From Clostridia bacterium (lineage in GTDB: Bacteria; Bacillota; Clostridia; Oscillospirales; Acutalibacteraceae), in contig JAFWUH010000045.1 in the NCBI GenBank assembly GCA_017524165.1, positions 1 to 39,815 of the forward strand: a stretch of DNA of 39,815 nt, in the 5' to 3' direction. Shown piece by piece: positions 1 to 39,815 of this stretch. Position 1 is the stretch's first letter; each line of letters starts with the position of its first letter. The notes under the pieces were generated by a model that did not search any database, had not been told where the DNA came from, and worked only from the letters and a program-made list of their open reading frames with translations. The translations under genes were made by a program, and so were the position numbers.

Positions 1-1
1 G

Positions 2-1630
2 ATCGAGCCGAGCGAGGCGGAGATCGTCAAAGAAATCTTCCGGTTATATATCGACGGCTGGGGCTACCAAAAGATCGCCAACCATCTGACCGACGAGCAT
101 ATCCCCACGCCGCGCAGCAACCAGCGGGCGCGGATCGAGGCGCGGGGTGACGAGTGCAAATATAAGGTAAAAACCTCCTGGAGCATCGTGACCGTACAGG
201 GCATCCTGCAGAACGATTTTTACATCGGCACCCTTCGGCAGGGCAAATACACCCGCAAGAAGATCAACGGCGACGATATAAAAAAAGACGAGAGCGAGCA
301 CATCGTCTTTGAAAACCACCACGAGCCGATCCTTGATTTCCGCACCTTTGCCATTGCGCAAGAGGCGCTGAAAAAGCGGACGACCAATTCCTATCGCGGC
401 GTCAAGAAAAATGACAACGTGTATTCCGGCTTTATGGTGTGTGGCGACTGCGGCAGCCCCATGTTCCCCATGAGCCGGAGCGATCTGAAAGAGGCGTACC
501 GCTGCGGCGCCTATCACGTGCGGGGGCGCAAGGCGTGTACCAGCCACCACATCCGTGTGGATATGTTAGATGAAGTGCTGAAAGGGTATCTGAGAGAGGT
601 CAAAGCCACCAGTGCCGAAATGATCGAAAAGCTGAATCGTTCGATAGAGAACGAATCGGAGCAGATCAAAAAGCAGGAAGCGTCGGAAGAAAACCTCGAA
701 GACAAGTTGGCGGACGCCAAGACCGAGCGCGCCATGCTCACCCGGCAGATGACGCGAGAGATCATGCGAAGCCCCGAAAAGGAGGACCTCATCAACGACA
801 CCTATCAGCCGCTTTTTGACGAGTGCGACAAGATGATCGAGGGCATTCAGCACCAGATCACCCTGACACGCGACCGACGCAACACGGTCATCCGGGTCAA
901 CCGCATTGCCAAAGAAGCCATCAGCATCATGGATGAGATCATTGAGAAGGACAAACTCGACAAGACCGATCTTGAATTCATTATCGACAAGATCATCGTC
1001 TATGAAGATCATATTCATATCAAACTCAAAGACGACATCGAGTGTATCCTCAAAAGCGGGACGCTCCCCGAAACGGAGGAAGCCGCAAATTTTAATGCAG
1101 GCGTCATAGATAGCTTAACTACCGTTTTCGTCCAAGCGAGCAGGAATCGCCGGGACAAGGTTTATGACGTCAGTGTTATCAGTAACGGTGACCCGTTGGA
1201 AATATACACCGATGCGGGCGGACAGGTTATTTTTAAAAAGTATTCTCCGGTCGGGGAGCTTTCGGGCTATGCGGCAGAGTATGCCGAGGCCTTAAAGCAA
1301 CAAACCACCTTGGCAATTTTAATTTGCGACCGCGACCGCTGTATTGCGGCGGCGGGGACTTCCAAAAAAGAGACGGTTGAACACCGGATCTCGCCGGAAC
1401 TGGAAAGCATTATTGCTTCGCGCAGAACCTTTATCGGTCAAAAAGAAAGCGCATCCTTTGCGTTGGATGACGGCACGCGCCGGATTTGCGTTGCCGTGCC
1501 GATCATTTCGGCAGGAGACATCAGCGGCGCGGTGGTGTTGACCGACACCGAAGAGCGCCACGATGCCGCCGACAGCGACATTAAATTGGCCGCTGTTGCC
1601 GCAGATTTTTTAGGGCGTTTGATGGAGTAA
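2..1630 (+). CDS. Large serine recombinase (partial) fused in frame to SpoVT C-terminal domain
   Basis: The frame is open to the left edge, so the N-terminal catalytic resolvase domain lies outside the window. Visible first is a Recombinase domain (about positions 2-380: EIFRLYIDGWGYQKIANHL, then NDFYIGTLRQGKY). A zinc ribbon follows, with Cys codons at about 440, 449, 503 and 536 (CGDC, YRCG, KACTSHH). Next are a charged coiled coil (about 630-900) and the FIIDKIIVYEDHIHIKLK strand typical of the end of such integrases. From 1187 the same frame changes to SpoVT: GDPLEIYTDAGGQVIFKKYS, then an ICDRD GAF-like domain to the stop at 1630. The 147 SpoVT-like residues match the family's length after about residue 30, so only the first part of the AbrB DNA-binding domain is missing. 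I infer a mobile element integrated in spoVT, with its recombinase reading into the disrupted gene. A true fusion protein or an assembly join are the alternatives. Confidence 0.85.
   Translation: MEPSEAEIVKEIFRLYIDGWGYQKIANHLTDEHIPTPRSNQRARIEARGDECKYKVKTSWSIVTVQGILQNDFYIGTLRQGKYTRKKINGDDIKKDESEHIVFENHHEPILDFRTFAIAQEALKKRTTNSYRGVKKNDNVYSGFMVCGDCGSPMFPMSRSDLKEAYRCGAYHVRGRKACTSHHIRVDMLDEVLKGYLREVKATSAEMIEKLNRSIENESEQIKKQEASEENLEDKLADAKTERAMLTRQMTREIMRSPEKEDLINDTYQPLFDECDKMIEGIQHQITLTRDRRNTVIRVNRIAKEAISIMDEIIEKDKLDKTDLEFIIDKIIVYEDHIHIKLKDDIECILKSGTLPETEEAANFNAGVIDSLTTVFVQASRNRRDKVYDVSVISNGDPLEIYTDAGGQVIFKKYSPVGELSGYAAEYAEALKQQTTLAILICDRDRCIAAAGTSKKETVEHRISPELESIIASRRTFIGQKESASFALDDGTRRICVAVPIISAGDISGAVVLTDTEERHDAADSDIKLAAVAADFLGRLME
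1187..1630 (+). pseudogene. spoVT: 3' part of spoVT (stage V sporulation protein T), 5' end displaced
   Basis: SpoVT is a forespore transcription regulator made of an N-terminal AbrB-type DNA-binding domain and a C-terminal GAF-like domain. This stretch holds the second strand of the AbrB fold (GDPLEIYTDAGGQVIFKKYS), the linker (PVGELSGYAAEYAEALK) and the complete GAF-like domain (LAILICDRDRCIAAAGTSKK onward). The conserved N-terminal helix-strand (family MKATGIVRRIDDLGRVVIPK) is absent and is replaced by recombinase sequence. It is in frame with the recombinase and ends at a strong hairpin terminator. I infer that the missing 5' end lies at the other end of the element and that excision would rebuild the gene, as in other sporulation genes split by intervening elements such as skin in sigK. 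Confidence 0.75.
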
Positions 1631-1638
1631 AAAAGAGC

Positions 1639-1684
1639 GCGTTTGCCGACTGTTCTAAAGTTCAGTCGGCAAACGCCTTTCTTC
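1639..1684. terminator. Bidirectional terminator between spoVT end and abrB-like gene
   Basis: Perfect 14-bp stem GCGTTTGCCGACTG (1639-1652) with CAGTCGGCAAACGC (1663-1676), 10-nt loop, then CTTTCTT on the plus strand and an A-rich upstream flank that serves as a U-tract on the minus strand. It sits between convergent genes. Confidence 0.85.
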
Positions 1685-1968
1685 TATTCTTCGGTTGAAA
1701 CAGCATTCGGGGGTGTCTCTGTCTCGATCTGTTGCAAATCCCGCAGGCAGTCGATACAGACTGTTTGGTCACGGAAATCGGTGCAATTTTCGGTGCCGCC
1801 GCAAAAAATGCAATGCGGCTCATATTTTCGCAAAACGATACGATTTTCCTCCATTGTAATTTCAAAAGAATCGACCTCGTTTTCCATGCCGAGTTGTTTG
1901 CGAAACTCTTTCGGAATTACAATGCGACCCATGCGGTCAAGCATACGAATGATTCCGATCTCTTTCAC
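1684..1968 (-). CDS. AbrB-family DNA-binding protein with C-terminal zinc finger
   Basis: 94 residues. Residues 1-48 are a SpoVT/AbrB swapped-hairpin DNA-binding domain (IGIIRMLDRMGRIVIPKEFR), which binds DNA as a dimer or tetramer. The tail has CIFCGG and CIDC, a CxxC-CxxC pair that probably binds zinc. The start is GTG at 1968 with an AGGAGG ribosome binding site (complement of 1975-1980). It overlaps the end of ung by 4 bp, so the two are co-translated. Its convergent neighbour is the SpoVT C-terminal half, from the same DNA-binding superfamily, but this protein has a zinc tail instead of a GAF domain and is not the missing spoVT 5' end. Target genes are unknown. Confidence 0.85.
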   Translation of the reverse strand: MKEIGIIRMLDRMGRIVIPKEFRKQLGMENEVDSFEITMEENRIVLRKYEPHCIFCGGTENCTDFRDQTVCIDCLRDLQQIETETPPNAVSTEE

Positions 1969-2657
1969 GAAATTCCTCCTTCGTCCAAAGTCCAGTTAAC
2001 GGGCTGTTGCCCGCTTTCCTGCAAGATCTGATTTGCTTTGGAAAAATGCCGACATCCGAAAAAGCCGCCGTACGCCGAAAGCGGACTTGGATGCACGGTC
2101 GTCAGTTTTCGGTGGATCGGATTGGTAATGATCTCGGCTTTTCTTCGCGCGTTAGCACCCCAGAGCAGAAAAACGATCGGCGTTTGTTTGCGGTTCAGTT
2201 CCGCGACAATACGGTCGGTCACGGCTTCCCATCCTTTCCCCTGATGGGAATTGGGAGTGCCTTCGCGCACCGTCAGGACGGTATTCAACAGCAAAACGCC
2301 CTGTTTTGCCCAAGCCGTCAGCTCGCCGTGGCGCGGGATCGGCACGCCTACATCGTCATGCAATTCCTTAAAAATATTTTTCAAGGATGGCGGCGGCTCA
2401 ACGCCTCGTTGTACCGAAAAGCACAGTCCGTGCGCCTGTCCGGCGCCGTGATAGGGGTCCTGTCCGAGAATAACCACCTTGGTATCGGCATAAGAAGTAT
2501 ATTTCAAACAATTGAAAATATCGTTCATTTGCGGATAAATTTTGCGTGTGCGGTATTCGTTTTTCAGAAATTCCCGCAACCGCAAGTAGTTGGGCGTCTG
2601 CCATTCATCCGCTAAAATTTCGTCCCAATCATTCCCGATTTTAACCGTAAAAATCAC
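1965..2657 (-). CDS. ung: Uracil-DNA glycosylase, family 1
   Basis: Removes uracil from DNA in the first step of base excision repair. At 230 residues it is normal for the family. Motifs: GQDPYHG (65-71) with catalytic Asp67; the uracil-binding region LLLNTVLTV (122-130); and the DNA-intercalation loop HPSPLSAY (189-196) with His189. The N-terminal start is unsure. The longest frame begins at GTG 2657, but the only good ribosome binding site (AGAGGTG) overlaps that codon, so translation may start a few codons downstream at a non-standard codon. It lies 14 bp after the histidine phosphatase gene and overlaps the AbrB-like gene by 4 bp. Confidence 0.95.
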   Translation of the reverse strand: MIFTVKIGNDWDEILADEWQTPNYLRLREFLKNEYRTRKIYPQMNDIFNCLKYTSYADTKVVILGQDPYHGAGQAHGLCFSVQRGVEPPPSLKNIFKELHDDVGVPIPRHGELTAWAKQGVLLLNTVLTVREGTPNSHQGKGWEAVTDRIVAELNRKQTPIVFLLWGANARRKAEIITNPIHRKLTTVHPSPLSAYGGFFGCRHFSKANQILQESGQQPVNWTLDEGGIS

Positions 2658-2671
2658 CTCTTATGACGTTT

Positions 2672-3277
2672 TTAGATTTTGTCGTAAACCTCAATGACGC
2701 CGCTGCTGTGGTAGAGCGACGGTGTGATCAGCACCGAGTAGCCGCGTCCGTTTTCGCTCGTCCATTCAACCGACGGCTTGCGCGGCACTGCCGAAGCCGC
2801 CAACAGCATCATGATGGCTCCGCCGTGCATGATTGCGGCGGCATTGGTAACATTATGGCGCATCATATCCTGCACGATTTCATGCAAGCCGTAGCATTGC
2901 CGTTTTACAAAATCGGTTGAGCTTTCCCCTTCGGGCGGCGCGGAAATTTTGCCTGACGCCCAATCGAGATAATCCGAATCGACCTCTAACTGGTCGGCGG
3001 TTTTTCCCTCAAAGGTGCCGAAATCATATTCTATCAACGCATCCACAGGATGCACCTCGTAATCGGGATACAAAATGCCTGCCGTTTGTTTGCACCGCAT
3101 CATCGGGCTGGCATAAAGTCGCTCGATATCGGGATAATCGACCGTCTCGCGCAGTTGCCGCAATTCCTCCACTCCCTCGGGGCAAAGCGGCAGATCGGTG
3201 CGAGAGCCGATATACCGTCCCTGCAAATTACCGTCGGTCAAGCCGTGGCGGATGAGATGTATTTTATAGGTTTTCAT
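2672..3277 (-). CDS. Histidine phosphatase family protein (phosphoglycerate-mutase-like)
   Basis: About 201 residues. The signature LIRHG (residues 8-12) carries the phospho-accepting His, with the SPMMRCKQTA segment and the second catalytic His in IMHGG. The fold is shared by cofactor-dependent phosphoglycerate mutases, CobC-type alpha-ribazole phosphatases and broad phosphatases; substrate cannot be assigned from sequence alone. A longer frame begins at 3361, but ATG 3277 has a GGAGG site at the right distance and its ATGA overlaps the hemW stop by 4 bp, so I chose it. Confidence 0.88.
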   Translation of the reverse strand: MKTYKIHLIRHGLTDGNLQGRYIGSRTDLPLCPEGVEELRQLRETVDYPDIERLYASPMMRCKQTAGILYPDYEVHPVDALIEYDFGTFEGKTADQLEVDSDYLDWASGKISAPPEGESSTDFVKRQCYGLHEIVQDMMRHNVTNAAAIMHGGAIMMLLAASAVPRKPSVEWTSENGRGYSVLITPSLYHSSGVIEVYDKI

Positions 3278-4386
3278 GAAAAGACCTCCAAAATATCGCT
3301 GATGATTTGATTGGAAACCAGCATTCCGCGGTCGGTCAAGGAGAAGACCGTGCCGTGACAAACGCCGAGTCCCGCCGCCGCATAGTGGTTGAGCTGTTTC
3401 GGCAATTCGGGCGGCAGCTTTATCCCAAACCGTTCCGCTGTTGCGCTAAAATCAATGCCCGACGACAAACGCAGTCGCAACAGCACCGTTTCTTCAAAAT
3501 CTCCGCCGAATCCGTCGGGAACCGTTTCGGGTCGTCGACAGAATGCCTTTAAATCGCGTGGATAGTAAAACCGTTTGCCGTCGACAAAGGAATGTGCCGA
3601 CGGTCCGATTCCGAGATACTCGGCGCCGAGCCAATATTTATTGTTATGTCGGCTTTGCCGGTGTTCTTTGGCAAAGTTGGATATCTCATAATGAGAAAAA
3701 CCGTTTTTCTCCAAGATTTCGCAAACCTGCAAATACTGTTGTGCCTGCGCGTCCCCGTCCGGCAGAGAGAGCCTGTCCGCCATTTTTGAGAGGGCGGTAT
3801 TCGGCTCAATTTTTAACAAATAGGTCGAAAGATGTTCGGGGTTTAGGGACAGAACAAACGCTAAACTTTCCGCCACGGTGTCGAGCGTACTGCCCGGCAA
3901 CCCCAACATCAGATCGACCGAAATATTTTGAAAGCCGAGTGCCCTTGCCGCTAAAACCGTTTCCCTTGCCTCTGTCGCGGTATGCGTTCTTCCGAGCAGC
4001 CGCAGTTCGTCCTCCCGACTGCTTTGTACCCCGAAGGAAAGCCGATTCACCCCCGCCTTTGCCGCCGCCGTTAAAAAGGGAAGGTCAACCGACGAAGGAT
4101 TCGCCTCGGCGGTGATTTCGGTATCGGGCAACAGCGAAAAACTGCCGCGCACGGCATCCATGACCGCAGTAATCCGCGTTCCCAACAGCGAAGGCGTGCC
4201 GCCGCCGAAATAAACAGAATCAACGGGGCGACCGAAAGAGCCGCCCCGCTTTTTTATTTCCTTTATCAGTGCGTCTACATATTGATCCAACAGTTCTTCG
4301 GTGGCGAAGGACGAATAGAAATCACAGTAGGTGCATTTTTTTCGACAAAACGGGATATGCAGATACAGTCCGCCGAACTCAGTCAA
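3274..4386 (-). CDS. hemW: HemW-like radical SAM protein (heme chaperone)
   Basis: 370 residues. Radical SAM cluster CRKKCTYC at 14-21 (CX3CX2C), followed by Asp-Phe rather than the fourth Cys of HemN. That difference points to HemW, a heme-binding chaperone, rather than to oxygen-independent coproporphyrinogen oxidase. FGGGTPSLL (SAM binding), SFGVQS and the C-terminal HemN-like domain are present. The frame starts at TTG 4386 inside the end of pduL (8-bp overlap) with only a weak ribosome binding site, so it may depend on translational coupling. No other heme genes are nearby. Confidence 0.88.
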   Translation of the reverse strand: MTEFGGLYLHIPFCRKKCTYCDFYSSFATEELLDQYVDALIKEIKKRGGSFGRPVDSVYFGGGTPSLLGTRITAVMDAVRGSFSLLPDTEITAEANPSSVDLPFLTAAAKAGVNRLSFGVQSSREDELRLLGRTHTATEARETVLAARALGFQNISVDLMLGLPGSTLDTVAESLAFVLSLNPEHLSTYLLKIEPNTALSKMADRLSLPDGDAQAQQYLQVCEILEKNGFSHYEISNFAKEHRQSRHNNKYWLGAEYLGIGPSAHSFVDGKRFYYPRDLKAFCRRPETVPDGFGGDFEETVLLRLRLSSGIDFSATAERFGIKLPPELPKQLNHYAAAGLGVCHGTVFSLTDRGMLVSNQIISDILEVFS

Positions 4387-4951
4387 GAATCAAACCCGTG
4401 CAGCTGCCGGGAACGGCGGCGGCATTAGCCTCGTCGGTATCAATATGCATTGCCAAAGCAAAATTTTCGTTGACGCGGCAGACCACATCATCAAAAACAA
4501 GGGCACGGCCGTCGGTCGGAATTTTGACCGAAACGATCTGCTTGTCCTGAACGCCGTATTTTTCAGCGTCGGCGGGGGTCAGGTGAATATGACGCTTTGC
4601 GGCGATAACGCCTTCGGTAATATCAATTTCTCCGCAGGGACCGACAATTTTACAGCCGTTGGTTCCGGCAATATCTCCCGATTCGCGCACCAGAGCGGCA
4701 ACACCGATGGTACGGGCGTCGGTCAACGAAAGCTCAACCTGATTCGCCTTGCGAACCGGACCTAAAATCGACGCCTTCAACTGTGATTTCGGGCCGACAA
4801 CGGTAACTTTCTCTTCCGAGAGGAACTGACCGGGTTGAGACAGATCCTTTTTCGGGGTCAATTCATGTCCTTTGCCGTAAAGGATCTCTAACGCCTCCTG
4901 AGTGACATGCACATGGCGTGCGGAAACTTCAACGAGTACGGGTTTTTCCAT
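4379..4951 (-). CDS. pduL: Phosphate acyltransferase, PduL type
   Basis: 190 residues. Interconverts acyl-CoA and acyl-phosphate (acetyl or propanoyl). The two zinc-binding halves are visible: SARHVHV (His13, His15) and KRHIHLTP (His121, His123), plus the conserved MHIDTDEAN near 168-176. The protein begins directly with the catalytic domain and lacks the N-terminal encapsulation peptide of microcompartment PduL, and no shell genes are nearby. I infer a cytosolic enzyme, probably serving acetate/ATP formation. Start ATG 4951 with AAAGGATG upstream. First gene of the pduL-hemW-phosphatase-ung-abrB run. Confidence 0.92.
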   Translation of the reverse strand: MEKPVLVEVSARHVHVTQEALEILYGKGHELTPKKDLSQPGQFLSEEKVTVVGPKSQLKASILGPVRKANQVELSLTDARTIGVAALVRESGDIAGTNGCKIVGPCGEIDITEGVIAAKRHIHLTPADAEKYGVQDKQIVSVKIPTDGRALVFDDVVCRVNENFALAMHIDTDEANAAAVPGSCTGLILD

Positions 4952-4984
4952 TAGTCATCATCCTTTTTGTTTTTTCTATTCTCT

Positions 4985-5012
4985 ATTGTAACACATTTCT
5001 GAAAAAAAGCAA
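4985..5012 (-). promoter_or_regulatory. Sigma-A-like promoter for pduL operon
   Basis: On the minus strand: TTGCTT (5007-5012), 16-bp spacer, TACAAT (4985-4990), about 35 bp before the pduL start. It lies between the U32 gene stop and pduL, so the pduL run can be transcribed separately. Confidence 0.45.
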
Positions 5013-5020
5013 GCAATCCT

Positions 5021-7084
5021 TTACAAAACCGTTCGATAAAGCAGTCCCCGGGTAAAACCGTTTTGCGGCGGTTGACCGCCGTTCCGGTAGGCGCGCAGTA
5101 CCTCTGCCGCCTGCGCCGGGCTTTCATCGGTAAACCACAAAAGCAGATAATCGAGTCCCTTGGTCTCGGACAGACGGTCTGCCAACCAAACCGGCAGCGG
5201 ATTAAACACCTGCGAAAAACCGTTGCGGCACCGCACGGGGAACGAAACGCCCTTGCGGTCGGTCAAAACGCGGTCTTTGCGGCAACCGGTACATCCGCCG
5301 CCGTTAGCGACCGGGCAGTTGCGGGTCAACATCAGCGGTAGTTTGCCGTAGGCGAATATTCCTTTCGGCAGCTCAGACGGCATCGAAACTGCGTCCCGCA
5401 GTCCGCATTCCGCCGACAGGGTGACCGCCGACAAGCCCATTTCCTGCAAAACCGCAATGCTTTGGCTGTTGCTCACATTCAGCCCCAAACCGCCGCAGAC
5501 GGCAAGTCCGGCTTCTTTTGCCGTTTCGACAGCCGACAGATTCCCGCAATAGGCAAAGGAGGCGCCCTCCTGACGGCGCGCTTCCAAAAATCGCCGGATC
5601 TGTGCATCCTCTGCCGCACCGCGCGGCACATCGGCGCCTAAAGGAATCCCCTTTGGCAGATTGCCCGTCCACGGTTCCTCCGCCGGTAATAAAATCGCCG
5701 TCAAGCCGTCGGTTTCTTCAGGGATTTGCGCCGCACTTGCAAACCGCGCGACAACTGCCGGGCGTTCCGGCGCCGGATGCCGTCCGGCAAACAGAGTAAT
5801 TTTATTCTTTGTCCGCGGCAAAACGACGCTTCTTGCCGCACTTAATTCTTCCAACGCGCGACGGCGCAATTCTTTTAACTGGGCGGCGCGCAAAAAAAGT
5901 CCCTCGCCAAGCGTTATGTCCGATACGGTTAGGCAATAGGGGGTCCCGCCGGTCTGTGTCAGCGCGTCTGCCACCGTCCGTTGATCTAACGGTCGATTTT
6001 GCGCCACACCCGGCACCGGCCCAGAAACCGAAATGGTGTGCGCGCCGTCCGAAACGGTCAACCCGACCGGTTTTCCCGCCTCGCAGGTCATGCGCGCCGT
6101 TACGGCAACCGACTGCCGCTCGTTGCGATAAAGCTCATGTATATAGGGGAACGCTTCACCCGCCGCCGTGACATCTTCTTTCGTGCGCACGCCGAACATG
6201 GTTTTGCCGCGGTTCGCCGTATAATAACCGTCGGTAAACCCCGAACGCGAAAAAACCCGACCGAGCATTTCCGACAGCCGTTCCGGCACCGCGCCGTTCT
6301 CGACCGCCTGACGGCAGGCAAAAGTAGCCGCCGCCACATATTCCGGCCGTTTCATGCGACCTTCGATCTTGAGCGAAGCTACCCCCATATCCGCCAGTTC
6401 GTCAATATAGGACAACAAAGACAAATCCTTTAAGCTAAGATCGTAACCGGTACCGCCCGAAACCGCAAAGGGCAGTCGGCAGGGTCCGGCACAAAGCCCT
6501 CGATTACCGCTTCGTCCGCCCAAAACAGCCGACAACAGACATTGTCCCGAAACCGACATACAAAGCGCGCCGTGCACAAATACCTCGACCGTCATACCCA
6601 GCGAATCGGCTGAACGGCAAAGCGTTTTCAGTTCTTCCCGGCTCATCTCCCGCGCGGCTACAACACGGCAAAATCCAAGCGTTTTTAACGGCTTTAACGC
6701 CGCCGCAGAATGCACCGAAAGTTGGGTCGATGCGTGCATCGGCACGGTCGGAAACGCCGCGTGCAACAGTTTCGCCAAGCCCAAATCCTGGATAATAAAG
6801 CCGTCCACGCCCGCCGCGACCGACCGTTCCGCTACAGCAAGCGCCGCCTGCAATTCGCGCTCAAAAAGCATAATATTCAGCGTCTGATAAACCTTGACGC
6901 CGCGAAGACGGCAATAGCGCACCGCCTCGGCGAACGCTTCCTCTCCGAAGTTTTCTGCCTGCCGCCGTGCGCTGAACGCTGTCGCGCCGAGATAAACGGC
7001 GTCGGCGCCGCTTCGTACCGCCGCTTCCAACGCCTCCCGCGATCCTGCCGGCGCCAACACTTCGGGTCTATTGTTTTCTTTCAC
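5021..7084 (-). CDS. Peptidase U32 / DUF3656 family protein, RlhA-like
   Basis: 687 residues. N-terminal U32 domain with LAPAGS (10-15), GADAVYLG (26-33) and the U32 signature VEVFVHGALCMSVSGQC (about 166-182), then Cys-rich CAGPC (198-202) and a DUF3656-type middle region. In spite of the name, long U32+DUF3656 proteins include E. coli RlhA, which makes 5-hydroxycytidine at 23S rRNA C2501; I infer an rRNA or tRNA modification role rather than proteolysis. A further Cys group (CPVANGGGCTGC, near 590) could bind metal. The start overlaps zapA by 17 bp; this zapA-U32 pairing is common in Clostridia. No terminator is seen before the pduL promoter. Confidence 0.85.
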   Translation of the reverse strand: MKENNRPEVLAPAGSREALEAAVRSGADAVYLGATAFSARRQAENFGEEAFAEAVRYCRLRGVKVYQTLNIMLFERELQAALAVAERSVAAGVDGFIIQDLGLAKLLHAAFPTVPMHASTQLSVHSAAALKPLKTLGFCRVVAAREMSREELKTLCRSADSLGMTVEVFVHGALCMSVSGQCLLSAVLGGRSGNRGLCAGPCRLPFAVSGGTGYDLSLKDLSLLSYIDELADMGVASLKIEGRMKRPEYVAAATFACRQAVENGAVPERLSEMLGRVFSRSGFTDGYYTANRGKTMFGVRTKEDVTAAGEAFPYIHELYRNERQSVAVTARMTCEAGKPVGLTVSDGAHTISVSGPVPGVAQNRPLDQRTVADALTQTGGTPYCLTVSDITLGEGLFLRAAQLKELRRRALEELSAARSVVLPRTKNKITLFAGRHPAPERPAVVARFASAAQIPEETDGLTAILLPAEEPWTGNLPKGIPLGADVPRGAAEDAQIRRFLEARRQEGASFAYCGNLSAVETAKEAGLAVCGGLGLNVSNSQSIAVLQEMGLSAVTLSAECGLRDAVSMPSELPKGIFAYGKLPLMLTRNCPVANGGGCTGCRKDRVLTDRKGVSFPVRCRNGFSQVFNPLPVWLADRLSETKGLDYLLLWFTDESPAQAAEVLRAYRNGGQPPQNGFTRGLLYRTVL

Positions 7085-7394
7085 GGTCTAAAAGCTCCTG
7101 AAGCCGGCGTGCGGATTGATCGGCGTCGCTCCGTGCAATCGCGTATTTTTCGGTCATTTCTTTGAGTTGGTCACGCAGTTGATTGTTTTCCTCGGTCACC
7201 TTTTGTGCCCGGTCTAAGGAATCCATCGCCGCCATGACCGCGACCATGGTCGTCGATAAAAAGGTGTTTTGTTTGGCGATGGCATCCATCTTGCGTTCCA
7301 GTTCCCGGGCGATGGAACGGATGTACTCCTCGCTTTCCTCCCCAGAGACGGAATACTGGATCCCGCCTACCGTAAAGCGTACATTATTCGGCAC
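7068..7394 (-). CDS. zapA: Cell division protein ZapA
   Basis: 108 residues. FtsZ-ring-associated protein that bundles FtsZ at midcell. The N-terminal domain (NVRFTVGGIQYSVSG, then EEYIRSIARELERKMD) is typical, followed by a helix with MVAVMAAMDSLDRAQ and a coiled coil to the end. A longer frame starts at 7427, but GTG 7394 has an AGAGGGGG site 7 bp upstream, and the family sequence begins right there, so I prefer it. Overlaps the U32 gene by 17 bp. Confidence 0.88.
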   Translation of the reverse strand: MPNNVRFTVGGIQYSVSGEESEEYIRSIARELERKMDAIAKQNTFLSTTMVAVMAAMDSLDRAQKVTEENNQLRDQLKEMTEKYAIARSDADQSARRLQELLDRERKQ

Positions 7395-7425
7395 CGAAAT
7401 ACCCCCTCTGTTTTTAATTATTTTC

Positions 7426-7454
7426 ATTATATCTCATATTTTATAAAAAAGAAA
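7426..7454 (-). promoter_or_regulatory. Probable zapA promoter
   Basis: Minus strand: perfect -10 TATAAT (7426-7431) with a weak TTTCTT -35 (7449-7454) at 17 bp. It is back-to-back with the DUF4091 gene promoter in a divergent intergenic region. Confidence 0.45.
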
Positions 7455-7476
7455 GTTTTTTTACCCAAAAAAGCCC

Positions 7477-7505
7477 TTTACAAGAGGAAAAAATGTTGGT
7501 ATACT
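7477..7505 (+). promoter_or_regulatory. Promoter for DUF4091 gene
   Basis: TTTACA (7477-7482), 17-bp spacer, TATACT (7500-7505). The start codon at 7538 is 32 bp downstream. Confidence 0.65.
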
Positions 7506-7537
7506 TTTTTCAACGGAAAAGTAAGAGGATGATTTTT

Positions 7538-9196
7538 ATGCGCATTCGTACCATTTCTTCCCTGGAAAAATGCTTTTTAAACGATGATATTGCCTCAAAA
7601 GCCGAGTTGACGCATGCAACCATGCTGAAAAATGAATCGTTTCACTTTGAAATCTGCTTTGATACCGAAGAGCTATGCAATGATCGCATTGTTTTGCGTC
7701 TTGCAGTTGAGTCGCCTATTGCAGAATTTGTCACCGTGCGCCGTATCGAGCAGGTTCCGGTGCAAATGCCTGTTAACCGCGCCTTGGTGGATGACAATTA
7801 TCTGTCAACCGAGCCGGGGCTTTATCCCGATTTGTTGATGCCTTTGGATCGCTTTAACCGTGTGACGCTGAACAATTCGTTACAGTCGCTTTTTGTGGAT
7901 GTTGATCCGGACGGTCAGGTTTTACCGGGAAGCTATGATATCACTTTCCGTTTTACTGAGGAAGGTACCGACACGGAAAAAGCCGCCGTCACCTTTACGG
8001 TGGAGATTTTAGACGCCGAACTGCCGGAACAGTCGCTGATCTTCACCCAATGGTTTTACTGTGACTGTCTGCAAAGCTATTACGGAACCGAGGCGTTTGA
8101 CGAACGGCATTGGCAGATCATCGAAAACTTTATTTCCGCCGCTACGCGGCGCGGCATCAATATGATTTTGACCCCGGTTTTTACCCCGCCGCTCGACACC
8201 TATGTCGGGGGTGAGCGGCCGACCGCGCAATTGGTTGATATCACCGTGGAAAACGGCGTCTATTCCTTTGGTTTTGAGAAGCTGGGGCGTTGGGTGGACC
8301 TTTGTAACCGTCACGGCATCCGTTATTTTGAGATTGCCCACTTTTTCACGCAATGGGGCGCCGCGCACGCACCCAAGATCATGGCAACGGTAGATGGAGA
8401 ATATAAAAAGATTTTCGGTTGGGAAACGGTTGCGCACGGTTCGGAATATACCGCATTTCTCCACGCTTTTATTCCGGCGCTGTTAGCTTTTATGAAGCAG
8501 TTGGACGGAGCCGACAGGCGCTGTTACTTCCATATTTCGGATGAACCGACCTTTCCCAATTTAGAACAGTATAAGGCATCGCGCGAAGTGGTGCGCGAGC
8601 TGTTGACCGGCTATCCGGTGATCGACGCACTTTCCGATTACCGTTTTTATGAGTTGGGTGTGGTGGAACGGCCGATCCCTGCAAATAACGAAATTGAGCC
8701 GTTTTTAGATCACCGTGTGCCGAATTTGTGGTGCTACTATTGCACTTCTCAAAGCTTAAAGGTTTCCAACCGGTTTATGTCTATGCCCTCGGCGCGAAAC
8801 CGTATCATCGGTACGCAGTTCTATAAATATCATATTGAAGGTTTCCTGCACTGGGGCTTCAATTCCTACTTTAACCGTTATTCCTATGCCCCGGTCAATC
8901 CGTTTCATTGCACCGATGCGGAATACTTTGTTCCGGCGGGAGATGCGTTTCAGGTCTATCCTGCGCCCGACGGAACCGCATGGGAATCGTTACGGTTGGT
9001 CGTTTTTCACGATGCCATTCAGGATTTAGGCGCTTTGCAGTTGTGCGAACAGCTTTACGGGCGGGATTATGTGATGTCGTTGTTGGAAGATGGAATCGAA
9101 CCGATCACTTTCTCCTCCTACCCCAAAGACGCGGCGTATCTGTTGAACCTGCGTCAAAAGCTGAATCGCGCTATTGCCGAAAAATATCAAAAATAA
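7538..9196 (+). CDS. DUF4091 domain protein, glycoside-hydrolase-like
   Basis: About 552 residues, no signal peptide or membrane segment, so probably cytoplasmic. The N-terminal ~150 residues look like a beta-sandwich (SPIAEFVTVRRIEQVPVQMP; PGSYDITFRF). The rest has the features of a TIM-barrel sugar-active domain: TQWFYCDC, RGINMILTPVFTPP, YFEIAHFFTQWGA, CYFHISDEP and FLHWGFNSYFNRYSY. The acidic residues in HISDEP are candidate catalytic groups. This matches DUF4091, whose substrates are mostly unknown. Of the in-frame starts, ATG 7538 has AGAGG at proper spacing. The phosphoglycerate mutase gene follows after 12 bp, so they are likely one transcript. Confidence 0.75.
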   Translation: MRIRTISSLEKCFLNDDIASKAELTHATMLKNESFHFEICFDTEELCNDRIVLRLAVESPIAEFVTVRRIEQVPVQMPVNRALVDDNYLSTEPGLYPDLLMPLDRFNRVTLNNSLQSLFVDVDPDGQVLPGSYDITFRFTEEGTDTEKAAVTFTVEILDAELPEQSLIFTQWFYCDCLQSYYGTEAFDERHWQIIENFISAATRRGINMILTPVFTPPLDTYVGGERPTAQLVDITVENGVYSFGFEKLGRWVDLCNRHGIRYFEIAHFFTQWGAAHAPKIMATVDGEYKKIFGWETVAHGSEYTAFLHAFIPALLAFMKQLDGADRRCYFHISDEPTFPNLEQYKASREVVRELLTGYPVIDALSDYRFYELGVVERPIPANNEIEPFLDHRVPNLWCYYCTSQSLKVSNRFMSMPSARNRIIGTQFYKYHIEGFLHWGFNSYFNRYSYAPVNPFHCTDAEYFVPAGDAFQVYPAPDGTAWESLRLVVFHDAIQDLGALQLCEQLYGRDYVMSLLEDGIEPITFSSYPKDAAYLLNLRQKLNRAIAEKYQK

Positions 9197-9208
9197 GGTC
9201 TTGATAAA

Positions 9209-10432
9209 ATGAAGTATTTAGTTGTTCTTTGTGACGGTATGGCGGATACTGAGAATCCGGTCTTAGGCGGCAAAACACCCATGATGTGCGCCGAAAAGCC
9301 TAATATGGATCGGCTGGCGGCGACCGCCGAGGTCGGTCTTTGCCGCACCGTTGCCCCCGGTTTAAAGCCGGGCAGCGATGTTGCCAATCTTTCGGTGATG
9401 GGTTATGACCCGACCGTCAGTTATACCGGCCGTTCTCCGTTGGAGGCGGCGTCGATCGGTATTCCGCTCAAAGATACCGATGTCACCCTGCGCTGTAATT
9501 TGGTCACCCTCTCGGACGAGGCGAACTATCGTGACCGCCGCATGGTGGATTACTGCGCCGGAGATATCTCCACCGAAGAGGCTGCCGAGATCATTCAAAC
9601 GGTCGACCAACGGTTAGGCAACGAAACCTACCGCTTCTTCCACGGCGTGAGCTATCGGCATTGCCTGGTCGTGGATCACGGCACCACAGACCTCGGCAAC
9701 ATGACCCCGCCGCACGATATCAGCGGAAAGGTGATCGGCGACTATCTGAGTCAAAGCGAAAACGCGGCTCCGTTACTGGCTCTTATGGAAAAAAGCTGTG
9801 AAATATTAAAAGACCACCCTGTCAACCTTGCGCGCGTCAAAAAGGGTCTTCGCCCCGCCAACGCGATTTGGCTTTGGGGGGAGGGTACCCGTCCGCAGGT
9901 GGAGAATTTCTATGAGAAAAACGGCGTACACGGCTGTGTGATCAGCGCGGTCGACCTGCTGAAAGGCATCGGCAAATGCGCCGGGATGGAAACCCCGGAA
10001 GTTGCCGGCGCCACCGGCTATCTGGATACCAATTTTGAAGGCAAGACTGCCGCCGGCATTGATGCCTTTCGCCGCGGCATCGACCTCGTTTACCTGCACT
10101 TTGAAGCGCCCGACGAATGCGGACACCGCGGCGAAGCGGAAAACAAGGTTCGTTCGATCGAGGCGATCGACCGCCGTGTTTTAGCCCCGATGTTGGACTA
10201 CCTGAACAGCTGCGGCGACGATTACCGTATGCTGATCATGCCCGACCATCCGACGCCGCTTGATATCCGCACCCATTCCGCCGACCCGGTGCCGTATCTG
10301 TTGTTTGACAGCCGTCAACCGCAAAAAGGGGTTGCCGTCTTTACCGAAAAAACCGCCGCCCAAACCGGTATTTTTGTTGAGCACGGACCCGATATGATGA
10401 CAAAATTACTGCAACACGAAAAAAATGCTTGA
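9209..10432 (+). CDS. apgM: Cofactor-independent phosphoglycerate mutase, archaeal type
   Basis: 407 residues. Interconverts 3- and 2-phosphoglycerate; alkaline-phosphatase superfamily with two divalent metals. The N-terminal metal site LCDGMAD (7-13), the Ser-nucleophile region DVANLSVMGYDP (Ser62), and later metal-site segments HFEAPDECGHRG and MPDHPTP are all present. The family also includes homoserine-kinase-like members, but the residues fit ApgM. Weak ribosome binding site. The L10 leader promoter begins inside the last codons of this gene. Confidence 0.9.
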   Translation: MKYLVVLCDGMADTENPVLGGKTPMMCAEKPNMDRLAATAEVGLCRTVAPGLKPGSDVANLSVMGYDPTVSYTGRSPLEAASIGIPLKDTDVTLRCNLVTLSDEANYRDRRMVDYCAGDISTEEAAEIIQTVDQRLGNETYRFFHGVSYRHCLVVDHGTTDLGNMTPPHDISGKVIGDYLSQSENAAPLLALMEKSCEILKDHPVNLARVKKGLRPANAIWLWGEGTRPQVENFYEKNGVHGCVISAVDLLKGIGKCAGMETPEVAGATGYLDTNFEGKTAAGIDAFRRGIDLVYLHFEAPDECGHRGEAENKVRSIEAIDRRVLAPMLDYLNSCGDDYRMLIMPDHPTPLDIRTHSADPVPYLLFDSRQPQKGVAVFTEKTAAQTGIFVEHGPDMMTKLLQHEKNA

Positions 10433-10457
10433 CAAATGCTTTCTTTTCGATTAAAAT
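10429..10457 (+). promoter_or_regulatory. Promoter of rplJ-rplL operon
   Basis: Perfect -35 TTGACA (10429-10434), 17-bp spacer, -10 TAAAAT (10452-10457). The -35 overlaps the end of apgM. Confidence 0.8.
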
Positions 10458-10467
10458 ATCTGTATTG

Positions 10468-10583
10468 CTGATCCGAAGACAGTAGGTGACCGTTCCGGTC
10501 GTAAGCTTTGCGCCTGCCGAGGTGTGCGTGAAAGAATACTATTTTCATGTCCATCCTGTCTTTCGGGATGGACATTTTCTTTT
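10468..10583 (+). ncRNA. Ribosomal protein L10 leader with terminator-like hairpin
   Basis: The untranslated leader of rplJ contains the conserved L10-leader elements CCGAAGACAGTAGG (about 10475-10488) and GCCTGCCGAGG (about 10512-10522), which pair in the known structure bound by L10 or L10(L12)4 to repress its own operon. It ends in a 9-bp stem TGTCCATCC (10548-10556) with GGATGGACA (10566-10574) followed by a T-rich run to 10583, which looks like an attenuator. Confidence 0.88.
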
Positions 10584-10601
10584 CGGAGGTGAAATACTGA
10601 C

Positions 10602-11117
10602 ATGCCGAACGCAAAAGTTTTAGCACAAAAACAAGCGATGGTCGAGGAGCTTCGCACCAAATTGGACGCTGCTATCGTCGGCGTTATCGTCGACTACAAA
10701 GGAACTTCGGTTGCGGATGATACCGCACTCCGTAAGGAACTTCGTGAAAACGGTGTGGATTATTTCGTTGTGAAGAACACCCTGCTTGCCCGCGCTGTTG
10801 AAGGTACGGATTTAGCGGATATCACGCCGTTCCTGGAAGGCACTTCCGCCTTGGCGCTTTCCAATGAGGATTACACCGCCGCCGCCCGTATTCTCTGCAA
10901 GTTTGCCGAGAGTCACGAGCCGTTCCAGGTAAAAACCGGCTTCTTAGACGGTAAAGTTGTGGACACCGCCACCATTAACGACTTGGCAAAATTGCCCTCG
11001 AAAGAGGTTCTTCTTGCCACTGTTTTGTCTGCATTCCAGGCACCTATCGCAGCCTTTGCCCGCGCTGTTCAAGCCATCGTTGATAAAGACGGTGAAGGCG
11101 AATCCGCTGCAGAATAA
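10602..11117 (+). CDS. rplJ: 50S ribosomal protein L10
   Basis: 171 residues. Forms the base of the ribosomal stalk and binds L7/L12 dimers by its C-terminal helix. The N-terminal region [20 protein letters not shown] and [18 protein letters not shown] are typical of L10. Start ATG 10602 with GGAGGTG upstream. Followed by rplL after 35 bp; regulated by the upstream leader. Confidence 0.97.
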
Positions 11118-11152
11118 TTTTAAAAAAAATAATTAAATTGGAGGAAAATAAA

Positions 11153-11530
11153 ATGGCATCTGAGAAAATTACTGCTATGATTGAAGAGTTAAAAACACTC
11201 ACTGTTTTGGAACTTTCTGAATTGGTAAAAGCTGTTGAGGAGGAATTCGGCGTATCTGCCGCTGCTGCTGTTGCTGTTGCCGCTCCGACTGCCGGCGCTG
11301 CTGCCGCTGTTGAGGAGAAGACCGAATTTGATGTTGTTCTCAAAGAAGTCGGTTCCGAAAAGATTAAGGTTATCAAGGTTGTACGCGAAATCACTGGTTT
11401 GGGTCTTGCTGACGCAAAGGCTTTGGTTGACGGCGCTCCGAAGACCTTGAAGGAAGCTGCAAGCAAAGACGATGCAGAAGCTATTAAGGCAAAATTGGCT
11501 GAAGTCGGCGCTACGGTTGAGCTCCAGTAA
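11153..11530 (+). CDS. rplL: 50S ribosomal protein L7/L12
   Basis: 125 residues. Stalk protein that recruits translation GTPases. It has the N-terminal dimer domain ([20 protein letters not shown]), an Ala-rich hinge (about residues 35-55) and the C-terminal domain ([35 protein letters not shown]). The start is ATG 11153, placed 8 bp after GGAGG; an in-frame ATG 15 bp earlier is not supported. A strong terminator follows. Confidence 0.97.
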
Positions 11531-11550
11531 TTTTTACGGCAATTCTGTTT

Positions 11551-11583
11551 GGGCAGTCACTGCGGTGACTGCCCGATTTTTTT
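11551..11583 (+). terminator. Terminator after rplL
   Basis: Perfect 10-bp stem GGGCAGTCAC (11551-11560) with GTGACTGCCC (11565-11574), TGCG tetraloop, then seven Ts. Confidence 0.93.
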
Positions 11584-11601
11584 GCCTATGAATAATTTTG
11601 G

Positions 11602-11630
11602 TTGATATTTCCGGTAAAAACAAGTATAAT
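11602..11630 (+). promoter_or_regulatory. Promoter of murD operon
   Basis: TTGATA (11602-11607), 17-bp spacer, perfect TATAAT (11625-11630). The start codon at 11660 is 29 bp downstream. Confidence 0.75.
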
Positions 11631-11659
11631 ATATATTGATGAAAAGTGAGGGATTTGCT

Positions 11660-13039
11660 TTGGATTTTAAACAGTTTTTTGAACAGATGCGCGGCAAACG
11701 CATTGCGCTTTGCGGCATTGGTGTCAGCAATACGCCGCTGGTCATGAGTTTTTTATCACAGGGCGCAAAGGTGACGGTTTGCGACCGCCGAAACCGTGAA
11801 CAGATCGGCGATTTGGCGGACGAATTAGAGTCCGCCGGCGCGAAATTGTGCTTGGGCGAACATTATCTGGATCATTTGGAAGCGGAAATCATTTTCCGCA
11901 CGCCGGGTATGAGCTTCCACCTGCCGGAATTAGAGGCGGCGCGCAAAAAAGGCATTGCCGTGACCAGTGAAATGGAGGTCTTTTTCGACCTCTGCCCCGC
12001 CACGATTTTTGCCGTGACCGGTTCGGACGGTAAAACGACGACCACCACGCTGATCGCCAAAATGCTGGAGGCGGAAGGCAAGACCGTTCATGTCGGCGGC
12101 AACATCGGCACGCCGTTATTGCCGCGTATTGCCGAAATCAAGCCCGAAGATTTCGTGGTGGTAGAGCTTTCTTCTTTCCAACTGATTTCGATGCGCAAGG
12201 GTCCCGATGTGGCGGTCGTGACCAATGTCGCGCCCAACCATTTGGATATCCATAAAGACATGGATGAATATGTTGCCGCCAAGAAAAATATTGTTTTGCA
12301 CCAAAACGCCTTTTCCCGCACCGTTTTGAATCGCGACAACGAAATCACCGAGAGCTTCCGCGAAGATGTCCGCGGTCAATCGCTGGGCTTCAGCATGGAG
12401 CGCAAGCTTCACAACGGCGCCTGGCTGGACGAAAACGGTCTGTTGCATATGGCATACCGCGGCATGGATGTGCCGATTCTGCATCGCGACGAAATTGCCG
12501 TCATCGGCGATCACAATGTCGCCAACTACCTGGCGGCCATTACCGCCGTCTGGGGCTATGTCGGGGTAGACAGTATTTGCCGCGTCGCCCGCGAATTCAA
12601 GGGCGTGGAACACCGGATCGAATTGATTCGCGAACTGGACGGCGTCAAATACTACAATGATTCGATTGCCTCCAGTCCGACGCGGACGATTGCCGGATTA
12701 AAGGCGTTCCGCTCGCCGGTCATACTGATTGCCGGCGGCTATGACAAGCACATTCCGTTTGAACCGATGGTGCCTTATATTCTGGACAAGGTAAAAATGC
12801 TGATTCTTTGCGGCGCTACCGCCGATAAAATCGAAGCCTGCGTCCGCAATCACCCCGATTATCACGGGAAACCCGAAATCGTTCGGGTGCAAGATCTGAA
12901 AGAGGCGGCCCAAACGGCACGCAAAAACGCCACAGCGGGGGATGTGGTCACCCTGAGTCCTGCCTGTGCGAGTTTTGACGCGTTTCCGAACTTTGCCGCC
13001 CGCGGAAATTACTTTAAGGAAGTTGTCGAAGCGTTATGA
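11660..13039 (+). CDS. murD: UDP-N-acetylmuramoyl-L-alanine--D-glutamate ligase
   Basis: About 459 residues. Adds D-Glu to UDP-MurNAc-L-Ala in cytoplasmic peptidoglycan precursor synthesis, using ATP. The N-terminal UDP-binding segment KRIALCGIGVSNTPL, the ATP P-loop VTGSDGKTTTT (about 119-129), central NVAPNHLDIH and C-terminal YYNDSIASSPTRT are all MurD hallmarks. I prefer TTG 11660 because GAGGGA lies 6 bp upstream and orthologues begin with a short DFKQF-like leader; ATG 11639 in the same frame is the alternative. Overlaps the next gene by 4 bp (ATGA). Confidence 0.93.
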   Translation: MDFKQFFEQMRGKRIALCGIGVSNTPLVMSFLSQGAKVTVCDRRNREQIGDLADELESAGAKLCLGEHYLDHLEAEIIFRTPGMSFHLPELEAARKKGIAVTSEMEVFFDLCPATIFAVTGSDGKTTTTTLIAKMLEAEGKTVHVGGNIGTPLLPRIAEIKPEDFVVVELSSFQLISMRKGPDVAVVTNVAPNHLDIHKDMDEYVAAKKNIVLHQNAFSRTVLNRDNEITESFREDVRGQSLGFSMERKLHNGAWLDENGLLHMAYRGMDVPILHRDEIAVIGDHNVANYLAAITAVWGYVGVDSICRVAREFKGVEHRIELIRELDGVKYYNDSIASSPTRTIAGLKAFRSPVILIAGGYDKHIPFEPMVPYILDKVKMLILCGATADKIEACVRNHPDYHGKPEIVRVQDLKEAAQTARKNATAGDVVTLSPACASFDAFPNFAARGNYFKEVVEAL

Positions 13040-14052
13040 GCAACCTGCAACAGGATTTATTGGCGCTTTCCCGTGCCGTCGGCGCGGGTTCGGTGCGCGG
13101 CGCCGCTGAAACGGCGGTCGGGTTGCTGTCGCCCTATGCCGACTGCGAAACCACCGATAATCTGACCGTTTTTGCAACCGTAAACGGCGCCTGCAACCGT
13201 ACACTTTTGCTGGACGCCCATTTGGATGAGGTATCCATGATCGTTACCGATATCGACGAAAACGGTTTTTTGACCGTTTCCGCCTGCGGGGGACTGGATC
13301 TCCGCGCCTTGCCCGCCCGTCCCGTTACGGTGCACGGCAGGCAGGAAATTCCGGCGGTTTTTTGCAGTGTGCCGCCGCACTTGTCGGACGGCGACCCCTC
13401 TTTTGACCGCATTGCCGACCTGAAAATAGACACACTTTTGGGCGCCGAAGCCAAAAAGGTGATCGCGGTGGGGGATACTGTTTCTTTCCGTGCCGAGCCG
13501 GTGCCGTTATCCGATACCCGTATCACCGGGAAATCGTTGGACAACCGCGCCTCGGTCGCAGTACTTGTCGAATTGGCACGGCGCTTTTCTGCCGAAAAGC
13601 CGCCGATGAATTTATGTTTTGTTTTGAGCGCTCAAGAGGAATTGGGTCTGCGCGGGATCCGCACGGCGGCGCACCGCGTTCAGCCCGACGAGGCGGTGGT
13701 GCTGGATGTCAGCTTTGCCGACGGGGTAGGTATTTCACCCTTGGATTGCGGCAACATGGGGAAAGGCGCTATGATCGGTTATTCCCCGGTGTTAGAACGG
13801 AAAATCAGCAAAAAATTGACCCGTCTTGCGCAAGATCATAAAATTCCCTATCAAATTGAGGTCATGGACGGTCACACCGGCACCAATGCCGACGCGGTCT
13901 CCCTGGTCGGTAACGGTATTCCGACCGGCTTGGTTTCGATTCCGTTGCGCAATATGCACACCGATGTCGAAACGGTCGATTTGTCCGATTTGAAGTCGGT
14001 CTGTGATTTGATCGAACACTATATCCGTGCGGGAGGTGGCTTCCGTGATTGA
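13036..14052 (+). CDS. M42 family metallopeptidase (first copy)
   Basis: 338 residues. M42 enzymes are large oligomeric di-metal aminopeptidases, also called glutamyl aminopeptidase or FrvX-like. Metal and catalytic residues are all present: LDAHLDE (His62, Asp64), KSLDNR (Asp169), QEELGLRG (Glu201, Glu202), LDVSFAD (Asp224) and NMHT (His308). Overlaps murD by 4 bp and the second M42 gene by 8 bp, so translation is probably coupled. It is a diverged paralogue of its neighbour; the two may form mixed complexes or differ in substrate. Confidence 0.88.
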   Translation: MSNLQQDLLALSRAVGAGSVRGAAETAVGLLSPYADCETTDNLTVFATVNGACNRTLLLDAHLDEVSMIVTDIDENGFLTVSACGGLDLRALPARPVTVHGRQEIPAVFCSVPPHLSDGDPSFDRIADLKIDTLLGAEAKKVIAVGDTVSFRAEPVPLSDTRITGKSLDNRASVAVLVELARRFSAEKPPMNLCFVLSAQEELGLRGIRTAAHRVQPDEAVVLDVSFADGVGISPLDCGNMGKGAMIGYSPVLERKISKKLTRLAQDHKIPYQIEVMDGHTGTNADAVSLVGNGIPTGLVSIPLRNMHTDVETVDLSDLKSVCDLIEHYIRAGGGFRD

Positions 14053-15055
14053 GTTGTTAAAACAGCTTTGTGAGCTGGACGGCGCTTCGGGAAATGAAGA
14101 CGCCGTACGCGCCTTTATCCTTTCCCAAATTGACGGTTTCTGCCGTTGGGAAGTGGACGCGCTCGGTAATATTCTGGCGCACAAAAAAGGAAAAAATCCC
14201 GCCAAACACCGTATTATGGTCGACGCGCATATGGATGAAGTCGGACTGATCATTACCCATATCACGCCGGACGGCTTTTTGCATTTTAAGACGGTCGGCG
14301 GCATCGACACCCCGGTTCTGCTTTTTCACCGGGTGCGGTTTGCCGGCGGATTTTACGGCGTGATCGGCGGCAAGCCGATCCACCTGACCACCGGCGAAGA
14401 AAAGAAAAAACTGCCCAAAATCGAGCAGTTGACCATTGATATCGGCGCGGCAAGCGCCGAAGAGGCGGCGCAAAAGGTTTCGGTCGGGGATGTTTGCGTC
14501 CTGACCGGTGAAACGGTGCAAAACGGTACCGTAGTGAAAGCCAAGGCGTTGGATGACCGTGTGGGATGTGCGGTTTTAATTACCCTCTTGAAAGAGGAAA
14601 GCGACTTTGATTTTGACGCTTCGTTTTCGGTGCAGGAAGAGGTCGGTCTGCGCGGCGCGCGGGTCGCCGCCCATCATTTGAACCCCGAATTTGCCCTTGT
14701 TTTAGAAGCCACGACCGCCGCCGATATTGCCGGTGTTCCGCCCGAGAAACAGGTCTGCCGACTGGGGGAGGGCGTTGCCGTCTCCTTTATGGACGGTGCC
14801 ACCGTTTATGATCGCGTTCTTTATCAGGCGGCGCTGGAAAGCGGACTCCCGGTACAACCCAAGCGCGGTACTTCCGGCGGCAACAACAGCGGCGCCGTGC
14901 ATCTGAGCCGCGACGGCGTGCGTACTTTGGCGCTTTCGGTGCCCTGCCGCTATATCCATTCCGCCTCCTGCGTGGCGGATGTGCGGGATATGGAAGCACA
15001 GCTGTGCCTGGCACGGTGGATGATCCGGCAGATCGCCGACGGACAGCTTTCATGA
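14045..15055 (+). CDS. M42 family metallopeptidase (second copy)
   Basis: 336 residues. Ligands are intact: VDAHMDEVG (His62, Asp64), KALDDRVG (Asp170), QEEVGLRG (Glu198, Glu199), LEATTAAD (Glu221) and YIHS (His305). The PKRGTSGGNNSG substrate-loop segment is typical of M42. GTG 14045 is chosen because GGGAGGTGG precedes it at good spacing; the longer frame from 14027 has no site. Overlaps the GNAT-like gene by 4 bp. Likely role is cytoplasmic peptide trimming; in an operon with murD, processing of peptides linked to cell-wall turnover is possible but unproven. Confidence 0.9.
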   Translation: MIELLKQLCELDGASGNEDAVRAFILSQIDGFCRWEVDALGNILAHKKGKNPAKHRIMVDAHMDEVGLIITHITPDGFLHFKTVGGIDTPVLLFHRVRFAGGFYGVIGGKPIHLTTGEEKKKLPKIEQLTIDIGAASAEEAAQKVSVGDVCVLTGETVQNGTVVKAKALDDRVGCAVLITLLKEESDFDFDASFSVQEEVGLRGARVAAHHLNPEFALVLEATTAADIAGVPPEKQVCRLGEGVAVSFMDGATVYDRVLYQAALESGLPVQPKRGTSGGNNSGAVHLSRDGVRTLALSVPCRYIHSASCVADVRDMEAQLCLARWMIRQIADGQLS

Positions 15056-15723
15056 TTCGTCTGACCGACCGTCTGCCCGAACTGACCGAGCCGGACGCCG
15101 TCGGCTTTAAACTGCACGCGCTCTTTGAATGCTATGCCGACACGGCGCTGTTTTGGACGCAGGAATCCCGCGACACCTGTTTCGGTCTGTTGGACGGACA
15201 TTTGATTCTGTCCGCAAAGCAACCGGTCGACCAAGAGTTGCGGCACTTTGTATCCTTTTTATCTCCAAAAAGCATTTTTACCCATCCCGAAACGCTTGCC
15301 AGCTTGGGTCTGACTGCCACCGAAACGGTTTTTGTCCTTGCCGCAAAAGGAACGCCGGGAGAAGTGCTTTCCGCCGACACGGTATCGAGCCGCGAAGTAT
15401 ATGAGCTGTTGTCGGTCGAAGGTCTGTCTCTGCCCGACTATCCGTCCTTTGCGGTCGACTATTGCCGCAAAATCAATCACGGTTTGGCATCCGTTTTCGC
15501 CCAAAAAGGGCGGGGTGCGGCAGTGACCTTGCTGCACGGGAATTACGCGTTATTAAACGGTCTTGCCAGTCATCAAAAAGGCTTTGGCAGTCTTGCCGTG
15601 CAACATATTCTCCACGAAAATGCGACCAAAACCGTTTTGGTTTGCTGTCGTGCACCCCTTTGCAAATTTTATAAAAAAAACGGCTTCTCCCCGGTGGGAC
15701 AAGCCGTTTATCAGGTGAAATAA
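15052..15723 (+). CDS. GNAT-like acetyltransferase-fold protein
   Basis: 223 residues. The C-terminal half resembles a GNAT domain: GLASHQKGFGSLAVQHILHE gives a degenerate acetyl-CoA loop and LCKFYKKNGFSPVGQAVY the usual last strand (FYxKxGF). The N-terminal half (LPELTEPDAVGFKLHALFEC) has no clear match. ATG 15052 overlaps the preceding stop in ATGA. Substrate unknown. Confidence 0.65.
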   Translation: MIRLTDRLPELTEPDAVGFKLHALFECYADTALFWTQESRDTCFGLLDGHLILSAKQPVDQELRHFVSFLSPKSIFTHPETLASLGLTATETVFVLAAKGTPGEVLSADTVSSREVYELLSVEGLSLPDYPSFAVDYCRKINHGLASVFAQKGRGAAVTLLHGNYALLNGLASHQKGFGSLAVQHILHENATKTVLVCCRAPLCKFYKKNGFSPVGQAVYQVK

Positions 15724-15724
15724 A

Positions 15725-17014
15725 ATGAGTTTTTTTGAAATTGATCCGCGGTTATCGGCGCTGGACCGTAAAGCGCTTGCCTTGGCAAAAGAACAGTTTG
15801 CCGAAATTGACCGCGTTACCGAATACAATCAACAGAAGGTTTTGGCGGCATTTATCCGTCACCGCGTGAGCGAGGCGCATCTCGGCGGCTCGACCGGTTA
15901 CGGTTACGGCGATATCGGCAGAGAAACTTTGGAACATATCATGGCTGATTGCATGGGCGCCGAGGACGCCTTGATCCGTCACAGCTTTGCCTCGGGCACG
16001 CATACCCTGTCGGTCGCCTTGTTCGGTCTGTTGCGGCCGAACGACCGTGTACTGTGTCTGACCGGTCGCCCGTACGATACCATTATCGGCGTGTTTGGCA
16101 TCGATGGATCTTCCGACGGTTCGCTTGCCGATTTCGGTGTAATTTACGATGAGGTGGCGTTGACGCCGGACGGCAAACCTGACTTGTCAGGTATCCGGCA
16201 GGCGCTTACCGCCCAAGAAGTGCAAGTCGCCTATATTCAACGCTCGCGCGGTTATTCCACCCGACCAAGTTTAACCGTTGAAGAAATTGAGGCATTATGT
16301 AAACTTGTCGAAGAGGTTTCCCCGCAAACGGTCATTATGGTCGACAACTGTTACGGCGAGTTCGTAGAAGAAAAAGAACCCTGCGATGTCGGAGCGGATC
16401 TGGTTGCCGGTTCCCTGATCAAAAATCCCGGCGGCGGCATTGCCCCCTCCGGCGGCTATATTGCCGGGCGGCAGGATTTGGTCGAACGGTGCGCCCATCG
16501 CATGACCTGTGCCGGCGTAGGGCGCGAAGTCGGCGCGACGCTGGGTCACAACCGCGAGCTGTATCTGGGTCTGTTCTCAGCGCCGCATGTTGTCGGCGAA
16601 GCCTTAAAAACCGCCGTCTACACGGCGGCGTTGTTCGGTGAATTAGGGTATTCCGTCGCGCCGCGCTTTGACGAAAAACGCGGCGACATTATCGAATGTG
16701 TTACCCTCGGCAGTGAAGAGGGGTTGGTTGCCTTTTGCCGCGGCATGCAGTCGGGTGCGCCGGTGGATTCCTTTGTGGTGCCCGAACCGTGGGACATGCC
16801 GGGCTATGACGATCCGGTCATTATGGCGGCGGGCGCCTTTACCGGCGGCGCCTCGATCGAGCTTTCGGCAGACGGACCCCTTCGTCCGCCGTACGCCGCA
16901 TGGATGCAGGGCGGACTCAATTTCCACAGTGCCAAAACCGGCGTTTTACTGGCGGCGCAAAGCATGCTTGAAGCCGGGGCACTCCATTTCAGTAACGAGG
17001 TGAACCGCGAATGA
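15725..17014 (+). CDS. PLP-dependent lyase, aluminium-resistance / methionine gamma-lyase family
   Basis: 429 residues, fold-type I PLP enzyme. The family (Met_gamma_lyase in domain databases; YnbB in B. subtilis) is broadly conserved in Firmicutes with poorly known function. SEAHLGGSTGYGYGDIGRE (49-67), RHSFASGTHTLS and IMVDNCYGEF (Asp207) lead to the Schiff-base lysine in GSLIKNPGGGIA (Lys233). Starts 2 bp after the GNAT stop and overlaps the next gene by 4 bp. Confidence 0.85.
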   Translation: MSFFEIDPRLSALDRKALALAKEQFAEIDRVTEYNQQKVLAAFIRHRVSEAHLGGSTGYGYGDIGRETLEHIMADCMGAEDALIRHSFASGTHTLSVALFGLLRPNDRVLCLTGRPYDTIIGVFGIDGSSDGSLADFGVIYDEVALTPDGKPDLSGIRQALTAQEVQVAYIQRSRGYSTRPSLTVEEIEALCKLVEEVSPQTVIMVDNCYGEFVEEKEPCDVGADLVAGSLIKNPGGGIAPSGGYIAGRQDLVERCAHRMTCAGVGREVGATLGHNRELYLGLFSAPHVVGEALKTAVYTAALFGELGYSVAPRFDEKRGDIIECVTLGSEEGLVAFCRGMQSGAPVDSFVVPEPWDMPGYDDPVIMAAGAFTGGASIELSADGPLRPPYAAWMQGGLNFHSAKTGVLLAAQSMLEAGALHFSNEVNRE

Positions 17015-17679
17015 AACCGATTTTTCAAGGCGAAGCCTATGATATGATCGCACAGCCAAACGGCATTGTTTTTTCCTATTGCCATGAGGTGGTGGGCGAT
17101 AAAATCAATGTGCACCACAAAATGCTGTCCATTGATTCGGCGCGAATTTCAGATGTGGAAAAAAGCATTTACCAATTAGCCAAATTTGGCAGTAACTATC
17201 GCTCGGTCGTGTCCTGCTGTGATAATTATGTCACGGCACGCGCGCTTTTACTGCAAAACGGCAAGGTCTTTCTTTCCGAGCAAGACGGCGCGGCACGGTT
17301 GTTTGATACCGACGGCACCCCCATTTGGACCGGTACGCTTTCCTACCGCGGCAAGGCGCCGAACGATATTGTGCTCCACCAAAACAGCGTTTGGGCGTGC
17401 TATGCCGAAAGCAACACCCTCCTGCGCTTCCAAACCGCTAATTTTCGCGAAGAGTTGCGCATCGGCGGCAACCGTTCGCCGTTCCAACGCCCGCAAAGTC
17501 TTTATGTATATAACGACAGCGCCATCGTCAGTAACAGCGGCAGTAACAAACTGCTTCGGTTGGATCTCAACCACTATACCGTGACCGATTACCTGGAATT
17601 TGAAGAACCGGTTTACGGTTATACCCGCTCGCAGGATTATGAATTTGTTCTGTTGCAATCGGGAATTTATGTTTTATAA
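17011..17679 (+). CDS. Unknown protein, possible beta-propeller fragment
   Basis: 222 residues, not recognised. No signal peptide or membrane segment. Repeating beta-rich units (ALLLQNGKVFLSEQDGAARL; NDIVLHQNSVWACYAESNTL; SLYVYNDSAIVSNSGSNKLL) about 45 residues apart suggest a small beta-propeller or a part of one. The start overlaps the PLP-lyase stop (ATGA) and a terminator follows, so it is the last gene of the murD operon. Confidence 0.65.
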   Translation: MKPIFQGEAYDMIAQPNGIVFSYCHEVVGDKINVHHKMLSIDSARISDVEKSIYQLAKFGSNYRSVVSCCDNYVTARALLLQNGKVFLSEQDGAARLFDTDGTPIWTGTLSYRGKAPNDIVLHQNSVWACYAESNTLLRFQTANFREELRIGGNRSPFQRPQSLYVYNDSAIVSNSGSNKLLRLDLNHYTVTDYLEFEEPVYGYTRSQDYEFVLLQSGIYVL

Positions 17680-17685
17680 AGGTCG

Positions 17686-17727
17686 AAAAACCCGGCTTAC
17701 TCCAAGCACGAAGTAAGCCGGGTTTTT
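17686..17727. terminator. Bidirectional terminator
   Basis: Perfect 15-bp stem AAAAACCCGGCTTAC (17686-17700) with GTAAGCCGGGTTTTT (17713-17727), 12-nt loop. It separates the murD operon from the convergent DUF3048 gene. Confidence 0.93.
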
Positions 17728-17797
17728 AATCTTTTTCCAAATCCTGCAATGCCGAACGAACAGCGGCAATCACAAAGGCAGAAAATGTTGCCTGTCC

Positions 17798-18844
17798 TTA
17801 TTCCGAAATGATCGGTTGCGAGGTGGTTTGGTCGGCAATGCAGATCCACGATTTTCCGGCGTTTACCTGCAACGGCGAGCCGTCGGTATTTTTAAAGGTA
17901 ATTGCCGAGGAAGCCGCGCCTTTCGACCAAAGAATGGGCGTATAGGTGCCGTTGACCATATAATAGCCGGTGCCGTCCTGCAAGGCGACCTTGCGGTGAT
18001 ATCCGTCCGGATAATCCGAAATCGTCGTTAACAAAACAAAAACATTTTTGACGGTAATCGGGGTATCGGTGCCATAGTCTTTCCGCGCAACGCCGTTGGC
18101 ATAACGGAAATAGCGGGTAGAGGCGGGGTCATACCGCATCTCGGTGGAATACGAATTGGAGAAGTTGACCCGAACGCTGTTACAAATGCCGCCGGGCAGG
18201 GTCAAATCGGTTTCGGCGTCGGCAAAATCCTGCCACATGCCGAAATCACTTTTTTCGGTTTTCCAACCGCCGTCCGAAATGCCTTTCCAGAGCGTTTCGC
18301 CGAAGGTATACAAGGTGTGTTCTTGAGAAAGACCGTTGGAAATCCGTTTGCCGAAGTTCTTTTGCAGCAAATCCACATCGTCCAAATCCTTCAAATGCGG
18401 TTGGGCATAATTGGGGTCTTGTCCGGCGTGAACATAAATGGCATGGTGTCCCATTGCCAAATCAATATACGGATACCGCGCCGAGCGGACAGGTCCGATG
18501 CGGTCGACCGCCGCAACATCCTGAAACACCGCCATCAAGCGGGTGATGCCGCCTTCGACCTCGGTTTCATAAATGAGATCGGCACTATTCAATCCGGATT
18601 GTACCGGTTGGGCAATCGAAATATTATTGACCATGACGGCAACCGGGCGGTTGACCGTGGCGGCCTCGTTGGCAAGCGGCAAGCCGGTCAACGGATTTAA
18701 CGGCACTTTTTTCACCGTCTTCTCTACCGACATGACTTCAGAAGATGTTTCCTCCGGTTCGGATGTTTCCGCCGGCTTTTGACCGCATCCGACCGCGCAA
18801 AAAAGAAGCAGACTAAGCGCTGCCGCTGTAAATCGTTTCAACAT
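17798..18844 (-). CDS. DUF3048 lipoprotein (YerB-like)
   Basis: 348 residues. Lipoprotein signal peptide with lipobox AVGC (Cys20) and a Ser/Glu-rich linker, then a DUF3048 domain: NPLTGLP, RPVAVMVNNISIAQPVQSGL, YETEVEGGITRLMAVF, IGPVRSARYPYIDLA and a C-terminal WSKGAASSAITFKN. The family is common in spore-forming Firmicutes (B. subtilis YerB); function unknown, extracellular and membrane-anchored. ATG 18844 with a GGAGGATT site. A single-gene unit between terminator and own promoter. Confidence 0.9.
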   Translation of the reverse strand: MLKRFTAAALSLLLFCAVGCGQKPAETSEPEETSSEVMSVEKTVKKVPLNPLTGLPLANEAATVNRPVAVMVNNISIAQPVQSGLNSADLIYETEVEGGITRLMAVFQDVAAVDRIGPVRSARYPYIDLAMGHHAIYVHAGQDPNYAQPHLKDLDDVDLLQKNFGKRISNGLSQEHTLYTFGETLWKGISDGGWKTEKSDFGMWQDFADAETDLTLPGGICNSVRVNFSNSYSTEMRYDPASTRYFRYANGVARKDYGTDTPITVKNVFVLLTTISDYPDGYHRKVALQDGTGYYMVNGTYTPILWSKGAASSAITFKNTDGSPLQVNAGKSWICIADQTTSQPIISE

Positions 18845-18877
18845 AACAAAGAATCCTCCAAAAAAGTTGCTGTCAAT

Positions 18878-18906
18878 ATTATATCTTTTCGCCCGGTGTT
18901 TTGCAA
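18878..18906 (-). promoter_or_regulatory. Promoter of DUF3048 gene
   Basis: Minus strand: TTGCAA (18901-18906), 17-bp spacer, TATAAT (18878-18883). Confidence 0.7.
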
Positions 18907-18954
18907 GGGCTAATCAAAATTTTTTGCCACGGCTGTAAAATTTTTCTGTTTTCC

Positions 18955-18982
18955 TTGACAAGAAAATAATATTTGATATAAT
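18955..18982 (+). promoter_or_regulatory. Promoter of DUF1846 gene
   Basis: TTGACA (18955-18960), 16-bp spacer, TATAAT (18977-18982). Divergent to the DUF3048 promoter. Confidence 0.78.
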
Positions 18983-19029
18983 TATTTATTATATTTTGAG
19001 GGATTTTTTGCATGCTGGGGAGGATCATT

Positions 19030-20514
19030 ATGGGGAAAATCGGCTTTGATAACGCGGAATATATTCGACGGCAGTCGGAAAACATCCGTAAAAGAATTGC
19101 CCTGTTCGGCGGAAAGCTTTATCTGGAGTTTGGCGGAAAGTTGTTTGACGACTATCACGCGTCCCGCGTTCTGCCGGGATTTGAGCCCGACGCCAAGGTC
19201 AAAATGCTGTTGCAAATGAAGGACGAGGCGGAAATCGTTATCGTCATCAATGCCGATGCGATTGAAAAGAATAAGCGCCGCGGCGATCTGGGCATTACCT
19301 ACGATCTGGACACCCTGCGCTTGATCGACGCGTTTCGCGGCATCGGTCTGTATGTCGGCAGTGTGGTGATCACCTGCTTTAATAATCAATCGCTTGCCAA
19401 AGCCTTTGAAAAGCGCTTGAAAAATCTCGGCATTAAGGTCTATCGCCATTATAGCATTGAGGACTATCCGAACAATCTGCCGCTGATCGTCAGCGATGAG
19501 GGGTTCGGCAGGAACGACTACATCGAGACCGAACGGCAGTTGGTGGTCGTGACCGCACCCGGACCGGGCAGCGGCAAAATGGCGACCTGCCTGTCCCAGC
19601 TTTATCATGAACATAAACGCGGCGTCCGCGCAGGCTATGCCAAGTTTGAGACCTTCCCCATTTGGAATATTCCGCTGAAGCACCCCGTGAATGTTGCTTA
19701 TGAGGCGGCAACCGCCGACCTCAACGATGTCAATATGATCGATCCTTTTCATTTGGACGCCTACGGCGTGACTTCGGTCAACTACAACCGCGATATCGAG
19801 ATTTTCCCTGTGTTGACCGCGATGCTGGAACGGATCATGGGCTCTTCTCCCTATAAAAGTCCGACCGATATGGGCGTCAATATGGCGGGCTACGGTATTG
19901 TGGACGATGATGTCGTTTGTACCGCCGCCAAGCAGGAAGTCATTCGTCGGTACTACACCGCCCTGTGCGCGGTACGGCAGGGACTCGGCTCTCAAAACGA
20001 GGTTTCGCGGCTGGAACTGCTGATGAATCAGCTGGGCGTTTCCTCCGCCGACCGCCCGGTGGTCGGCGCCGCCTTGCAACGCGCCGAGGAAACCGGTGCG
20101 CCCGCGACAGCCATTCAGATGGAAGACGGACGCATTATCACCGGCAAAACCTCTTCGTTGTTGGGTCCGTCGGCGGCGATGTTGTTGAACATTTTAAAGA
20201 CCTTGGCGAGCATTCCGGACGAGATCATGTTGCTCTCCCCGTCTATTATTGAACCCATTCAGCGCATGAAAACCGAGTTTTTAGGCAACAATAACCCTCG
20301 TCTGCACACCGATGAAGTTTTGATTGCGTTGTCCATCTGTGCCGCCACCGATGAAAACGCCCGTCTGGCGTTGGAACAGATCCCGCGTTTATCCGGGTTG
20401 GAAGCCCATTCCAGCGTGATCCTTTCGGGCGTTGACGAACAGACCTTCCGTAAATTGGGTGTGAACATCACCTTTGAACCGAAGTACCAAACAAAAAAAC
20501 TGTTCCACCGCTGA
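19030..20514 (+). CDS. DUF1846 domain-containing protein
   Basis: 494 residues. Recognised as DUF1846, a conserved Firmicutes/Actinobacteria cytoplasmic family with solved structures but no settled function. Segments: IGFDNAEYIRRQSENIRKRI at the start, LYLEFGGKLFDDYHASRVLP, VIVINADAIEKNK, VVTAPGPGSGKMATCLSQLY (nucleotide-binding-like, near 183-202), PIWNIPLKHPVN. ATG 19030 is preferred over 19012 because GGGGAGG lies 6 bp upstream. It ends exactly where tspO ends on the other strand. Confidence 0.88.
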   Translation: MGKIGFDNAEYIRRQSENIRKRIALFGGKLYLEFGGKLFDDYHASRVLPGFEPDAKVKMLLQMKDEAEIVIVINADAIEKNKRRGDLGITYDLDTLRLIDAFRGIGLYVGSVVITCFNNQSLAKAFEKRLKNLGIKVYRHYSIEDYPNNLPLIVSDEGFGRNDYIETERQLVVVTAPGPGSGKMATCLSQLYHEHKRGVRAGYAKFETFPIWNIPLKHPVNVAYEAATADLNDVNMIDPFHLDAYGVTSVNYNRDIEIFPVLTAMLERIMGSSPYKSPTDMGVNMAGYGIVDDDVVCTAAKQEVIRRYYTALCAVRQGLGSQNEVSRLELLMNQLGVSSADRPVVGAALQRAEETGAPATAIQMEDGRIITGKTSSLLGPSAAMLLNILKTLASIPDEIMLLSPSIIEPIQRMKTEFLGNNNPRLHTDEVLIALSICAATDENARLALEQIPRLSGLEAHSSVILSGVDEQTFRKLGVNITFEPKYQTKKLFHR

Positions 20515-20988
20515 TCAGTTCAACTGCCATACGCCGAGATTCAAATATCCCGCAAGCGACAGCCACAGCAGATACGGCACCAGCAACGCCGCGGCAGGTT
20601 TGGATATTTTGCCGAACAGCAGAACGGTTACGGCAACGGCGATCCATAATGCCAACAACAGCAGGAAGGAAGCAAAGTAGGCTTTCAGATTAAAGAAAAC
20701 CAACGGCCACAGAAAATTCAGCACTAATTGAACGGCATAGGCTGTTTGCGCGTGCTGTTTTTGTTGAAGCGGCGCCTTTGCTTCCGCGACCAGATAGGAA
20801 GCCACGCCCATCAGCAGATAAATCACCGTCCAAACCACCCCGAACACCCACGGCGGCGGGGTCAGCGGCGGTTTTTCCACCGCATCGGCAAAATAGGTCA
20901 TGCCGTTTCGGGTCAGTAGGGTCGCGATCCCGCCGACCGCCAGGGGCAGTGCCAGCTGAAGAAGCAACCGTTTTAAATAGATTTTCAC
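20515..20988 (-). CDS. tspO: TspO/MBR family membrane protein
   Basis: 157 residues, five predicted membrane helices. Conserved PPLTPPPWVFGVVWTVIYLL (40-59) and the Trp/Asn-rich helix LNFLWPLVFF are family hallmarks. TspO binds tetrapyrroles and may help in their degradation or transport. Start GTG 20988 after AGGTGA; a -10 TATAAT (complement of 21009-21014) lies just upstream with no good -35. Its stop abuts the DUF1846 stop with no spacer, so no separate terminator can be seen for either gene. Confidence 0.93.
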   Translation of the reverse strand: MKIYLKRLLLQLALPLAVGGIATLLTRNGMTYFADAVEKPPLTPPPWVFGVVWTVIYLLMGVASYLVAEAKAPLQQKQHAQTAYAVQLVLNFLWPLVFFNLKAYFASFLLLLALWIAVAVTVLLFGKISKPAAALLVPYLLWLSLAGYLNLGVWQLN

Positions 20989-21062
20989 CGATCATCACCT
21001 CTTTTTCCATTATATGAGAACGGCGCTCTTTTCATGCGACATCAAAGCCGGAAAAAATATAG

Positions 21063-21091
21063 TAGACTTTTCAAAAAAATTGTTATATAAT
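21063..21091 (+). promoter_or_regulatory. Promoter of PrsA/SurA-like gene
   Basis: TAGACT (21063-21068), 17-bp spacer, TATAAT (21086-21091). Confidence 0.6.
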
Positions 21092-21142
21092 TTATTTGTT
21101 GTAATTTTAGCGTACCATGCACGCTTTTACGGAGGAAAAATC

Positions 21143-22240
21143 ATGAAGATGTTAAAAAGAATTTCTGCAATTTTGTTGGTAGGAATGTTTCTGTTTTCTG
21201 TGGCAGGCTGTCACCCGAAGGACGAAATCGCCGTGACCGTCGGCAACGAGAAGTTTACTTCCGCCTACTATATGTGCTCGCTGATCTATGCCGATATGGA
21301 AGCCCGTCAAAAGGTCGATGAAGCCAAAGCCGACGACGAAAACGCCGACGCGGCAGAAACCGATTACTATGCTGAAAAAATTGATAAGACCGACTTTTCC
21401 AAATGGGTGAAAAACCGGGCGTTGGAAATGTTGAAGGAAATCGCCGCCTATAAAACCAAATGCAGTGAGGAAAAGTTAACGCTTTCGGAGGAAGAAAAGA
21501 ACAACGCCGAGATGTATGCCTCCTATTATTGGTCGAATTACGGCTATGCGCAGTTGTTTGAGCCTAACGGCGTCAGCGAAGCCACTTTTAAAAAGTATAT
21601 GACAGACGCTTCCTACGCGAACCTTTATTTTGATCACTTGTACGGCAAAGAGGGCACCAAGGCGCTTTCTGACGAAACCGTTGCGCAAACCATGCAGGAA
21701 AAGTTTTTGTTAGCCAATCAGTTGGAAGTAACCTTCTCGGAAGAAACCGACGAGGAAAAAGCCGCCAAGAAGGCTCAATTGGACGGTTATGTTACCGCGT
21801 TGCAAAAGGGCACCCGTACCTTTGAAGAAATTTATCACGAGTTTAACGGCAACGAGCATCAGGAGGACGCCGAAGCTGAAACCGAAGCGGATGACGGCAC
21901 CCTCAAGCCAATCAATGAACACGCCGCCGTTTTGGGCGCCGAGGATACTTCCTATGCTTCGGAAAACTTTGAAACCGCCAAAGCCATGGCAGTCGGTGAA
22001 GTGAAACTGATCGAAAAAGCAGACAACGCCGGTTACACGCTGGTAGTCAAGCTTGATCTTGCCGCCGATCCCTATTATGTAGATCAGCTCGATTCGGCAG
22101 TTCGTCACCTGATTGCCGATGAAGCATACGAAAAAGATATGCAGGATTTTGCCAAAACCTTAAAATTCTCCGCCAAAAAATCCGCGATCGACCAGTTTAA
22201 AGTAAAGAAAATCGTTTATCCGACCGCCAACGGGCAGTAA
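21143..22240 (+). CDS. Lipoprotein, PrsA/SurA-like foldase
   Basis: 365 residues. Lipoprotein signal peptide with lipobox SVAGC (Cys23), then VTVGNEKFTSAYYMCSLIYA and a long helical region like the SurA/PrsA chaperone N-domain; helices continue to the end (VRHLIADEAYEKDMQDFAK). Acidic linkers (KADDENADAAETD; EDAEAETEADDG) are present. The middle (VTALQKGTRTFEEIYHEFNG) recalls a parvulin-type domain without obvious catalytic residues. I infer an extracytoplasmic folding helper. ATG 21143 follows GGAGG at 7 bp; the upstream extension from 21014 has no site. Confidence 0.7.
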   Translation: MKMLKRISAILLVGMFLFSVAGCHPKDEIAVTVGNEKFTSAYYMCSLIYADMEARQKVDEAKADDENADAAETDYYAEKIDKTDFSKWVKNRALEMLKEIAAYKTKCSEEKLTLSEEEKNNAEMYASYYWSNYGYAQLFEPNGVSEATFKKYMTDASYANLYFDHLYGKEGTKALSDETVAQTMQEKFLLANQLEVTFSEETDEEKAAKKAQLDGYVTALQKGTRTFEEIYHEFNGNEHQEDAEAETEADDGTLKPINEHAAVLGAEDTSYASENFETAKAMAVGEVKLIEKADNAGYTLVVKLDLAADPYYVDQLDSAVRHLIADEAYEKDMQDFAKTLKFSAKKSAIDQFKVKKIVYPTANGQ

Positions 22241-22252
22241 AAACGATCCACC

Positions 22253-22287
22253 CGGCCGAGGGCATCCAACCGCCTTCGGCCGTTTTT
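22253..22287 (+). terminator. Terminator between PrsA-like gene and metY
   Basis: Stem CGGCCGA (22253-22259) with TCGGCCG (22276-22282) followed by five Ts. The stem is shorter and less perfect than others in the window, and no promoter is visible between it and metY, so some read-through is possible. Confidence 0.65.
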
Positions 22288-22308
22288 CACAGAAAGGAAC
22301 CTGATAAA

Positions 22309-23601
22309 ATGAAAAACGCAAAAATTGAAACCAAATGTGTGCAGGGCGGCTACCGTCCGAAAAACGGCGAACCGCGTGAAGTTCCGATTTACCAAAGCAC
22401 AACTTTTAAATATGATACCAGTGAAGATATGGGGAAATTGTTTGATTTGGAGGCAAGCGGCTATTTCTACACCCGTCTGCAAAATCCGACCAACGATCTG
22501 GTTGCCGCCAAAATCTGCGAATTAGAGGGCGGAACCGCCGCGATGTTGACCTCGTCGGGTCAGGCGGCATCCTTCTTTGCCGTATTCAACATCTGCTCAT
22601 GCGGCGACCATGTTGTTTCCTCTTCCTCGATTTACGGCGGCACCTATAATTTGTTTGCCGTGACCATGAAGCGTATGGGTATTGATTTTACCTTTGTGGC
22701 ACCCGACTGCACCGAAGAAGAGTTGGCGGCGGCATTCCGTCCGAACACCAAAGCTGTTTTCGGTGAGACCATCGCCAATCCGGCATTGACCGTTTTGGAT
22801 ATTGAAAAATTTGCCCGTGCCGCTCATGCACACGGTGTACCGTTAATCGTGGACAATACCTTTGCCACGCCGGTAAACTGCCGCCCGTTTGAATGGGGTG
22901 CCGATATTGTCACCCATTCCACCACCAAATATATGGACGGTCACGGCGCCGCCGTCGGCGGATGCATTGTCGACTCCGGCCGTTTCGACTGGATGGCGCA
23001 TGCCGAAAAATTTCCCGGTCTTTGCACGCCGGACGAAAGCTATCACGGTATTGTTTACGCCGAGCGTTTTGGCAAAGAGGGCGCCTTTATCACCAAAGCC
23101 ACCGCACAGTTGATGCGTGATTTCGGCTCGATCCAGGCTCCGCAGAACGCCTTTATTCTAAACCTTGGTTTGGAAAGTCTGCATGTTCGGATGCGCCGGC
23201 ATTGCGAAAACGCTTTGGCAGTCGCCTCCTACTTGCAGCGCGAAGACCGTGTAAGCTGGGTGACCTATCCGTCTCTGCCCGGCGACCGTTACTATGAAAC
23301 CGCACAAAAGTATCTGCCGGGCGGCAGCTGCGGCGTGGTCAGTTTCGGCATAAAGGGCGGCCGAAAAGCCGCTGAAAACTTCATGAAACACTTGAAGATC
23401 GCCTCCATTGCGACCCATGTCGCCGACGCGCGCACCTGCTGTCTGCATCCGGCAAGCGCCACCCACCGTCAGATGAATGACGCGGAATTGGCGGCGGCGG
23501 GTGTTTCGCCTGATTTGATCCGGTTCTCCTGCGGACTGGAAAACAGCGAAGATTTAATTGCGGATATCAAGCAGGCGTTAGACGCCGCCTTTGCGGAGTA
23601 A
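22309..23601 (+). CDS. metY: O-acetylhomoserine sulfhydrylase
   Basis: 430 residues, PLP enzyme of the Cys/Met metabolism family. Converts O-acetylhomoserine and sulfide (or methanethiol) to homocysteine (or methionine) plus acetate. Features: [10 protein letters not shown] (54-63), SSGQAA (82-87), VDNTFATP (181-188) and the PLP lysine in [11 protein letters not shown] (Lys207). The length and the long VGGCIVDSG insert fit MetY rather than MetB/MetC. It is 5 bp before metA, which makes its substrate. No SAM riboswitch or T-box was seen in the 68-bp upstream gap. Confidence 0.93.
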
Positions 23602-23606
23602 TTTCG

Positions 23607-24524
23607 ATGCCCATTCGCATTCCGAACGATCTTCCGGCCGTTAAGATTCTGTCGGGCGAAAATATTTTCGTCATGACCGAAAAGCGTGCCATTACGCAGG
23701 ATATACGGCCGCTGAAAATTCTGCTTTTGAACTTAATGCCCAAGAAGATCGAAACCGAAACCCAACTTTCGCGCCTGCTCGGCAACTCGCCGTTGCAGGT
23801 CGATTTGGAGCTGATCCACACCAAAAGTCACAAATCCAAAAACACCTCGGAGGAACATCTGCTCGCCTTTTACAAAACCTTTGACGATGTGAAGGATCGC
23901 AACTTTGACGGCATGATCATTACCGGCGCGCCGGTGGAGCTGATGCCGTTTGAAGAGGTGGAATATTGGGAAGAACTGTGCAAAATCATGGAGTGGAGTA
24001 AAACCCATGTGCACAGCACCTTTCATATTTGTTGGGGTGCCCAGGCGGCGCTGTACTACCATTACGGGATCCGGAAATATCCGTTGGAGCAAAAGCTGTT
24101 CGGCATTTTTAAGCATCGTATCGACTATAAACGGTCGATTTTGTTCCGCGGTTTTGACGAAGAGTTTTTGGTGCCGCATTCCCGGCATACCACCGTTTTG
24201 CGGGAGGATATTGAGCAACACCCCGAACTGCGCGTCTTGTCCTCCTCGGAAGAAGCCGGCGTTTTTGTGGTCTCCACCCGCGGCGGCCGTCAATTCTTTG
24301 TGACCGGCCATGCCGAGTATGAAGCCGGAACTTTGCGGGAGGAATATCTGCGCGATGTGGCAGAGGGAAAATCCATTCAACTGCCGAAAAACTATTTTCC
24401 GGATGACGACCCTAAAAAGCGCCCCCGAAATATGTGGCGTGCGCATGCCAATCTGCTTTATTCCAACTGGTTAAACTACTTTGTTTATCAAACAACGCCC
24501 TATGATATTACCGAGATCAAATGA
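23607..24524 (+). CDS. metA: Homoserine O-acetyltransferase (MetA family)
   Basis: 305 residues. Acylates homoserine as the entry step to methionine. Catalytic Cys142 in HICWGAQA, the lysine pair in MPKK (46-47), and His in VTGHAEYE are present. The residue that sets acyl-CoA choice is Glu111 (GAPVEL); Glu predicts acetyl-CoA, whereas Gly as in E. coli predicts succinyl-CoA. This agrees with the adjacent metY. A strong terminator follows. Confidence 0.94.
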
Positions 24525-24531
24525 TCGCCAC

Positions 24532-24567
24532 GGATCGCCGGAGGAGCCCGGCGATCCGATTTTTTTG
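24532..24567 (+). terminator. Terminator after metA
   Basis: Perfect 11-bp stem CGGATCGCCGG (24532-24542) with CCGGCGATCCG (24549-24559), then A and seven Ts. Confidence 0.93.
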
Positions 24568-24626
24568 CAAAACGATGAAGAAAAGATGAAATACATCCGG
24601 AATTTTGTACAAAACACAACTTTTTC

Positions 24627-24655
24627 TTGACAGAATAGGCAAAAAGTGATATGAT
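24627..24655 (+). promoter_or_regulatory. Promoter of rny
   Basis: Perfect -35 TTGACA (24627-24632), 17-bp spacer, TATGAT (24650-24655). It lies about 300 bp before the rny start. Confidence 0.75.
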
Positions 24656-24661
24656 AAAACA

Positions 24662-24953
24662 CAACATGAACCTTTGCAACCGCACGGTGCACGGTTTATT
24701 TCACAATAAAAAGATTGCATTTTCCGACTTTTAAAAAGATTCTTTAAATAGATGGTTTTTATTGTTTTTAAAATGATTTCCCGTTTTGGGGTGTATTGTA
24801 TGCTTTTGACGGGGGTTTATTGTGTAATTCCGCGGCCGTGTTGTGCCCTTTGGCGCAGTGCGGTTTTTATTTTTGGTTCATTCGGGGGAGGAAAACGGCA
24901 GTCCCCGAAGCAGTTGTTTTTTGTGTTGCCGTGTAGATAAAGGAGGATAGAAT
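24662..24953 (+). promoter_or_regulatory. rny: Long untranslated leader of rny
   Basis: About 290 nt with no credible gene lie between the promoter and the rny ATG. The first 200 nt are T-rich. The last 75 nt contain two interleaved pairings: TTCGGGG (24881-24887) with CCCCGAA (24903-24909), and ACGGCA (24895-24900) with TGCCGT (24927-24932). Their order is that of an H-type pseudoknot, ending 8 nt before the AAGGAGG ribosome binding site (24940-24946). This could be a translational control element, or a site for RNase Y self-regulation. It matches no riboswitch I can name. Confidence 0.45.
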
Positions 24954-26504
24954 ATGCCCACTCTTGCTTACATTCTTTTCGGCGTGATTGCCGTTTTGTT
25001 CTGTATTGCCGGTTTTGTTTTGGGCACCGTGGTCCGTCGAAAATCAGACGAACGCACCATCGGTTCCGCCAAAGAAGAAGCCCGCAGAATCTTAAGCGAA
25101 GCAATGAAAACCGCCGAAACCAAGAAAAAAGAGGCTCTGTTAGAAGCTAAAGATGAAATCCATCAGCTTCGGTCAGAGACAGAAAAAGACCTGCGCGAAC
25201 GCCGCAGCGACGTTCAGCGTCAGGAACACCGTTTACAACAAAAAGAAGAATCCCTGGACAAAAAAATTGAAAATTTGGAAGCCAAGGAAGAGAAGCTTGC
25301 CGCGCGTGCCAAACAGATCGACGAGCGTCTGGCAGAATGCGACGCATTGAAGCGCAGTCAGTTGGAAATGCTGGAGAAGATCTCGGCGCTTTCCAAAGAG
25401 CAGGCGCGTGCCGAATTACTGCAGATCCTGGACGGCGAGCTTGTGCATGAAAAAGCCGCCAAAATTTTGCAGTACGAACGCGAAATCAAGGACCAAGCCG
25501 ACGAAAAGGCACGGGATATTGTGGCGCAGGCCATTCAGCGTTGCGCCGCCGATCATTCTTCCGAAATGACCGTTTCGGTGGTTGCCCTGCCAAACGATGA
25601 GATGAAGGGTCGCATTATCGGCCGTGAGGGACGCAATATCCGCGCCATCGAGAACGCGACCGGCGTCGATTTGATCATCGACGATACGCCGGAAGCCATT
25701 ACGGTATCCAGTTTTGAGCCGATTCGCCGTGAAATCGCCCGCGTTACCTTGGAAAAATTGATTTTGGACGGACGGATCCACCCGGCAAGAATCGAGGAAA
25801 CGGTCGCCAAAGCCACCGCCGAGGTGGATGCCGTTATCAAAAAGGAAGGCGAACAAGCGATGTTGGATGCCGGTGTGCATAACCTGCATCCCGAACTTGT
25901 CAAACTGCTTGGCCGTCTGCATTTCCGTACCAGTTACGGACAAAATGTGCTGAACCACTCGTTGGAGGTCTGCTATATTGCCGGGCTGTTGGCTGCCGAA
26001 TTGGGCGCCGATGTAACCTTGGCAAAACGCGCCGGTTTGTTGCATGATATCGGCAAAGCTATTGACCACGAGCAGGAAGGCTCTCACATTCAGCTGGGCG
26101 TCGAGGTTGCCAAAAAGTACAAAGAAAGCGAACAGGTCATTCACGCCATTCACGCACACCACGGTGAAATCGAAGCCAAGACGGTTGTCGCCTTTATCGT
26201 ACAAGCCGCCGACGCTATTTCCGCGGCGCGTCCGGGTGCCCGTCGGGAAAACATTGAAAACTATATTAAACGGTTGGAAAAATTGGAGGAGATCGCCAAT
26301 TCCTTTAAAGGTGTTGACGCTTCCTTTGCCATTCAAGCCGGCCGCGAGATTCGTATTTTGGTGAAACCCGAAGCGGTCAGCGACGATGAAATGGTCATCG
26401 TCGCCCACGAAATCGCGCAGCGCATTGAGAACGAATTAGAATATCCGGGTCAAATCAAGATCAACCTGATCCGCGAAAACCGCGTGATTGATTACGCGAA
26501 ATAA
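24954..26504 (+). CDS. rny: Ribonuclease Y
   Basis: 516 residues. Membrane-anchored endoribonuclease that starts mRNA decay in Firmicutes. One N-terminal membrane helix (about 5-27), a long charged coiled coil (about 35-190), a KH RNA-binding domain with IIGREGRN (221-228), and an HD catalytic domain with [10 protein letters not shown] (362-371; His364, Asp365) and [11 protein letters not shown]. Length and order are typical. AAGGAGG precedes ATG 24954. A long leader precedes it and a strong terminator follows, so it is a single-gene unit. Confidence 0.97.
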
Positions 26505-26517
26505 CAAAAAAGAAACG

Positions 26518-26558
26518 CCCCGAAACGGAAAGAGCAATCCGTTTCGGGGATTCTTTTT
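26518..26558. terminator. Terminator after rny
   Basis: Perfect 12-bp stem CCCCGAAACGGA (26518-26529) with TCCGTTTCGGGG (26538-26549), then ATTCTTTTTT. An A-rich stretch on the left lets it also work for the convergent gene. Confidence 0.93.
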
Positions 26559-26567
26559 TGCTTTTTA

Positions 26568-27311
26568 TTAGTCTTTGACGGTTTGCTGTTCCTGTACCGC
26601 GGCAAGAATTTTTTGTGCGGCTTCATAATACTGTTTCGCCTTTTGATTCTTTTCGATGGTCATGCCGTCGATCTTGCGGCAGGAGAGCCGCAATCCTTCG
26701 GGCAGTTTTATGCCGTTTTCCGTTTGACAAGCCGCATAAAAAGCTTCTCCCAACAGGCAGGTGTTATCCTCAAACATTCCGCCGTCCGCCAAGGCTTGCA
26801 GAGAGTCATACGCCGGTTGATCGGTCAAAAACAACAGCGCGTCGGCGTCGGCAGCCAAGATGGCTTGCACTCTGGTAGCCATCGTATACTGATACTGTGT
26901 ATTGCCGTCGGTTTCGGAATAGGAACAGTTGACCACCTGCAAATGCACTTCACCGTCGCCGTTGGTATCGGTACAGAACGGTTCCAAATAAGCGGTGATT
27001 TTGTTGGTCTCGGCATCCATCAGCGGCGTTCGGCAGGACAAAACCACTTTCAGGTCATAATCGACCCGACCGGCACACTGTGCCACCAAAACAGCCAAGA
27101 TGACTGCCGTGATCAAACCGGCGATCACGACCCATTTATAATGGAACCAAAAATTCGCCGCTTTTTCGCCCGGCGTTTTGGGTGTGATGGCAATTTCGCT
27201 CGGTTTGGGTTCCGGTTGCTGTTGTCCGCTCTGCATTTTTTTCAACGCCAAAAACTCTTCCCGGGCTTTGCGTTGCTGATCCATCGTTTCGTTATGAATC
27301 TGTTTGGCCAT
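26568..27311 (-). CDS. Unknown single-pass membrane protein
   Basis: 247 residues, not recognised. N-terminal charged cytoplasmic part (about 1-58, Gln/Pro-rich near 28-38), one membrane helix (about 60-80, WVVIAGLITAVILAVLVAQC), then an extracellular domain of about 165 residues. It contains DTNGDGEV (115-122), an EF-hand or dockerin-like calcium loop, and ADADALLFLTDQPAYDSLQA, which recalls part of a solute-binding-protein fold. Start ATG 27311 with AAAGGAA upstream. Divergent from spoVAC; a spore-related role is only a guess from position. Confidence 0.72.
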   Translation of the reverse strand: MAKQIHNETMDQQRKAREEFLALKKMQSGQQQPEPKPSEIAITPKTPGEKAANFWFHYKWVVIAGLITAVILAVLVAQCAGRVDYDLKVVLSCRTPLMDAETNKITAYLEPFCTDTNGDGEVHLQVVNCSYSETDGNTQYQYTMATRVQAILAADADALLFLTDQPAYDSLQALADGGMFEDNTCLLGEAFYAACQTENGIKLPEGLRLSCRKIDGMTIEKNQKAKQYYEAAQKILAAVQEQQTVKD

Positions 27312-27343
27312 TCCTGTTCATTCCTTTTTTACTTGCTTTTATT

Positions 27344-27371
27344 ATTATATCAAATCAGCCGCCCGTTGCAA
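27344..27371 (-). promoter_or_regulatory. Promoter of the membrane-protein gene
   Basis: Minus strand: TTGCAA (27366-27371), 16-bp spacer, TATAAT (27344-27349). Confidence 0.6.
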
Positions 27372-27405
27372 CCGTTTTTTTAAACGATCCTGCTTAGAAT
27401 AACCG

Positions 27406-27445
27406 GACCTCTTTCTGTAAAGAATAGCAGAAAGGAGGTCTTTTT
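27406..27445 (+). promoter_or_regulatory. Hairpin covering the spoVAC ribosome binding site
   Basis: GACCTCTTTCTG (27406-27417) pairs with CAGAAAGGAGGTC (27428-27440), 12 base pairs with one bulged G and a 10-nt loop. The right arm contains the GGAGG ribosome binding site (27434-27438), and TTTTT then leads straight into ATG 27446. The structure could block translation or act as a terminator/attenuator. Confidence 0.7.
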
Positions 27446-27889
27446 ATGAAGATGACAGCAAAAACCTACGGAGAACTGGTGAGCAAGGTTTCGCCGCCCT
27501 CTCCGAAAATCAAAGATTTCATCGGAGCCTTTTTGATCGGCGGACTGATTTGTGTTTCAGGACAGCTCTTGCAAGATTTTTATACCGCACTATCCCTTTC
27601 GGACAAAGCGGTTCGCATGGCGGTGCCTTCGACCCTGGTATTCCTTTCAGCCTTGTTGACCGGGCTGAATCTCTATCAAAAAATTGCCAAACACGCCGGT
27701 GCCGGCACATTAGTCCCTATTACGGGATTCGCCAACGCGATGGTTTCTCCGGCAATTGAATTTAAAAACGAGGGTCAGGTGCTGGGCGTCGGTGCGAAGA
27801 TGTTCGGCATTGCGGGTCCTGTGTTGGTCTTCGGCATTTCGGCGTCGGTGATATACGGTATTATTTTGTGCCTGATACGATTGTTTTAA
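27446..27889 (+). CDS. spoVAC: Stage V sporulation protein AC
   Basis: 147 residues. Inner spore membrane protein of the SpoVA channel that moves Ca-dipicolinate into the forespore and out at germination. N-terminal YGELVSKVSPPSPKIKDFIG is typical, followed by several membrane helices and the conserved ITGFANAMVSPAIEFKNEG (about 92-110). SpoVAC is reported to act as a mechanosensitive channel component. Starts at ATG 27446 right after a hairpin that hides its ribosome binding site. I see no clear sigma-G promoter in the 134-bp upstream gap. Confidence 0.95.
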   Translation: MKMTAKTYGELVSKVSPPSPKIKDFIGAFLIGGLICVSGQLLQDFYTALSLSDKAVRMAVPSTLVFLSALLTGLNLYQKIAKHAGAGTLVPITGFANAMVSPAIEFKNEGQVLGVGAKMFGIAGPVLVFGISASVIYGIILCLIRLF

Positions 27890-27900
27890 GGAGGAAAACC

Positions 27901-28914
27901 ATGGCAAAACGAATTGGAACACGGACGATTTTGTTGGAAAAACCCCCGAAAATTATCGGTTACGGCTCGGCGGTCGGTCATTTGGAGCACGAAGGACCTT
28001 TGGGCAAAGAATTTGATTTTTACAGTAATGATTGCCGTTTCGGGGAAAAATCCTTTGAAAAAGCCGAAAGCCGTCTGCAAAAAACGGCTTTGGAGCATGC
28101 CTTTCGGCGTGCCGGCGTCACCCCCGCCGAGGTGGACGCCGTTTTTGCCGGAGATCTGCTGAATCAGTGCATCGGCAGTTCTTTCGGTCTGCGGGAGCTC
28201 GGTATTCCGTTTGTCGGTCTTTACGGCGCCTGCTCGACCATGACCCTTGCCCTCACGATGGCGGCGCTAACCATAGAAAGCGGGGCGGCTGAAACAACGG
28301 CGGCGGTCACTTCCTCCCATTTCTGCTCGGCAGAACGGCAATACCGCTTTCCGTTGGAATACGGTTGCGTTCGCCCGCAGACCGCCCAACACACCGTAAC
28401 CGGTTCAGGCGCCTTGATTTTGGGCAGTTCTGACGCCGACAAGCCGAAGATCACGGCTATTACGGTCGGTGAGATCAAGGATTTCGGGGTGAAGGATGCC
28501 AACAATATGGGTGCCGCCATGGCGCCCGGGGCGGCGGATACGCTGCTGCATTATTTTGAAGATACCGGCACCGCACCCGATGATTATGATGTCATCTATA
28601 CCGGCGACCTCGGCGCAGTCGGCACAGAGCTGTTATATCAGCTGTTGGACAAGGACGGGGTCGATCTTCGCTGTAAACACAGCGATTGCGGTTTGATCAT
28701 TTATGACCGCGACCGGCAGGATGTTCACTCGGGCGGTTCGGGCTGTGGATGCAGTGCCTCGGTGCTGGCATCTTTTGTGCTCCACCGGTTTGAAAGCGGC
28801 GATTTTCACAACATTCTCTTTTTATCCACCGGCGCCCTGCTCTCTCCGACTTCCACCCTTCAGGGAGAAAGCATTCCAACGGTTGCACATCTCATTCGGA
28901 TTTGCACCGATTGA
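27901..28914 (+). CDS. spoVAD: Stage V sporulation protein AD
   Basis: 337 residues. Thiolase-fold protein that binds dipicolinic acid in the SpoVA complex. Thiolase-like features: GDLLNQCIGSSFGLRELGIP, LYGACSTMTLAL with the Cys, VTSSHFCSAERQYRFPLEYG and GSGCGCSASV near the end. ATG 27901 with AAGGAGG, 11 bp after spoVAC. In most spore formers spoVAE follows, but here the next feature is the promoter of a polysaccharide operon. Confidence 0.96.
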   Translation: MAKRIGTRTILLEKPPKIIGYGSAVGHLEHEGPLGKEFDFYSNDCRFGEKSFEKAESRLQKTALEHAFRRAGVTPAEVDAVFAGDLLNQCIGSSFGLRELGIPFVGLYGACSTMTLALTMAALTIESGAAETTAAVTSSHFCSAERQYRFPLEYGCVRPQTAQHTVTGSGALILGSSDADKPKITAITVGEIKDFGVKDANNMGAAMAPGAADTLLHYFEDTGTAPDDYDVIYTGDLGAVGTELLYQLLDKDGVDLRCKHSDCGLIIYDRDRQDVHSGGSGCGCSASVLASFVLHRFESGDFHNILFLSTGALLSPTSTLQGESIPTVAHLIRICTD

Positions 28915-28937
28915 CCCGGAAAATAGCGTTTTTCCTC

Positions 28938-28962
28938 GCGGTTCCGTTGACAACGGAACCGC
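28938..28962. promoter_or_regulatory. 25-bp palindrome over the -35 box (operator candidate)
   Basis: Arms GCGGTTCCGTTG (28938-28949) and CAACGGAACCGC (28951-28962) are exact reverse complements around a single central A. The -35 hexamer sits at the centre. With only one unpaired centre base and no T-run, a DNA-binding dimer site is more likely than a terminator. Confidence 0.7.
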
Positions 28963-28975
28963 CTTGTGCTATAAT
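28947..28975 (+). promoter_or_regulatory. Consensus promoter of polysaccharide/phosphonate operon
   Basis: TTGACA (28947-28952), 17-bp spacer, TATAAT (28970-28975): a perfect sigma-A consensus. The first start codon (29024) is 48 bp downstream. Confidence 0.88.
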
Positions 28976-29023
28976 ACAAAAGGTTAACTTTTTTTATGTT
29001 GATATTTTTAAGGGGTTCAGAGA

Positions 29024-30025
29024 ATGACGGTTTCGTTACATATTATTGCTTTGAATGAAGAATCCGCTCTGCCGGGATTGTTACAAGATGTTGTTGTACA
29101 GAATTACCCGCATGAAAAGATCGAAGTGGTGCTGGTAAACAGCGCCTCGACCGATGCAACCCGTTCTATTATGGACGATTTTGCGGCAGCACATACCGAT
29201 TTTTTGGCTGTCCGTGTGGTAGATAACCCCAAACGGTTTACCCCCTGCGCGTGGAACACGGCTTTGTCGGCATCTACCGCCGATATCGTCATTCACCTGG
29301 ACGCGCACGCCCGCATTCCGGAGGATTTTGTTGCGAAAAATGTTACGGTCATTCAATCGGGCAAGGACATTTGCGGCGGCGTCGTTCGCAATTTTTCCGC
29401 CCAAAAAACACGGTGGATCGAAACTGTCAATCAGGCGGAAGAAGCCATGTTCGGCGGCAGTATCGCCGCTTTTCGTCATTCGACTGCTTGTGGATATGTT
29501 TCGACCCTTGCTTTTGCCGCCTACCGCAAAGAGGTTTTTGAGGCGGTCGGCACCTACGATGAACGGTTGCTTCGCTCGGAAGACAATGAAATGCACCAGC
29601 GGATGCGAGAACACGGCTATCGTTTTTACTATACGCCAGACATCCAATCCTCCCGTCAAACAAGACCTAGCTTAAAGGCGCTTCTTCGGCAAAAATATCT
29701 CAACGGTTATTGGGTCGGCGAAACCGTAAAACTCTATCCGAAAAGCTTTTCGCTTTATCATTATGTACCGTTTGTTTTTCTGCTTGCGATCTTGGTGACC
29801 GCCGTCTTTGCCGGCTTTGGTTTCTGGCTTTTGGCGGCGTTGCTTTGGGCGGCGTACGGCATTGTTTTGATCGCTTCAACGATTGCGGCATTTCGTGCCG
29901 GCGGCTGGAATCCGTATTATTTTCTGTTGCCGGTCATTTTATTTTGTCTGCACCTTTCCTACGGTGCCGGCACCTTTGTCGGATTGGTCACCCGCCGTCC
30001 GGATCAAAAGAGGGAAAAAGCATGA
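29024..30025 (+). CDS. Glycosyltransferase family 2, ExoA-like, membrane-associated
   Basis: 333 residues. GT-A fold: SLHIIALNEESALPGLLQDV at the start, DAH (about 92-94) in the place of the DXD metal site, and RSEDNEMHQRMREHGYRFYY (about 185-204) as the acceptor-base ED region. At least two C-terminal membrane helices (about 248-318). The pattern resembles ExoA of succinoglycan synthesis. Inferred role: adds a sugar to a lipid-linked repeat unit at the cytoplasmic face. First gene of the operon; AAGGGG upstream; overlaps the next gene by 4 bp. Confidence 0.87.
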   Translation: MTVSLHIIALNEESALPGLLQDVVVQNYPHEKIEVVLVNSASTDATRSIMDDFAAAHTDFLAVRVVDNPKRFTPCAWNTALSASTADIVIHLDAHARIPEDFVAKNVTVIQSGKDICGGVVRNFSAQKTRWIETVNQAEEAMFGGSIAAFRHSTACGYVSTLAFAAYRKEVFEAVGTYDERLLRSEDNEMHQRMREHGYRFYYTPDIQSSRQTRPSLKALLRQKYLNGYWVGETVKLYPKSFSLYHYVPFVFLLAILVTAVFAGFGFWLLAALLWAAYGIVLIASTIAAFRAGGWNPYYFLLPVILFCLHLSYGAGTFVGLVTRRPDQKREKA

Positions 30026-31938
30026 ATTCGTTATCACCTGTCACTCCGGCGGAAATAAAAACCATTGCGTTTGATATTTTAAAGTATTTCCGTTCGGTCT
30101 GCGAAGAAAATCATATTCCGTATTCTCTTGCCTACGGCACCCTGCTCGGCGCCGTGCGGCACAGCGGTTTTATTCCGTGGGACGATGATGTGGATGTCTT
30201 TTTACTGCGCCGGGATTATGACCGTTTTCTTCAGGCGGTACAGCAGCGTCCGCATCCGCGGTTTCAACTTTTTACCGCCCAATCCCATCCCGATTTCTTT
30301 TATGCCTATGCCAAGCTGATTGATACCGATACCGTCATGAAAGAGTACGGTGTCCATCCCTTTTCGGGAAACGGTGTTTTTGTTGATATCTTTCCGCTGG
30401 ATAACATTCCGTCGGATGAAAAAGGCTTTGAGCGGTTTACGCGGCGACTCCGCTTCAATGCCGCTTTGCACAGCGCTTCTGTAATTCAACATTTGAACAA
30501 ATTTCAAAAGCCGCTTCGGTGGAAGCTCTCTGCGGCATTGTTAATGCCGCTTGCCAAGCTGTTTGGCACAAAATTTTGGTTAAAGCGTTATGATAAATTA
30601 TTGCACACCTATGATGGATCCGAGACAGAATATGTTTGTTGTCTGACCGAAAATCCGTCTTTTCGCGAACGCATCAAACGGACGCGGATGGAGCATTTGG
30701 AGTCTGTTCTGTTCGAGGGAGAGCCGTTCTCCTGTATGGCGGAAACCGAACAGTTTTTGATCGACCGTTACGGTGATTATCGAAAGCTTCCGCCGGTAGA
30801 AGCGCGCGGACTGCAACACAACTTTTCGGCATGGCACCGTCCTGAAAAACCTGTTTTACTGCATGTTGCCTATCTGACCGATGACGCTTTCAGCGGCGTC
30901 AATGTCGCCGTTGCCGGACATTTGCGGGCACAACAAAAAGAGGCGACGATCGGTCTGCTGAATATCGGTCCGGGCACACCCGACGGGCTTGAACAATTGA
31001 CCTATCGCAAACCGTTTCGGCTGGACGAGTTGCCGGAGCCGTTTTGCCGCCCTGATCTGGTGATCTTTCAAGAAACCTACCGTGCCGATTATCTGACCGT
31101 TGCGGCGCAATTGCGCCGCCGGAAGATCCCCTACATTACGGTTCCGCACGGAGAGCTTTCGGCTTCGGCGCAACAACATAAGCACTTAAAAAAGGCGGTT
31201 GCCAATGCCACCCTTTTTTATCCCTTTATCCACGGTGCCAAAGCCATTCAGTGCCTTTCGCCGTTTGAACTGGAGGAAGTACATTTCCCGGTGCCGAAAT
31301 TCCTGGCGACCAACGGTATTGCTCTGCCGCCGCAGGCAAAGACCGATTTTCGGCAGGACGGTTTTCAATTTGTATTTGTCGGTCGGTTAAGCCTTGCGGT
31401 CAAAGGACTGGATCTGATGACCGAGGCAGTGGCACAAGTCGCCGACGATTTCCGGAAGCATCGCGCACAACTGCATCTTTACGGCCCCGACCGTGAAGAT
31501 ACGGTTGCCCGTTTGACCGAAATGATTGCCGCCCAAAAGGTTGAAGACCTGGTCTTCCTGCATAACGCCGTCTCGGGAGAAGAAAAAGAGTCCGTTTTGA
31601 AAGACGCCGACCTGTTTATTCAAACCTCCCGTCACGAGGGTATGCCGATGGGTATTTTGGAGGCCTTGAGCTACGGTCTTCCCTGCGTCTTGACGCGCGG
31701 TACAACCTTATCGGATCGGGTTGCAGCTGCCGGCGCCGGTTTTGCCGCCGAAAATACGGCTTCTTCCATTGCCGCCGCGTTAAAAAGCGCCCTTTCGGTT
31801 GCGGAAAGCCGTCAGTTAAAATCCTATGGCGACGCCGCACGGACCTTTGTTGAACAAAACTTCTCTTGGGAGACCGTTGCGCGCGACACGGTCAGCATTT
31901 ATAAAAAAATGGGAGATGGATGCCTTGAACGAACATAA
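30022..31938 (+). CDS. LicD-family transferase fused to GT4-like glycosyltransferase
   Basis: 638 residues. Residues 1 to about 270 are a LicD domain: SLAYGTLLGAVRHSGFIPWD and DDDVDVFLLRRDYDRF carry the expected metal-binding Asp residues. LicD proteins transfer phosphocholine or similar groups from CDP-linked donors to glycans. From about 275 to the end is a GT-B glycosyltransferase: HVAYLTDDAFSGVNVAVAGH, ITVPHGELS, FVFVGRLSLAVKGLDLMTEA and EGMPMGILEALSYGLP (GT4 E-x7-E-like region). No stop or frameshift separates the halves. ATG 30022 overlaps the previous stop (ATGA). In this operon the moiety moved may be a phosphonate rather than phosphocholine. Confidence 0.87.
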   Translation: MNSLSPVTPAEIKTIAFDILKYFRSVCEENHIPYSLAYGTLLGAVRHSGFIPWDDDVDVFLLRRDYDRFLQAVQQRPHPRFQLFTAQSHPDFFYAYAKLIDTDTVMKEYGVHPFSGNGVFVDIFPLDNIPSDEKGFERFTRRLRFNAALHSASVIQHLNKFQKPLRWKLSAALLMPLAKLFGTKFWLKRYDKLLHTYDGSETEYVCCLTENPSFRERIKRTRMEHLESVLFEGEPFSCMAETEQFLIDRYGDYRKLPPVEARGLQHNFSAWHRPEKPVLLHVAYLTDDAFSGVNVAVAGHLRAQQKEATIGLLNIGPGTPDGLEQLTYRKPFRLDELPEPFCRPDLVIFQETYRADYLTVAAQLRRRKIPYITVPHGELSASAQQHKHLKKAVANATLFYPFIHGAKAIQCLSPFELEEVHFPVPKFLATNGIALPPQAKTDFRQDGFQFVFVGRLSLAVKGLDLMTEAVAQVADDFRKHRAQLHLYGPDREDTVARLTEMIAAQKVEDLVFLHNAVSGEEKESVLKDADLFIQTSRHEGMPMGILEALSYGLPCVLTRGTTLSDRVAAAGAGFAAENTASSIAAALKSALSVAESRQLKSYGDAARTFVEQNFSWETVARDTVSIYKKMGDGCLERT

Positions 31939-33139
31939 ACAACCTTTATCCCTGCCGGTCAGCATTCTTGCCGTCTATCTTTTCCTGTTGCCCCTTTCCG
32001 CCGGACTGGCAGGGTTTATCGGGGATATTTCTCTGCAAAACTATGTCGCTATTTTGTTCATCTTTATTTCGGTGTTGGGCTTTCTCCACCTGAAAAAAAT
32101 CGTCGTGCCGAACAGTATTTGGTTGTACGGTTTTTGGCTTTATACGGTGATGAGTATGTTTTGGACGCCGTCTTTTCAGCTTTCCTGGTATTTTACCACC
32201 TTTTTGCTGAATGTCGGCGTATACATTTGCGCGTTGAGCATCAACTATAACCGCCGTGAGCAACTGTTTTTGAAACGCGCCGTTTTGCTGGGCTTGTTTC
32301 CGGTTATTTTGGCGACGATTTTCAATATTGAAACCGCCGTCAATTTCCGCTTGATCATTACCGTTTTCAGCAAAATGGATCCGAATGATTTCGGCTGCGG
32401 CTTGGTGTTGATCGTTGCTTTGCTGTTTGCCATGCTGTTAGAAACAGACAAAAAGTATCCTTATGTGTTGTTGCCGGTTACGGCGGTCATTATTATTTTG
32501 ACCGGCTCGCGCGGCGCTATGATCATGTTCCTGACTGTCTTCGTTACCTGGTTGATTTTAAGCAATGTTCGCAAACGGTTTTTGATCCCGTTTCTTTTGA
32601 TTGCTGTATTTGTTGCGGCGTTTTATGCGTTTTACGATTATCTGCCGGAATTTTTGCGCGAGCGCCTCTCCTTTGCCGTATTAGCCGAAGACGGCGGCTC
32701 GGGACGGCTTAAAATTTGGCAGGCGGCGTTAAGCTCTTTTGTTGACTTTTCGCCGGCAAAAATGTTTATTGGCTCCGGGTACGGTTCCTTTCAGGAGTCG
32801 GTCCACTATATTGCCGCCGGTCACTACAGCACCTATGAATCTCATAATATTTGGGTCAACACCTTGATCGAAACCGGCTTGTTGGGCTTGACCTTGTTGG
32901 TCATGTTGTTTGTTAATTCTTTTATTATTGCCAAGCGCCGAAAGAATTATTGGGGAATCCTTTCACTGGTTGGTTTGGCGGTCGGCGGCGCGACGTTGGA
33001 CATGCAGGCCTTCCGTATTTTTCCCCTTGTCTTTTTTGTGGCTATTTCATTTGACGGAAAGGAAGATCCGCATGTTGAAGAACTTCACCGACAAAGTGAC
33101 GATCATTATTCCGGTCTACAACACGAAGGATTATCTTGA
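31916..33139 (+). CDS. O-antigen ligase / Wzy-like polymerase membrane protein
   Basis: About 407 residues with 10 or more membrane helices. Features of the O-antigen ligase/polymerase family: TGSRGAMIMFL in a helix, GSGYGSFQESVHYIAAG and the conserved YESHNIWVNTLIETGLLG in the large loop. Inferred role: polymerises lipid-linked repeat units outside the membrane. The start is unsure: ATG 31916, or TTG 31925 which has GGGAG at better spacing. The C-terminal 68 bp overlap the next gene in another frame. Confidence 0.83.
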   Translation: MDALNEHKQPLSLPVSILAVYLFLLPLSAGLAGFIGDISLQNYVAILFIFISVLGFLHLKKIVVPNSIWLYGFWLYTVMSMFWTPSFQLSWYFTTFLLNVGVYICALSINYNRREQLFLKRAVLLGLFPVILATIFNIETAVNFRLIITVFSKMDPNDFGCGLVLIVALLFAMLLETDKKYPYVLLPVTAVIIILTGSRGAMIMFLTVFVTWLILSNVRKRFLIPFLLIAVFVAAFYAFYDYLPEFLRERLSFAVLAEDGGSGRLKIWQAALSSFVDFSPAKMFIGSGYGSFQESVHYIAAGHYSTYESHNIWVNTLIETGLLGLTLLVMLFVNSFIIAKRRKNYWGILSLVGLAVGGATLDMQAFRIFPLVFFVAISFDGKEDPHVEELHRQSDDHYSGLQHEGLS

Positions 33140-34025
33140 CGAATGCGTCCGCAGTGTCCTCGGTCAAAGTTATACCAATTTGGAAATTCTGCTGGTGGAT
33201 GACGGCTCTACCGACTGTTCCGGCAAAATGTGCGACGATTTTGCCGCGGAAGATTCTCGTGTTCGGGTGATTCACCGGCAAAACGGCGGGCTTTCGGCGG
33301 CAAGGAACACCGGAATCGACGCCGCAACCTCGGATTATTTGATTTTTTTGGACGGCGACGATTATCTCACGCCGATTGCCGTGGAACAGTTGATTGCTAC
33401 CATTGCCGATAATGCTTGTCCGATCGGCGTTTGCACCTTTGCGATGGAGGAATCGGCGCTTTCTCCGGCGTTGGTCGACCGCGTTTTTACCTGTTCGTCC
33501 TCCGAAGCCATTCGTGAAATGTATACCGAAAAGACCTTTTTTACCACAGCGGGCTCGAAAATATTCCGCAAAGAATTATTTGATAACATCAAATTCCCGC
33601 AAGGGCTTTTATATGAGGATTTTGCCGTCATGTACCGCCTGTTTGACGCGGCGAAAACGGTTGCCTTTGCCGATGCAAAGATTTATTACTACCGCTACAC
33701 ACCGACCGGGATCACCAAATCTTCTTTCAAAAAGAAACACATGGATTATTTCACCGTCACGGACGAAGTGACGGCATATATTGCCGAATATCATCCTGAA
33801 CGGCTGTCTTTGGTCAATGACCGCACGGTACGCAACGCCATTTCCTTTTACCGGAAGATGAGCGAAAGCGGTTATGACGATAAAGAAGATTTGTCCCGTG
33901 TTCGCGGCTATGTCAAAAAGCATTATTGGCATTATTTACGCCAACCCTATTCCTTCTTCAGTAAGACCTACGGACTGTTGATCCTTCTTGCCCCCCGTTT
34001 GGCACATCTTTTATTTCGCAGGTGA
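33072..34025 (+). CDS. Glycosyltransferase family 2
   Basis: 317 residues. Typical GT2: VTIIIPVYNTKDYLDECVRS (9-28), EILLVDDGSTD, NGGLSAARNTGID and DXD motif in FLDGDDYL. KIFRKELF and LLYEDFAVMYRLF (acceptor-side Glu-Asp) follow. No clear membrane helices, so a cytoplasmic enzyme acting at the membrane. ATG 33072 lies 11 bp after GGAAAGGA inside the end of the polymerase gene. It overlaps the next gene's GTG in GTGA. Confidence 0.9.
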   Translation: MLKNFTDKVTIIIPVYNTKDYLDECVRSVLGQSYTNLEILLVDDGSTDCSGKMCDDFAAEDSRVRVIHRQNGGLSAARNTGIDAATSDYLIFLDGDDYLTPIAVEQLIATIADNACPIGVCTFAMEESALSPALVDRVFTCSSSEAIREMYTEKTFFTTAGSKIFRKELFDNIKFPQGLLYEDFAVMYRLFDAAKTVAFADAKIYYYRYTPTGITKSSFKKKHMDYFTVTDEVTAYIAEYHPERLSLVNDRTVRNAISFYRKMSESGYDDKEDLSRVRGYVKKHYWHYLRQPYSFFSKTYGLLILLAPRLAHLLFRR

Positions 34026-34030
34026 AAAAA

Positions 34031-34738
34031 TTGATTCGTGAATTTAAACGCACCCTGGAGACCTCTCCGCTGACCAAAAAGTTTTACGGCTGGCTTTATA
34101 CCGTAAAACACCGAAAAGAAACCGAAGCCGCAAAGGAACAGCTCCGCTCGCGTGGGGTTGAAACGGTGGCACAGATCCAGTCCATCCTTACCGCGTACGG
34201 ACATCCCTTCTTTTTTGATATGGGCACCCTGTTGGGCATTGTGCGCGAAGGAAAGCTCTTGGGGCACGATATGGATATTGATGTTGCCGTGTACGACGCC
34301 GAAGCCGACGATCTGCGGGACTTTCTCTTAAAAAACGGTTGCGAACACCGTTACCGCTACCGTTCCGACGCCTTTGGCGTGATGGAAGACTCCTATCGAC
34401 TGAACGGGATCAAATTTGACATTAATTATTATGTTCATGACGGGCAACGGGATGTCTGTTATCTTGCCTACCGCGACGAGGCGGAACAATATGCCTCCCT
34501 TACCGAAATGAGCGTGCTGGCATTATCCTGCCGTCCCATTCATGCATTGATTTTACAGCCATTTTTTGATACCGCCGTTTCGATTCCGAAAGATGCCGAA
34601 CAATATTTGGCTGAGCGGTACGGCGACGACTGGCGCATCCCGAATAAAAACTGGAAATACTGGAAAGGTCCGAGTGTTACCAAAACAGGGAAACGCGGTA
34701 CCAAAGAAATAATTCCGACAACGGAGGAACAAAAATGA
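34031..34738 (+). CDS. LicD-family phosphotransferase (second, stand-alone)
   Basis: About 235 residues. FFFDMGTLLGIVREGKLLGH and DMDIDVAVYDAEADDL form the LicD/fukutin-like nucleotidyltransferase-fold core with metal Asp residues; AERYGDDWRIPNKNW near the end is typical of LicD proteins. I prefer TTG 34031, 5 bp after AGGTGA; GTG 34022 overlapping the previous stop is the alternative. It precedes the PEP mutase fusion by a 4-bp overlap, which supports a role in attaching the CMP-activated phosphonate made there. Confidence 0.82.
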   Translation: MIREFKRTLETSPLTKKFYGWLYTVKHRKETEAAKEQLRSRGVETVAQIQSILTAYGHPFFFDMGTLLGIVREGKLLGHDMDIDVAVYDAEADDLRDFLLKNGCEHRYRYRSDAFGVMEDSYRLNGIKFDINYYVHDGQRDVCYLAYRDEAEQYASLTEMSVLALSCRPIHALILQPFFDTAVSIPKDAEQYLAERYGDDWRIPNKNWKYWKGPSVTKTGKRGTKEIIPTTEEQK

Positions 34739-36750
34739 TTGCTTTAATTTTAAACTCAGGCCGCGGCAGCCGTATGGACATTCTGACGGCGGAGCATCCA
34801 AAATGCATGACCGAAATTTCACCGAACGAGACCATCTTAAGCCGCCAGCTGAAACAGATCGTCGAAGCCGGCATCGAGAAGGTTGTCATTACGACCGGCT
34901 ATAAAAACGAAGTCTTGACCGAATACTGCAACAGATTAGATCTGCCGCTGGATATTACCTTTGTGCATAACGATGCCTTTATGGAAACCAATTACATCTA
35001 TTCTATCTATTTGGCACGCGAATTTTTGCAGGATGATATTTTACTGATGCACGGGGACTTGGTGGTAGAGAATACCGTATTTGACGAGATTTGCGAACAG
35101 GCTCACAGTTGTATGACGGTCAGCACGACGCTTGCGCTGCCGCAGAAGGATTTCAAGGCGGTAGTCGAGGACGGCACGATCCAAAAGGTCGGTATTGAGT
35201 TTTTCGACAACGCTGTGGCGGCACAACCCCTTTATCACCTGAAAAAAGAAGATTGGTGCCGTTGGTTAGACAATATTTCGGCTTTCTGCGAAAGCGGCGC
35301 GACGGAAAAACGCACCTGCTACGCCGAAAACGCGCTGAACGAATTGAACGGCGCATGTAATATCAAACCCTTCGATTTTAAAGACCGTCTTTGTGCGGAA
35401 ATTGATACGCCGGAGGATCTGAAAACGGTTAGCGAACGGTTGAAAGCGTTGGAGAACCGCCTGGTTTATCTTTGCTTTTCTACCGATATTCTGCACGGCG
35501 GACATATTGCACTCTTGAAGAAAGCGCGCCGGCTCGGTCGATTGATTGTCGGCGTGTTGAACGACGAAACGGTGGCTTCCTACAAGCGTTTCCCGTTGGT
35601 ACCGTTTGAAGAGCGTAAAAAACTGTTCCAAAACATTGCCGGCGTATATAAAGTAGTGGAGCAAAAGCAGTTGAGTTACCGCGAAAATCTGGAACAATAC
35701 CGTCCTGATTTTGTGGTGCACGGCGACGATTGGGTCTCAGGCTTCCAAAAACCGATTCGCGACGAAGTGTTGGCGGTTTTAGCCACCTATGGCGGAAAGT
35801 TGGTGGAATTTCCCTATGCCGACCAAGCTGAATACAAGCAGTTGGACGACCGTGCCCGGATGGAGCTTTCTCTGCCCGATGTACGCCGCCGCCGTTTGCG
35901 CCGCGTGATCGAAATGAAGGGACTTGCCACAGCCATTGAGGCACACAGCGGTTTGACCGGTCTGATCGCCGAAAAAACCACCGTGCAAAAAGACGGCAAG
36001 ACCTATCAGTTTGACGCGATGTGGGTTTCCTCGCTGTGCGATTCCACCGCAAAAGGCAAGCCGGATATCGAATTGGTCGACATGACCTCCCGCTTCCGCA
36101 CCATCGACGATATTATGGAGGTCACCACCAAGCCGATCATCTTTGACGGCGACACCGGCGGATTGACCGAACACTTTGTTTATACCGTAAAATCCCTGGA
36201 ACGCATGGGCGTTTCCATGGTCATTATCGAAGATAAAACCGGACTGAAAAAGAACAGTCTGTTCGGCACCGAAGTGGCGCAGACACAGGATAGTATCGAA
36301 AATTTCTGTGCTAAGATCGCCGCCGGCAAAAAAGCGCAGAAAACAAAAGATTTCATGATTTGCGCGCGCATTGAAAGCTTGATTCTGGAGCGCGGCATGG
36401 AGGATGCCCTGACCCGTGCGTTTGCCTTTGTAGGCGCCGGCGCCGATGCCATCATGATCCACAGCCGCAAAAAAGACCCTGCCGAAATTTTTGAATTTGT
36501 TGAAAAATTCCGCGCCAAGGATGCGACGACCCCGATCGTGGTCGTGCCGACCTCCTTTAACTCGGTCACCGAGGAAGAATTCAAACAGCGCGGCGTTAAT
36601 GTAGTGATCTACGCCAACCAGCTGACCCGAAGCGGGTTCCCTGCCATGCAGCGTGCCGCCCAAACCATTTTGGAACACCATCGCGCGCAGGAGTGCGACG
36701 CCACATTGATGTCCATTAAAGATATTATCACCCTGATTCCGGAGGAATAA
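34735..36750 (+). CDS. pepM: LicC-like nucleotidyltransferase / cytidylyltransferase-like / phosphoenolpyruvate mutase fusion
   Basis: 671 residues, three domains. (1) Residues 1-235: LicC-type NTP transferase (LILNSGRGSRM, HPKCMTEI with Lys23, ETNYIYSIYLAREFL, AEIDTPEDLK), expected to make a CMP ester. (2) About 242-385: cytidylyltransferase-like domain as in AepX N-termini, with HGGH (254-257) for HxGH, but the usual later GISTT/GISST motif is replaced by ADQAEYKQ (362-369), so it may be inactive. (3) About 390-671: PEP mutase with SSLCDS (432-437), DGDTGG (471-476, Mg-binding) and EDKTGLKKNS (499-508), the motif that separates mutases from isocitrate lyases. The mutase forms the C-P bond of phosphonopyruvate. 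It overlaps the LicD gene by 4 bp and is followed by the reductase after 3 bp. Confidence 0.93.
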   Translation: MIALILNSGRGSRMDILTAEHPKCMTEISPNETILSRQLKQIVEAGIEKVVITTGYKNEVLTEYCNRLDLPLDITFVHNDAFMETNYIYSIYLAREFLQDDILLMHGDLVVENTVFDEICEQAHSCMTVSTTLALPQKDFKAVVEDGTIQKVGIEFFDNAVAAQPLYHLKKEDWCRWLDNISAFCESGATEKRTCYAENALNELNGACNIKPFDFKDRLCAEIDTPEDLKTVSERLKALENRLVYLCFSTDILHGGHIALLKKARRLGRLIVGVLNDETVASYKRFPLVPFEERKKLFQNIAGVYKVVEQKQLSYRENLEQYRPDFVVHGDDWVSGFQKPIRDEVLAVLATYGGKLVEFPYADQAEYKQLDDRARMELSLPDVRRRRLRRVIEMKGLATAIEAHSGLTGLIAEKTTVQKDGKTYQFDAMWVSSLCDSTAKGKPDIELVDMTSRFRTIDDIMEVTTKPIIFDGDTGGLTEHFVYTVKSLERMGVSMVIIEDKTGLKKNSLFGTEVAQTQDSIENFCAKIAAGKKAQKTKDFMICARIESLILERGMEDALTRAFAFVGAGADAIMIHSRKKDPAEIFEFVEKFRAKDATTPIVVVPTSFNSVTEEEFKQRGVNVVIYANQLTRSGFPAMQRAAQTILEHHRAQECDATLMSIKDIITLIPEE

Positions 36751-36753
36751 GCC

Positions 36754-37854
36754 ATGCAGGAGGTTTTATCGGGGCGCGGCTCCGCCGGCAGCTTGCAGGC
36801 GGTCTTGAAACAGCACGGCTTGCAAAAAGTATTGATCGTTTGTGACGGTTCCTATCCCTTTTTGTCGGTCAAGCCGATCGTGGACGGTTGGGATTTGCCG
36901 CATGTTTTCTTCTCGGAGTTTACCCCAAATCCTTTATACGAAGATGTTTGCAAAGGGGTTGCCGCTTTCCGCGACAACGATTGCGACGGTATTGTCGCCA
37001 TCGGCGGCGGCAGTACGATTGATGTTGCCAAGTGTATCAAGCTGTTTTGCGGACTCTCCGACGCGGCGCTTTATTTGGATCAACCCTATCGCGACAGCGG
37101 TATTCCGCTTTTTGCCCTGCCGACCACGGCGGGCACCGGCAGTGAATCCACCCATTTTGCCGTGATTTATTATCAAAACCAAAAACAATCGGTTGCACAC
37201 GAAAGTTTGTTGCCGAACGGCGTGGTTTTGGACAGCTCGGTGTTGTCCTCTTTGCCGGTTTATCAAAAAAAATGCACGCTGTTGGACGCCCTTTGTCAGG
37301 GAATCGAATCGTGGTGGTCGGTAAATTCGACCGACGAAAGTCTGGCATTTTCCCGGCTTGCCGTTCGTGAAATCATGACTCATTATGCCGACTACCTCGC
37401 CGGAGATATTGCGGCGGAGGACGCGATTTTGACCGCCGCCAACACCGCGGGGCGCGCCATTAATATTACCCAAACCACGGCGGCGCATGCCATGAGCTAC
37501 CAATTGACCAAACGGTATCAATTGCCGCACGGTCATGCCGTTGCGATTGGTCTGCCGTATCTTTGGCGGTATATGCTCGCGCATTTGGATCAATGTGTGG
37601 ATCCGCGCGGTGCCGCTTATCTGGAACAGGTTTTTTCGGATATTGCTCACGCGATGGGACAACCCGACGTCGATGCCGCCATTGCCCGGTTTGAGGCATT
37701 GTTACGCGAACTGGATCTGCAGCATCCCGGCCCGCAAGCAGAGGGCGATTTGGCGATGTTGGTCGGCTCGGTCAATCAACAACGACTGAAAAACAATCCC
37801 GTTGCCCTTTCCGAAGACGCCATTCGCGCACTTTATCAGAAAATTTTGTCATAA
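36754..37854 (+). CDS. Phosphonoacetaldehyde reductase (iron-type alcohol dehydrogenase family)
   Basis: 366 residues. Nucleotide-binding AIGGGSTIDVAK (82-93) and LPTTAGTGSE (122-131) place it in group III alcohol dehydrogenases. Metal residues: Asp178, His245, His259, but Gln182 stands where most members have His (DALCQGIESW against DALxHxxE). As I recall, Gln and the WSVNST segment are shared by the phosphonoacetaldehyde reductase (PhpC-like) group. Position next to pepM supports reduction of phosphonoacetaldehyde to 2-hydroxyethylphosphonate with NAD(P)H. Starts 3 bp after pepM. Confidence 0.85.
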   Translation: MQEVLSGRGSAGSLQAVLKQHGLQKVLIVCDGSYPFLSVKPIVDGWDLPHVFFSEFTPNPLYEDVCKGVAAFRDNDCDGIVAIGGGSTIDVAKCIKLFCGLSDAALYLDQPYRDSGIPLFALPTTAGTGSESTHFAVIYYQNQKQSVAHESLLPNGVVLDSSVLSSLPVYQKKCTLLDALCQGIESWWSVNSTDESLAFSRLAVREIMTHYADYLAGDIAAEDAILTAANTAGRAINITQTTAAHAMSYQLTKRYQLPHGHAVAIGLPYLWRYMLAHLDQCVDPRGAAYLEQVFSDIAHAMGQPDVDAAIARFEALLRELDLQHPGPQAEGDLAMLVGSVNQQRLKNNPVALSEDAIRALYQKILS

Positions 37855-37871
37855 ATAGATTGGAACAGAAA

Positions 37872-39314
37872 ATGAAACAACTGTTAAACCGATGGCATAA
37901 CATCCCGATCGGTGTGAAAGCTTCGGTGGCATACTTTTTTGCCAGCATGGTCACCAAAGCGATCGTGTATTTGGTCACCCCGATTTTTACCCGGTTACTG
38001 ACGCCGGCTGAATTCGGTCGGGTGTCGGTCTATCTTACCTGGAAAGAGACCCTTGGTATTGTGGCGATGTTCTGCCTCTCCTACGGGGTTTTTAACAACG
38101 GTATGCTGGATCACGAAAATGACCGTGACGGTTATTCCTTCTCCATGCTGATTTTGGCAAACATCATCACCGCCGTCTGTACGGTGCTGGTTTTGTCGGT
38201 TCACACCGTCGTCGGCGGATTTGCCAAACTGCCCTTACCCTTTTTACTGTTGATGTTGACCGGTTTCTTCTTTCAACCGGCATTGGATTTCTGGATGGCA
38301 CGGCAACGGTATGAGTACCGCTATAAAGGACCGGTTTTAGTCTCGATTTTGACCTCTTTTTTGTCGGCGTCCAGCGCCGTCATCGGCATTCTGATTTTCC
38401 GGGACAACCGTCCTTTCGGCCGTGTGTTCGGTTCGGATTTGGTCTTTATTTGTACCGGACTTTTCTTTTACATCTATTTAGCGCGGCAAGGCAGAAAAAA
38501 ATTTAATCCCTCTTATTGGAAAGAGGCGCTTTCCTTTAACCTTCCGCTCATTCCGCACTATCTTTCGACCTATTTGTTGGGCAATTCCGATAAACTGATG
38601 ATTGATTTTCTGATCGGCAGCAGCGCGACCGCTTATTACAGCGTGGCGCATTCCATTGCGGCGGTGGTCATTATCGTTTGGTCCGCCGCCAATACTTCGC
38701 TGATCCCCTTTACCTACGAAAAATGCCGCAACAACGATTTTGACGCTATTTCCCGCGTCACCCTGCCGATTTTGACCGTCTTCGGCGTGGCTTGCATTTT
38801 TATGATCCTGCTGGCGCCAGAAGCCATCGCCCTGATCTCTACCAAGGATTATATGGAAGCCATCTATGTGGTTCCCCCGATCGTCGGCGGCGTCTTTTTC
38901 CAAACGAATTATTATATCTACGCCAATATTCTTTATTATTATAAAAAGCCGAAAATGGTTATGCTCGGCAGTTTGACCGCCACCGGCTTGAATATCATTT
39001 TAAACTACATTTTTATTTCCCGTTTCGGTTACATTGCGGCGGGATATACGACCCTGTTCTGTTATCTAGTACAGGCGGCGATTGATTATATCGGCATGTA
39101 TCGGGTCCTGCACCGTTCGGTCTACCGCATGGATTATATCGGTCTGTTGGCGGGCGGGATCATCCTGATTTCGATCTTCAGCAAGCTGATTTACGACTAC
39201 CGGGCAATTCGCTACGGCATCGTGGTCGCGCTGATCCTTGCCGCCATTATTTTCCATAAAAAAATGATTCAAATATTCCTCTTTTCCAAAGGAGAACAAA
39301 AAAATGAAACTTGA
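37872..39314 (+). CDS. Wzx-like polysaccharide flippase
   Basis: About 480 residues, 12-14 membrane helices. N-terminal SVAYFFASMVTKAIVYLVTP followed by FTRLLTPAEFG is the classic start of Wzx/RfbX-type flippases of the MOP superfamily; PHYLSTYLLGNSDKLMIDFL starts the second half. Moves lipid-linked repeat units across the membrane. ATG 37872 is preferred; TTG 37860 is in frame upstream. Overlaps the decarboxylase start by 11 bp. Confidence 0.92.
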   Translation: MKQLLNRWHNIPIGVKASVAYFFASMVTKAIVYLVTPIFTRLLTPAEFGRVSVYLTWKETLGIVAMFCLSYGVFNNGMLDHENDRDGYSFSMLILANIITAVCTVLVLSVHTVVGGFAKLPLPFLLLMLTGFFFQPALDFWMARQRYEYRYKGPVLVSILTSFLSASSAVIGILIFRDNRPFGRVFGSDLVFICTGLFFYIYLARQGRKKFNPSYWKEALSFNLPLIPHYLSTYLLGNSDKLMIDFLIGSSATAYYSVAHSIAAVVIIVWSAANTSLIPFTYEKCRNNDFDAISRVTLPILTVFGVACIFMILLAPEAIALISTKDYMEAIYVVPPIVGGVFFQTNYYIYANILYYYKKPKMVMLGSLTATGLNIILNYIFISRFGYIAAGYTTLFCYLVQAAIDYIGMYRVLHRSVYRMDYIGLLAGGIILISIFSKLIYDYRAIRYGIVVALILAAIIFHKKMIQIFLFSKGEQKNET

Positions 39315-39815
39315 TTTTTTAAAGCAATTTGATTTTTTTACCGGCGTTCCTGACTCTCAATTGAAACCGCTGTGCAACTATCTGATGGATACCTACGGCA
39401 TTTCCAAAAACCACATCATTGCCGCCAACGAAGGCAACTGCGCCGCTTTGGCGGCGGGATATCACCTGGCGACGGGAAAGGTGCCGGTGGTATATCTGCA
39501 AAACAGCGGGATCGGCAATATCATCAATCCCGTTGCCTCGTTAATGAACGATAAAGTATACGGCATACCCTGTATTTTCTTTGTCGGCTGGCGCGGCGAG
39601 CCGGGCGTGCACGATGAACCCCAGCATCTCTACCAGGGCGAAGTGACGATCAAGCTGTTGGAAGACATGGATATTCGCACTTTTGTGATCGACAAAGAAA
39701 CCACCGAGGAACAGGTCGAAGCACAGCTTGCCGACTGGAAGCCGCTCTTAAACGCCGGCAAGCAGGTCGCTTTTGTTGTGAAAAAGGGCGCGCTGTCCTG
39801 GGACGGTAAAGTGAC
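39304..39815 (+). CDS. aepY: Phosphonopyruvate decarboxylase, N-terminal part (runs off the edge)
   Basis: 170 codons are visible, open at the right edge (family about 370-380). Thiamine-diphosphate enzyme that decarboxylates phosphonopyruvate to phosphonoacetaldehyde and so drives the unfavourable mutase step. FFTGVPDSQLKPLC (11-24), ANEGNCAALAAGYHLATGK (41-59, with ThDP-activating Glu43), YLQNSGIGNIINPVASL and GWRGEPGVHDEPQH are all hallmarks. ATG 39304 with AAAGGAG. The C-terminal ThDP-pyrophosphate region and any following transaminase gene lie beyond the window. Confidence 0.94.
   Translation, partial: MKLDFLKQFDFFTGVPDSQLKPLCNYLMDTYGISKNHIIAANEGNCAALAAGYHLATGKVPVVYLQNSGIGNIINPVASLMNDKVYGIPCIFFVGWRGEPGVHDEPQHLYQGEVTIKLLEDMDIRTFVIDKETTEEQVEAQLADWKPLLNAGKQVAFVVKKGALSWDGKV

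What the first reader, a model, noticed from the sequence alone, without database searches (positions are those of the whole stretch)
29024..39815. Phosphonate-decorated exopolysaccharide locus (2-hydroxyethylphosphonate predicted)
In one operon: PEP mutase, phosphonopyruvate decarboxylase and phosphonoacetaldehyde reductase (three steps to 2-hydroxyethylphosphonate), a LicC-like activating domain, two LicD transferases, and a complete Wzx/Wzy-style assembly set with several glycosyltransferases. Known: PEP mutase marks phosphonate synthesis; LicC/LicD activate and attach phosphocholine-type groups; phosphonoglycans occur in some actinobacteria and other organisms. Inference: this spore-forming Firmicute makes a surface glycan with C-P bonded substituents, which could resist phosphatases and alter host or phage recognition. 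The full combination with LicD chemistry seems little described.
Basis: partly seen in the sequence, partly recalled or inferred. Interest (0 to 1): 0.85.

Follow-up and report, generated by a model that had tools for sequence, protein, structure and literature searches.

The report
Phosphonate-tagging cassette in a sugar-coat operon
A spore-forming bacterium carries one operon that appears to make a small molecule with a stable carbon-phosphorus bond, 2-hydroxyethylphosphonate, load it onto a nucleotide and attach it to a surface sugar polymer; the same enzyme cassette recurs in dozens of other bacterial genomes, many of them from guts and rumens.

Summary
One operon (29024 to the contig end) encodes a PEP mutase protein, an Fe-ADH, the first half of a phosphonopyruvate decarboxylase, LicD proteins, Wzx, Wzy and glycosyltransferases. 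Comparison supports HEP over AEP. All three cassette genes occur together in 71 of 80 named relatives. In 56 loci of the window's family and class, 30 of 31 with the Fe-ADH carry a distinct LicC subfamily (HGD...KDFK); the one AEP-transaminase locus of 13 that carries it also has the Fe-ADH. This subfamily lacks the residue that contacts the amine of AEP in PntC, and relatives fuse it to the reductase and to LicD. Most likely the operon makes CMP-HEP for transfer to a surface glycan. Triple fusions, cytidylyl activation and nearby LicD genes were published in 2019, so this is a new variant. Why two cytidylyltransferases are kept is open. Five related genomes in which no PEP mutase was found pair this LicC with an organophosphate-type transporter, suggesting scavenging. 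No chemistry was tested.

The parts
28938..28962 (.). perfect 12-bp-arm palindrome (1-nt spacer) centred on the -35 hexamer; possible repressor operator
   Evidence: its inner 21 bases occur only here in the window within 3 mismatches and its inner 19 bases only here in the own genome within 2 mismatches
28947..28975 (+). perfect consensus sigma-70-type promoter, TTGACA-17-TATAAT with extended -10
   Evidence: 12 of 12 consensus positions, 48 nt upstream of the first gene. The number of promoter-like sites in the region (11) is not above the shuffles (mean 11.8); only this one is perfect
29024..30025 (+). GT2 glycosyltransferase
   Evidence: PF00535 73.9 bits
30022..31938 (+). LicD-GT4 fusion, 638 aa (LicD aa 27-251, GT4 aa about 440-600)
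   Evidence: PF04991 144.6 bits, PF00534 84.5 bits; one open frame
31916..33139 (+). Wzy-like polymerase / O-antigen ligase family (start codon chosen by me)
   Evidence: PF04932 62.4 bits
33072..34025 (+). GT2 glycosyltransferase
   Evidence: PF00535 131.6 bits
34022..34738 (+). second, divergent LicD-like protein
   Evidence: PF04991 23.5 bits against cut-off 22.6: marginal
34735..36750 (+). 671-aa triple fusion: LicC-like + Fom1-type cytidylyltransferase + PEP mutase
   Evidence: 76 of the 80 named relatives kept have the same fusion
34735..35439 (+). LicC-like domain with subfamily signature HGDL (aa 106-109, 35050-35061) and KDFKA (aa 138-142, 35146-35160)
35449..35829 (+). Fom1-type CTP_transf_like domain (HxGH kept)
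   Evidence: (5x3d, E 7e-37), (60 of 124 residues identical to the Fom1 stretch)
35887..36750 (+). PEP mutase domain, motif EDKTGLKKNS
   Evidence: TIGR02320 399.4 bits, cut-off 319.55
36754..37854 (+). iron-containing alcohol dehydrogenase, inferred phosphonoacetaldehyde reductase (HEP-forming)
   Evidence: PF00465 133 bits; best NCBIfam hit TIGR03405 148.6 bits, below cut-off; an Fe-ADH is in 76 of the 80 named loci
37860..39314 (+). Wzx-type flippase
   Evidence: PF01943 53.3 bits
39304..39815 (+). N-terminal 170 aa of phosphonopyruvate decarboxylase (AepY/Ppd), cut by the contig end
   Evidence: TIGR03297 194.7 bits over profile 1-156; C-terminal piece on contig C57

Best explanation
The operon makes 2-hydroxyethylphosphonate (HEP), activates it as CMP-HEP and transfers it to a surface polysaccharide. 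PEP mutase (C-terminal domain of the triple fusion) makes phosphonopyruvate; AepY decarboxylates it to phosphonoacetaldehyde; the Fe-ADH reduces that to HEP; the cytidylyltransferase domains of the same triple fusion make CMP-HEP; LicD (the LicD-GT4 fusion, perhaps also the divergent LicD) transfers the hydroxyethylphosphonyl group to a sugar, while Wzx and Wzy export and polymerise the repeat unit. Shown by sequence: gene content, family membership, motifs, conserved cassette, fusions in relatives, co-occurrence. Inferred: substrates, order of steps, glycan acceptor. I take the KDFK-type LicC domain to be a HEP-specific counterpart of PntC. The Fom1-type domain is expected from its family to act on HEP too; why both are kept is not explained.
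For: PEP mutase, AepY half and Fe-ADH in one operon. No transaminase over cut-off in the genome. Of the 80 named relatives kept, triple fusion in 76, Fe-ADH in 76, AepY in 77, all three in 71. CyT identity to the Fom1 stretch: window 48%; group means 51% in 83 rows (nearly all from Fe-ADH clusters; L022 is of unknown type), 56% in 6 rows from the LicC-ADH-type group, 42% in 5 rows from AEP clusters. LicC E216 (metal, per Rice et al.) and D107 (metal role recalled) are kept as E222 and D108, while the position of PntC Glu104 / LicC Asp105, near the amine of AEP in PntC, is His106. Of 104 aligned LicC rows 92 have HGD[LM], 6 do not cover the site, 6 differ (section 8 of Rice et al.). 30 of 31 Fe-ADH loci carry KDFK LicC; of 13 AEP-transaminase loci the only one that does (G445) also has the Fe-ADH. 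Fusions: LicC-FeADH (L050), LicC-FeADH-LicD (L049), LicC-CyT-FeADH without PEP mutase (L171), LicC-FeADH-GT2-LicD2-like (L190).
Against: No chemistry. Fe-ADH below its model's cut-off; AepY incomplete. The link of LicC type to product rests on few independent switches: 2 pairs on well-supported branches (3 on all branches), both going the expected way, sign test p 0.5. One Fe-ADH locus (G562) has no KDFK LicC. KDFK-type LicC also occurs in 8 genomes in which no PEP mutase was found (76-99% complete), so its substrate could be something those cells import or make otherwise, such as glycerol-3-phosphate. Two cytidylyltransferases for one substrate look redundant.
Confidence: 0.72

Rival explanations
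1. Two different decorations. The Fom1-type domain makes CMP-HEP, while the LicC domain activates an ordinary phosphate ester (for example glycerol-3-phosphate) for LicD or for a PF04464 transferase, and the fusion only co-expresses them.
For: KDFK-type LicC stands next to an OPA-like (PgtP/GlpT-like) transporter in 5 of 8 genomes in which no PEP mutase was found; PF04464 is named after CDP-glycerol transfer; the window has two LicD-like proteins.
Against: KDFK LicC tracks the Fe-ADH rather than PEP mutase in general and is fused directly to the Fe-ADH in several relatives; the transporter-linked forms group with the two Fe-ADH-fused forms in the tree (100/100; nesting inside them only 86/63), which suggests a shared substrate.
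Confidence: 0.2
2. The final phosphonate is not HEP but 2-aminoethylphosphonate or a further product, made with an enzyme elsewhere in the genome.
For: A phosphonate can be modified by enzymes outside the cluster; 13 of the 56 loci do carry a transaminase.
Against: Only weak class V aminotransferase hits in the own genome (46.7 and 37.9 bits, cut-off 360.8); Fe-ADH in place of transaminase; LicC residues unlike PntC.
Confidence: 0.08
3. The phosphonate is an exported small molecule or a phosphonolipid, and the glycan genes are only neighbours.
For: In L113 the PEP mutase-FeADH-AepY genes sit among genes that, where identified, are housekeeping or sporulation genes (7 proteins scanned); L118 has the same gene layout. 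LicD-family proteins include lipid cholinephosphotransferases (NF045866 matches below cut-off).
Against: In the window all genes are in one tight operon with Wzx, Wzy and GTs; LicC-FeADH-LicD and LicC-FeADH-GT2-LicD2-like fusions tie activation to transfer.
Confidence: 0.12

Closest known systems
PntC phosphonyl-tailoring pathways (Treponema denticola, Atopobium rimae, Olsenella uli; Rice et al. 2019, PMC6697681)
   Same: LicC-like cytidylyltransferase activates a phosphonate made by PEP mutase; LicD-like or glycosyltransferase genes nearby; [quoted passage not shown]
   Different: Those clusters encode AEP production; here an Fe-ADH stands where they have a transaminase, and the LicC-like domain belongs to another subfamily (HGD/KDFK instead of the ESDL form of T. 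denticola PntC).
Triple fusions PF12804 + PF01467 + PEP mutase (42 counted in Rice et al. 2019)
   Same: Same domain content.
   Different: In the parts read they are only counted; no substrate, gene context or subfamily is given. Whether their domain order is the same was not seen.
Fom1 of fosfomycin biosynthesis (PDB 5x3d; Cho et al. 2017, not held, known here through Rice et al.)
   Same: Cytidylyltransferase domain fused N-terminally to PEP mutase; the window's domain is 48% identical to the aligned Fom1 stretch; CMP-HEP is the predicted product.
   Different: There CMP-HEP is an intermediate of a small antibiotic; here it is predicted to be a donor for a glycan, and a second, LicC-like domain is added.
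Phosphonoglycans of Glycomyces and Stackebrandtia (Yu et al. 2014; not held, seen only as a reference in PMC8931226; HEP content recalled)
   Same: Exopolysaccharide carrying phosphonate, by recollection HEP.
   Different: Actinobacteria; whether those clusters hold this fusion or this LicC subfamily was not checked.
LicA-D phosphocholine decoration of Streptococcus pneumoniae (LicC 1jyk)
   Same: Activation by a LicC-fold enzyme; LicD as transferase; full-length profile match to 1jyk, E 2.4e-31.
   Different: No choline kinase or permease among the nine proteins of the operon; the positions of LicC D105 and W136 are His and Asp here.

Membership tests
PEP mutase | TIGR02320 above curated cut-off | tested here: met
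   399.4 bits, cut-off 319.55
PEP mutase | motif EDKXXXXXNS that separates PEP mutase from isocitrate lyase relatives (Rice et al. 2019) | tested here: met
   EDKTGLKKNS in the translation
Fom1-type HEP cytidylyltransferase | sequence membership and HxGH motif | tested here: met
   best solved relative 5x3d, E 7e-37; 60 of 124 residues identical; both His of HxGH invariant in 12 rows
Fom1-type HEP cytidylyltransferase | CMP-HEP formation | not testable with these tools
   needs enzyme assay
PntC / LicC cytidylyltransferases | nucleotide motif GXG(T/S)RX4-8PK (Rice et al. 2019) and metal-binding Asp and Glu | tested here: met
   GRGSRMDILTAEHPK; D108 and E222 align with LicC D107 (metal role recalled) and E216 (metal role in Rice et al.)
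PntC (AEP-specific) | Glu104 that contacts the amine of AEP in T. denticola PntC | tested here: not met
   His106 in the window; 92 of 104 aligned LicC rows have HGD[LM]; the Glu196 partner is kept as E198
LicC (phosphocholine-specific) | aromatic residue W136 of the choline box (residue and role recalled) | tested here: not met
   Asp139 at the aligned position
LicD family | PF04991 above gathering score | tested here: met
   first copy 144.6 bits; second copy only 23.5 against 22.6
Phosphonopyruvate decarboxylase | TIGR03297 above cut-off over the full length | tested here: inconclusive
   194.5 and 109.2 bits on two contigs, cut-off 312.5; gene interrupted by contig ends
Phosphonate-type Fe-ADH (TIGR03405) | score above cut-off | tested here: not met
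   148.6 of 423.7; the best-scoring NCBIfam model for this protein nevertheless, and the context fits
Wzx/Wzy-dependent polysaccharide pathway | initiating transferase, flippase and polymerase together | tested here: inconclusive
   Wzx and Wzy in the operon; four PF02397 matches on other contigs
Phosphonoglycan | C-P bonded phosphorus on a purified polysaccharide | not testable with these tools
   needs 31P NMR

The most novel reading that the evidence does not exclude
A HEP-dedicated branch of surface phosphonate chemistry in gut and rumen bacteria. A separate LicC subfamily (HGD/KDFK) is a HEP cytidylyltransferase that is fed by one of two HEP sources: the PEP mutase-AepY-FeADH cassette, or an OPA-like importer in species without PEP mutase, which would scavenge HEP shed by neighbours and use it to decorate their own envelope (through LicD or PF04464/YidC-like transferase modules).
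Probability: 0.3. Interest if true: 0.78.

Novelty: new variant of a known kind. Interest (0 to 1): 0.56.

Why it matters
Which phosphonate is loaded onto bacterial surfaces, and by which enzymes, is largely unknown. The data give a short sequence signature that may predict HEP rather than AEP, natural fusions that order the pathway (reduction, activation, transfer), and carriers whose records are not marked as metagenome assemblies (Xylanibacter ruminicola D31d, Ruminococcus sp. FC2018) in which it can be tested. If right, HEP-modified envelopes are spread through Clostridia and Bacteroidales of guts and rumens, with consequences for phosphorus flow, enzyme resistance of the polymer and host or phage recognition (all inferred).

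Tried and rejected

Led nowhere or gave little: eight searches of the open PubMed Central library, of which Rice et al. was the only paper close to the point; a sign test on independent pairs, with too few switches. Papers: PMC6697681 abstract, sections 6, 8, 10 and passages; PMC8931226, PMC6429109, PMC11448209 and PMC13302981 passages only; the other papers in the listings were not opened (for 'phosphonoglycan' 20 of 38 were listed).

Limits of the counts. In one search several loci have only about 1.5 kb of flank, so absence of Fe-ADH or transaminase there is weak; G553 has KDFR in place of KDFK and is counted as lacking the motif; the three Fe-ADH-less loci with KDFK LicC (G083, G035, G490) are on contigs of 4.6 to 8.3 kb. 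The profiles were made by me from single seeds, with hand-set thresholds. The 80 named loci are the best-scoring of 584, so they over-represent the triple fusion; Bacillota or Bacteroidota was read by me from record titles (L111 names no group and was put with Bacillota). The 104 LicC rows include a few partial copies.

Full report
What is there. The window is the whole contig C27 of a 1.53-Mb draft genome in 88 contigs, 98.6% complete. From 29024 to the contig end nine genes run on the + strand, overlapping or with gaps of at most 5 nt: GT2, a LicD-GT4 fusion, Wzy, GT2, a divergent LicD, a 671-aa PEP mutase fusion, an Fe-ADH, Wzx and the first 170 aa of AepY. A perfect sigma-70-type promoter lies 48 nt upstream of the first gene, with a perfect palindrome centred on its -35 hexamer; the number of promoter-like sites in the region is otherwise at the level of shuffles (11 against 11.8). 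SpoVAD just upstream (455.8 bits) agrees with a spore former.

The fusion. The PEP mutase protein has three parts: a LicC/PntC-like nucleotidyltransferase, a CTP_transf_like domain and PEP mutase. PEP mutase passes its curated cut-off and has the motif EDKTGLKKNS. The middle domain's best solved relative is the cytidylyltransferase domain of Fom1 (5x3d; 60 of 124 residues identical), which makes CMP-HEP according to Rice et al. 2019 (PMC6697681, section 6).

What follows the contig end. The genome has two strong AepY pieces (and two weak hits): the N-terminal one at the end of C27 and one covering profile positions 271-360 at the end of C57, a 3.9-kb contig. C57 probably continues the operon after a gap; this is inferred. 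Its next genes are an NTP_transf_5 protein, an unassigned protein and a SpoIID/peptidoglycan-binding protein. No transaminase and no gene set for a small phosphonate is seen there. A search of the genome for the AEP transaminase model gave only two weak hits (46.7 and 37.9 bits, cut-off 360.8).

How common it is. Within the family, 10 of 300 genomes (own included) have a match over the triple fusion; one of these reaches a contig end and one has an inner stop. Across the class, 12 of 391 do (own included); G532, G490 and G650 have LicC and CyT-PEP mutase as neighbouring separate genes. The 80 best were kept: 61 Bacillota and 19 Bacteroidota by my reading of the titles, many of them from rumens or guts, and a few records not marked as metagenome assemblies, such as Xylanibacter ruminicola D31d and Ruminococcus sp. 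FC2018. In these 80 the triple fusion is present in 76, Fe-ADH in 76, AepY in 77, all three in 71. The order is fusion-ADH-AepY in 56 Bacillota and fusion-AepY-ADH in 18 Bacteroidota. LicD is seen within the fetched flank in 29 and a PF04464/YidC-like gene in 12, all Bacillota; many loci are cut by contig ends. These 80 are the best scorers and so favour the fusion.

HEP rather than AEP. tabulates 56 loci from the family and class samples. Of 31 with an Fe-ADH (over 120 bits of a home-made profile) 30 carry a LicC domain with the motif KDFK. Of 25 without, 3 do; these lie on contigs of 4.6 to 8.3 kb. Of 13 loci with an AEP transaminase one carries KDFK LicC, and that locus (G445, L187) holds a HEP-type and an AEP-type cluster side by side. 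Fisher's p is 2e-11, but it ignores kinship: on the PEP mutase tree (41 rows, labels set by me) there are only 2 independent pairs on well-supported branches, 3 on all branches; the 2 tested go the expected way, sign test p 0.5. G499 is informative: its PEP mutase branches among AEP-type ones, its CyT scores like theirs, yet it has the Fe-ADH together with KDFK LicC. The CyT domains also differ: mean identity to the Fom1 stretch is 51% in 83 rows nearly all from Fe-ADH clusters, 56% in 6 rows of the LicC-ADH-type group and 42% in 5 rows from AEP clusters.

Residues. A profile of the subfamily aligns over its full length with LicC (1jyk) and PntC (6pd1). LicC E216 and D107 are kept as E222 and D108. 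The position of PntC Glu104 / LicC Asp105, described as near the amine (section 8 of Rice et al.), is His106; LicC W136, recalled as part of the choline box, is Asp139 (one search confirms the window's letters). Of 104 aligned LicC rows 92 have HGD[LM], 6 do not cover the site and 6 differ. The differing rows include a LicC-aminotransferase and a LicC-LicD fusion (L124, L130) with ESDL, as in PntC. This speaks against AEP and phosphocholine as substrates and fits HEP; it does not prove it.

Fusions that order the pathway. Relatives fuse LicC to Fe-ADH (602 aa, L050; Fe-ADH part also by NCBIfam), LicC-FeADH-LicD (968 aa, L049), LicC-CyT-FeADH without PEP mutase (740 aa, L171), and LicC-FeADH-GT2-LicD2-like (1197 aa, L190; the LicD2-like end by my own profile, not by Pfam). 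They tie reduction, activation and transfer together.

Scavenging lead. Eight genomes with KDFK-type LicC and no PEP mutase hit were searched for TIGR02320: none had it (0 of 8; 76-99% complete), while the two positive controls in the same call, G000 and G004, did. In five of the eight (G297, G023, G070, G235, G049) LicC adjoins an MFS transporter of one kind; the two examined by NCBIfam score best with PgtP/GlpT-type organophosphate models, below their cut-offs. In G257 the contig ends beside LicC; in G270 LicC follows a LicD gene among glycan genes, and in G183 it stands alone among pyrimidine genes. In G023 (99% complete) the run is LicC, transporter, PF04464-like protein, YidC-like protein (L139, by my profiles), the last two being of the kind found beside the HEP cassette in L039, L074, L101, L112 and L114. 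In L113 and L118, which have PEP mutase, Fe-ADH and AepY but no LicC in the cluster, a LicC of the transporter type occurs elsewhere in the genome, next to that transporter. In the LicC tree the transporter-linked rows form one group with the two Fe-ADH-fused rows (100/100); their nesting inside them is weakly supported (86/63), and the outgroups have long branches. Import replacing synthesis of the same substrate is my reading; glycerol-3-phosphate as the substrate is not excluded.

Open point. Two cytidylyltransferases per cluster is not peculiar to HEP: 10 of the 13 transaminase loci also have a non-KDFK LicC over 60 bits besides the CyT fused to PEP mutase, and Rice et al. remark that their three AEP clusters have both a fused and a nearby nucleotidyltransferase (section 6). 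The one Fe-ADH locus without KDFK LicC (G562, L179) has a second stand-alone CyT instead. The need for two remains unexplained.

Known and new. Triple fusions (42), cytidylyl activation, PntC and nearby LicD-like genes were published in 2019. HEP on actinobacterial exopolysaccharide is recalled from Yu et al. 2014, which is not held. My eight searches of the open PubMed Central library listed no paper whose title or abstract start describes a HEP-specific LicC subfamily or this cassette in gut bacteria; subscription papers were not covered and most listed papers were not opened. I therefore file it as a new variant of a known kind.

Noticed in passing
window 28938-28975: A perfect consensus promoter whose -35 hexamer sits at the centre of a perfect 25-nt palindrome; its inner 19 bases are found nowhere else in the genome within 2 mismatches. 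Looks like a single-operon repressor site.
   Followed up: partly
window 30022-31938: LicD and a GT4 glycosyltransferase are one 638-aa open frame, so decoration and sugar transfer may be coupled.
   Followed up: no
L139 7760-13924; L140 9416-11465; L141 3-1885; L142 5113-7181: KDFK-type LicC next to an OPA-like organophosphate transporter, in G023 (L139) followed by PF04464-like and YidC-like genes, in L140-L142 beside an HTH-IspD gene; in G023 and G049 no PEP mutase was found.
   Followed up: partly
L174 7141-13310; L178 103-6165; L202 2561-8790; L182 2698-8901: A third kind of phosphonate cluster: CyT-PEP mutase and AepY with a metallophosphoesterase, an epimerase/dehydratase, a LicC-like protein (DUF6564 by Pfam in L174) and a further dehydrogenase-like or unassigned protein; neither Fe-ADH nor AEP transaminase seen. 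Pfam was run on L174 and L178; L202 and L182 agree by gene layout only.
   Followed up: partly
L039, L040, L046, L104, L112: Modules of a PF04464 (CDP-glycerol-type) transferase with YidC-like and, in L039 and L040, sulfatase/LTA-synthase-like domains beside the HEP cassette (Pfam or NCBIfam on L039, L040, L046, L104; L112 by my profiles); possibly a teichoic-acid-like use of CMP-HEP.
   Followed up: partly
L187 6561-15665: One genome carries a HEP-type and an AEP-type phosphonate cluster back to back, each with its own CyT-PEP mutase and its own type of LicC.
   Followed up: partly
L179 7381-15556: The one Fe-ADH locus without KDFK LicC has a second, stand-alone CyT domain protein in its place, beside a 504-aa LicD protein.
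   Followed up: partly
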